DNA of 34,112 nucleotides from a virus. Below the pieces are notes generated by a model that searched no databases, was not told the origin of the DNA, and saw nothing but the letters and a program-made list of their open reading frames with translations. This document shows, piece by piece, positions 1-34,112 of this stretch (position 1 is the stretch's first letter; each line of letters starts with the position of its first letter). A program made the position numbers and the translations under genes. The DNA lies in IMG/VR virus record IMGVR_UViG_3300021090_000074, positions 1 through 34,112 of that record; one strand, written 5' to 3'.

Positions 1-1
1 G

Positions 2-559
2 TCCAAGGGCGAGCTGATCGGCGCGACCGACAAGCAGATCAACGCCCTGATCAACATGGGTGCCAAGAAGCTGATCGGCGACGCGACCGTCCGTCACCTG
101 ACCGTGGACCTCAAGGTCCAGGACATCGTCGACCGGGCCACCGGCGGCAAGTTCGTCACCAAGGGTGAGGCGTCCAAGGCCCTCGACTTCCTGTTCCCCG
201 CTCCCTGGAAGCCCCGCGAGGCCGCTCCCAAGTCCGTGAGCGCTCCCCAGACCGCGCGCAAGGCCCCCGTGACCCAGGACGGGATGTACCGCCTGGGTGA
301 CCAGATCGTCAAGGTTCAGAAGTCCCGCCAGGGCGACCGGCTCTACGCCAAGGCCCTGCTCGGGAGCAAGGAAGAGGGCTTCCACTTCGAGTACGCGCCG
401 GGCCTGGTGAACAAGCTCACCGCCGAGGACCGGATGACCCTCGAAGAGGCCAAGGCGTTCGGCAAACTCTACGAATGGTGCTGTGTCTGCGGCACGCGGC
501 TCACGGACGAGAAGTCGATCTCTCTCGGCATCGGGCCGATTTGTGCCGGTAAGTTCTAA
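2..559 (+). CDS. DUF6011-domain protein, 5' end missing
   Basis: The reading frame is open from the first bases, so the true start lies upstream; the ATG at 56 is internal, because the codons before it (residues ATDKQINALINMGAKKL across it) continue the protein naturally. The C-terminus has the DUF6011 signature: WCCVCGTRLTD, then a Ser-rich turn and GIGPICAGKF, a compact Cys-x2-Cys...Cys probable zinc knuckle. DUF6011 proteins are common in actinobacteriophages and their function is not known; N-terminal helices of this type often accompany nucleic-acid-binding proteins. The last eight residues are repeated at the end of the next gene. Family call is confident, role unknown. Confidence 0.8.
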   Translation, partial: SKGELIGATDKQINALINMGAKKLIGDATVRHLTVDLKVQDIVDRATGGKFVTKGEASKALDFLFPAPWKPREAAPKSVSAPQTARKAPVTQDGMYRLGDQIVKVQKSRQGDRLYAKALLGSKEEGFHFEYAPGLVNKLTAEDRMTLEEAKAFGKLYEWCCVCGTRLTDEKSISLGIGPICAGKF

Positions 560-582
560 TTAGAGGGATAGGACCCACCTGC

Positions 583-594
583 TAAGGTGGGTCC
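583..594 (+). promoter_or_regulatory. possible leaderless promoter of the HNH gene
   Basis: A TAAGGT hexamer (583-588) fits the actinobacterial TANNNT -10 pattern and is followed by six bases before the ATG at 595, so transcription could begin at or next to the start codon. No clear ribosome site is present. The same bases form the right arm of a short hairpin (GGACCCACC at 571-579 against GGTGGGTCC at 586-594), which would hide the start codon context in a transcript read through from upstream. Confidence 0.35.
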
Positions 595-1179
595 ATGACC
601 GAGACAGAGTGCGAGTGCGGGAGGTCCAAGGACCCCCGCGCTCGTTCGTGTAAGGGCTGCTACCGCTCACGGGGCGACGTACCGGAAAAGCTCTGCACAC
701 AGTGTTTGATCATTTACCCCATCGAGGATTTTGCCTGGCGTCCTGACGGACGCGGAGGTCGTAAGCGAAGATCAGCCTGCCGTTCCTGTGAGTCTGCGTA
801 CGTGAGGCAGAGGAGACAGGCAAACCCCCAACGGCACAACGAGATCAAGCGCCGGTCGATGGACAAGATCAAAGCCAGCAAGACACCGGAGCAGAGGAGA
901 CGGGACGGCATCCGGCAGAGTGCCAAGAATCTGGGGTTCGACCCTGACGTGATCACAGCTCATTTTGATCAGCACTCCGGTCAGTGCGATATCTGCGGAC
1001 AAGCTTGCGGGACATTCGCCCGGCTGACGATTGATCATGATCACGCAACCGGAGATTTCCGGGGGCTGTTGTGCGTCAACTGCAATCACCTGCTGGGCAA
1101 GGCTTGTGATCAAGTGGGCATCCTGAAGAGAGCGATCGAGTACCTGGAACGCGGCCCGATCTGCGCCGGTAAATTCTGA
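595..1179 (+). CDS. HNH endonuclease, endonuclease VII family (free-standing, homing-like)
   Basis: 194 residues. Two N-terminal zinc-ribbon-like Cys clusters (CECG...CKGC and CTQC...CRSC) are followed by the recombination endonuclease VII core: CDICGQ, then LTIDHDHATGDFRGLLCVNCN, giving the His-Asp-His and Cys ligands of the beta-beta-alpha-metal nuclease. Such genes in phages are usually free-standing homing endonucleases. The protein normally would end near YLER; here it runs on into GPICAGKF, identical to the end of the preceding DUF6011 protein. GC content and third-position GC are visibly lower than in neighbours, consistent with recent arrival. Its own promoter-like hexamer and the strong terminator at 1191 make it an independent unit. 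Confidence 0.9.
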   Translation: MTETECECGRSKDPRARSCKGCYRSRGDVPEKLCTQCLIIYPIEDFAWRPDGRGGRKRRSACRSCESAYVRQRRQANPQRHNEIKRRSMDKIKASKTPEQRRRDGIRQSAKNLGFDPDVITAHFDQHSGQCDICGQACGTFARLTIDHDHATGDFRGLLCVNCNHLLGKACDQVGILKRAIEYLERGPICAGKF

Positions 1180-1190
1180 CAGATCCCGCG

Positions 1191-1220
1191 AGGCCCCCGG
1201 CATGATGCCGGGGGCCTTTT
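1191..1220 (+). terminator. rho-independent terminator after the HNH gene
   Basis: Perfect 13-base inverted repeat (1191-1203 and 1205-1217, G/C-rich) separated by one base and followed by TTTT. It lies 11 bases after the HNH stop codon. Confidence 0.9.
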
Positions 1221-1347
1221 GCATGCCCTGCCGGGCTCTCATCCCACCGCTGCGGGGCTCCCGCAGGTACCCCGGTGTCCTTGCCTCAGGAAGCCACCGG
1301 CAGGCTCAGAGGCTCGTTGAGACGTTCTCAAAGAATCCTGAGATTGG

Positions 1348-1357
1348 TTGTATAAAG
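1348..1357 (+). promoter_or_regulatory. promoter -10 region (TGTATAAAG)
   Basis: An extended -10 box TTGTATAAA sits in an otherwise GC-rich gap of about 195 bases between the HNH terminator and the gene at 1415. The transcribed leader ends in GGAACGACGGAAGG, a sequence that recurs in the leader of the gene at 1787. No good -35 hexamer at 16-18 bases was found. Confidence 0.55.
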
Positions 1358-1414
1358 TGACCCGTCCCAGGGTAGGTTCGTAGACAGGAAGCAGGAACGA
1401 CGGAAGGCAAGAAA

Positions 1415-1702
1415 ATGATCGAGATCATCACCACCGCCGGACACTACGGCCGCACCAGCGACGTCCAGCTCACCGTCGAGGGCAAGAACGTCTACAACCG
1501 GCACCACCCGCACACGGTGAACCTCTACACCGACGGGACCAAGGAGCTGTCCGCCGGGGCCTCGGTCATCAGTGCCTACCAGACCGGCCCCGCCCGCACC
1601 CGCCAGGTCGTCCGGACCGGCGACCAGATCAAGGTCGATGGCGTCATCTACATGATCGTAGGCAACAGGATGAGCGACCCCAGCCTCGTCGAAGTCGGAT
1701 GA
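1415..1702 (+). CDS. hypothetical small protein (95 aa)
   Basis: Starts at ATG after GGAAGGCAAGAAA, a good ribosome site, and has strongly G/C-ending codons. No family recognised. The sequence alternates short hydrophobic stretches with polar turns (IEIITTAGHYGR, VQLTVEGKNVYNR, IKVDGVIYMIVGNRM), suggesting an all-beta fold such as a small barrel. It stands alone between a promoter-like box at 1348 and a strong hairpin at 1710, so it is probably monocistronic. Being placed directly before the ArdC-like gene with a similar leader it may be expressed at the same early time; this is inference. Confidence 0.7.
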   Translation: MIEIITTAGHYGRTSDVQLTVEGKNVYNRHHPHTVNLYTDGTKELSAGASVISAYQTGPARTRQVVRTGDQIKVDGVIYMIVGNRMSDPSLVEVG

Positions 1703-1709
1703 CAAGGGT

Positions 1710-1740
1710 CTTCCGGGGGCCTGGACCAGGCCCCCGGAAG
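1710..1740 (+). terminator. strong hairpin, probable terminator
   Basis: Perfect 15-base inverted repeat (1710-1724 and 1726-1740) around a single A, a few bases after the stop of the 95-aa gene. There is no long T-run directly after it; the next T-rich stretch is the promoter box at 1743. It separates two transcription units. Confidence 0.65.
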
Positions 1741-1742
1741 GC

Positions 1743-1750
1743 TGTATATT
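1743..1750 (+). promoter_or_regulatory. promoter -10 region (TGTATATT) of the ArdC-like gene
   Basis: TGTATATT immediately follows the hairpin at 1710-1740. The following bases TTTGAAGTAGGACG closely match those after the TGTATAGT box at 6668 (TTTGACTTAGGACG), so the two promoters and leaders are related copies. The leader ends in GGAACGACGGAAGGGAAG before ATG 1787. Confidence 0.65.
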
Positions 1751-1786
1751 TTGAAGTAGGACGTAGGAACGACGGAAGGGAAGATC

Positions 1787-2677
1787 ATGACCGCGAGGAC
1801 CGCACGGACCAGCCGGAAGCCCCTCACCGAGGCCGCGAAGGCCAAGCTCACCGCCGAGCGCGAGGCGAAGGTCGCCGAGGCCGCGAAGATCCTCGCCGAC
1901 GCCGTCGCCGCTCTCATGACCGCCGATGGATGGCAGGCCATGATCGAAGCCCGCCTCTGGCTCCGGAAGTACTCTTTCCAGAACCTCATGCTGATCATGA
2001 TGCAGTGCCCCGGCGCGACCGACGTCCGCCCCTACGGAGCCCGCGTCAACCCCTCGCCGAACAGCTGGAAGGCCGTCGGCCGGTACGCGATCTCGGGCCC
2101 CGGATCCGCCATCAGGATCTTCGCCCCGATGTTCCGTAAGAACTCCGAGGGAGAGCAGGAGCTCTACGGGTTCAAGCTCGTCCCCGTCTTCGACGTCTCC
2201 CAGACCGACGGTGAGCCCCTGCCGCCAGCGGCCGACACGAACGTTCAGCTGCTCACCGGGGACGCCCCGGCCGAACTCTGGGAGCGCACCGAGAAGCTGA
2301 TCATCGGCCTCGGGTTCTCCGTCCAGCGCGGACCCTGCAAGGGCCACCCGGACGCCAACGGCCTCACCGAGTGGGAGGCCAAGCGGGTCACCGTCCGGGC
2401 CGACGTCGAGGACGCGCAGGCCGCTAAGACGCTCATCCACGAACTCGCCCACATCCTGCTCGGGCACGGCGACGAGCGGAATGACATCACCCGCGACCAG
2501 TGCGAGGTCGAGGCCGAGAGCGTCGCGAGCATCGTCACCCGGTACGCCGGACTCGTCTCGCTGCCCTACTCCGTCGGCTACGTGGCAGGGTGGGCACAGA
2601 CCCCGGAACTGATCGAGGCCAGCGCGAAGATCGTCCTCAAGATCGCCGACAAGATCATCGCTGACCTCGGCCTGTAG
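1787..2677 (+). CDS. ArdC-like antirestriction / zincin protein
   Basis: 296 residues. Residues about 30-140 look like the ArdC N-terminal ssDNA-binding domain (aromatic and basic strands, RLWLRKYSFQNLMLIMMQCPGA and WKAVGRYAISGPGSAIRIFAPM). Residues about 160-296 form a zincin peptidase domain with HELAH at 218-222 and a downstream CEVEAES segment supplying the third metal ligand, followed by a helical tail. ArdC of plasmids protects incoming DNA from restriction enzymes; phage homologues are often labelled only as ssDNA-binding or metalloprotease proteins. Both zinc His residues and the catalytic Glu are present, so an active peptidase is possible. Good ribosome site and own promoter; a hairpin follows. 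The antirestriction role is inferred from family. Confidence 0.8.
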   Translation: MTARTARTSRKPLTEAAKAKLTAEREAKVAEAAKILADAVAALMTADGWQAMIEARLWLRKYSFQNLMLIMMQCPGATDVRPYGARVNPSPNSWKAVGRYAISGPGSAIRIFAPMFRKNSEGEQELYGFKLVPVFDVSQTDGEPLPPAADTNVQLLTGDAPAELWERTEKLIIGLGFSVQRGPCKGHPDANGLTEWEAKRVTVRADVEDAQAAKTLIHELAHILLGHGDERNDITRDQCEVEAESVASIVTRYAGLVSLPYSVGYVAGWAQTPELIEASAKIVLKIADKIIADLGL

Positions 2678-2685
2678 GTGAACGA

Positions 2686-2711
2686 GGGCCTCCGGCACCC
2701 GCCGGAGGCCC
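2686..2711 (+). terminator. intergenic GC hairpin
   Basis: Perfect 11-base arms (2686-2696 and 2701-2711) around ACCC, between the ArdC-like stop and the next ribosome site. There is no T-run, so it may attenuate, stabilise or process the transcript rather than terminate it fully. Its position argues against the possible GTG start at 2678 for the next gene. Confidence 0.55.
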
Positions 2712-2737
2712 CGCACGGAAGAGAGGAATGGAAGATC

Positions 2738-3049
2738 ATGAGGAAGATCGAAGAGGTCAACGGGATCCTTGCCGACCAGTTCATCGAGGCCGAGCCCCGG
2801 TGGAACCGGCACCTCGAATTCGGCGGGATCACCGTCTCGGGGTTCGAGGTGAGGCGTACGTACTCGACCGAGATCGGCGGTGCCCTGCCCGGAGCCCAAG
2901 TCTGGTTCCGTCCCAGCAAGAGGATGGCCGAGGACTCGCACGGTGACCGGATCCGGGACCAGTACCTGTCCACGTACGCCGAGGTCCTGGCGAGCCACGG
3001 ATTCAAGGTCGGGAAGACCCAGACCCACCTGATCGTCGATGAGAGCTGA
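2738..3049 (+). CDS. hypothetical small protein (103 aa)
   Basis: ATG at 2738 is chosen over the in-frame GTG at 2678 because it follows GGAAGAGAGGAATGGAAG and the recurrent GATCATG start context, and because a hairpin occupies 2686-2711. The protein MRKIEEVNGILADQF... is a mixed alpha/beta domain with a central FGGITVSGFEVRRTY strand pair and an ending helix-strand LASHGFKVGKTQTHLIV. No family recognised. It lies between the ArdC-like gene and a run of tiny proteins and probably belongs to their transcription unit. Confidence 0.7.
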   Translation: MRKIEEVNGILADQFIEAEPRWNRHLEFGGITVSGFEVRRTYSTEIGGALPGAQVWFRPSKRMAEDSHGDRIRDQYLSTYAEVLASHGFKVGKTQTHLIVDES

Positions 3050-3051
3050 TC

Positions 3052-3165
3052 ATGACACAGAGACAGGTTCAGACCGTCAAGAAGGGGACCCGGCAGGCTC
3101 CCGCTCCCGGGACGCCGGGCAACCCGATCACCTCGACCCCCAGCGGCAGGCCACTGCCCTACTGA
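3052..3165 (+). CDS. tiny basic, Pro/Thr-rich protein (37 aa)
   Basis: ATG two bases after the preceding stop, in the GATCATG context with a weak GAGAG ribosome site. Reads MTQRQVQTVKKGTRQAP then a Gly/Pro/Thr-rich tail ending in PLPY. All but a few codons end in G or C, as in real genes here, and a hairpin follows the stop. The product would be basic and probably disordered. No family recognised; it may be a nucleic-acid-associated or host-takeover peptide, but that is guesswork. Confidence 0.5.
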   Translation: MTQRQVQTVKKGTRQAPAPGTPGNPITSTPSGRPLPY

Positions 3166-3170
3166 CAGAG

Positions 3171-3210
3171 CCTGGGGAAGCCCCGTCCTCCCGCCGGGAC
3201 TTTCCCAAGG
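3171..3210 (+). terminator. imperfect intergenic hairpin
   Basis: CCTGGGGAAG at 3171 pairs with CTTTCCCAAGG near 3200-3210 with one mismatch, and an inner CCCG/CGGG stem fills the loop. No T-run follows. Like the other intergenic hairpins of this phage it separates a stop codon from the next ribosome site. Confidence 0.4.
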
Positions 3211-3247
3211 TCGTTCAGCAGGAATGACCGGAAGGGAAACGACCGAC

Positions 3248-3589
3248 ATGACCGCACGATTCAGCACCCGCCCCGACAGCCCGAAGATCCAGCGCCAGCT
3301 GGACCTGATCGAGCACCTCGACGACCAGGAGATCCGCCGGGTCCTGGTAGAGCTCGCCGGGAGCATGTTCCTGACGCTCGCACTTCAGATCCTCGACGCG
3401 GCTTCGCCGCGTAGCGGCGTGCCGATCCTCGACAAGAGGGTCTACCCGTCGACCGACCGGGCCGGACGGGAGGCCGTCGCCCTGGAGAGGATCGGCACGC
3501 TGACCGAGGACGAGGCACTCGGCGTGCTCGTCTCCCTGACCGGCCTCAAGAGCACGGGCCGCGCGCTGGAGACGGTGGCCGTCGCATGA
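3248..3589 (+). CDS. hypothetical helical protein (113 aa)
   Basis: ATG 3248 follows GGAAGGGAAACGACC; an upstream in-frame ATG at 3224 has no ribosome site before it. The protein is mainly helical, with QRQLDLIEHLDDQEIRRVLVELAGSMFLTLALQILDAA near the N-terminus and TLTEDEALGVLVSLTGL near the end, separated by a charged loop with RSGVPILDKRVYPS. No family recognised. Its stop overlaps the next start in ATGA, so it opens the long translationally coupled operon that runs to 5768. Confidence 0.7.
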   Translation: MTARFSTRPDSPKIQRQLDLIEHLDDQEIRRVLVELAGSMFLTLALQILDAASPRSGVPILDKRVYPSTDRAGREAVALERIGTLTEDEALGVLVSLTGLKSTGRALETVAVA

Positions 3590-3816
3590 GCGCCGCCACA
3601 GAGCTCGGCCGGTACACCGACCAGGAGATCATGGAATACCTCCTGGAGCGCGCCGAGGGCGGAGCCGAACTGATCGCCGGGCTCCAGCGGGCACCCGTCG
3701 CCTACAGCCCGAACTCGGAGACGGACGCGTACCCGTTCGTCGACCTGAACACCGGACACCGCTACCCGCCCCGCCAGGTGTTCATCAGCATGATCAAGCC
3801 GAAGGGAAACCGGTGA
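3586..3816 (+). CDS. hypothetical small protein (76 aa)
   Basis: Starts in the ATGA overlap with the gene before. MSAATELGRYTDQEIMEYLLERAEGGAELIAGLQ is a helical N-terminal half; the second half VDLNTGHRYPPRQVFISMIKPK is more extended. No family recognised. Translational coupling on both sides suggests coordinated production with neighbours. Confidence 0.65.
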   Translation: MSAATELGRYTDQEIMEYLLERAEGGAELIAGLQRAPVAYSPNSETDAYPFVDLNTGHRYPPRQVFISMIKPKGNR

Positions 3817-4058
3817 TGGACCCCGAAAACCTGATCAAGAGCCGTCTCAACACCCGGATCTGGAACGCCCGGAAGTACGCCCAGAACGAAGCGGACGACA
3901 TCTCCGACCTCGTCAAGAGCCTGAACTTCGCCGCCGAGCCGATCATTACCCTCGGGCAGGCGGAACGGCTCGCCAAGGCCGCCGTGGACTTGGTTCGGCA
4001 CCTGTCGACGGTGACGGCCCTCGATGAGGCGTACCAGCTCCTGGGAGGGGACGAATGA
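3816..4058 (+). CDS. small helical-hairpin protein (80 aa)
   Basis: ATG 3816 shares one base with the preceding stop (TGATG) and follows GAAGGGAAACC; GTG 3813 is an alternative giving one extra residue. The product is two long helices: one with LNTRIWNARKYAQNEADDIS, the other with LGQAERLAKAAVDLVRHLST. The pattern of a long helix, a turn with a T/L-x2-Q motif and a second helix recurs in the products at 4288, 4557 and 7215, which look like diverged paralogues. Function unknown. Confidence 0.7.
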   Translation: MDPENLIKSRLNTRIWNARKYAQNEADDISDLVKSLNFAAEPIITLGQAERLAKAAVDLVRHLSTVTALDEAYQLLGGDE

Positions 4059-4291
4059 GGCACATCCACAGTGGCGTCTCCGTCCTCGCGGAGATCAAGC
4101 CCCTGACCCCGAACGGCATGAACCGGCTGGTCATCAGCGTCAGCCAGGGCATCGTCGAGGACGCTTCGATCGATGGGATCAACCGGGCCCTCGGCGAGCT
4201 CAACCAGGTCGTCATCGACGTACAGAACGCCCAGGCGGCCCTGGTCAAGGTTCGTACCGAGATTCAAGCGCACAGAGAGGCCGGAGGGTGA
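4055..4291 (+). CDS. small protein, beta plus long C-terminal helix (78 aa)
   Basis: ATGA overlap with the preceding gene. The first half (HIHSGVSVLAEIKPLTPNGMNRLVISVSQG) is strand-rich; the second half is one long amphipathic helix (INRALGELNQVVIDVQNAQ continuing to QAHREAGG) that could form a coiled coil. No family recognised. It is in the middle of the coupled operon. Confidence 0.65.
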   Translation: MRHIHSGVSVLAEIKPLTPNGMNRLVISVSQGIVEDASIDGINRALGELNQVVIDVQNAQAALVKVRTEIQAHREAGG

Positions 4292-4557
4292 AGCAAACAG
4301 AGATCAACGTCCTGATCAGCATCACCAACGACGCCACGACCCTGGCCCGCCGGATCAACGTCCTGGCCTGGGAGTTCTACCGGATGATGACCGAGGACGG
4401 GCACACCCGGACTCCCGATCAGACCCACAGCCTCAACACGATCGCCGACGCCCTGCGCCGATCGGGCGAAGAGATGACCTCGGCGATCGACATCAGCGAC
4501 CGAATCCTTCGAGCGGCGAAGCCGATCCCCGCCCAGGTCAGGCAGGAAGTGGAGTAG
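4288..4557 (+). CDS. small helical-hairpin protein (89 aa)
   Basis: GTG start in a GTGA overlap, with CCGGAGG just upstream as a ribosome site. VKQTEINVLISITNDATTLA continues as a helix, then a loop with RTPDQTHSLNTIADALRRS and a second helix ending in ISDRILRAAKPI. It aligns by eye with the next gene: both share an INxLAxxxxxLRRxxxE(E/I) core and an isoleucine-rich end. Probable tandem paralogue; role unknown. Confidence 0.65.
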   Translation: MKQTEINVLISITNDATTLARRINVLAWEFYRMMTEDGHTRTPDQTHSLNTIADALRRSGEEMTSAIDISDRILRAAKPIPAQVRQEVE

Positions 4558-4850
4558 TGAGGACACGAGAGATCGACACCCTGAACAAGCTGATCGACAG
4601 TGTGGTCCGGCTCAACTCCAACCTGACGCGCAAGACACGCGATCTCAATCTGACCCTCGACGCGTCCGAGATCGGCGAGCCCATGACCGGCCAGGAGATC
4701 AACGTCCTCGCCACCATGTGCGGGTCGCTCCGCAGGACGTCGGACGAGATCATCGGTCAGATCGAGACGGTGGAGGCCCTTCTCGGCCGGGCGCTGTCAG
4801 ACCTGAACCAGGCCAAGATCAAGGCACGCATGGAAGGGAGCGAATCATGA
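4557..4850 (+). CDS. small helical-hairpin protein (97 aa)
   Basis: GTG start sharing one base with the previous TAG (TAGTG). The protein begins VRTREIDTLNKLIDSVVRL and continues as long helices with a turn at GEPMTGQEINVLATMCGSL, then RRTSDEIIGQIETVEALLG. The central turn and second helix resemble those of the gene just before it. No database family recognised. Coupled by ATGA to the next gene. Confidence 0.65.
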   Translation: MRTREIDTLNKLIDSVVRLNSNLTRKTRDLNLTLDASEIGEPMTGQEINVLATMCGSLRRTSDEIIGQIETVEALLGRALSDLNQAKIKARMEGSES

Positions 4851-5212
4851 GCGGACTCATCGATCGCCTCGCCGGGGCGGGCGTCTCCTGGGAGCGATCG
4901 TTCTGTGAGCTCGGCGAGGGCACGGCCTACATCTCGTTCCGCCGCGATCACCCGCACGCGATCGGCTTCAAGCAGTATGAGGCGACGATCCACGTCCTGG
5001 TGGACGGCGTGTGGAAGCACAGGGTGTTCAAGGCGTTCGAGGGGGGCTCGGTGCCCGAGAGGCGGCGGCTCGCCGTCGAAGCCGCCCAGGAATGGGCAGA
5101 GAAGCGTCTGGGAGCCTCTGAGTGGGTCGCTGGGCCCTTCCCGGACTCCTGGCAGCGCAAGGAGACGCGGGAGAGGGCTCTGGCCCTCCTGGACGAAATG
5201 GGGGCGTCGTGA
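4847..5212 (+). CDS. hypothetical protein (121 aa)
   Basis: ATGA overlap with the gene before and GGAAGGGAGCG as ribosome site. N-terminal part is a beta sheet (SWERSFCELGEGTAYISFRR, YEATIHVLVDGVWKHRVFKAF), followed by a helix RLAVEAAQEWAEKRLG and a C-terminal helix RKETRERALALLDEM. The order strand-strand-helix with a WA motif resembles many small actinophage proteins of unknown function. No specific family assigned. Confidence 0.65.
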   Translation: MSGLIDRLAGAGVSWERSFCELGEGTAYISFRRDHPHAIGFKQYEATIHVLVDGVWKHRVFKAFEGGSVPERRRLAVEAAQEWAEKRLGASEWVAGPFPDSWQRKETRERALALLDEMGAS

Positions 5213-5496
5213 GCAAGCGGACGATCGCCGAGGCTCCTCAGGTGGAGCTGTTCCTCCGGGACATCCCCGAGGTGTTCACGGAGGACGGCCCCGCCGACGA
5301 GCAGTACGAACTGGAGGTCGGCGGGTGGATCTGTGACGTCAGGTTCGCCACCCGATCCGGCGTCGAGGAGATGATCGAGGTCATCGACGAGCTCCACACG
5401 TCCCTCGATGTCGCGCGAGCGGCACTGATCACTTCGTGCCTTCGGACCGCCTCGCGTGCCACGACCACCGTCCGGCGAGAGGAAACGGAATCATGA
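5209..5496 (+). CDS. hypothetical protein (95 aa)
   Basis: GTG start in a GTGA overlap. An acidic N-terminal half (VELFLRDIPEVFTEDGPADEQYELEV) leads into a helix IEVIDELHTSLDVARAALI and a Ser/Thr/Arg-rich tail. The helix resembles the C-terminal helix of the next product (ETIKHKLTLAQRAI), so the two may be related. Function unknown. Confidence 0.6.
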   Translation: MSKRTIAEAPQVELFLRDIPEVFTEDGPADEQYELEVGGWICDVRFATRSGVEEMIEVIDELHTSLDVARAALITSCLRTASRATTTVRREETES

Positions 5497-5768
5497 GTGA
5501 GGACAGGACGATCTACGAGGGGGAGTTCGAACACGGCGGGTCCGGGCGGACGGTGGACATCGCCGTCGAACTGGAGCGCTACGACGTCGGCGGGGGGATC
5601 CTGATCCTGGCCTTCGGCGGCCAGCAGGTCATGTCCTCGTGGCCGGACACGATCGAGGGCGGGCAGACGATGGTCCGGGACCTTGAGACGATCAAGCACA
5701 AGCTCACACTCGCTCAGCGGGCGATCAACCAGCATCTCGGGGACAAGGTCGTGAAGTATTTCGATTAA
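5493..5768 (+). CDS. hypothetical protein (91 aa), last gene of the operon
   Basis: ATGA overlap with GAGAGGAAACGGA as ribosome site. Strand-rich N-terminus (TIYEGEFEHGG, VDIAVELERYDVGGGILILAF) followed by a C-terminal helix TMVRDLETIKHKLTLAQRAI. No family recognised. It is the last coding sequence before the strong terminator at 5784. Confidence 0.65.
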   Translation: MSEDRTIYEGEFEHGGSGRTVDIAVELERYDVGGGILILAFGGQQVMSSWPDTIEGGQTMVRDLETIKHKLTLAQRAINQHLGDKVVKYFD

Positions 5769-5783
5769 GCCCCGACGATCATG

Positions 5784-5821
5784 AAAAAGCCTCGTCTTCG
5801 ATCTTGGAGGCGGGGCTTTTT
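5784..5821 (+). terminator. strong rho-independent terminator closing the first operon
   Basis: AAAAAGCC at 5784 pairs with GGCTTTTT ending at 5821; the stem continues inward through CTCGTC/GGCGGG with G-U pairs around a CGATCTT loop, and the 3' arm provides the T-run. The A-rich 5' arm means it may also stop leftward transcription. Confidence 0.88.
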
Positions 5822-5881
5822 CGTGGACTGAGTCAACTACGACTGGCTACGGCTCAACTACTGCACGCTCCTGAATGAGGA

Positions 5882-6015
5882 GGGGGTTTAGGGGTATACG
5901 GGGTCGATTCCAGCCCCTGACTTCTATACGCACTATTTCACACCTATGTATAATCTGAAATACCCTCTCTCAAGGACGGGGACGGGATTGTTCCCCTTAA
6001 ACCCCCTAAACCCCC
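5882..6015. repeat. G-rich inverted repeat pair
   Basis: GGGGGTTTAGGGG (5882-5894) has an exact reverse complement at 6003-6015, 108 bases away; a second near-copy, CCCCTTAAACCCCC, adjoins it at 5993-6006. The runs of four or five G could fold into a quadruplex on one strand. Confidence 0.75.
5947..5954 (+). promoter_or_regulatory. promoter -10 region (TGTATAAT)
   Basis: Perfect extended -10 (TG-TATAAT) inside the G-rich inverted repeat. No convincing gene follows for 790 bases, so any transcript would be non-coding or have a very long leader. Confidence 0.5.
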
Positions 6016-6261
6016 TGATCTTGAAAAGCATGATCAACAGAGGGATTTTCTTGATCGTCAGGACACTTCGCGACCGGATCGTGGAGAGATCGTCGAGACC
6101 CTTTGCCCGGCTCTGTGAAATCGGGGACCGGGCGTTCTGTGGATCATGAGAATCCGGGAAGTACCCAGAACCAAGATCCAAAGCCTGCGATCCCCCAGCT
6201 AGGACCCCTGGCCTTCTGGCTAACCCTGTTCACGGCCTCATGCGCACGTCAAGGAATCCGC

Positions 6262-6286
6262 AACCCTCAACCTCAGGTTGAGGGTT
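6262..6286. repeat. perfect 12-bp-arm palindrome, operator-like
   Basis: AACCCTCAACCT (6262-6273), one base, then its exact complement AGGTTGAGGGTT (6275-6286). It is centred about 40 bases upstream of the TGTATAAC box at 6311, the place expected for an operator or activator site of a dimeric DNA-binding protein. There is no T-run, so it is unlikely to be a terminator. Confidence 0.7.
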
Positions 6287-6310
6287 TGCACGTTTGCCCA
6301 GGTCACTGGC

Positions 6311-6318
6311 TGTATAAC
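6311..6318 (+). promoter_or_regulatory. promoter -10 region (TGTATAAC)
   Basis: Extended -10 type box downstream of the palindrome at 6262-6286. No gene follows directly; the dispersed repeat copy begins 25 bases downstream and would be transcribed. Confidence 0.45.
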
Positions 6319-6342
6319 GCCCCCTGCCCGCGCCCCAGAAGG

Positions 6343-6413
6343 CTCCTGCCGGGTCCAAACGCCTCCCAGGTACAACCACCCTTGCGCTGGCTGCGGACCG
6401 TTCCCGCAGGTCA
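6343..6413. repeat. dispersed repeat, copy A
   Basis: About 70 bases shared with 13384-13453 at roughly 75-80 percent identity by eye, including CTCCCAGGTACA, TGGCTGCGGACCGTT and CGCAGGTCAG. In this copy flanking arms GCGCTG and CAGCGC add to the CTGCGG/CCGCAG stem to make a strong hairpin (about 6385-6418). The copy is not in a recognisable gene. Confidence 0.7.
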
Positions 6414-6556
6414 GCGCATTACCGCAGTGTGCGGCCAACCGGGGTGTCAGGCTCGAGGAGCTCGGGGTCCCGGCGGATGTTCACCCGAAGTGACTCTGGA
6501 CCCGTCTCCGGGGGGGAGTGGTTCTGTGAGAAGGCCCCTTCCCAGCCCCCGTTCAG

Positions 6557-6594
6557 CTCCTGCCGCCTTCTCAGGTGCTCTCAGGTAGAATCAC
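6557..6594. repeat. dispersed repeat, partial copy B
   Basis: CTCCTGCCG (6557-6565), 12 bases, then CTCTCAGGTAGAATCAC (6578-6594), matching the first half of copies A and C in order and spacing. The TAGAAT in it could act as a -10 hexamer. Confidence 0.55.
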
Positions 6595-6628
6595 CTTAGG
6601 GAAGGGTCTCTAGTCTGAGGAGCCGTCT

Positions 6629-6669
6629 CAGGGCCGGGAAGGGCTATAGACCCGGTCCTTGGGGCCCTG
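6629..6669 (+). terminator. nested GC hairpin before a promoter
   Basis: CAGGGCC (6629-6635) pairs with GGCCCTG (6663-6669) and CCGGG with CCCGG inside it. It overlaps the TGTATAGT box, so like the hairpin at 1710 it insulates a promoter from upstream transcription. Confidence 0.5.
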
Positions 6670-6675
6670 TATAGT
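6668..6675 (+). promoter_or_regulatory. promoter -10 region (TGTATAGT)
   Basis: The box and the following bases closely match those at 1743-1765. The leader contains a short hairpin CGGGAC-TGC-GTCCCG (6712-6726) directly before the GGAGGAG ribosome site of the gene at 6743, which could modulate translation. Confidence 0.62.
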
Positions 6676-6742
6676 TTGACTTAGGACGAAGACGCGACGG
6701 GAAGGCAAGATCGGGACTGCGTCCCGGTCGGAGGAGCTGATC

Positions 6743-7165
6743 ATGAGCTACAGGACAGAGACCATCCGGGAAGTCGCCGTCGAGGGCGTTCCCTGCGGCT
6801 GGACCTACGGTCGGGGCGGGTGCAAGGGCGACCACGGCAAGCCCTCGGTGGCGGTGCACGTACTCCTGAAGAGCCTGCCTGTGGCACCGAAGGACACGCC
6901 CCTCTGCGCGTATCACTCGCCGTTCGACGTCGAGGTGGAGACCCTGATCGTTCACAAGATCCCTGCCACTACGGCCGAGGCGAAGGCCCTGGCGACCACG
7001 CTGGTCGGCAGGACTGTCACTCTGCGGCTGTTCGTGCCGGACGGACCCGAGCGCACCGCCGTTCTCCGGTCCTTCGACCGCCGGTCGGGTGCCGGTCTCG
7101 CCGGGAATTGCGAGACGATCAGGATCCCGTTCCGTGACATCGTCGGGATCACCACTGAGGGTTGA
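6743..7165 (+). CDS. hypothetical protein (140 aa) with Cys/His pairs
   Basis: ATG follows GGAGGAGCTGATC, a strong ribosome site. Early residues VPCGWTYGRGGCKGDHGKP and later LCAYHSPF contain two Cys and Cys/His positions that could bind a metal. The middle is a helix TTAEAKALATTL followed by strands VTLRLFVPD and AVLRSF, ending in IRIPFRDIVGITT. No family recognised. It is the first gene of the second small-gene block and has its own promoter and leader hairpin. Confidence 0.7.
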   Translation: MSYRTETIREVAVEGVPCGWTYGRGGCKGDHGKPSVAVHVLLKSLPVAPKDTPLCAYHSPFDVEVETLIVHKIPATTAEAKALATTLVGRTVTLRLFVPDGPERTAVLRSFDRRSGAGLAGNCETIRIPFRDIVGITTEG

Positions 7166-7169
7166 TCGA

Positions 7170-7192
7170 AGGCCCCCCCGTCGAGGGGGCCT
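7170..7192 (+). terminator. intergenic GC hairpin
   Basis: AGGCCCCC (7170-7177) and GGGGGCCT (7185-7192) around a 7-base loop, just after the stop of the 140-aa gene. No T-run, so full termination is doubtful. Confidence 0.5.
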
Positions 7193-7214
7193 CACTTGCG
7201 TGAAGGGAAGAGGC

Positions 7215-7439
7215 ATGGTCCTGGTCGACAGAGACGGGCTCACGGCCCGTGTGAACGCGGCCCGTTCGGACGCGAACGTGGCCCTGCGCCAGCTGCCCAC
7301 ACTGGTGGTGGGCATGGCCCTCAGTGACAACCAGTACGCGCAGGCGCTACTGGATGCGGAGCATCTGGCTCAAGCCAGCCTCCGGTACACCAGGAACCTG
7401 GCCGCCCTGGCGGCTCTCGATGCCAGGGAGAGCGCGTGA
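7215..7439 (+). CDS. small helical-hairpin protein (74 aa)
   Basis: ATG follows GAAGGGAAGAGGC. The product is two helices, LTARVNAARSDANVALRQL and NQYAQALLDAEHLAQASL, joined by a turn with SDNQY, the same plan as the products at 3816, 4288 and 4557, and probably a further paralogue. It is Ala-rich. Function unknown; coupled to the next gene by GTGA. Confidence 0.65.
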   Translation: MVLVDRDGLTARVNAARSDANVALRQLPTLVVGMALSDNQYAQALLDAEHLAQASLRYTRNLAALAALDARESA

Positions 7440-7714
7440 CCTATCAGACGCCCGGCGAGCGGGAGTCTGCCATGGCCGCTGCCTTCGAGGCCCTCCTCGA
7501 CGCGGGTGAGGCCACGGTTGAGCAGGTGTACGAGGCCAACCGGCGGGTGCGTGAGGCGCTCGTCGAGGTGATCGAGAACATGGGTCTCTGCCTCGACGAC
7601 GGCGACCGTGACGTCATGCGTCACGCGCTGACCGAGGCACGCGAGGTCCTGACCGCCATCACAGAGGGCCACGATGGCCGTGAGCCACTGTTGATCATCG
7701 AGGAGCCCTCGTGA
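7436..7714 (+). CDS. small helical protein (92 aa)
   Basis: GTG start in a GTGA overlap. Almost entirely helical and acidic: ERESAMAAAFEALLDAGEAT, VEQVYEANRRVREALVEVI, then DVMRHALTEAREVLTAITE. It may be another member of the helical-hairpin group. The 3' end encodes a CACAGAGGGCCACG stretch that is repeated in the non-coding DNA after the gene. Confidence 0.65.
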   Translation: MTYQTPGERESAMAAAFEALLDAGEATVEQVYEANRRVREALVEVIENMGLCLDDGDRDVMRHALTEAREVLTAITEGHDGREPLLIIEEPS

Positions 7715-8022
7715 TCGTGTTGCCTCTGCCTCATCCTCTCGACGATCACAGCGGGTGATGCTGTTGATCAACGGCACGATGTGCGCCACGCGCGATCCTG
7801 CGGCGGCCTCCTCGTCGGCGACTGTTCTAGAACGGCTCACGAAATTCCCCTGGATCAGACCAGCAGGTGATCAACGACGGTGACAGAGGGCCACGGCGGG
7901 AGGGTGGCCCCACGGCAGCTACAGAGGGCCACGGGTCACAGAGGGTGACGACGGCCGCATAATGATCTTGGGTACGGCGGGCCGCGCTTGAGTCACCGAA
8001 TCCACATTCGCTTTTGGATCTC

Positions 8023-8066
8023 AAATGTTTTCCAATATAAATTCGGTATTCAATTCGAAAACATTT
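8023..8066. repeat. AT-rich inverted repeat
   Basis: Perfect 10-base arms at 8023-8032 and 8057-8066 with a 24-base A/T-rich spacer. Spacing suits paired protein sites or a cruciform more than a terminator. Confidence 0.65.
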
Positions 8067-8067
8067 C

Positions 8068-8104
8068 TAGAATATAATTCTAATTCAATCCATAGAATAT
8101 AATT
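8068..8104 (+). promoter_or_regulatory. tandem TAGAATATAATT elements, promoter-like
   Basis: An identical 12-base sequence occurs at 8068-8079 and 8093-8104, 25 bases apart, each containing TATAAT. They may be two start sites or a promoter with a repeated operator. The second box is about 62 bases before the ATG at 8166, with GGAAGG and GAGAGGAAG in the leader. Confidence 0.6.
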
Positions 8105-8165
8105 TGATTCGACAGGAAACGGAAGGAAGCCCGGAACGCTTCCGATTGAAGAGAGGAAGATCGAG

Positions 8166-8483
8166 ATGCCATCATTCAACGAGTCGACGCCGGAGCCGTC
8201 CGAGGGCTGGGGCCTGATCCGCCCCGGCGACACCGTGAGCCACTACTACCGGCACATGGACGCTCTGTGCGGCCGGGCCGGTTTCTACCACGGCTCTCTG
8301 GAGCCGGATGAGAACCACATGTCCGAGGACTGCAAGGGCTGCCGGAAGGTGCTGAACGGGGAGGCCATGGAGCAGGGCTTCCCGGGGCCGGAGGACGACG
8401 ATGATCCGTGTTCCATCTGCGGGTGCGCCATGCATTCGTGCGCCGCCGACTGTGACTGCTGCCCCGAACACCGGGAAGCCTGA
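8166..8483 (+). CDS. Cys-rich zinc-finger-like protein (105 aa)
   Basis: ATG follows GAGAGGAAGATCGAG. Two metal-site clusters are visible: HYYRHMDALCG...CKGCRKVL in the first part, and CSICGCAMHSCAADCDCCPEH at the end. An acidic stretch (GPEDDDDP) separates them. Paired zinc-binding small proteins like this are frequent in actinophage early regions, with unknown function; DNA or protein binding is likely. Directly downstream of the AT-rich promoter island, so its expression is probably specially regulated. Confidence 0.72.
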   Translation: MPSFNESTPEPSEGWGLIRPGDTVSHYYRHMDALCGRAGFYHGSLEPDENHMSEDCKGCRKVLNGEAMEQGFPGPEDDDDPCSICGCAMHSCAADCDCCPEHREA

Positions 8484-8490
8484 CACAGGG

Positions 8491-8498
8491 TGTATAAT
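8491..8498 (+). promoter_or_regulatory. promoter -10 region (TGTATAAT)
   Basis: Perfect extended -10 directly after the stop of the zinc-finger gene, with a 30-base leader ending in GACAGGAAGGAAGATCGG before ATG 8529. Confidence 0.68.
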
Positions 8499-8528
8499 CG
8501 GGGTACGACCGACAGGAAGGAAGATCGG

Positions 8529-9212
8529 ATGAACGTCTACGTCGCCCTGAAGATCACCGACAATCACGGCTGTCCGCACTGCGGGGCGATCACCGGAGAT
8601 GCCTGCACGACCACGACGGGCCTCCGCGCCCAGACTCCCCACGTGCTTCGCACCAACATGGCCAAGCGCGCCGCGACCCGGATCCTGGCCCGGGGCTCCG
8701 GCCAGTCCGTTCCCTGCCCGGCCGAGTGCGGGGACGCGCTCACCCTGGCCCCTGTCGGGCTGGGTCCGGCACGCCTCGACCAACGTCTTCGAATGCGGGG
8801 CGATCTCATGAGTGACAGTGCGAAGACCCTGCTCATGAACCAGTTCGAGGTCGCCCGGATCTTCGCGGGACACCCGATGACGATCACCACGATCGACGGC
8901 GAGGAGTTCCGCGTCTACTGCCCGTACCGGGTCGAGGACGAGGGCATCGTCAGGGGCCTGCCCGACGTCCCGATGGGGTTCGACCAGTTCCGGACCGTCG
9001 CGACCGGCGGCACCGCCTACGCCTACCCGGAGTTCGAACCCGAGGACGATTACCTGACCCAGATCGCCGTCCGGCTTCCCACCCTGGAGGAGTGGCGACG
9101 GATGAAGGCGCAGTCCAAGGTGTGGTTCGAGGAGCACGATCTGTCCTACCCCGAGCAGCCGTCCGAAGAGAGCCAGCTCTGGCTGATCACTCCGCTTCCG
9201 GCATCGTTCTGA
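8529..9212 (+). CDS. open frame of 227 codons, probably two genes fused by a frameshift
   Basis: The frame starts at a good ribosome site (GGAAGGAAG). Residues 1 to about 73 carry a zinc knuckle (CPHCGAITGDAC...) and G/C-ending codons. From about 8750 to 8807 the frame reads GLGPARLDQRLRMRGDLM with poor codon bias, while the +1 frame reads SGWVRHASTNVFECGAIS and stops at 8811, overlapping the ATG at 8808 in ATGA, the usual junction here. A one-base insertion in CCCC at 8749-8752 would explain this: the intended first protein would be about 93 residues. The remainder (from 8808) is best read as a separate gene. Confidence 0.6.
   Translation: MNVYVALKITDNHGCPHCGAITGDACTTTTGLRAQTPHVLRTNMAKRAATRILARGSGQSVPCPAECGDALTLAPVGLGPARLDQRLRMRGDLMSDSAKTLLMNQFEVARIFAGHPMTITTIDGEEFRVYCPYRVEDEGIVRGLPDVPMGFDQFRTVATGGTAYAYPEFEPEDDYLTQIAVRLPTLEEWRRMKAQSKVWFEEHDLSYPEQPSEESQLWLITPLPASF
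8808..9212 (+). CDS. hypothetical acidic protein (134 aa), likely true second gene
   Basis: In-frame ATG within the longer frame from 8529, placed in an ATGA overlap with the stop of the +1 frame. MSDSAKTLLMNQFEVARIFAG begins a helix, followed by strands MTITTIDGEEFRVYCPYRV and a long acidic region with tyrosines and prolines (YAYPEFEPEDDY), ending in LWLITPLPASF. No family recognised. Its stop overlaps the next gene in TGATG. Treated separately because codon bias and junction type support it. Confidence 0.5.
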   Translation: MSDSAKTLLMNQFEVARIFAGHPMTITTIDGEEFRVYCPYRVEDEGIVRGLPDVPMGFDQFRTVATGGTAYAYPEFEPEDDYLTQIAVRLPTLEEWRRMKAQSKVWFEEHDLSYPEQPSEESQLWLITPLPASF

Positions 9213-9559
9213 TGACCGCCGCCAGGGATCTCACCCGTGAGGATCTCCTCGTTCGGCTCGTCGAAGTCGTCGCCGATCGTGACGCTCTCGCCCGTGAGCT
9301 CAACCGGGAGCGGATCCTCAACGAGGATCTCCGCCGGGAGCTGTCCGGCCTCCGGATGTTCCACCTGCAAATGGTCGAGCTGGCCCAACCGGGCGGATAT
9401 GCCTCCGATGATCAGATCGTCGGGACGGTCAAGATCTGGCTGGTGTTCTTCCGCCAGGTCGCCGCTCTCTGCCCCCGGGCTCAGATCTCCGGCACGATGG
9501 TCGACTGGGTCCGGGAGATCAAGATCAAGGCCGCCGAGTACGACAAGGAGGTTTTCTGA
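9212..9559 (+). CDS. coiled-coil hypothetical protein (115 aa)
   Basis: TGATG overlap start. The N-terminal 55 residues form a heptad-like acidic/basic helix (TREDLLVRLVEVVADRDALA, then RELNRERILNEDLRRELSGL), followed by a second helical section VGTVKIWLVFFRQVAALCP and IKIKAAEYDKEVF. No specific family. The coiled coil suggests oligomerisation. Confidence 0.68.
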   Translation: MTAARDLTREDLLVRLVEVVADRDALARELNRERILNEDLRRELSGLRMFHLQMVELAQPGGYASDDQIVGTVKIWLVFFRQVAALCPRAQISGTMVDWVREIKIKAAEYDKEVF

Positions 9560-9732
9560 TGATCGCTCCGATGACCGACGAGGAGCTGATGGCGACCCTC
9601 GCCGAGATGTACCCCGGTGAGAGTCCGTCCAACGAGGACATCTTGACCTGGGTTCACGAAACCGCCGACAAGGCCTGGAAGTACGACGGCCTTGTGGAGA
9701 TCGAGCAAGAGGCCCGTTACCGCCACCGTTAG
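9559..9732 (+). CDS. tiny acidic protein (57 aa)
   Basis: ATG in a TGATG-type overlap with the gene before, preceded by AAGGAGG at a suitable distance. Reads MIAPMTDEELMATLAEMYPG then SNEDILTWVHETADKAWKYD and a mixed tail. Codons are G/C-ending and the preceding ribosome site is good, so it is a real gene although short. Helical and acidic; no family recognised. Confidence 0.65.
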   Translation: MIAPMTDEELMATLAEMYPGESPSNEDILTWVHETADKAWKYDGLVEIEQEARYRHR

Positions 9733-9748
9733 GAAGGGAAGAACGATC

Positions 9749-9877
9749 ATGCCACGAGACGACAGGGCCCACGGGGTCCACTCCACCAAGAAGCAGAAGG
9801 CCGGGAACGGCCGCCGGAAGGCGTCCCGGCGCAAGGCGTCGGGTACGCGCAAGCTCGCGGGCAAGGGTAAGGAGTAA
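9749..9877 (+). CDS. tiny strongly basic protein (42 aa)
   Basis: ATG follows GGAAGGGAAGAACGATC. The product is packed with Lys and Arg (STKKQKAGNGRRKASRRKAS, ending KLAGKGKE) with few hydrophobic residues, so it should be disordered and bind nucleic acid or acidic proteins. It overlaps the next start as TAATG. Function unknown. Confidence 0.62.
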   Translation: MPRDDRAHGVHSTKKQKAGNGRRKASRRKASGTRKLAGKGKE

Positions 9878-10089
9878 TGCTCACCGCCCTGATGGTCCTC
9901 GTCGCGTTCGGCGGCGCGTACCTGATCGACTGCGCCGTCTGGCCGTACCTGTTCTGTCTCTACTGCGGCGGTGCCAAGCGCAAGGTGTCCCCGGTCAGCC
10001 GGGGGTTCAGGTTCTGCCCAACCTGCGGCGGGAAGGGGATTCGCCGCAGGTTGGGCAGGGTTCTGCTCGACATGGGAAGAGGGAGATAG
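9877..10089 (+). CDS. membrane-anchored zinc-ribbon protein (70 aa)
   Basis: ATG in a TAATG overlap with AAGGAG upstream. One N-terminal membrane segment (LTALMVLVAFGGAYLIDCAV) is followed by a zinc ribbon, CLYCGGAKRK...FRFCPTCGGKG, resembling the DnaJ/topoisomerase-type Cys-x2-Cys-Gly-Gly knuckle, and a basic end RRRLGRVLLDMGRGR. The ribbon should face the cytoplasm. The C-terminal coding DNA forms a 17-bp perfect hairpin (10014-10058). Family role unknown. Confidence 0.72.
   Translation: MLTALMVLVAFGGAYLIDCAVWPYLFCLYCGGAKRKVSPVSRGFRFCPTCGGKGIRRRLGRVLLDMGRGR
10014..10058 (+). repeat. 17-bp perfect inverted repeat inside a gene
   Basis: CTGCCCAACCTGCGGCG (10014-10030) and its exact complement (10042-10058) enclose an 11-base purine-rich loop containing GGAAGGGG. 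It encodes CPTCGGKGIRRRLG of the zinc-ribbon protein. This would be a very stable RNA hairpin 35 bases before the next gene. Confidence 0.8.
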
Positions 10090-10092
10090 ATC

Positions 10093-10353
10093 ATGACCAA
10101 GGATGAGCTGATCAGAGAGCTGACGGAACTGGACGTTCCCGGCGATACGATGATCGTGATGTCGAAGGACGCCGAGGGGAACGACCACAGCCCGCTGGCC
10201 GATCTCAGCCTGGGAATGTACGACGCCGAGAGCACCTGGGCCGGGGAGGTCTACATGACCGACGAGGCTCGTGAGGCGTCCGGCATGCCGGACGAGTACG
10301 GCGAGGCCCCGGACACCGCCGTTCCGGCGCTCGTCCTCTGCCCGGTCAACTGA
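10093..10353 (+). CDS. hypothetical small acidic protein (86 aa)
   Basis: ATG after GGGAAGAGGGAGATAGATC. N-terminus MTKDELIRELTELDVPGDTM then IVMSKDAEGNDHSPLADL is the pattern of a widespread phage family in which a short helix is followed by two strands and a YSP/HSPL turn (proteins starting like TVAELIEAL...). The C-terminal part is acidic, ending in TAVPALVLCPVN. No biochemical role is known for this family. Confidence 0.72.
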   Translation: MTKDELIRELTELDVPGDTMIVMSKDAEGNDHSPLADLSLGMYDAESTWAGEVYMTDEAREASGMPDEYGEAPDTAVPALVLCPVN

Positions 10354-10369
10354 GGGGAAGGTCGAGACG

Positions 10370-10573
10370 ATGACACGGAAAGATGAGTTGAAGGACATCC
10401 ACAGGCCCTGCCTGAACGTCGAGCGCGACGAGGACGGGGCCCCGACCGGCGCGATCTGCCGGAAGTCCCGGGGTCACACGAGCAAGGGCCTCGATCCCCG
10501 GCGGCGTGCGCACTTCGATCCCGATCGTGAACGGGTCTGGGGGCTCGACGTCGAGGCGATGACCGGGTCGTGA
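10370..10573 (+). CDS. hypothetical small protein (67 aa)
   Basis: ATG after GAGGGGAAGGTCGAGACG. A Cys-x...Cys pair (HRPCLNVERDEDG...GAICRKSRGHTS) and basic/acidic turns (RRRAHFDPDRERVWG) suggest a small metal-binding or extended protein. Similar short proteins with HRPC and CRKxxGHxS motifs occur in actinophages. Overlaps the next start in GTGA. Confidence 0.62.
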   Translation: MTRKDELKDIHRPCLNVERDEDGAPTGAICRKSRGHTSKGLDPRRRAHFDPDRERVWGLDVEAMTGS

Positions 10574-10788
10574 GCCTGCGCACCTGCGACGGCTTCGACG
10601 ACGGGCTGATCATGCTGATCGACATCGACGGGCAGGCCACCGACAATCCCGAACTGGCGATCGAGACCGTCTGGTGCGACTGCGGGTCCATCTTCGAGGA
10701 CACCCTGCACGACCTGACCTGGCCGCACTCCTACCTCAGGCCGAGCCCGCCGATGACGGATCTCCCCGATATCGACGGCTACCTCTGA
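10570..10788 (+). CDS. hypothetical acidic protein (72 aa)
   Basis: GTG start in a GTGA overlap. CDGFDDGLIMLIDIDGQATD begins a strand region; WCDCGSIFEDTLHDL provides a Cys-x-Cys. Strongly acidic. Last gene before a good terminator. No family recognised. Confidence 0.62.
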   Translation: MSLRTCDGFDDGLIMLIDIDGQATDNPELAIETVWCDCGSIFEDTLHDLTWPHSYLRPSPPMTDLPDIDGYL

Positions 10789-10802
10789 CACATCGAACGG
10801 CG

Positions 10803-10833
10803 AAAGGCCCCGGAACCCACTCCGGGGCCTTTT
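10803..10833 (+). terminator. rho-independent terminator
   Basis: Perfect 12-base arms (10803-10814 and 10821-10832) around ACCCAC, with a TTTT end and an AAA start, so it may work in both directions. Confidence 0.9.
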
Positions 10834-10868
10834 GTGCGCAGCGGTCCATCTCGCACGAGAATCGAGGG

Positions 10869-10880
10869 TATAACAGGATC
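10869..10880 (+). promoter_or_regulatory. probable leaderless promoter (TATAAC, 6 nt to ATG)
   Basis: TATAAC at 10869-10874 is followed by AGGATC and then ATGATG. Transcription from this box would begin at or within a base or two of the start codon. It follows the terminator at 10803 directly, so a new transcription unit starts here. Confidence 0.55.
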
Positions 10881-11276
10881 ATGATGAATGAGGTGAAAAC
10901 GCGGGTTCCGGTGGTCGAGATGTCGACTCAGGCTCTCCGCTGGGTAACGGATCAGATCATCAGGACCCAGCCGGGTGTGTACTCTCTGCCTCATCCGGAC
11001 GGCGGTGAGGTCTGGATCTGCCCGTTCGGATCGGGGAAGTCCCCCCGGGTCCTGGAGACGTCGCCGGGGCTGACCGAGACGTCTCAGTTCGTCGAGGTCT
11101 ACGCCCCGGACGGGTCCGTCCGGCGATACGCGGTAACAGTACTGATCAAGGAGATTCCTGATGAGCGACGCGAGGTCGATGTCACTGGTGACGAGAGCCG
11201 AGGCGTATCAGAGGCAGACCGGCCGGAGGACCCCGACCTCGAGGCAGCGCCGGAGGTTGGATCACAAGAGCCGTAA
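10881..11276 (+). CDS. hypothetical protein (131 aa), C-terminal third overlaps next gene
   Basis: Start ATG at 10881 (or 10884). The first 93 residues look like a real beta-rich domain (VEMSTQALRWVTDQIIR, GGEVWICPFGSG, FVEVYAPDGSVRRYAVTVLI). From about 11157 the frame turns acidic and loses codon bias (RREVDVTGDESRGVSEADRP) while the frame starting at 11161 has good bias. Either the two genes truly overlap by 116 bases, or a small indel near 11150 removed the original stop, which in another frame lies at 11159-11161 in a TGATG junction. Function unknown. Confidence 0.62.
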   Translation: MMNEVKTRVPVVEMSTQALRWVTDQIIRTQPGVYSLPHPDGGEVWICPFGSGKSPRVLETSPGLTETSQFVEVYAPDGSVRRYAVTVLIKEIPDERREVDVTGDESRGVSEADRPEDPDLEAAPEVGSQEP

Positions 11277-11445
11277 GCGTTTCGGGTTCGCCAGCTGGGC
11301 CTGGTATTTCACGTCGGAACAGATGCCCGTCCTCCGGGGCGGCCTCCTCGACACCCCCGAGGAGAGGTTCCGGCAGCGGCAGATCTTCGCCGGGCCCCTG
11401 ATCGACCCGAAGTCGATCGTCATGATCACCGGAACCGGTGAATGA
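11161..11445 (+). CDS. basic hypothetical protein (94 aa)
   Basis: ATG preceded by AAGGAGATTCCTG, a good ribosome site. The basic N-terminus (LVTRAEAYQRQTGRRTPTSR then QRRRLDHKSRKRFG) resembles the TPRQRRRLxHK motif found in many small actinophage proteins, often near replication genes. The C-terminal half FASWAWYFTSEQMPVLRGGL and RFRQRQIFAGP is aromatic. Codon bias supports this frame in the region it shares with the gene before. Function unknown; nucleic-acid contact is plausible. Confidence 0.65.
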   Translation: MSDARSMSLVTRAEAYQRQTGRRTPTSRQRRRLDHKSRKRFGFASWAWYFTSEQMPVLRGGLLDTPEERFRQRQIFAGPLIDPKSIVMITGTGE

Positions 11446-12104
11446 CCGATTCCGAGGACGCTCCGGCACCCTGCCCGGGATCCTGCGACCGGGCGGGGGC
11501 CCCGGTGTGGTGCGGCCCGTGCAAGAAGCTGGCGCGGGCCAGCGTGAATGAGATCGATCGTCTCGTGGTTTGGCTGGAGCAGCAGGCCGACGGGTTCTCA
11601 TCCAGGTCCCCCGGCACCTACGCCGTCGGCGGGGCGGCCGAGGAGCACAGCCCGTCTCCGACGACGGACCTTCTCAGTAGTGTCTACACGGACCTGAGCC
11701 GCTTCGAGGCGGACTGGCGCAGGGTTCAGGGGTTCTCCCCCACCCGTCGCATATCGACCGGCAGGACCGCTTACGACCGCGCGCTGACGATCGCGTTCCT
11801 TCAGAAGAACCTGACCTCGATCTTGCTCGTCTCCGGCATGTCCGATCACGTGCGAAAGATCATGCGATGGCGGATCGTCCTTCAGCACCTGGCGCACTCC
11901 CAGCCGGAGCGGATCGAGCGGCCGGGTCGCTGCCCGCGCTGCCATCTGGTGAACGTCCTCTACACGGACCAGATCATGAACATCATCAGATGCCGGTCCT
12001 GCCCGCTGGACATGACCGAGGAGGAGTACGAGTTCGAGGTGGTGGATCATCCGGATCCGGGTGTGGTGCCGGAGTCCCGGCGGGACAAGGGGTTCCCGAC
12101 CTAG
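11442..12104 (+). CDS. two-zinc-knuckle protein (220 aa)
   Basis: ATGA overlap start. Residues 10-30 carry CPGSCDRAGAPVWCGPC and residues near 175-200 carry CPRCHLVN...IIRCRSCPLDMTEEEY, a terminal zinc ribbon followed by an acidic tail. The middle is helical, with VNEIDRLVVWLEQQAD, SSVYTDLSRFEADWRRVQGF and a DRALTIAFLQKNLTSILLV stretch. Proteins with this layout (N-terminal CP-x2-C knuckle, helical body, C-terminal ribbon) are common in Streptomyces-type phages and have no assigned function. DNA binding is the simplest inference from the zinc ribbons. Confidence 0.75.
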   Translation: MTDSEDAPAPCPGSCDRAGAPVWCGPCKKLARASVNEIDRLVVWLEQQADGFSSRSPGTYAVGGAAEEHSPSPTTDLLSSVYTDLSRFEADWRRVQGFSPTRRISTGRTAYDRALTIAFLQKNLTSILLVSGMSDHVRKIMRWRIVLQHLAHSQPERIERPGRCPRCHLVNVLYTDQIMNIIRCRSCPLDMTEEEYEFEVVDHPDPGVVPESRRDKGFPT

Positions 12105-12114
12105 GATGAGCCCC
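12102..12114 (+). promoter_or_regulatory. possible leaderless promoter (TAGGAT, 7 nt to ATG)
   Basis: TAGGAT at 12102-12107 fits TANNNT and is exactly seven bases before ATG 12115; its first bases overlap the preceding TAG stop. Confidence 0.4.
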
Positions 12115-12441
12115 ATGAGTGATCTGACGAGTGATCCCGGGGACTCACGGCTGACCCGGGGCAGCGACGACCGGCCGGTTCCCCAGGCGGAGGCGTACCT
12201 TGTGCTCTCGGAGGAGGACAGGGCCAAGGGGTACGTCCGGCCGTTTCGAACGGCCTACCTTCACACGACGTGCGGCGCGGTCACCCGGATGAACTTCGCC
12301 ATTGCGGAGACATACGCGCGACAGCCCACGTTCTATGGGGCCACCTACTGCACGCACTGCCGGATGCACCGGCCGGTGGGTGCCGACGGGGAGTTCGTCT
12401 GGGCCGACGGCCCCGGGCCGTGGTCGAGGGTCGGAACCTAG
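12115..12441 (+). CDS. hypothetical zinc-knuckle protein (108 aa)
   Basis: ATG 12115 is preferred to the in-frame ATG 12106 because of the spacing to TAGGAT/AGGATGAG upstream. The body FRTAYLHTTCGAVTRMNFAI then AETYARQPTFYGATYCTHCR and FVWADGPGPWSRVGT shows a Cys...Cys-x2-Cys metal site. The motif order (CGxxTxM, AxTYARxPxFYGATYC, CRxHxPVG, EFxW) is one I associate with a widespread actinophage protein family of unknown role. Confidence 0.7.
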   Translation: MSDLTSDPGDSRLTRGSDDRPVPQAEAYLVLSEEDRAKGYVRPFRTAYLHTTCGAVTRMNFAIAETYARQPTFYGATYCTHCRMHRPVGADGEFVWADGPGPWSRVGT

Positions 12442-12484
12442 AGCGGATGGCGATCCGTAGGGTGGCGGCGAACGGAGTGAGCCG

Positions 12485-13183
12485 GTGATCGGGACAGCGG
12501 TTCTCACTTCGTCCTTTTCAACGGCGAACAGTGTTTCCACCTATGCCACGGCGTCGATCTCCCCGACGGCGAATTCGGTTCTCATCGCATCTCTCGTCTA
12601 TGTCGTGACCGGCGGGGCCACCGATACCGTCGCCGGGCTGTCCCTGACCTGGACCGAGCGGGCGACGAGGACCATCTCGGCGTCGACCCGGATCACGGTG
12701 TGGACGGCTCCGGCCGGAGCCTCCCCCGGGAGCGGCGCTCTCACCTTCACTCATTCCGCGAACGGGGCCACCCAGTCCGGAACCTGGGACGTAATTGAGG
12801 TGACCGGGGTCGATGACGCCGCCCCGGTGGTCCAGGCGGTGACGGCCAACGCGACATCGACGACTCCGACGGTGAACTTCGCGGCGGCCGGGAACGCCGC
12901 GAACCGGATGTTCGCGTTCATCGGGACCAACTCCAATCCGACGACGACCCCTAGGCCGTCCCCTGCCTGGACGGAGCTGACGGATCACGGAGTGGACACC
13001 CCTAGCTGCACACAGGAGGTTCAGTGGCTGTCGACGGCCACGGATACCGTGGCCGACGGGACTTTGTCCCTGTCGGCGTCCTGGGGGATCGCCGGGCTGG
13101 AGATCAAGGCCGCCTCGAGTCTCTTCCCGCCCGGGCAGATCGCCGGGGACCGAGCGGCTCTGATCAGGAGGTCGGTATGGTGA
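12485..13183 (+). CDS. fibre-like structural protein, beta-rich (232 aa)
   Basis: GTG start; GGAGTGAGCCG lies before it. The whole protein is Ser/Thr/Ala-rich with alternating strands (SVLIASLVYVVTGGATDTV, LTWTERATRTISASTRITVW, GSGALTFTHSANGATQSGTW, DVIEVTGVD), the pattern of a jelly-roll or Ig-like phage appendage protein, in which a gene product has two- to three-hundred residues and lacks charged helices. It may be a tail fibre, head fibre or carbohydrate-binding protein. Its position among small early genes, far from the head genes, is unusual and may mark a mobile adhesin module just before the lysis genes. Confidence 0.6.
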   Translation: MIGTAVLTSSFSTANSVSTYATASISPTANSVLIASLVYVVTGGATDTVAGLSLTWTERATRTISASTRITVWTAPAGASPGSGALTFTHSANGATQSGTWDVIEVTGVDDAAPVVQAVTANATSTTPTVNFAAAGNAANRMFAFIGTNSNPTTTPRPSPAWTELTDHGVDTPSCTQEVQWLSTATDTVADGTLSLSASWGIAGLEIKAASSLFPPGQIAGDRAALIRRSVW

Positions 13184-13377
13184 GTCTTGTAAAGATCTGT
13201 AGCAACCTGGAACATGATCTCGTCGAGGTCTCGGCGCTTGGTCATGATTATCAATCTTGGTTGTGTGCTCGCTGTCAGATGAGATTCTTCTCGGTTGATC
13301 TAGTGCATGATTATGCGGAAGTATCTATATCGAGGGTCGGCGAGTACTCAGGGTCAACAGGTCCTTCCCACGTTTGA
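13177..13377 (+). CDS. small Cys/His protein (66 aa) of lower GC content
   Basis: ATG follows a near-perfect AGGAGG ribosome site (13167-13172) and overlaps the previous gene by 7 bases. ICSNLEHDLVEVSALGHDYQ then WLCARCQMRFF shows a Cys...His...Cys-x2-Cys knuckle. Codon use is much less G/C-ending than in neighbours (TTG, AAA, TAT, TCT frequent), suggesting separate acquisition. Its 3' end overlaps the end of the leftward gene at 13354. Confidence 0.62.
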   Translation: MVSLVKICSNLEHDLVEVSALGHDYQSWLCARCQMRFFSVDLVHDYAEVSISRVGEYSGSTGPSHV

Positions 13378-13662
13378 GCCGGTCTCTGCCGCTCCCGACA
13401 CGCTCCCAGGTACAGTCACATCAGCGTTGGCTGCGGACCGTTTTCGCAGGTCAGAGTACGTGTCCTGGATCCACTGGGACAGCTCTACCCGCAGGGCCGA
13501 ATCCTGCGAGGTGTAGGAATATACATCGTCCTGCCGGACCGGGTCGTCGATGATCATCGGCTCCGGTACATCACCCCAGACGAACCGGTCGAAATCGCGT
13601 TGGGCGTCCCGCCGGATCTTCTTTTCGGCCGCTGCCCAGTCGACGCCATGTGAGTAGATCAT
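13354..13662 (-). CDS. leftward hypothetical protein (102 aa)
   Basis: ATG at 13662 overlaps the stop of the leftward gene upstream in ATGA, so the two are coupled. MIYSHGVDWAAAEKKIRRDA then FDRFVWGDVPEPMIIDDPV is a compact N-terminal domain; ALRVELSQWIQDTYSDLRKR is a helix. The last 30 codons overlie the dispersed repeat copy C, so either the protein recently gained this tail or copy A at 6343 is a decayed fragment of such a gene. In the equivalent frame copy A reads ADLRERSAASARVVVPG against SDLRKRSAANADVTVPG here. Confidence 0.65.
   Translation of the reverse strand: MIYSHGVDWAAAEKKIRRDAQRDFDRFVWGDVPEPMIIDDPVRQDDVYSYTSQDSALRVELSQWIQDTYSDLRKRSAANADVTVPGSVSGAAETGSNVGRTC
13384..13453. repeat. 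dispersed repeat, copy C
   Basis: Matches copy A (6343-6413) over about 70 bases and partial copy B (6557-6594) over its first part. Here it lies in the 3' end of the leftward 102-aa gene. The inner CTGCG/CGCAG hairpin is kept. Confidence 0.7.
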
Positions 13663-13943
13663 GAGTCGTCCGGCCGGGACAACATCGCCAGGTACGGCTT
13701 GACCACGGGGCCGATGATCTCCCACAGCCTGAGGAGTTCCGTTCGGGCCCGGCCGAAGATCTCCGGGTCGTACTCCGCCAGCGCCGCCGCCGTCGCTCGC
13801 CGCCACACATCCTGTTCACAGGGCGGGCAGTCTTCCCACTCGGACCACCAGGTCGGCCGCTGGCTCTCCAGCCGGACGACGTCATACGCCGCTCTGGCCG
13901 CCTCGTCGAGATCAAAGATGATCTTAGCCCCCGTCAATGTCAT
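13659..13943 (-). CDS. leftward hypothetical protein (94 aa)
   Basis: ATG at 13943, exactly seven bases after a CATACT -10-like hexamer, with no ribosome site: probably leaderless. MTLTGAKIIFDLDEAARAAY then RPTWWSEWEDCPPCEQDVW contains a Cys-x2-Cys and many Trp; the C-terminal half is helical (AAALAEYDPEIFGRARTELL). No family recognised. It forms a two-gene leftward unit with the 102-aa gene, divergent from the endolysin gene. Confidence 0.68.
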   Translation of the reverse strand: MTLTGAKIIFDLDEAARAAYDVVRLESQRPTWWSEWEDCPPCEQDVWRRATAAALAEYDPEIFGRARTELLRLWEIIGPVVKPYLAMLSRPDDS

Positions 13944-13974
13944 GACCGACAGTATGAGGGGTAGCCTGCCGGTC
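13944..13974. promoter_or_regulatory. divergent control region between leftward genes and endolysin
   Basis: On the minus strand CATACT (13956-13951) then seven bases and ATG. On the plus strand no strong box is evident; GGGGTAGCCTGCCGGTC precedes ATG 13975 without a typical ribosome site. The gap is only 31 bases, so the two promoters must overlap. Confidence 0.45.
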
Positions 13975-14874
13975 ATGAGCACTCCCCGTGAAGAGATCGA
14001 CCTCATGCCGTCGGTAGACGTCAGGTCATGGCCCCCGACCGAACCCGACGAAATGGCCGTTCTCGATCGGTTCTTCGAATACGAGCCGGATGATCGCCAG
14101 GGGGTCTTCGGTTTCCGGATCGGCTCCCTGGCCCCGAACACCGTGGCGGTCTCGCTGAACGAGGCCCAGAAATGGATCGGGGTCAAGGGCCGTCCGAACG
14201 TCTTCACCCGTGAATACGCCTCCCGGCACGGCAGCGAGTTTCTATCGGTGGCCTGGTGCGACATCTTCCAGACCTACATCGCCCGGCACGCTCCGGCACT
14301 GTCGATGATCCCTCGCGGGGACCGGGCCTACACCCCGTGGCATGCCGGAGATTTCGGCGCGGCCGCCGCCGCCTACGTCGGCACCGCTGCCAACATCGTC
14401 AAGTACGCGAAGATCGGCGCGGTGATCTTCTTTGACTGGAACGGCAGCAACTCGTCGTCCATGGTCGATCACGTCGGCTACGTCGTGAAGAACCTCGATG
14501 ACGGACGGTTGATCACCTGCGAGGGGAACACCTCCGACATGGTCGCGCTCCGGGTCCGGGGCCCGGATGTGATCGCCGTCATCGGCGTCCCGAAGTACTC
14601 GACGGGCCCGAGCGCGCCGGTCACTCCGCCGAAGCCGGTCGGCGATGCCTGGCCGTACGGCCCCGGCGTGTTCATGCGCAAGGGCTGGATCAACTCGGCC
14701 GGGGTCCTCAAGGTCCAGCAGCTTCTCAATGTCGAGGGCTACAGACCCCGGCTCGCCACTGACGGGGACTTCGGGACCAAGACCGACACAGCCGTCCGGT
14801 GGTACCAGAAGCGGAACAAGCTGGCAGTGGACGGCATCGTGGGCCCTGCGACCTGGCGGAGAATGTTCGGGTGA
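13975..14874 (+). CDS. endolysin: CHAP-like peptidase plus peptidoglycan-binding domain
   Basis: 299 residues. Residues about 60-205 resemble a CHAP (Cys/His) amidase/peptidase: an N-terminal helix NEAQKWIGVKG, the probable nucleophile in VAWCDIF (Cys95), the partner His in DHVGYVV (His166), and an acid or polar residue around EGN (183-185). Residues 206-225 are a Pro-rich linker, and 244-299 a PG_binding_1 domain (VLKVQQLLNVEG, DGDFGTKTDTAVRWYQK, VDGIVGPATWRRMFG). It should cut cell-wall peptides at the end of infection. No signal peptide is seen, so release needs a holin. A 50-residue N-terminal extension precedes the catalytic domain. Coupled by GTGA to a small membrane protein. Confidence 0.88.
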   Translation: MSTPREEIDLMPSVDVRSWPPTEPDEMAVLDRFFEYEPDDRQGVFGFRIGSLAPNTVAVSLNEAQKWIGVKGRPNVFTREYASRHGSEFLSVAWCDIFQTYIARHAPALSMIPRGDRAYTPWHAGDFGAAAAAYVGTAANIVKYAKIGAVIFFDWNGSNSSSMVDHVGYVVKNLDDGRLITCEGNTSDMVALRVRGPDVIAVIGVPKYSTGPSAPVTPPKPVGDAWPYGPGVFMRKGWINSAGVLKVQQLLNVEGYRPRLATDGDFGTKTDTAVRWYQKRNKLAVDGIVGPATWRRMFG

Positions 14875-14966
14875 GAGCCTGGCTCAGCAACTGGTGGCCG
14901 TTGGTCGTCTGCTTCGCGGGCCTGGCGCTGGTGATCTACGCCATGGCCCACGTGCCGCTCGTTTAG
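14871..14966 (+). CDS. one-segment small membrane protein (31 aa), possible holin or lysis accessory
   Basis: GTG start in a GTGA overlap with the endolysin stop. VRAWLSNWWPLVVCFAGLAL and then VIYAMAHVPLV is one membrane segment with an N-terminal aromatic belt. Length and position next to the endolysin fit a small pinholin-like or lysis-regulating protein, but single-segment peptides of this size also serve other roles. Its stop overlaps the end of the leftward metallophosphoesterase gene. Confidence 0.6.
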   Translation: MRAWLSNWWPLVVCFAGLALVIYAMAHVPLV

Positions 14967-15862
14967 GACATCCCCCGGGTGACCGTCGCTGCCGCCAGGT
15001 CCATCGTTGTGACCCGCTGATCATGAGGTCCGCCCCACATGTGGCCGCCGTGCCGTCGGTAGTGGATCTTCCAGATCCCGTCGAGCATCTCGACGTAGGC
15101 CGACGTGCTCTGGATCTTCGCCGACTGGTCGCGCCCGGCCTCCCCTTCGAGGGAGAGCATGGACGAGATGTCGCAGAGGACCGGCAGCGGCCTGCCGCCC
15201 AGGGTGAGGAACGAGGCCAGTCTCGGCTCATTGAGATCGAAGTGCATGTGGCCGCACATGAACCCGATCACGTTCGGGTTGTCGCCGACGAGGGTGTTCA
15301 GCTGCGCGGCGGTGATTAGCGCGTCCTGGTCGAGAACGCCGATCTCCTTAGGTGGGTAGTGGTTGCAGATCACCACGGGCCCGTTGAATTCGTTCGTCCG
15401 GGCGTCGACCCAGTTCCAGGTGGCGGTCGTCGGCTGCCACAGGAAATCAGTCGGTGAGAAGTCATCAACGGCGAACGTGATGAACCGGACGCCCTTGACG
15501 TCCCGGTACTCGTTCACGCTCCTGCCGTACTTGGCCTCCCAGGTCGCTCGGGTGTGGACGACCCGGGACCTGATGTCGTGGTTGCCCATCGTCCAGAGGG
15601 ACTGACCGGCCGGGGCTCCGGCGGCGTTCAGCCAGTCGAGGGCGTAATCATCCTCGACGGTGTCGTCTTTCCCGTCGATGATGTCCCCGGTGTGAAGGAA
15701 CAGGTCCACTTCGGGAAGCAGGCCCTCGGCGTAGTCCTGGAGCTGGGTGTCCGATTCGGTGTACGACCACGGCCGGTATCCGAAGTGTGTGTCCGACACA
15801 TGGTTGATCAGGAGAGTGTCGGGCCTGCGGTTGATCAGCGGCCACGCCCGTGTGTGGGTCAT
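14963..15862 (-). CDS. calcineurin-like metallophosphoesterase (299 aa)
   Basis: All motifs of the family are present in order: DTHFG (24-28), GDIID (59-63), GNHD (93-96), NHYP (167-170) and GHMHF (204-208), giving a complete two-metal site. It could hydrolyse phosphodiesters or phosphomonoesters of nucleotides, nucleic acids or cell-surface polymers such as teichoic acid. No signal peptide. It is leftward and coupled by ATGA to the fibre-like gene upstream, so the pair is expressed together; a virion-associated, surface-degrading role is a reasonable inference. Confidence 0.85.
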   Translation of the reverse strand: MTHTRAWPLINRRPDTLLINHVSDTHFGYRPWSYTESDTQLQDYAEGLLPEVDLFLHTGDIIDGKDDTVEDDYALDWLNAAGAPAGQSLWTMGNHDIRSRVVHTRATWEAKYGRSVNEYRDVKGVRFITFAVDDFSPTDFLWQPTTATWNWVDARTNEFNGPVVICNHYPPKEIGVLDQDALITAAQLNTLVGDNPNVIGFMCGHMHFDLNEPRLASFLTLGGRPLPVLCDISSMLSLEGEAGRDQSAKIQSTSAYVEMLDGIWKIHYRRHGGHMWGGPHDQRVTTMDLAAATVTRGMS

Positions 15863-16506
15863 AGCGCCGCGTACCTGACGGTCGCCGTCATCGGCAGCCG
15901 GATGTCGGTCGGGCTTCCCGTGGCCTGCCAGAGCAGGCAGAGGAGATCGCCCTTGTCCAGGTCACGGTCGGCGTTCCAGTCCGCCGAGTCGAACGACCAC
16001 GTCTTCCGGGTGAAGATCGTCCCGCCCGCCTCAGCTCCGGAGGCCTTCGTGGCTTTCGCTGCCATGTCGGGGAACGAGCCGGACGGTAGGCCGCGCTCCA
16101 GGACGAGCCGCCAGTAGTGGGTGTCCGAGGCGACCACGGCGGCGGGTCCGGCGATGGACGAGTATTCGATCGAGATGTCCATGCCGAGAATCCGGACGGC
16201 GAACGGAGCGCAGAACAAGGTCATTCGTAGGCCGGAACTGAAAACCGTTCCTCCGTTCCACGAGGCGATCACCGTGGAGAACAGGAGTTCTTCAAGAGTC
16301 GGGGTCGACGTTTCGACGGTGGTCATGCGCGTGGTCAGCAGGCCGAGATCGTCTTCTAGATCGGTGGTTCTCTCGTCGAGAGCCGTCAGTGAGTTTTCCA
16401 GGGCCGTCACGCGGTCGGCGAGGATCCCCACGGCGGTTGATCCTTCCAGAGAGGTCACCCGTCCGTCGAGCAGGCCAACGGCCGCTTCCAGTTCTTCCAG
16501 TGTCAT
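15859..16506 (-). CDS. coiled-coil/beta fibre-like protein (215 aa)
   Basis: ATG at 16506, seven bases after CATACT with no ribosome site. Residues 1-75 are heptad repeats (LEELEAAVGLLDGRVTSLEG, ILADRVTALENSLTALDERT, LGLLTTRMTTVETST), a trimer-like coiled coil of the type found in phage fibres. Residues 80-215 are beta-rich (VIASWNGGTVFSSGLRMTLF, THYWRLVLERG, TIFTRKTWSFDSADWN). This suggests an appendage protein: a coiled stalk with a beta tip. The co-transcribed metallophosphoesterase could be its enzymatic partner. No exact family recognised. Confidence 0.65.
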   Translation of the reverse strand: MTLEELEAAVGLLDGRVTSLEGSTAVGILADRVTALENSLTALDERTTDLEDDLGLLTTRMTTVETSTPTLEELLFSTVIASWNGGTVFSSGLRMTLFCAPFAVRILGMDISIEYSSIAGPAAVVASDTHYWRLVLERGLPSGSFPDMAAKATKASGAEAGGTIFTRKTWSFDSADWNADRDLDKGDLLCLLWQATGSPTDIRLPMTATVRYAAL

Positions 16507-16545
16507 GCCGATCAGTATGCCTTCATCGAGACATAATCTGTGCCC
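16507..16545. promoter_or_regulatory. divergent leaderless promoters
   Basis: Minus strand: CATACT (16519-16514), seven bases, ATG 16506. Plus strand: CATAAT (16532-16537), eight bases, ATG 16546. Neither start has a ribosome site. The minus-strand pattern CATACTGATCGGC-ATG is nearly the same as CATACTGTCGGTC-ATG before the gene at 13943. Confidence 0.55.
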
Positions 16546-16764
16546 ATGCTGCTCAACGTGAACGACCCGCTCAGTGAGATCATGACCATGAGCCAGGCGG
16601 CGGCCGAGGTCGGCCGATCCCCCGCCACGATGCGCGACTGGGTGAGAAACGGGGACCTCGTGCCTCTCCGGCTGCCAGGGTCGAGAAGGACCTATACGAC
16701 CGCCCGGGAGGTTCGTGAAGCGGAGTCGAGAATTTGGGCTCGCTTGACAACGCGGGACGGTTGA
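16546..16764 (+). CDS. small HTH protein, MerR/excisionase-like (72 aa)
   Basis: ATG 16546 (GTG 16540 is an alternative). The motif SQAAAEVGRSPATMRDWVRN then GDLVPLRLPGSRRTYTTAREV is a winged HTH of the HTH_17/MerR N-terminal type: helix, recognition helix with RDWVRNG, then the wing with RLPGSRRTY. Such proteins act as excisionases or transcription regulators. No integrase is in the window, so a regulator of the adjacent divergent genes, or of the late genes downstream, is as likely as an excisionase. Confidence 0.72.
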   Translation: MLLNVNDPLSEIMTMSQAAAEVGRSPATMRDWVRNGDLVPLRLPGSRRTYTTAREVREAESRIWARLTTRDG

Positions 16765-16842
16765 CCACAAACTATCGCCAGAGTCGCACCCGTGTGTGAT
16801 CTCGTTGCGGCCTGCTAGAGCCCCGAGATCTGTGGAGATCAT

Positions 16843-17490
16843 GTGACGACCCCATCCGGGAATATCCCGGTTCCCGATCCGTCTCTGCTCACGACCGAGC
16901 AACTTCGCCGTGAGCTCTCCGGCCTTCGGGAGGTGATCGAGACACGGCTCGCCGGGATGGATCGGGCTACGGAACTGATCGCGGTGGAGCTGGAGAAGCA
17001 GACGGCGAACGTCGCCGACGCCTTTGAGCATCAGCAGGCGGCCCGGGACAACCAGCTTCAGGCACTGCGGGAATTCCTGCTGAGCCGTATGGAGCTGTCC
17101 CGTGCGGTCAGTGACGAGCGATTCACGGGTGTTTCGACCCAGTTCGCCGAACGGGACACCCGGGGCGAGCAGGAGAAACTGGCGGCACGGATTTCCCTCG
17201 ATGCCGCGCTGGCGGCGGCCAAGGAAGCCGTCGGGGAGCAGAACAAGTCGAACACGGCCGCGATCACCAAATCTGACCTGGCCACCAAGGAGAAGATCGA
17301 TTCTCTGGTGGTGCAGATCAGCACGTCGATCGAATCACTCAACGACAAGATCATCGCCTTGAGCAGCCGCATGGACCGGAGCGAGGGAAAGTCTCAGGGC
17401 GGTGCCACTCTCTGGGCAGCGATCATCGCCTTCGTAGCCGTCGCCCTCCTCGCCGGGGGCCTGATATTGAACGCGAGGTCGGGAGCATGA
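16843..17490 (+). CDS. coiled-coil protein with C-terminal membrane anchor (215 aa)
   Basis: GTG start after GTGGAGATCAT. Residues about 18-180 are coiled coil (LTTEQLRRELSGLREVIETR, LIAVELEKQTANVADAFEHQ, LAARISLDAALAAAKEAV); residues 192-210 are a membrane segment WAAIIAFVAVALLAGGLIL followed by a short tail. This layout is common in actinophages near lysis genes and is sometimes annotated as holin or minor tail protein. A holin or membrane-tethered lysis regulator fits the context; the alternative is a virion-associated protein. Coupled by ATGA to the ParB-like gene. Confidence 0.62.
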   Translation: MTTPSGNIPVPDPSLLTTEQLRRELSGLREVIETRLAGMDRATELIAVELEKQTANVADAFEHQQAARDNQLQALREFLLSRMELSRAVSDERFTGVSTQFAERDTRGEQEKLAARISLDAALAAAKEAVGEQNKSNTAAITKSDLATKEKIDSLVVQISTSIESLNDKIIALSSRMDRSEGKSQGGATLWAAIIAFVAVALLAGGLILNARSGA

Positions 17491-18038
17491 GCGTTACCTG
17501 GCTCGAGACCCGCGAAGTGCCGGTCGGCGAGCTGACCAAGTTCCCCGGCAACGCCAAGCGCGGCGACGTCAAGGCCATCCGGGAGTCCATCCGGAAGACC
17601 GGGCAGTACCGGGCGATCGTCGTTCGCCGGACGCACGTCAACGACGGCGGATTGATCATCCTCGCCGGTAATCACACGTACGAAGCGGTTGTCGCCGAGC
17701 GAATGCCCACGATCCGTTGCGAGATCCTCGAATGCACCGACGCCGAGGCCCGGCGGATCAATCTCGCCGACAACCGGCTCGCCGAACTCGGCGGATACGA
17801 CGATGATGATCTGGCCACCCTGCTCGCCGGTTTGAACGGGGACTTCGACGGCACCGGCTGGAGCTATGAGGACATGGATCGCCTCACCGACCCGGAGGCA
17901 CCCGACGAGGGAGACGCCCCGGTGGATGAGCTTCCGACCGTGTGGGGTGTAGTGATCGAATGTGAGGACGAGGATCAGCAGGTCACCATGCTCCGCCGTC
18001 TCGACGGCGAGGGCTTCAAGGTCAGGGCGCTGATGTGA
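17487..18038 (+). CDS. ParB/Srx-fold protein (ParB-like nuclease domain), 183 aa
   Basis: Residues 8-100 carry the ParB N-terminal fold: REVPVGELTKFPGNAKRG, then AIRESIRKTGQYRAIVVR, the signature loop LAGNHTYEAVVAERMP (60-74, in place of the classical GERRLRA) and CTDAEARRINLADNRLAEL. The C-terminal part is acidic. No DNA-binding HTH follows, so it is not a partition protein; phage ParB-domain proteins of this kind occur next to DNA methylases and other modification enzymes. It is coupled by ATGA and GTGA to the genes before and after. The domain may act as a nucleotide-dependent switch or nuclease; a part in DNA modification is inferred from neighbours. Confidence 0.82.
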   Translation: MSVTWLETREVPVGELTKFPGNAKRGDVKAIRESIRKTGQYRAIVVRRTHVNDGGLIILAGNHTYEAVVAERMPTIRCEILECTDAEARRINLADNRLAELGGYDDDDLATLLAGLNGDFDGTGWSYEDMDRLTDPEAPDEGDAPVDELPTVWGVVIECEDEDQQVTMLRRLDGEGFKVRALM

Positions 18039-19198
18039 AGGCCGCCATCGAGGTGTCCACGCCGATCGCCAGGTCCCCCCGCGTTCTTCAGGTCGGGTCG
18101 ATGTTCGACGTCCCGATGGAGGACCGGGCCGCTCTCAACTGGGACGCCGATCTTCCGATCGAGGATCAGGACTGGCACATCGGGATGATCATCGGTCCTT
18201 CGGGTTCTGGGAAGACCACGATTGCCCGGCACTTCTGGCCCGAGCAGATGGCCGCGACCCACCACTGGACGCCGGACGCGGCTCTGATCGACGATTTCCC
18301 CTCGACGCTGGGGATCAAGGACGTCGTCGGGTTGCTCAACTCCGTCGGGCTCGCCTCACCCCCCGCGTGGCTCCGTCCGTTCCGGACACTGTCGAATGGC
18401 GAGGCGTTCCGGGCCGATGTCGCCAGGACCCTCGCCGAGACCGATTCGAACGACGTGACGGTGATCGACGAGTTCACGTCAGTGGTCGACCGGCAGGTGG
18501 CGCAGATCGCCAGCCATACCGTCCAGAAGACGGTCAGGCGGCAGGACCGGCAGCTGATCGCGGTGACCTGTCATTACGACATCGTCGACTGGCTCCAGCC
18601 GGACTGGATCTATGACGTGGCCGCCGGATCCTTCGCCTGGAGGTCGGTTCAACCCCACCCTTCAGTGGAGGTCAGGATCCACAAGATTCATTACTCCGCA
18701 TGGAAGTACTTCCGGCGTCATCACTATCTGAGCAGTGAGATCAACAAGTCAGCGAGATGTTTCGGTGCGTTCATCGGCGATGATCTCGTGGCGTTCACCT
18801 CGTATCTTCACTTTCCACACGCCAAGACGAAGAATGTGAAGATGGCTCACCGGGTGGTCGTTTTGCCCGACTATCAAGGCCTCGGCATCGGTGGCAGGCT
18901 CGCCGACTGGCAAGGTGAGTATCTGCACCAGCGAGGGTATCGGTACCACTTCGTCACGAGTCACCCGGCTCTGATCCGATACCTGGCGGGGTCCCCTCGC
19001 TGGCGGCTGATCCAAAAGTCGACCCGGAGATCCCTGGCCAACACCTCGACTGATGTGGGTCTCAGAAAGAGAGCTCTCGACCCGAGGAGCCTCGGGAACC
19101 GATGTTTCTTCTACGCCCCCGAGAGTCATGCCGCTCCGGTAGCTGGAGTACCGGCTTCCCGGAGCGGCACCGATGCTCTAGAGGAACACGTCGTGTGA
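18035..19198 (+). CDS. ABC-type ATPase fused to a GNAT acetyltransferase (387 aa)
   Basis: GTG start in a GTGA overlap. Residues 45-205 are an ATP-binding cassette: Walker A GPSGSGKT (54-61), signature LSNGE (119-123), Walker B VTVIDE (141-146) and H-loop H180, without membrane segments. Residues 212-330 are a GNAT domain: a W-x2-F-x3-HYL entry (IHYSAWKYFRRHHYLS), FGAFIGDDLVAFTSYL, and the acetyl-CoA loop VVVLPDYQGLGIGGRL, with VTSHPAL after it. The GNAT half resembles Mom-like enzymes by eye. The fusion recalls TmcA, in which an ATPase drives GNAT acetylation of cytidine. Substrate unknown; nucleic-acid modification is inferred. The 3' end overlaps the ASCH gene by 21 bases. Confidence 0.8.
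   Translation: MKAAIEVSTPIARSPRVLQVGSMFDVPMEDRAALNWDADLPIEDQDWHIGMIIGPSGSGKTTIARHFWPEQMAATHHWTPDAALIDDFPSTLGIKDVVGLLNSVGLASPPAWLRPFRTLSNGEAFRADVARTLAETDSNDVTVIDEFTSVVDRQVAQIASHTVQKTVRRQDRQLIAVTCHYDIVDWLQPDWIYDVAAGSFAWRSVQPHPSVEVRIHKIHYSAWKYFRRHHYLSSEINKSARCFGAFIGDDLVAFTSYLHFPHAKTKNVKMAHRVVVLPDYQGLGIGGRLADWQGEYLHQRGYRYHFVTSHPALIRYLAGSPRWRLIQKSTRRSLANTSTDVGLRKRALDPRSLGNRCFFYAPESHAAPVAGVPASRSGTDALEEHVV
19130..19168. terminator. hairpin at the convergent gene ends
   Basis: GCCGCTCCGG (19130-19139) and CCGGAGCGGC (19159-19168) pair perfectly; inside, CCGGTA and TACCGG offer an alternative stem. It lies within the last codons of the ABC-GNAT gene and just beyond the ASCH stop, so it could end transcription from both sides. 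No T-run. Confidence 0.5.
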
Positions 19199-19591
19199 TG
19201 CGTGATCCTCCAGGATCATGCGCCACGTTTCGGTGAACTCCCGGAGGCTCAGCTTGCCGATCCAGGGCATGGGCTTGTCGAGGATGGTCAGGTTGGTGCC
19301 GAGCAGCCAGTGCCACTGGCCGGATTCCGCCCATTCTGAGTCGGAGTCTTGGACGACGTCGACCAGGTCGACCGACCCGAGGATCACGCCGCGAGGCATC
19401 GGGTTCGGGAGCTCGATCCTCATGTCGGCCTCGGCGGACTCGACTCCGGCATCGTCGATCGTCTTCCCGGCATGGATCACCAGCTCTCCCCGGTAGCCGC
19501 CCGCAGGCCGCCAGGATCGGTTCTCGACGTTCTTGCCTCCGTGCATGATCAGCCAGGCCCAAGGCTGCTGGACGGTCAGGATCTTCGTCAC
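19178..19591 (-). CDS. ASCH-domain protein (137 aa)
   Basis: GTG at 19591 after GAAGGGAACCGGA; the open frame continues upstream but the promoter box at 19627-19620 and the ribosome site fix this start. The ASCH fold is shown by TVQQPWAWLIMHGGKNVENR and SWRPAGGYRGELVIHAGK, that is QPW, GxKxxExR and YRGxxxIHAG motifs, with VILGSVDLVDVV later. ASCH proteins bind RNA or modified bases, and E. coli YqfB is an N4-acetylcytidine amidohydrolase. Leftward, overlapping the ABC-GNAT gene tail to tail, and divergent from the terminase operon, it is expressed separately. It may read or remove a modification; substrate unknown. Confidence 0.85.
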   Translation of the reverse strand: MTKILTVQQPWAWLIMHGGKNVENRSWRPAGGYRGELVIHAGKTIDDAGVESAEADMRIELPNPMPRGVILGSVDLVDVVQDSDSEWAESGQWHWLLGTNLTILDKPMPWIGKLSLREFTETWRMILEDHASHDVFL

Positions 19592-19619
19592 TCCGGTTCC
19601 CTTCGCTCGGTGTCTCTCG

Positions 19620-19627
19620 ATTATACA
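19620..19627. promoter_or_regulatory. bidirectional promoter box between ASCH and terminase genes
   Basis: On the minus strand TGTATAAT is a perfect extended -10, giving a short leader before GTG 19591. On the plus strand the same bases read TTATACA, a fair -10 for the terminase operon, 18 bases before GTG 19646. Sharing one site makes expression of the ASCH gene and of the packaging/head operon mutually exclusive or coordinated. Confidence 0.6.
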
Positions 19628-19645
19628 GCATGGGAGGTGTGCCCC

Positions 19646-20200
19646 GTGGGACGTAACGGCAAGGGAAGAACCGGCCGCCGGGAGCCTTATCAGGTCGACC
19701 GCGACAACAAGGCCGTCGAGCTCCGCCGCCGTCACCTGACGTACCAGCAGATCGCCGACGAACTCGGCATGGGCAACAAGACGACCGCGTACCTGGCCGT
19801 CAAGCGCGGTCTCGCCGACTCGGTTCAGGAGAGCAACGACGAGGTCAGGCAGCAGGAGGCCGATCGTCTCGACGAGCTGGCCCGCCGGGCACTCCGGGTG
19901 ATCGTCACCCCGCACTACAAGGTGTCCGGGCGGTTCGTCGTCAAGGACCCGCAGACCGGCAAGCCGCTGATCGACGACCAGCCGGTCCTCAACGGGATCA
20001 ACACCCTGCTCAAGATTATGGAACGTCGTGCCGAGCTCCTCGGGCTGAACGCGGTCCTCAAGGTCGAGGTCATCACGACCGGCATGATCGACAACGAGAT
20101 CGCCAGGCTCTCCACTGAGCTCGCCACCCGGGTCAGGAAGAACGGACAGGAGATGCCCGAGATCCTGGCCGGTGAGATCGTCGAAGATGATCGAACCTAG
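19646..20200 (+). CDS. terminase small subunit-like HTH protein (184 aa)
   Basis: GTG start at 19646 after GGGAGGTG. The N-terminus is basic (VGRNGKGRTGRREPYQVDRD) and leads to an HTH, AVELRRRHLTYQQIADELGM then TAYLAVKRGLADSV. The rest is helical (EADRLDELARRALRVIV; LNGINTLLKIMERRAELLGL), suited to ring oligomerisation. Position directly before the large terminase supports the small-subunit assignment: it should recognise the packaging site and load DNA into the motor. It overlaps the next gene by 14 bases. Confidence 0.75.
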   Translation: MGRNGKGRTGRREPYQVDRDNKAVELRRRHLTYQQIADELGMGNKTTAYLAVKRGLADSVQESNDEVRQQEADRLDELARRALRVIVTPHYKVSGRFVVKDPQTGKPLIDDQPVLNGINTLLKIMERRAELLGLNAVLKVEVITTGMIDNEIARLSTELATRVRKNGQEMPEILAGEIVEDDRT

Positions 20201-21719
20201 CTCTCTCGCCGACGTCAAGCTCGCCAAGCTGGAACGGCTCCGGCTTCTCCGGGAAGAGCTCGATCGGATGGACCTCGAAGAGGCCCGCAGCGAGCCCGGC
20301 TGGGAGTCCCCCGGATCCCTGGCGCAGATGCTCGATCCGACGATCATTCAGACCCCCGCGCTGGAGTTGATCGATCAGGAGCTGATGAACCTGGCCGACA
20401 ATCCGGACATCGACCGGTTGATGATCTTCATGCCCCCGCAGGAGGGAAAGTCCGAAAGGATCTCTCACCGGCTCCCCGAGTGGCTGTTGAAGTTCAATCC
20501 CGATCTTCGTATCGCGATCGTCTCCTACGCCGACGAGATGGCTCGTCGCTGGGGGTCCGACATTAAGCTCGACGCCGAGACCTTCGACGGGTCCGACGGC
20601 GGCGTGAATCTCGGCATCACCCTTCGCGAGGACAGCAAGGCCGCCGGGCGCTGGCAGATCAAGGGCCATAAAGGCGGAGTGTATTGTACTGGTGTCGGAG
20701 GGTCACTAACCGGCAAACCTGTCGACTGGCTCATTGTCGATGACCCAATCAAAGATCTCGAAGCGGCGCAGTCTTCGAAGTACCGGGAGCGTGCCAAACG
20801 GTTCTGGCGCGGTGTCGCGATTCCCCGTCTCGGGCCCGGCTCCAAATGCGTGATCGTTCAGACCCGCTGGGACGAGGACGATCTCTCGGGCTGGCTCCAG
20901 ACCGAGCACCCGGGCCGCTGGCGGATCATCTCGATCCCCGCCATCTGTGAGTCCGAGGACGACCTACTGGGGAGGTCCATCGGGCAGCCGATGATCTCGG
21001 CTCGTGGCGACCGCGACTGGGACGCGATCAAGAAGGACGTCGGCGAATACGTCTGGGCCGCTCTCTATCAGCAACGCCCGGCACCCGCTGCCGGTGGGAT
21101 CTTCAAGAAAACCTGGTGGCGAGAGTTCGACTCGCCACGCTGGATCGAACTCCCGGACGGGACTTGTGTTGTACCGGGAGCCGATGAGGTCGTCTGCTCC
21201 TGGGACATGTCCTTCAAAGACGAGGACGATTCAGACTACGTCTGTGGTCAGGTCTGGGCTCGATTCGGGCTTCAGGTCTACCTCCTCGACCAGATGCACG
21301 ATCGCATGACGTTCGTCGAGACCCGGCAGGCGGTCCGGCAGCTGGCCGCCAAGTGGCCGGAGGCCACCGCCAAGTACGTCGAGGACAAGGCGAACGGAAC
21401 GGCGGTCATCAACTCCCTGTCGCTGACCGTGTCCGGGCTGATCCCGATCGAGCCCGACGGGAACAAGATCAGTCGGGCCCGCGCCGTATCCCCGTTCGTC
21501 GAGGCCGGTCAGGTGTACCTCCCGGCCCCCGAGCTCCGCCCCTGGGTCGGCGGATTCATCGACGAGCACGCCTTGTTCCCGAACGCCGTCCACGACGACC
21601 GGGTGGACACGATGTCGCAGGCTCTGAACCGGCTCCTGCTCAACCCGATCCTGACGAATGAGATCCGGGGTGAGGAGGACTTCGATGATTTCGTCGAGAA
21701 GCAGATCAGCCCCTACTAG
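20187..21719 (+). CDS. terminase large subunit (510 aa)
   Basis: ATG 20187 is used; GTG 20172 would add five residues. ATPase part: an atypical P-loop MPPQEGKS (82-89), Walker B WLIVDDP (181-187), and coupling motif IVQTRW (223-228). Nuclease part with RNase H fold: CSWDMSFKDEDDSDY with Asp340, VEDKANG with Glu399/Asp400, and HDDRVD (469-474), the three acidic positions for two metals. It pumps DNA into the prohead and cuts it. Length and motifs are normal for the family. It lies between the small subunit and portal genes as usual. Confidence 0.93.
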   Translation: MIEPSSLADVKLAKLERLRLLREELDRMDLEEARSEPGWESPGSLAQMLDPTIIQTPALELIDQELMNLADNPDIDRLMIFMPPQEGKSERISHRLPEWLLKFNPDLRIAIVSYADEMARRWGSDIKLDAETFDGSDGGVNLGITLREDSKAAGRWQIKGHKGGVYCTGVGGSLTGKPVDWLIVDDPIKDLEAAQSSKYRERAKRFWRGVAIPRLGPGSKCVIVQTRWDEDDLSGWLQTEHPGRWRIISIPAICESEDDLLGRSIGQPMISARGDRDWDAIKKDVGEYVWAALYQQRPAPAAGGIFKKTWWREFDSPRWIELPDGTCVVPGADEVVCSWDMSFKDEDDSDYVCGQVWARFGLQVYLLDQMHDRMTFVETRQAVRQLAAKWPEATAKYVEDKANGTAVINSLSLTVSGLIPIEPDGNKISRARAVSPFVEAGQVYLPAPELRPWVGGFIDEHALFPNAVHDDRVDTMSQALNRLLLNPILTNEIRGEEDFDDFVEKQISPY

Positions 21720-21736
21720 TGCCAGAGGAGATGGGC

Positions 21737-21934
21737 ATGACCCCGCAAAAGATCGTGGCCGCCACTCTGCGCACCGCCTCAGGGTGGATCAAGGATGAGG
21801 GGGACAGGATCCTCCTGATCGAATCCGCCGCCGAAATCGCTGACTCGGACCTGTCTTGGTGCTGCCCGATGTGCGATGAGATCGCCTGTGATGACGGGTG
21901 CCCGCTGGCCGAGGTCAGGGCGGCTCTCGTATGA
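21737..21934 (+). CDS. small zinc-knuckle protein (65 aa)
   Basis: ATG 21737 has GAGGAG six bases upstream; in-frame ATG 21731 and GTG 21719 are poorer. Helical first half (TPQKIVAATLRTASGWIKDE; RILLIESAAEIADS) and a metal-binding end WCCPMCDEIACDDGCPL. It sits between terminase and portal genes. No known function; coupled by ATGA to the portal gene. Confidence 0.65.
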   Translation: MTPQKIVAATLRTASGWIKDEGDRILLIESAAEIADSDLSWCCPMCDEIACDDGCPLAEVRAALV

Positions 21935-23565
21935 GCGTTCTCGGAGTGGTCCAGGGGACCTGGAACCGGGTCGTCGGCAGGTCGGGGATCAACACGGCCC
22001 TGTCCCAGGAGCTCGACAACGTCAGGTTCCAGTCAGAGAACCTGTCGGAGTCGTTGCAGCTTCTGGAGCAGCAGATCAACGAGCCCGGCTGGCAGCGGAT
22101 GACCACCGAGGGAGAACGCGAGTTCAGCCGCGACGGCCACCGGCAGATCACCGCCGTGTGCCGGATCATGGCCCTGAAGAATCCGTTGATCAAAAGGGGC
22201 CTGTCGCTCCGGCAGTCTTACATCTGGGGGCAGGGCGTCGAGATCACCGCCAGGGACCCAAAGATCAATGATGTGGTCCAGCGCTTCCTCGACGACAACA
22301 TCGCCACATTCTCCGGACCCGCCGCCCGCGAGGAACTCAGCAACGCCTCTAGTACCGACGGCAACGTATTCCTCGCCCTGTTCACCCAGCCGCTCGCCGG
22401 GCGGGTCCGGGTCAGGTCGATTCCGTGGGACGAGATCACTCACGTTGTCTCCAACCCCGAGGACAAACAGGAGATCTGGTACTACCGGCGCGAATGGTGG
22501 TCGGAGGCCGTCGACCCGAGATCCGGCGGGATCATCACCGCCCGGAAGTCCTGTTACTACCCCGCGCTGGGCTTTCAGCCGAGGTCCCGGCCGAGCAGAC
22601 TGAATTTCTCGATCTACGGTGACGGCGGCGACGTCCCCGTCCGCTGGGACGCACCCGTCTATCACGTCAAGGTCAACCGTCAGCTGCACGCCGTCTGGGG
22701 GGTTCCGGACGTCTACGCCGCCATCGACTGGGCCCTGGCCTACAAGGATTTCCTGACCGACTGGGCAACGCTGATGAGCAGCCTCAGCCGGTTCGCCTGG
22801 CGGATGACCGCGCCCGGCAGCAAACAGGCCCAGGCTCGCGCCAAGATGTCGGCAGCCCCCGGTATCGACCCCGTGACGGGTGAGTACCGGCACGTCGGCG
22901 CGACCGCCATCCAGTCTCCCGGCATGTCGCTGGAAGCCATCCCGAAGTCCGGGGCACAGATCGACGCCGAATCCGGTCGCCCGCTCGCCGCGATGGTGGC
23001 CGCCGCACTCGACCTGCCCGTCACGATGCTTCTCGGTGACCCTGGTGTGACGGGAGCCAGGGCCACGGCCGAGACCCTCGACACACCCACGGAGCGTGCC
23101 ATGGACGCGCGACGGAACGTCTGGGGCGAGGCGATCAACGCCATACTCCAGTATGTGATCATGGAGTCGGTCCGGGCTCCTGAGGGCATTCTTCACGGGA
23201 AGATCACCCGGGATGAGTACGACGCCGAACAGATCAAGCTCTGGGGCAAGCGGGACACGACCATCGACATCTCGTGGCCGGATCTAGACGAGGTCGACGT
23301 CGAGAAGATCGTCAAATCCATCGTCGAGGCCGATGGCACCGGGCACCTTCCGCCGCTCGTGGTCGCCCGCCTGTTGCTCGAGGCCCTCGGAGTCTCCGAT
23401 GTCGACCAGATTCTGGAGAAGCTGACCGGTCCCGACGGTGAGTTCATCTCACCGGGCATCGACGCCGGTCAGGCCGCCGTTTCGGCGTTCCGCCGGGGCC
23501 AGGACCCCGGAGACCTGCTGAACGGTGAGCCCGTGGATCCGGCCGCCGAACCGGCACCTGTCTGA
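21931..23565 (+). CDS. portal protein (544 aa)
   Basis: ATGA overlap start. The order of features matches siphoviral portals: an N-terminal helical region, wing strands around RVRVRSIPWDEITHVVSNPE and EIWYYRREWW, VYHVKVNRQLHAVWGVPDVY, the stem and tunnel helices after about residue 350 (LAAMVAAALDLPVTMLLGDP, then GVTGARATAETLDTPTERAM), and an acidic C-terminus. Twelve copies form the dodecameric ring at one vertex, which joins the terminase and later the connector. Length is normal. Next gene overlaps by TGATG. Confidence 0.92.
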   Translation: MSVLGVVQGTWNRVVGRSGINTALSQELDNVRFQSENLSESLQLLEQQINEPGWQRMTTEGEREFSRDGHRQITAVCRIMALKNPLIKRGLSLRQSYIWGQGVEITARDPKINDVVQRFLDDNIATFSGPAAREELSNASSTDGNVFLALFTQPLAGRVRVRSIPWDEITHVVSNPEDKQEIWYYRREWWSEAVDPRSGGIITARKSCYYPALGFQPRSRPSRLNFSIYGDGGDVPVRWDAPVYHVKVNRQLHAVWGVPDVYAAIDWALAYKDFLTDWATLMSSLSRFAWRMTAPGSKQAQARAKMSAAPGIDPVTGEYRHVGATAIQSPGMSLEAIPKSGAQIDAESGRPLAAMVAAALDLPVTMLLGDPGVTGARATAETLDTPTERAMDARRNVWGEAINAILQYVIMESVRAPEGILHGKITRDEYDAEQIKLWGKRDTTIDISWPDLDEVDVEKIVKSIVEADGTGHLPPLVVARLLLEALGVSDVDQILEKLTGPDGEFISPGIDAGQAAVSAFRRGQDPGDLLNGEPVDPAAEPAPV

Positions 23566-24602
23566 TGGCGTTCCGCCGCGAGGCCATGACGCTCTCCCGG
23601 AAGACCCGGAGCGAGGTCGACGTGGCGCTCGCCGGGGTCACTCGCGCTCTTACGATCGCTTGGGTCAAATCCTGGGACGGTCTGGAGCCGGAATTTGCCC
23701 GAACCGTCGCGGAACTTCTCTCAGACGGCTCAGGAGACCGGGGGATTTCCCGGGCAAGGATCCGTAAGGACGAACGTCTCCAGTTCGCCATGGGCCGGGT
23801 CAGCCGCACCATGACAGACCTGACGGTCATCGCCAGGGCTGAGGTGTCGACGGCGGTGAGAACAGTGGTCGACGTCGGCGATCGGGCCCAGCGGGACATG
23901 ATCGCCGCTCAGCTGCCGCCGGATCATCACCACCTGCTCGCGGAATCCCGTGCCGGTGATCTTGCGGCTCTGATCACCCGGGCGTCCCGGAGAATCTCCG
24001 TTCTCACCCGGGCGTTGCCCGATCTCATTGATCGCAGGATGCGGGAAACGGTTGCCAGGGTCGCCATGTCGAGGCTCAAGCCGGACACGTCCAAGGTGCT
24101 GATGGCACAGGTCGAGGCCGCGTTCAACACCGGCCTCACCCACGCGCTGATGATCGCCAGGACAGAGGCCCTCGACGCTCATCGGGAGGCCGCCGCTCTC
24201 AGTCAGTCCCGGCAGGCCGACGTTCTCAGCGGCTGGGTCTGGCTGGCCCGTCTTGACCGCTGGACCTGCCCCGCCTGTTTCGCCATGCACGGTTCTGAGC
24301 ATCCGCTGGACGAGATGGGCCCGGACGGCCACCAGAACTGCCGGTGCCAGCGGGCCCCCAAGGCCAAGAGCTGGAAAGAGCTCGGCATCGACCGCGTCGA
24401 GCTGACCGATCTGATCCCCGATGGGCAAACGGTCTTCCGCTCCCTGCCGAAGGACCAGCAGCTCTCGATCCTCGGGCCGACCCGGCTCGATCTCCTCGAC
24501 CGTGGCGAGATCGAGTGGGGCGATCTCGCCACACAACGTCAGAACCCCGGCTGGAGAAGGTCGTACGTGCCTACCCCGGTCAATCAATTGATCGAAGGGT
24601 AG
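23565..24602 (+). CDS. MuF-like head morphogenesis protein (345 aa)
   Basis: TGATG overlap with the portal gene. The N-terminal 180 residues are helical; residues about 195-270 form the MuF domain: LTHALMIARTEALDAHREAA, then WTCPACFAMHGSEHPLDEM and HQNCRCQRAP, the Cys-x2-Cys and NCRC zinc site typical of the family. MuF proteins are minor capsid components placed near the portal and may travel with the DNA. No toxin domain is fused at the C-terminus, where RSYVPTPVNQLIEG ends the protein. Confidence 0.88.
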   Translation: MAFRREAMTLSRKTRSEVDVALAGVTRALTIAWVKSWDGLEPEFARTVAELLSDGSGDRGISRARIRKDERLQFAMGRVSRTMTDLTVIARAEVSTAVRTVVDVGDRAQRDMIAAQLPPDHHHLLAESRAGDLAALITRASRRISVLTRALPDLIDRRMRETVARVAMSRLKPDTSKVLMAQVEAAFNTGLTHALMIARTEALDAHREAAALSQSRQADVLSGWVWLARLDRWTCPACFAMHGSEHPLDEMGPDGHQNCRCQRAPKAKSWKELGIDRVELTDLIPDGQTVFRSLPKDQQLSILGPTRLDLLDRGEIEWGDLATQRQNPGWRRSYVPTPVNQLIEG

Positions 24603-24607
24603 CGATC

Positions 24608-24772
24608 ATGTTCGAGCTTCTCGCGTTCCTCTGCTTCCTCGTCTGCGCCATCTGGTCGGGCGTCACCAAGTCGTGGACCATCGCTCTTCTCGCCGCCGGG
24701 CTCGCGCTCTGGCTGCTCGCTGGATCAGATCTCACCAACCTCAACATCGACGTCGGGGGAAACGGAAAGTGA
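24608..24772 (+). CDS. two-segment small membrane protein (54 aa)
   Basis: ATG in GATCATG context five bases after the MuF stop; the ribosome site GAAGGGTAGC is weak. ELLAFLCFLVCAIWSGV and WTIALLAAGLALWLLAG are two membrane segments, followed by a short polar tail. A membrane protein between the MuF and protease genes is unusual for a head module; it might be a holin-type protein, superinfection factor or anchoring peptide. Overlaps the next gene in GTGA. Confidence 0.65.
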   Translation: MFELLAFLCFLVCAIWSGVTKSWTIALLAAGLALWLLAGSDLTNLNIDVGGNGK

Positions 24773-25077
24773 CCGTCCAGTGGGTCATCTACCCGCAGAG
24801 CCCACCGGCTCTTCCGGCTTCCGTATCGACCGCGCGAAGGGATCAAGTGAGCCACGACTACGAGAAGTGGCGAAAGGGGATCACCCGGTCGGCTCCGCCG
24901 GAGGTTCCGGCCGTGCAACTCATCTGCCGGTCGAGCAGTGAATGCCCTCGATTCGGCGACCGGGTCTGGGTGACCCTCCAATACGTCGCTCCCGGCGTTC
25001 TCGCCCGTCCCAATTTCGTCTGCGCCGACTGCCTCATGGAGCTGGCCCAAGTCACAGAGGAGGAGATCCATGGCTGA
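24769..25077 (+). CDS. hypothetical protein with Cys pairs (102 aa)
   Basis: GTG start in GTGA overlap. VTVQWVIYPQSPPALPASVS leads to a central region with LICRSSSECPRFGDRVWVTL and an end NFVCADCLMELAQVTEEEIH; Cys-x5-Cys and Cys-x2-Cys could bind zinc. The GTG 24847 downstream is an alternative start. No family recognised. It overlaps the protease gene by 8 bases. Confidence 0.62.
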   Translation: MTVQWVIYPQSPPALPASVSTARRDQVSHDYEKWRKGITRSAPPEVPAVQLICRSSSECPRFGDRVWVTLQYVAPGVLARPNFVCADCLMELAQVTEEEIHG

Positions 25078-26635
25078 CGCCACCAAGAGCAAGTCAGCCG
25101 GGGGAGGCGGAACCGCGACCCCGATCAGCAACATCAACGATCTTCGCAAGACGATCGCGACGATCAAGTCGGGAAGTGGCGATCAGTCCGAGGCCAAGGC
25201 CAAGGTGATCGCGGCGGCCAAGAAGCTCAAAGCTGACAACCTCGTCCCGAAGGAATGGACGACCGGCGATGGTAAGGCTCCTGCCAAGAGCGGCAATCCG
25301 TTCGCGGCCAAGGAGTCCGCCGATCCCCCAGAGCCGGTCTCGTCGAGCGGCTCTGACCATCCGGAGCCTTCAGAAGTTGTCGAAATCGGAGAAGCGCTTC
25401 AGGCGACTGCCGGGCGCAAACGCAAGATCCAGCTGATCAGCGCTGGCTGGTCGAAGAACGGCCGCTACTACCCGGCCGAGGTTCTCGCCGAGGCGGCGGC
25501 CAACCGGATCTTCCCGGTCGGGACCCCGATGTACGCCGACCATCCGACCCTGACCGAAAAGGTCGAACGCCCCGAGCGTTCGATCCGGGACCTGGCTGCC
25601 AGGCTCGATTCCGATGCCCGGTACGAGGGAGGGTCCCTCGTCTCCGAGGCGACCGCGTTCGGCCCGTGGAACTCCGTCCTCAACGGCCCGGACGGCATCG
25701 CTGAACAAGTCGAGGTCTCCGTCCGCTGCTTCGGCGAGATCACCGAGGGGACGGCCGAGGGCCGCGAGGGGATGATCGTCAGCAAGATCACTCAAGGTCG
25801 GTCCGTTGACTTCGTCACCGAGGGCGCGGCCGGGGGCAAGGTGCTGGAGCTTCTCGAGGCCGCTACCGGGGAGCTCACCGAGGCCGGGAGCATCGGCACC
25901 TACGTCGAGGCGTCCATGCACACCGCGTTCACCGTGATGTGCGACGAGATGTACGCCAGTGGGCGGCTCAGCCGTGAGGAACGGATCAGCCTGTCCAACA
26001 GTGTCGGCGATGCTCTGGGCTCGTTCGTAGCCCGCATCGAGCGGGACCAGCCTCAGCTGTACGAACGCCAGCGCTGGGAGGGGCCCCCAAGCGAGAACGG
26101 AACGGACGAGTCCGCTGCTCTCACCGAGACTCCGGCTGATGCCGGAACCAAGACCGAACCATCCAAGGAAGGTGCAGACATGTCCGATTCTCAGGGCGGA
26201 GCCGCGCCCACGCCGGGCACCACCCGCGCACTGGTCGAGGCGGAACTCGCCGAGGCTCGTCGCGAACGTGACCTGGCAGTCGCCCGGGAGTCGGCGCGTG
26301 CGCTGATCCCCCGGGCTCTCGTGGACGCCTACATCCCGCCGTCGACCGCCATCCGGATCACCGAGTCCGTGATGGCCGGTCTCCCGATGAAGGGCGGCCA
26401 GCTCGACGAGGCAGCTCTCTACAAGGAGGTCGCTCGCCAGGTCGATCAGTCCGAGCGGGAGATGGCCGAAGCACTTCAGGCGGCAGGGGTCGGTTCCCCC
26501 AGGGACCTCGGCTCCGTCGCGTCCACCGGGTACGGCATCGACAAGTCCGAGCTCGACGGCCGCCTGGGCAAGGCGCTCGCGGGTCTGGGCCTGTCGGAGG
26601 CGGCCACCAAGACCGCTGTCGAGGGACGAGGCTGA
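25070..26635 (+). CDS. prohead protease fused to scaffold (521 aa)
   Basis: ATG follows GAGGAGATCC. Residues 17-70 are a small helical domain (INDLRKTIATIKSGS; EAKAKVIAAAKKL). Residues 115-310 are a capsid maturation protease: GWSKNGRYYP, the probable catalytic His in YADHP (His158) and Ser in VEVSVRCFGE (Ser217), then RSVDFVTEGAAGG. Residues 371-521 are acidic and helical like a scaffold (LVEAELAEARRERDLAVARE) with an internal ATG at 26180. The protease should cut scaffold and coat after assembly. This fused protease/scaffold plan is known from lambda-like and HK97-like phages; here the specific family is inferred from motif order. Confidence 0.82.
   Translation: MADATKSKSAGGGGTATPISNINDLRKTIATIKSGSGDQSEAKAKVIAAAKKLKADNLVPKEWTTGDGKAPAKSGNPFAAKESADPPEPVSSSGSDHPEPSEVVEIGEALQATAGRKRKIQLISAGWSKNGRYYPAEVLAEAAANRIFPVGTPMYADHPTLTEKVERPERSIRDLAARLDSDARYEGGSLVSEATAFGPWNSVLNGPDGIAEQVEVSVRCFGEITEGTAEGREGMIVSKITQGRSVDFVTEGAAGGKVLELLEAATGELTEAGSIGTYVEASMHTAFTVMCDEMYASGRLSREERISLSNSVGDALGSFVARIERDQPQLYERQRWEGPPSENGTDESAALTETPADAGTKTEPSKEGADMSDSQGGAAPTPGTTRALVEAELAEARRERDLAVARESARALIPRALVDAYIPPSTAIRITESVMAGLPMKGGQLDEAALYKEVARQVDQSEREMAEALQAAGVGSPRDLGSVASTGYGIDKSELDGRLGKALAGLGLSEAATKTAVEGRG
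26180..26635 (+). CDS. nested scaffold protein from internal start (151 aa)
   Basis: In-frame ATG 26180 has AAGGAAGGTG 6-8 bases upstream, a strong ribosome site within the coding sequence. The shorter product MSDSQGGAAPTPGTTRALVE and following helices equals the scaffold part alone. Nested scaffold genes inside protease genes are well known (lambda C/Nu3). Translation from this start would supply the excess of scaffold over protease needed for assembly; it is an inference from the site. Confidence 0.6.
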   Translation: MSDSQGGAAPTPGTTRALVEAELAEARRERDLAVARESARALIPRALVDAYIPPSTAIRITESVMAGLPMKGGQLDEAALYKEVARQVDQSEREMAEALQAAGVGSPRDLGSVASTGYGIDKSELDGRLGKALAGLGLSEAATKTAVEGRG

Positions 26636-26640
26636 TCTAA

Positions 26641-27033
26641 ATGGCCAAGAACCGGCTCTACGCAAGGGGAACCCAGTTCCCGATGAACGTCTCCGCGAAG
26701 AACGGGTCAGGTACCGCCGACCTGGTTCTGTCTGGGGACCCGATCGCCTTCGGGCCGGTCGGCGCGTCTCTCGGGTTCGGCTGTGTCGCGCTCACCACGG
26801 AGAATTCCGCTGGTATCTCGACTGTCCAGACCGATGGGATCTTCAATCTGGCCGTCACGGGCAAGAACGCCGCCGACGCCGATACCGCTGTCGCCATCGG
26901 CGACACCCTCTACTGGGACAACACCCCAGGTCAGCTCAACCTTGATGGCACTAACGGCATCAGGTTCGGCTACGCGCTCGCAGCCGTGGTCTCGGGCGCT
27001 ACCACTGTCATCGCCGTCAAGGTCGGATACTGA
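26641..27033 (+). CDS. DUF2190-like capsid decoration protein (130 aa)
   Basis: MAKNRLYARGTQFPMNVSAK begins the DUF2190 pattern; strands follow in FGPVGASLGFGCVALTTE, IFNLAVTGKNAADADTAVAI and GDTLYWDNTPGQL, ending in TTVIAVKVGY. Such proteins cap or stabilise the capsid lattice (as lambda gpD or phage L Dec-type proteins do). It starts five bases after the protease/scaffold stop and has a weak ribosome site. A second member of the family follows the coat gene. Confidence 0.82.
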   Translation: MAKNRLYARGTQFPMNVSAKNGSGTADLVLSGDPIAFGPVGASLGFGCVALTTENSAGISTVQTDGIFNLAVTGKNAADADTAVAIGDTLYWDNTPGQLNLDGTNGIRFGYALAAVVSGATTVIAVKVGY

Positions 27034-27046
27034 GGAGGTTCGTCTG

Positions 27047-28219
27047 ATGTCACAGTTCCTCGAACTTCTGGAGACGCTGCGAGCGGAGGACGCTTCGGTG
27101 TCCCGGCTCTTCGGCGACGCCGGAACGAGCGTGCGCCGTATGCGCCGCGATTCACCGAAATACCGCCGGATGCTCACCGAGGCGGCTGAGCTCGTCGAGG
27201 GTGTGTACTCGGGCAAGCGTCCGACTTACCACCTGCAAGAGGCCATGTCGGTCGACGACTTCCCGCTGCTCTTCGGCGACATTCTCGACCGTCAGCTTCT
27301 CGGGATGTACGCCGAGTGGCCGACCCAGTGGGCGATGATCGCTCGCCGGTCCACCGTTCGGGACTTCCGGACCGTCAACCGCTTCGTCACCGACGGTGCC
27401 GAAGCTGTTCTCTCCTCCGTTCCGCCCGGTTCGGAGTACCCCGAGGCCGCGATCTCCGAGGCTCGGTATCAGTACGCGGTCAGCAAGTACGGACGACGGG
27501 TCCCGCTGCTCTGGGAGACCTGGATCAACGACGACCTGGATGGCCTCCGGTCCATCCCGGAGCGTCTCGCCAAGGCTGCTCGCATGTCTGAGGAGAAGTT
27601 CGTCACCGGCCTCTACGCCGCGACGACCGGGCCCAATGGCACGTTCTTCTCTGCGGGCAACAACAACATCGTGGAGACGGGCACGCTGAACCCGGCGTTC
27701 TCGATCACCGCTCTCGAAGCGGCGTTCCCGGTGATCTGGGCCCAGCGCGACGCCGACGGAAACCCGATTTTCACGGGGCCGCTTCGTCTCGTCGTTCCGC
27801 CCGCGCTCGCCGTTCAGGCCCGCAACGTCCTGAACTCCACCGAGATCCGGATCGCCTCCGGCTCGGGCGCGTCCACCAACCAGATCATCGCCAAGAACTG
27901 GATGGCCGGAGAGATCACCGAACTGATCGTCAACCCCTGGCTGCCGATCGTCTCGACGACCAACGGCAATACCAGCTGGTACCTCTTCGCCGACCCGGGC
28001 GTAGGCCGTCCGGCCGTCGAGGTCGGGTTCCTGCGGGGCAACGAGACCCCGGCTCTGTTCGTCAAGAGCCCCGACGCCATGCGCGTCGGCGGCGGGAGCG
28101 TCTCGCCGGAGGAGGGAGACTTCGACACCGACGGGATCAACTACCGGGTCAGGCACGTGTTCGGCGGGGTCCTGATGGAGCCCAAGGCGGCATTCGCCAG
28201 CAACGGGACGAACGTCTGA
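27047..28219 (+). CDS. major capsid protein (390 aa)
   Basis: ATG follows a perfect AGGAGG (27033-27038) at ideal distance, in keeping with very high expression. The protein has an HK97-like layout: an N-terminal helical delta region (MSQFLELLETLRAEDASVSR), an A/P-domain body with FRTVNRFVTDGAEAVLSSVP, YQYAVSKYGRRVPLLWETWI, and a C-terminal half with NTSWYLFADPGVGRPAVEVG and RVRHVFGGVLMEPKAAFASN. No long cleavable scaffold is fused, consistent with the separate scaffold upstream. It lies between two decoration genes. Confidence 0.9.
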   Translation: MSQFLELLETLRAEDASVSRLFGDAGTSVRRMRRDSPKYRRMLTEAAELVEGVYSGKRPTYHLQEAMSVDDFPLLFGDILDRQLLGMYAEWPTQWAMIARRSTVRDFRTVNRFVTDGAEAVLSSVPPGSEYPEAAISEARYQYAVSKYGRRVPLLWETWINDDLDGLRSIPERLAKAARMSEEKFVTGLYAATTGPNGTFFSAGNNNIVETGTLNPAFSITALEAAFPVIWAQRDADGNPIFTGPLRLVVPPALAVQARNVLNSTEIRIASGSGASTNQIIAKNWMAGEITELIVNPWLPIVSTTNGNTSWYLFADPGVGRPAVEVGFLRGNETPALFVKSPDAMRVGGGSVSPEEGDFDTDGINYRVRHVFGGVLMEPKAAFASNGTNV

Positions 28220-28220
28220 C

Positions 28221-28856
28221 ATGTCACGCAATCGTCTCTACGCGACTGGCCAGCACATTTCTGTGGTCTGCTCGCACCCTGCCACGCCGCTGGCAGGCCA
28301 GCCCGTAAGGGTCGGCCCGCTCGTCGGCGTGGCGGAGTCGAACGAGCGGACGGACGGAACCACGACGGCCGATTTCGGTCCGGCCGTTTACTCACTGTCC
28401 GTTAAAGGTGTCGCCGACGCGGGCAACAGCGCCGTGGCGGTCGGTGACCAGCTCTACTACGTGGACACCGATGTCGGCACCGGTACCGGGTTCCTGTCCA
28501 AGAAGGACACCGGGCGATACGCCGGGGTAGCCCTCGAAGCCGTCGGATCCGGGCTTACCGCGAACGCCGCCGTACTGATCGGTGCCGGGTTCGGCGTCGG
28601 CCAGGCCAACCTGCCGTCGGGGTTCCTGAACGTCTCTCTCGTCGCGGGTGGGGCGGCGGGCAACATCACCGTGACCGGCGTCGCCGTCGGTGACGAACTC
28701 GTCTCCGTTCTCCAGTTCACCACGGCGGCCTCGATCGCCACTCTGGCGAACCGGACTTCGGAGTATTCCGTGACGGCACCCAACGTCATCAACAACACGG
28801 GTGGCACCGCCTCAACCGGCGACCAGCTGCTCGTCGTCTGGGTCGACCGGACCTGA
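28221..28856 (+). CDS. second DUF2190-like decoration protein, extended (211 aa)
   Basis: MSRNRLYATGQHISVVCSHP aligns with the start of the gene at 26641, as do VADAGNSAVAVGDQLYYVDT and YAGVALEAVGSGL, so the first 130 residues are a paralogue. Residues about 135-211 are an extra beta-rich domain (GFLNVSLVAGGAAGNITVTG; LQFTTAASIATLANRTSEYS). It begins two bases after the coat stop, so it is probably co-translated. The extension may project from the capsid as an ornament. Confidence 0.78.
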   Translation: MSRNRLYATGQHISVVCSHPATPLAGQPVRVGPLVGVAESNERTDGTTTADFGPAVYSLSVKGVADAGNSAVAVGDQLYYVDTDVGTGTGFLSKKDTGRYAGVALEAVGSGLTANAAVLIGAGFGVGQANLPSGFLNVSLVAGGAAGNITVTGVAVGDELVSVLQFTTAASIATLANRTSEYSVTAPNVINNTGGTASTGDQLLVVWVDRT

Positions 28857-28870
28857 GGAGGATCACGAAC

Positions 28871-29122
28871 ATGGCAGGTGAATACCGTCCCGGGCTTCCG
28901 CCGCCGATCCTGGCCCACGAGATGTGGAGCCGGGAGGTGTGCGACCGCCTTGACAAGGTGATCAAGCTTCTGGAGGGTCAGAACAAGCTCCTGTCGGGAA
29001 CTCAGACCGTCTCGGTCTCCGGGCCCGTCGAGCTCTCGGAGCCCAGGGTCGCCCGTGCCGCGTCGGCTCCGGTGAAGCCCGCCGCCGCCGCTGCCCGAGC
29101 GTCTTCGACGGCAAAAAAGTAG
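28871..29122 (+). CDS. small head-region protein (83 aa)
   Basis: ATG after GAGGAGGATCACGAAC. Helical N-terminal half (PPILAHEMWSREVCDRLDKV then IKLLEGQNKLLSG) and a low-complexity Ala/Pro/Lys tail (SAPVKPAAAAARASSTAKK). Possibly a minor virion or assembly component by position. No family recognised. Confidence 0.65.
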   Translation: MAGEYRPGLPPPILAHEMWSREVCDRLDKVIKLLEGQNKLLSGTQTVSVSGPVELSEPRVARAASAPVKPAAAAARASSTAKK

Positions 29123-29128
29123 AACCGG

Positions 29129-29440
29129 ATGATCGTCCCTCTGCTGAGTGCCGAGCATCGCTGGAGCTGCCCCAACTGTGAGGCGACCAAGCTTACGAGG
29201 GAGGCGAGGCCTCACACTCCGTTCCATCCCTGCCGGGGCCTCGCCGGTCTGATGGTCCCCTTCGTTCCGGACGGCACCGATTGCAAGGTCGAAGCCGTCG
29301 AGCGGGAGGACTACACCAATGGCGATCTCGTCCAGGTCGACGGAAACGGGCGAGTGATCATGGCAGCCTCGATCACTCGCGACGACGGCGAGGACCGGGT
29401 CGTCTACGCTCCCACGGCCACGGCGAAAGGATCACGATGA
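29129..29440 (+). CDS. zinc-knuckle hypothetical protein (103 aa)
   Basis: ATG six bases after the previous stop. WSCPNCEATKLTREARPHTP and FHPCRGLAGLMVPFVPDGTD give Cys-x2-Cys...His...His-x-Cys, a probable zinc site; the second half is strand-rich (DLVQVDGNGRVIMAASITRD). The LMVPFVP and EDYxxGD motifs are seen in small proteins after the coat genes of several actinophages. Function unknown. Confidence 0.7.
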   Translation: MIVPLLSAEHRWSCPNCEATKLTREARPHTPFHPCRGLAGLMVPFVPDGTDCKVEAVEREDYTNGDLVQVDGNGRVIMAASITRDDGEDRVVYAPTATAKGSR

Positions 29441-29679
29441 ACGTTCCGTCCGCTACGGCTGCGGCGCACAATCCGACGGTCGTGTGCGTGCCCCGGGAAG
29501 TCGCCGAGGCTCGCCGGAGGATCGAAGCGGTGGTTGAACTGTGCCTCGATCAGATGACCCATGATCCGGACGGTGCTCTCACCGACTGCGACACCGTCTG
29601 GCCTTCCGATGTTCTTTCCGCGCTCGGGATCGAGCACGGACCTGGGTCCGAACTGGCTTCCCGGCCGGAAGAGGAGTAG
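29437..29679 (+). CDS. small hypothetical protein (80 aa)
   Basis: ATGA overlap with CGAAAGGATCACG upstream. MNVPSATAAAHNPTVVCVP at the start resembles one repeat unit (ATASAHNPTV) of the fibre protein at 31000; the rest is a helix REVAEARRRIEAVVELCLD followed by an acidic region. No family recognised. Confidence 0.62.
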   Translation: MNVPSATAAAHNPTVVCVPREVAEARRRIEAVVELCLDQMTHDPDGALTDCDTVWPSDVLSALGIEHGPGSELASRPEEE

Positions 29680-29682
29680 GTC

Positions 29683-30153
29683 ATGGCCTGGACCAACAGC
29701 AAGATCTTTCGGCAGTACCTGGCGGACATCGTCGGTAACGTCACCGCGATGGACTACGACGCCGATACGGTCAAACTCGCCCTGTACGGAAACGGGATCA
29801 CGCCGGACAACGACGTGACAGCGGTGAACAGTGCGTTCGACGTCGGCCAGTGGGACAACGTGGCCGAGATCTTCGACGGAGCCGAATGGCCAGCCGGAGG
29901 GCAGACACTGGGATCCAAGACAATCAGTGTTGCGGTCGCCGACACAGTGACGATCGACGCCGCCGATTCCGCTTCCGGCAGCAGTGCCACTCTCCTCACC
30001 GTCTTCGGGGGGCTGGTCTACGACGACACGATCGCCACGCCGGTCGCCAAACAGGGGTTTTGCTATCTCTACTTCGGCGGAACCCAGTCGATCACCGATG
30101 GCACGATGACGATCGTTTACAACCCGCTCGGGATCATGAGCTTCGGCCTCTGA
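29683..30153 (+). CDS. structural beta-rich protein (156 aa)
   Basis: ATG follows GAGGAGTAGGTC. MAWTNSKIFRQYLADIVGNV begins the protein; strands VKLALYGNGITPDNDVTAV, TISVAVADTVTIDAADSASG and FGGLVYDDTIATPVAKQGFC follow. Proteins of this type are found between coat and connector genes of actinophages and are probable virion components (head fibre or ornament), but no function has been shown here. Confidence 0.68.
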   Translation: MAWTNSKIFRQYLADIVGNVTAMDYDADTVKLALYGNGITPDNDVTAVNSAFDVGQWDNVAEIFDGAEWPAGGQTLGSKTISVAVADTVTIDAADSASGSSATLLTVFGGLVYDDTIATPVAKQGFCYLYFGGTQSITDGTMTIVYNPLGIMSFGL

Positions 30154-30163
30154 GGAGTGTCTT

Positions 30164-30469
30164 GTGTCGTACACGGAACAGGCGGCGCTGGCCACCGACG
30201 TCAGCTTTCAGAACAGGGTCAGAGTGGCGATGATCACGGCGGCCGTCGATGTGATGGGCGAGTCCAAAGGTGTGATGACGGACTCCGTCTACAACAAGCG
30301 GCAGTCGTTCGCCTACCAGGTTCTCAGCAACTCCGGAGGATTTCTGGACCGCTTCGCCTGGGCCGTGGTGGCCAACGTCGCGATCACCGGGGCGTCGGTG
30401 GACGGCGACATTCAGTTCACGGTCAACTCGCTCTGGAATGACCTCTCCGGCGTGACGATCACTGACTGA
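30164..30469 (+). CDS. hypothetical structural-region protein (101 aa)
   Basis: GTG start with GAGGAG at a good distance (30152-30157). The helical core SFQNRVRVAMITAAVDVMG then QSFAYQVLSNSGGFLDRFAW is followed by a strand end VDGDIQFTVNSLWNDLSG. Similar small alpha-helical proteins occur near head connectors. TGATG overlap with the next gene. Confidence 0.66.
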   Translation: MSYTEQAALATDVSFQNRVRVAMITAAVDVMGESKGVMTDSVYNKRQSFAYQVLSNSGGFLDRFAWAVVANVAITGASVDGDIQFTVNSLWNDLSGVTITD

Positions 30470-30981
30470 TGACCTCTTACATCGCGTACAACTCGGCGCT
30501 GTCGACGACCACGGGGATCGCGACCGGAACTTCCTACGCGACCGGCGCGAAGGTCGCGCTTCAGATCGGGATCCCGTCCGGGGGTCAGATCGAGCTGATC
30601 GAATGGGGGATCTCTCACGACGGGTCATCGGCTGCTACACCGTCTTTGGTCGAGATCGCCTCGACCGCCACAGCCTCGACGGTCTCAACCGCGCACACCA
30701 CCACGACGGTCAAGCCGGTCAATGATCCGAACGCCCCGGCCTCTGGGATGACCATGGGCACGACCTCAACCGGACACGGCAATGGGGCGATCACCTCGAA
30801 CACGACTCTCCGGATGGCGGACCGGCTGTATGTGCCAACGACGTCTCCCTGGGTCAAGCTCTGGCCGCTCGGGTGCTACCCGAAGTTCGGGGCGACCGGA
30901 GCCGCCGAGTTTCTTCAGCTGAGGATCAACACGACGGTGACGATCAACGCGATTTGCTGGATGGTCTGGAACGAGCTCTGA
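30469..30981 (+). CDS. Thr/Ser-rich structural protein (170 aa)
   Basis: TGATG overlap start. Beta-rich: SYIAYNSALSTTTGIATGTS, VALQIGIPSGGQIELIEWGI, STAHTTTTVKPVNDPNAP, and a C-terminal FLQLRINTTVTINAICWMVW. The fold looks like a single beta sandwich with exposed Thr/Ser loops, as in small capsid ornaments or tip proteins. No specific family recognised. Confidence 0.66.
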   Translation: MTSYIAYNSALSTTTGIATGTSYATGAKVALQIGIPSGGQIELIEWGISHDGSSAATPSLVEIASTATASTVSTAHTTTTVKPVNDPNAPASGMTMGTTSTGHGNGAITSNTTLRMADRLYVPTTSPWVKLWPLGCYPKFGATGAAEFLQLRINTTVTINAICWMVWNEL

Positions 30982-30999
30982 TCCGGGGGAGGATCCCGA

Positions 31000-32403
31000 A
31001 TGGCGAGGACCGGCCGGTCGTTCCCGATTCAGCCCCTCACCGTCCGAAGATCGTTGCCTCTGGCCGAGGTCGCCGGGTCCGAGGCCGCGACCGCGACCGC
31101 GACCGCCCGTGACGCGGACGCGTTCACTGCTCCGGCAGCGGGATCAGCCGCCTCGACGGCTACCGCGAACAACGCCGGTACGAAGATCAACCCGGTTGCC
31201 GGGGCGGCGTCATCGACGTCAACGGCGAACCCGCCGACTGCGGCGGTCAAACCTGTAGCTGGAACTGCGACGGCCACGGCCTCAGCTCACAACCCGACCG
31301 TCAGAGTCGCTCCCGGATCCGGGGTCGCGACCGCGACCGCGATCACCAGTAATGCCAGCGCCGGTGCCCTCGCCGTGGCGGGGATCGCCACGGCCTCGGC
31401 CTCGGCGGGTAACGCCGGGTCGAGGATCGACCCGGTATCTGGGACGGCCGCCTCGACGGCCTCTGCTGAGGATCCAACGGTATCGACCGATTCGATCGTC
31501 AACGTCAACGCCGGAGTGGCCACGGCGACCGCCAGCGCTCACAATTCAGCGTCCGCTCTGGCTCCCATGGCCGGAACCGCCGCTTCGACCGCGTCCGCTC
31601 CAGGCCCCACACCCTCGGTCTCCCCGGCGGCTGGAGCCGCGATCTCTACGGCCTCGGCCTTTGGATCATCCACGCTGGTCGATCCTGGAGCGGGATCCGC
31701 TACCGCGACGACGACGGCTCAGAGCCCTTCTGCCGCTCTGGGGCCGGTCGCCGGGACGGCCACCTCTACCGCTGTCGCCCAGGCTCCCTCGGGCTCTGTC
31801 AGCCCCTTGGCGGAGGTAGCGCCGGTCAACGCGTCCGCTCGGGACGCGACGGTCGACACGTCGTCCACCACCAACGTTCCGGCCGGGGTGTCGACCGCTC
31901 TCGGGTCCGCTCAGAACGCTTCGACTTCGGATCTGATCATCGCCGGAGCCGCGACGGCGACCGCTTCGGCCCACGACCCGACAGTCCAGTCCGGCACACC
32001 TGTTCTCGCCGGAGTCGCCTCCGCTACCGCATCGGCTCACGACCCGACCGTATCGGTCGGGCTCGTAGCCGGGCCCGCCACTTCGATGGCTTCGGCGCAT
32101 GACGCGTCTTCAGCTCTAGGCAGCTCTGTAGAAGCTCAGACCGCTGCGGCGACCGCGTCAGCTCACAATCCATCTGTGCGGGTCTTCGTCCCCGCACAGA
32201 CCGCCTCAGCCGCTTCCCGGGCGTGGGACCCGACGGTTCCCCGTCGTACCGGGGGACGTCAGACCGTTCTTATGACGGTCGCTTCGGCCGAGATCGGATC
32301 GACCGGCGGGAGCTCAACGATCACCAGTTCATCGCGTCATCAGATCTCACCTTCAGGTGGGACGACGGTGATCATTACAACGTCTGGATCGGGGGTGACA
32401 TGA
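31000..32403 (+). CDS. tandem-repeat Ala/Ser/Thr-rich fibre-like protein (467 aa)
   Basis: ATG follows GGGGGAGGATCCCGA. Residues 25-410 consist of about 19 degenerate repeats of 18-26 residues with the consensus AG-x-ATATASAH-(N/D)-PTV-x-V. The repeats lack Cys and nearly lack aromatics and are predicted to be short strand pairs, so the protein is probably a long thin appendage. Residues 410-467 form a different Ser/Thr/Gly end. Related repeat proteins in actinophages lie next to the head-tail joining genes. The repeat number is likely to vary between relatives through recombination in the repetitive DNA. Head or tail fibre assignment is inference. Confidence 0.72.
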   Translation: MARTGRSFPIQPLTVRRSLPLAEVAGSEAATATATARDADAFTAPAAGSAASTATANNAGTKINPVAGAASSTSTANPPTAAVKPVAGTATATASAHNPTVRVAPGSGVATATAITSNASAGALAVAGIATASASAGNAGSRIDPVSGTAASTASAEDPTVSTDSIVNVNAGVATATASAHNSASALAPMAGTAASTASAPGPTPSVSPAAGAAISTASAFGSSTLVDPGAGSATATTTAQSPSAALGPVAGTATSTAVAQAPSGSVSPLAEVAPVNASARDATVDTSSTTNVPAGVSTALGSAQNASTSDLIIAGAATATASAHDPTVQSGTPVLAGVASATASAHDPTVSVGLVAGPATSMASAHDASSALGSSVEAQTAAATASAHNPSVRVFVPAQTASAASRAWDPTVPRRTGGRQTVLMTVASAEIGSTGGSSTITSSSRHQISPSGGTTVIITTSGSGVT

Positions 32404-33044
32404 CCACGTCGGAAGCCGAGGTCTCCGTCATCGAGATCGACGTTGGGGACTCCCCGTCGTTCGCCGTGACCGTCACTCCGTTCGCCGGGGACACGGCGAT
32501 GACCGCCGTCCTGATAGATCCTCTTGGGGTATCTACCGTTTTCACCATGTCGCCCGGATCGGACAATTCGACCTGGACCGGGACAGGCCCGGCCACTACG
32601 ATCTCCGGCGAACACGTCGCCAAGTTCACAATCACCGGAGCCGGGCTCGGGGTGAAGTACGCGACGGTCATTGCCGCTGTTCCCCCGCCGATGACGGCGA
32701 GCATCCGGCAGCTCCGGCTGCTGATCGCCGACACCGATTCGGCGAACCGGCTGTTCCGGGTCGATCAGATTCAGGACTTCCTTGACATCGAGGGCGGGGC
32801 TCTCAAGCTGGCGGCAGCCACCGCGCTGGAGTCCATCGCCCGGTCCGAGGTCCTGGTCTCCAAGGTGATCAAGACTCAGGATCTCACTACGAACGGGGCG
32901 GCGGTCGCCGCCGAACTCCGGGCCTCGGCGAAGGAACTCCGACGCCAGGTGGAGACCGCCGAGGGCGACGCCAACACCGGTTTCGACATCGTCGACTTCG
33001 AAGACCCGCGCACCAGGGTCCGGTGGTGGGAGGACGACGCCTGA
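32400..33044 (+). CDS. head-tail connector with N-terminal Ig-like domain (214 aa)
   Basis: ATGA overlap start. Residues 1-95 are a beta sandwich (VSVIEIDVGDSPSFAVTVTP; TAMTAVLIDPLGVSTVFTMS; GEHVAKFTITGAGLGVKYAT). Residues 98-190 are the helical head-tail adaptor of the HK97 gp6/SPP1 gp15 type: TASIRQLRLLIADTDSANRL, VDQIQDFLDIEGGALKLAAA, ALESIARSEVLVSKVIKTQD and AELRASAKELRRQVE. The adaptor ring docks beneath the portal. Fusion to an Ig-like domain is not standard in model phages and might decorate the neck. Confidence 0.8.
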   Translation: MTTSEAEVSVIEIDVGDSPSFAVTVTPFAGDTAMTAVLIDPLGVSTVFTMSPGSDNSTWTGTGPATTISGEHVAKFTITGAGLGVKYATVIAAVPPPMTASIRQLRLLIADTDSANRLFRVDQIQDFLDIEGGALKLAAATALESIARSEVLVSKVIKTQDLTTNGAAVAAELRASAKELRRQVETAEGDANTGFDIVDFEDPRTRVRWWEDDA

Positions 33045-33466
33045 TGCCGCTTCCGAACACCCGCGTGATCCACGGCCGATGGTCGGAACATCATGAGTCG
33101 GTCGCGGCCGGAATTCTGACGTCCTCTTGCGTGATCACCAGGGCCGCCACGGAAGGAACGTCGAACGCGGATGGATCGTGGGCTCCCCCTGCGACCGTGA
33201 CGATATATACCGGTCCCTGCCGGGTGGTCCGGCTGACAGCCGAGGAAGAACACCCGGTTCAGGGGGAGAAGCGGATCACCACTCGCCGATACGGGGTGAC
33301 GATCCTGATCTCCTCACCGGAGATTCTCACCGGGGACTCAGTTCTCATCACGGTGTCCAATGATCCGATGATGACCGGGGGAAGCCTGCGGGTGGAGAGT
33401 TCCATCGTCGGCAGTGAGGTCTGGTCCAGGGAACTGGTCGCGGTCGAGTTCGAGGGAGGTTCGTGA
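33044..33466 (+). CDS. head-closure / stopper protein, DUF6093-like (140 aa)
   Basis: TGATG overlap. Strand-rich body with VTIYTGPCRVVRLTAEEEHP, TTRRYGVTILISSPEILTGD and SVLITVSNDPMMTGGSLRVE, the order expected of SPP1 gp16-type closure proteins and of DUF6093. It should seal the DNA exit after packaging. Position between the connector and neck genes supports this. GC bias normal. Confidence 0.75.
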   Translation: MPLPNTRVIHGRWSEHHESVAAGILTSSCVITRAATEGTSNADGSWAPPATVTIYTGPCRVVRLTAEEEHPVQGEKRITTRRYGVTILISSPEILTGDSVLITVSNDPMMTGGSLRVESSIVGSEVWSRELVAVEFEGGS

Positions 33467-33816
33467 TGGCACCGTTGCTGCAACCCGATCTTCGGAGACT
33501 GGCGATGGGCCTCGCCGCGTTCGGTCCTGTGGCTCACGCCGCCACCCGGGCGATCATCCGGGTGGCCGGGCAGGAGACCTATGCCAACGCATACGCCGCG
33601 TCTCCCGTTTTGACCGGGTATCTGAGGTCCACGGTGTTCGTCGCCTATGACTCGGACGGCCTGGGGTTCAGCGCCGGGGCGACGGCCCGGTACTTCGAGT
33701 TCGTGGAGGACGGAACTGCGACCAGGCCGCCGAGGCCGTTCGTCCGCCCGGCGTTCGATCAGGCCGTTCAGGTCAGTGAGTTCGCGATCAACGTCATGCT
33801 GAATCGTCTGCTGTGA
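33466..33816 (+). CDS. HK97 gp10-like neck / tail-joining protein (116 aa)
   Basis: ATG 33466 shares one base with the preceding stop; GTG 33463 is an alternative. Helix LAAFGPVAHAATRAIIRVAG, then TYANAYAASPVLTGYLRSTV, strands FVAYDSDGLGFSAGATARYF and FVEDGTATRPPRPFVRPAFD with the PTRPFxRPA motif of the gp10 family. It joins the tail tube to the neck. Confidence 0.78.
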   Translation: MAPLLQPDLRRLAMGLAAFGPVAHAATRAIIRVAGQETYANAYAASPVLTGYLRSTVFVAYDSDGLGFSAGATARYFEFVEDGTATRPPRPFVRPAFDQAVQVSEFAINVMLNRLL

Positions 33817-34112
33817 CCGCTCCAGCGCCGGGTAGGGACCATACGAACGCCGCCGTTCTGGCGATCGAGCAGCTCGTTACGGACACGGCCGGTTCGGTTC
33901 TCGTCGGCCGGGGACGTCAGCCGGAAGGGTCCGGCTGGCAGGGTGAGCCGAAGATGTCGATCTTTCGCCCCTACGTCGTGGTCTACCCATCTCCGGGGAC
34001 TCCGGACGGGCCGCTGGCGGAACCCGCCGAATACCTCGACTATTCGGCCCAGGCCACGTGTGTCGGTGCGTCTCAAGAGACCGCCGAGCAGGTTTCTGAC
34101 CTGGTTAAGACG
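33813..34112 (+). CDS. tail terminator protein, 3' end missing
   Basis: GTG start in a GTGA overlap; the frame is open to the last base. VTAPAPGRDHTNAAVLAIEQ then a strand VVVYPSPGTPDGPLAEPAEY, with DYSAQATCVGASQETAEQVS, fits the tail terminator (gpU-like / tail completion) fold, where a helix packs on a sheet with an SAQATCVG strand and a following helix. Gene order (closure, gp10-like, terminator) agrees. The last 100 codons seen are probably about three quarters of the gene. Confidence 0.75.
   Translation, partial: MTAPAPGRDHTNAAVLAIEQLVTDTAGSVLVGRGRQPEGSGWQGEPKMSIFRPYVVVYPSPGTPDGPLAEPAEYLDYSAQATCVGASQETAEQVSDLVKT

Follow-up and report, generated by a model that had tools for sequence, protein, structure and literature searches.

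Proteins that couple an ABC ATPase to a GNAT domain have already been predicted to place an acyl group on a DNA base, with phage pT24 given as an example (Iyer et al., 2013, as cited in PMC7824862). Mom of phage Mu is another DNA modifier of the GNAT superfamily, although it has no ABC domain. An ATPase and a GNAT domain are also joined in TmcA, the tRNA(Met) cytidine acetyltransferase; its ATPase is not of the ABC class, and we know of no ParB partner of TmcA. Finally, phages encode fusions of a ParB domain with an N6/N4 DNA methyltransferase (PHROG 498).

The window analyzed here, by which we mean the whole stretch of DNA under study, is a virus record of 34,112 bases that encodes an ABC ATPase-GNAT fusion immediately downstream of a ParB-like gene (Table 1). 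The two open reading frames overlap by 4 nucleotides (ATGTGA, at the ParB stop). Motifs recognized in the ABC domain include Walker A (GPSGSGKT, residues 54-61), the signature LSNGE (119-123), Walker B (VTVIDE, 141-146), a D-loop (152) and the H-loop histidine (180); a classical Q-loop was not identified in the ABC domain of the window protein. The GNAT domain carries an HY motif (230-231), Arg273 and the acyl-CoA loop YQGLGIGG (approximately residues 280-287, with Q281-G286). In Pfam, PF00583 matched residues 231-304 with 32.7 bits (cut-off 20.7), and ABC_tran scored 21.7 bits, below its cut-off of 25. The AlphaFold model of the fusion protein has a mean pLDDT of 87 and a pTM of 0.78. Foldseek matched this model to ABC nucleotide-binding domains (E 3e-8), and the matches listed for the whole model were all to ABC domains; past residue 212, the order of strands and helices in the model is that of a GNAT. 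PHROG 11143 covers the protein nearly full length with an E of 1e-103, a match that lies beyond chance for that reason.

Table 1. Coordinates of the ParB-like/ABC-GNAT locus and its neighbors in the window.
Feature	Position	Strand	Details
Metallophosphoesterase-like ORF	14963-15862	-	upstream of the ParB/ABC-GNAT pair; PHROG 1649, E 7e-6
MerR/excisionase-like HTH gene	16540-16764		directly upstream of the ParB gene, with the next entry
Coiled-coil-like protein	16843-17490		membrane-like stretch at C-terminus
ParB-like protein	17487..18038	+	183 aa; ParB N-domain spanning roughly residues 1-100, then a helical linker and the conserved tail listed below
Conserved C-terminal 'mini' tail	17922..18035	+	about 38 aa, VDELPTVWGVVIECEDEDQQVTMLRRLDGEGFKVRALM; proposed to dock ABC-GNAT
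ABC ATPase-GNAT fusion	18035..19198	+	GTG start, 387 aa; ORF confirmed
ABC ATPase domain	18035..18646	+	residues 1-204; Foldseek to ABC nucleotide-binding domains, invariant motifs (200 relatives)
GNAT acyltransferase domain	18668..19024	+	residues 212-330; PF00583, model secondary structure, conservation
ASCH-domain protein	19178..19591	-	137 aa, GTG start, convergent with ABC-GNAT; PF04266, 26.0 bits (cut-off 21.2)
Putative small-terminase/HTH protein	19349..20200	+	PHROG 645; true start probably downstream of 19591
Terminase large subunit	20172..21719	+	PF17289, 54.7 bits; PHROG 38, E 4e-100

Conservation was assessed in 200 non-redundant relatives that are at most 90% identical to each other. 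In the ABC part, the Walker A Gly and Lys, LSxG, the Walker B Asp-Glu, the D-loop Asp and the H-loop His were conserved in 100% of these sequences, and so were Tyr231, Arg273, Pro278 and Gly282 in the GNAT part, where His230 reached 98.5%. The invariance of the ABC and GNAT motifs indicates that both activities are under strong selection. A reading of the locus made from its sequence only (hereafter the sequence-only reading) had described an intact soluble ABC ATPase joined to a GNAT domain, with a ParB-like gene adjoining. The open reading frame, the motifs, the GNAT Pfam match and the AlphaFold and Foldseek results all agree with this description, and the structure prediction that it had proposed as a check returned an ABC fold together with the GNAT order of strands and helices.

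The window protein shares with the predicted pT24 family both the domain pair and the predicted function: it couples an ABC ATPase to a GNAT domain in one protein, and its homologue in pT24 is 33% identical (E 8e-53). Given this homologue, the main inference of the sequence-only reading amounts to the prediction already in print (PMC7824862), and the core idea of ABC-GNAT as a DNA-base acyl modifier is not new. By contrast, pT24 has neither ParB nor the C-terminal tail next to its ABC-GNAT gene, whereas the window has both. The kinships to TmcA and Mom that had been considered from sequence were not upheld. No TmcA or GNAT_acetyltr_2 Pfam family matched at E<=1, and hhalign aligned only 22 columns to TmcA, a short similarity around the acyl-CoA loop. 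Likewise, PF25680, which gives 253 bits with Mu Mom and 190 bits with P. gingivalis Mom, did not match the window protein at E<=1, and the hhalign probability for Mom was 0.9%, compared with 81% for RimI, the nearest of three profiles tested. The HYS motif of Mom, placed between the first helix and the second strand of the GNAT fold, lined up with the window HY in a local hhalign match that is not significant; the window GNAT keeps the canonical acyl-CoA loop.

Homologues were found in 63 annotated phage records, whose hosts include Gordonia, Aeromonas, Streptococcus, Lactococcus, Leptospira, Porphyromonas and Pseudoalteromonas, in at least 596 confirmed candidate stretches of IMG/VR, and in 318 confirmed bacterial genome contigs, the best 80 of which include many from Planctomycetota and Actinomycetota. 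Among the matches listed, the closest relative is from Streptomyces sp. NRRL S-350 (61%). The ParB/ABC-GNAT pair usually neighbors terminase genes; at many loci the small and large terminase genes follow it closely, and the PHROG 645 family is found downstream of ABC-GNAT at other loci as well. Gene calls in unannotated contigs were mechanical. Pure chance or mis-assembly was rejected as an explanation because almost 200 non-redundant loci show this gene order.

The ParB-like protein scored 20.9 bits against PF02195, below the Pfam cut-off of 26.3, and matched PHROG 723 (E 2e-39) as well as the N-terminal part of PHROG 498, 'DNA methyltransferase' (E 5e-23). Its AlphaFold model (pLDDT 88) resembled ParB CTP-binding domains (best 7bm8, E 7e-9) and also sulfiredoxin in Foldseek, by which the ParB/Srx N-terminal CTP-binding fold is present. 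Whereas ParB partition proteins have a known dimerization domain at the C-terminus, the window protein has the ABC-GNAT tail there instead. When the upstream ParB-like proteins were aligned, the ParB domain was poorly conserved, and the C-terminal 38 or so residues were common to them (consensus ...QYGVIVECEDEAEQEELLERLTEEGYKCRAL), with a pattern that suggests strand-helix-strand. The sequence-only reading had assigned the role of targeting partner to the ParB-fold protein; its constancy as a neighbor and the exchanges described below speak for that role, but the conserved partner element is the C-terminal tail more than the ParB domain. The tail corresponds to PHROG 28816, a family of unknown function. 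Its standalone 42-aa form had no match in Pfam or NCBIfam, and what a PDB profile search with the tail returned, repeat proteins (PPR, designed proteins) or otherwise weak matches, was judged to be chance.

Among 188 non-redundant ABC-GNAT loci with upstream DNA, 177 have the tail, either at the end of a ParB ORF immediately or closely upstream (165 loci) or without ParB (12 loci); three of the remaining loci have ParB with no recognizable tail, and eight have neither. This survey of the neighbors of homologues, also suggested from sequence at the outset, thus found ParB plus tail upstream at most loci, with terminase genes often next. A standalone tail of 42-63 aa is encoded ahead of ABC-GNAT in P. 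gingivalis phages and at L038, L069, L070 and L080, and a single 611-aa ORF comprises ParB, tail, ABC and GNAT at L119 (Gemmataceae). The tail was matched 35 times in 31 carrier genomes, each time near an ABC-GNAT, which in one case is a decayed copy. A set of 294 Planctomycetota genomes, drawn regardless of the ABC-GNAT system, gave 16 tail matches: 15 of them directly precede the 15 strong ABC-GNAT loci, and the other one is weak (E 2e-4). The tail is nearly exclusive to ABC-GNAT loci. Neither ParB nor a recognizable tail accompanies the ABC-GNAT genes of the large myophages PX29, vB_VmeM-32 and pT24, a single tail match in PX29 (E 0.03) being judged chance, and a recognizable tail was not found at L056 and L057.

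This genomic linkage leads us to propose, with moderate confidence, that the tail docks the ABC-GNAT protein. Covariation between the two was examined in 222 distinct pairs (approximately 164 effective), at positions outside the overlapping reading frames, and is only suggestive. Couplings between tail and ABC-GNAT exceed those of shuffled pairs, though they are inflated by related sequences; four of the top 20 fall in the N-terminal 39 residues of the enzyme, compared with 0-3 of 20 in 24 shuffles, a count that kinship again inflates.

Two further observations concern the neighbors of such genes. A decayed system in Nonomuraea (L496, G005:C64:134500-140299) has an interrupted ParB, an intact tail and an ABC remnant. 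A second ABC-GNAT family occurs on Planctomycetota contigs (L497:304-1758, minus strand; L498:2606-3798, plus strand), with LSEGQ in the ABC and WHYRGH in the GNAT part and family HMM matches of E 1e-35 to 1e-28; no convincing tail or ParB adjoins its members at L497 and L498, and the one at L498 adjoins a terminase-like ORF.

Related phages differ in what follows the ParB domain or occupies the ABC-GNAT site. In S. pyogenes, the terminase-side flanks of prophage Javan523 and prophages Javan486/447 are 95.7-95.9% identical in DNA (95.7% with Javan486), and Javan523 and Javan486 have the ParB start in common (433 bp at 97.2%). After the ParB domain, Javan523 continues with tail, ABC and GNAT, whereas in Javan486 the same ORF runs on into an N6_N4_Mtase domain (PF01555, E 2e-24); Javan447 has the same methyltransferase in two pieces. 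The phage ParB-methyltransferase fusions (PHROG 498; Javan486) therefore share with the ABC-GNAT systems the same ParB domain (97% DNA identity in the Javan prophages) and the same position, but carry a methyltransferase fused to ParB in place of tail and ABC-GNAT. This is the strongest of the swaps because the exchange falls inside the ParB gene. In P. gingivalis, phage 007a encodes a 42-aa mini tail, ABC-GNAT and a formyltransferase, and its sister phage 012a has a Mom protein (PF25680, E 6e-56) exactly at the ABC-GNAT site, with flanks 89-93% identical; against a reading in terms of DNA, P. gingivalis phages could have a general cargo site at their right end, which would also explain this swap. 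In Microbacterium phage Appa, a ParB-like gene overlaps Mom (L176:4469-5621), so that the DNA modifiers accompanied by ParB are of at least three kinds.

Taken together, these three cases indicate that ABC-GNAT stands in for known modifiers of DNA and that the same kind of domain directs it. Since the swaps are with a DNA methyltransferase and with Mom, they argue strongly for DNA, rather than RNA or protein, as the probable substrate. The sequence-only reading had proposed acyl transfer on nucleic acid in general; the swaps support it and point to DNA. Comparison with hundreds of relatives suggests that the enzyme puts a small chemical group on the DNA of the phage itself, like Mom proteins and DNA methyltransferases but by another chemistry. 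Two side observations concern Mom: the ParB-like protein of Appa ends in a Cys-containing CPSCHYQW in place of the ABC-GNAT tail of other ParBs, which recalls Mu Com and may be a tail specific to its partner, and Aeromonas phage PX29 (NC_023688.1) has ABC-GNAT and Mom in one genome.

On this comparative evidence, we consider it likely that the ParB-like and ABC-GNAT proteins act together as a two-component system for the acyl modification of DNA bases, by which the phage genome is marked ahead of packaging, probably as a protection from host restriction. In this model the ParB N-domain would recognize or load on DNA, and the tail of approximately 38 aa would dock the ABC-GNAT enzyme. The ABC domain would clamp and distort the DNA, probably in the form of an ATP-closed dimer, and so expose a base; such a grip by an ATP-bound dimer is suggested by ABC ATPases in general. 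The GNAT domain would then move an acyl group from acyl-CoA to an exocyclic amine of the exposed base. Protection from restriction, ATP-driven clamping and the choice of base and acyl group are all steps that we infer. Besides the swaps, the ParB and tail neighbors, the usual terminase neighborhood, the donor-type genes described below and the published prediction speak for this system; the closer profile match to RimI than to Mom, the myophages with neither ParB nor a recognizable tail, and the lack of donor-making genes in the window weigh against it.

Genes downstream of ABC-GNAT hint at the donors. In phage Jace, ABC-GNAT is followed by an aspartate 1-decarboxylase (PanD; PF02261, E 2e-33) and a CoA-transferase III homologue (PF02515, E 2e-8) that is short (approximately 225 aa) and of putative activity, and an ASCH protein is encoded nearby. 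The PanD and CoA-transferase pair is present at seven non-redundant loci in scattered lineages, which requires 6-7 changes on the ABC-GNAT tree; the pair was therefore repeatedly gained or lost alongside ABC-GNAT. The PanD proteins of these loci keep a Y-x-G-S stretch, as expected for PanD self-processing. PanD matches occur in only 15 of 50,697 phage records, mostly unannotated contigs that are maybe host DNA. A formyltransferase gene (PF00551) is located 3' of ABC-GNAT in one clade (one change on the tree), the ends of the two genes often overlapping. PanD, CoA-transferase and formyltransferase genes were not found within the window, whose donor would therefore be a host acyl-CoA, perhaps acetyl-CoA. 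ASCH genes lie near 29 of the 184 ABC-GNAT loci with enough downstream DNA, including the window, whose ASCH gene the sequence-only reading had missed, with 20 changes on the tree. The E. coli ASCH protein YqfB hydrolyses N4-acylcytosines (PMC6972931); it has the ASCH domain in common with the window gene, whose product, however, seems to belong to another ASCH subfamily. From these neighbors we infer that acyl-CoA is the donor, that the acyl group differs by lineage, and that the ASCH proteins, including that of the window, probably read or remove the acyl mark.

A more specific scheme is possible, and we offer it tentatively. In lineages with PanD and the CoA-transferase, phage-made beta-alanine might be converted to beta-alanyl-CoA, from which the GNAT would transfer beta-alanine to a base in DNA; where the clade has the formyltransferase, this enzyme might then N-formylate the group so transferred at its free amine. 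The tail might plug any of several ParB targeting domains into ABC-GNAT, whose N-terminal beta-alpha unit it would possibly complete, and the family would in this way make hypermodified bases with aminoacyl-type groups. Fmt, for comparison, formylates Met-tRNA. Among the papers searched, none links aspartate decarboxylase, GNAT and phage DNA modification. If the scheme is true, both the beta-alanylation of DNA and bases with formyl-aminoacyl groups would be new to DNA chemistry; the PanD/CoA-transferase and formyltransferase genes turn the old prediction of an 'uncharacterized acyl modification' into concrete candidate groups.

Other roles for the ABC-GNAT protein were weighed against the same evidence. 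Its GNAT domain could acylate a protein of the host or of the phage, in the way that phage Rac acts on RNA polymerase, with the ABC part as a regulatory or substrate-remodelling motor. The preference of the GNAT profile for RimI fits this role, and RNA polymerase is a known target of phage GNATs (PMC7824862); however, the alternation with a DNA methyltransferase after one and the same ParB domain, the exchange with Mom, the constant ParB partner and the recurring ASCH genes point to nucleic acid instead, and we regard modification of a protein as improbable. An RNA acyltransferase of the TmcA kind, which would use ATP to acylate tRNA or other RNA during infection, seems to us very unlikely. 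TmcA does pair an ATPase with a GNAT domain that can be aligned around the acyl-CoA loop, but that ATPase is non-ABC and no TmcA Pfam family matched. Although some ASCH enzymes act on acylated cytidine (PMC6972931), the swap partners of ABC-GNAT are DNA modifiers.

The same exchanges also speak against a defence or toxin module, in which a prophage ABC-GNAT would acylate tRNA or protein and thereby stop competing phages. Many relatives are on cellular contigs that are at least partly prophages, and in PADLOC the ABC part weakly matched mad3 (E 2e-10), which we put down to ABC similarity as such. In many phages, however, the gene is just upstream of the terminase genes and not in accessory defence spots, and a toxin-antitoxin layout was not seen; we give such a module an equally slim chance. 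The persistent terminase neighborhood would also suit an accessory of packaging or DNA segregation, in which ParB and ABC act on DNA ends or concatemers for the terminase and the GNAT is regulatory. Yet DNA methyltransferases and Mom take the same position in related phages, the acyl-CoA and HY motifs are near-invariant, and donor-making genes accompany ABC-GNAT, which makes this the least probable of the roles considered.

If ABC-GNAT does acylate DNA bases, as we favor, it would represent a further and widespread way of marking DNA in phages and some bacteria, besides methyltransferases and Mom, and one in which a ParB-type domain directs ATP-assisted base acylation. With methyltransferase, Mom and ABC-GNAT interchanged behind or beside it, the ParB domain would be a general aiming device for DNA modification. 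Carriers include isolated phages (Jace, NHagos, which has the formyltransferase, and P335) and prophages of cultured strains.

In Streptococcus and Lactococcus phages, the junction of ABC and GNAT consists of two overlapping frames with a -1 offset (L088:7535-7710, L085:7541-7710, L179:5123-5290), both of which are open for approximately 100 nt. The stretch CAGGTTTTTC-AT-CCCCCACGAAG, common to the three junctions, suggests programmed -1 ribosomal frameshifting, which would yield an ABC-only and an ABC-GNAT form.
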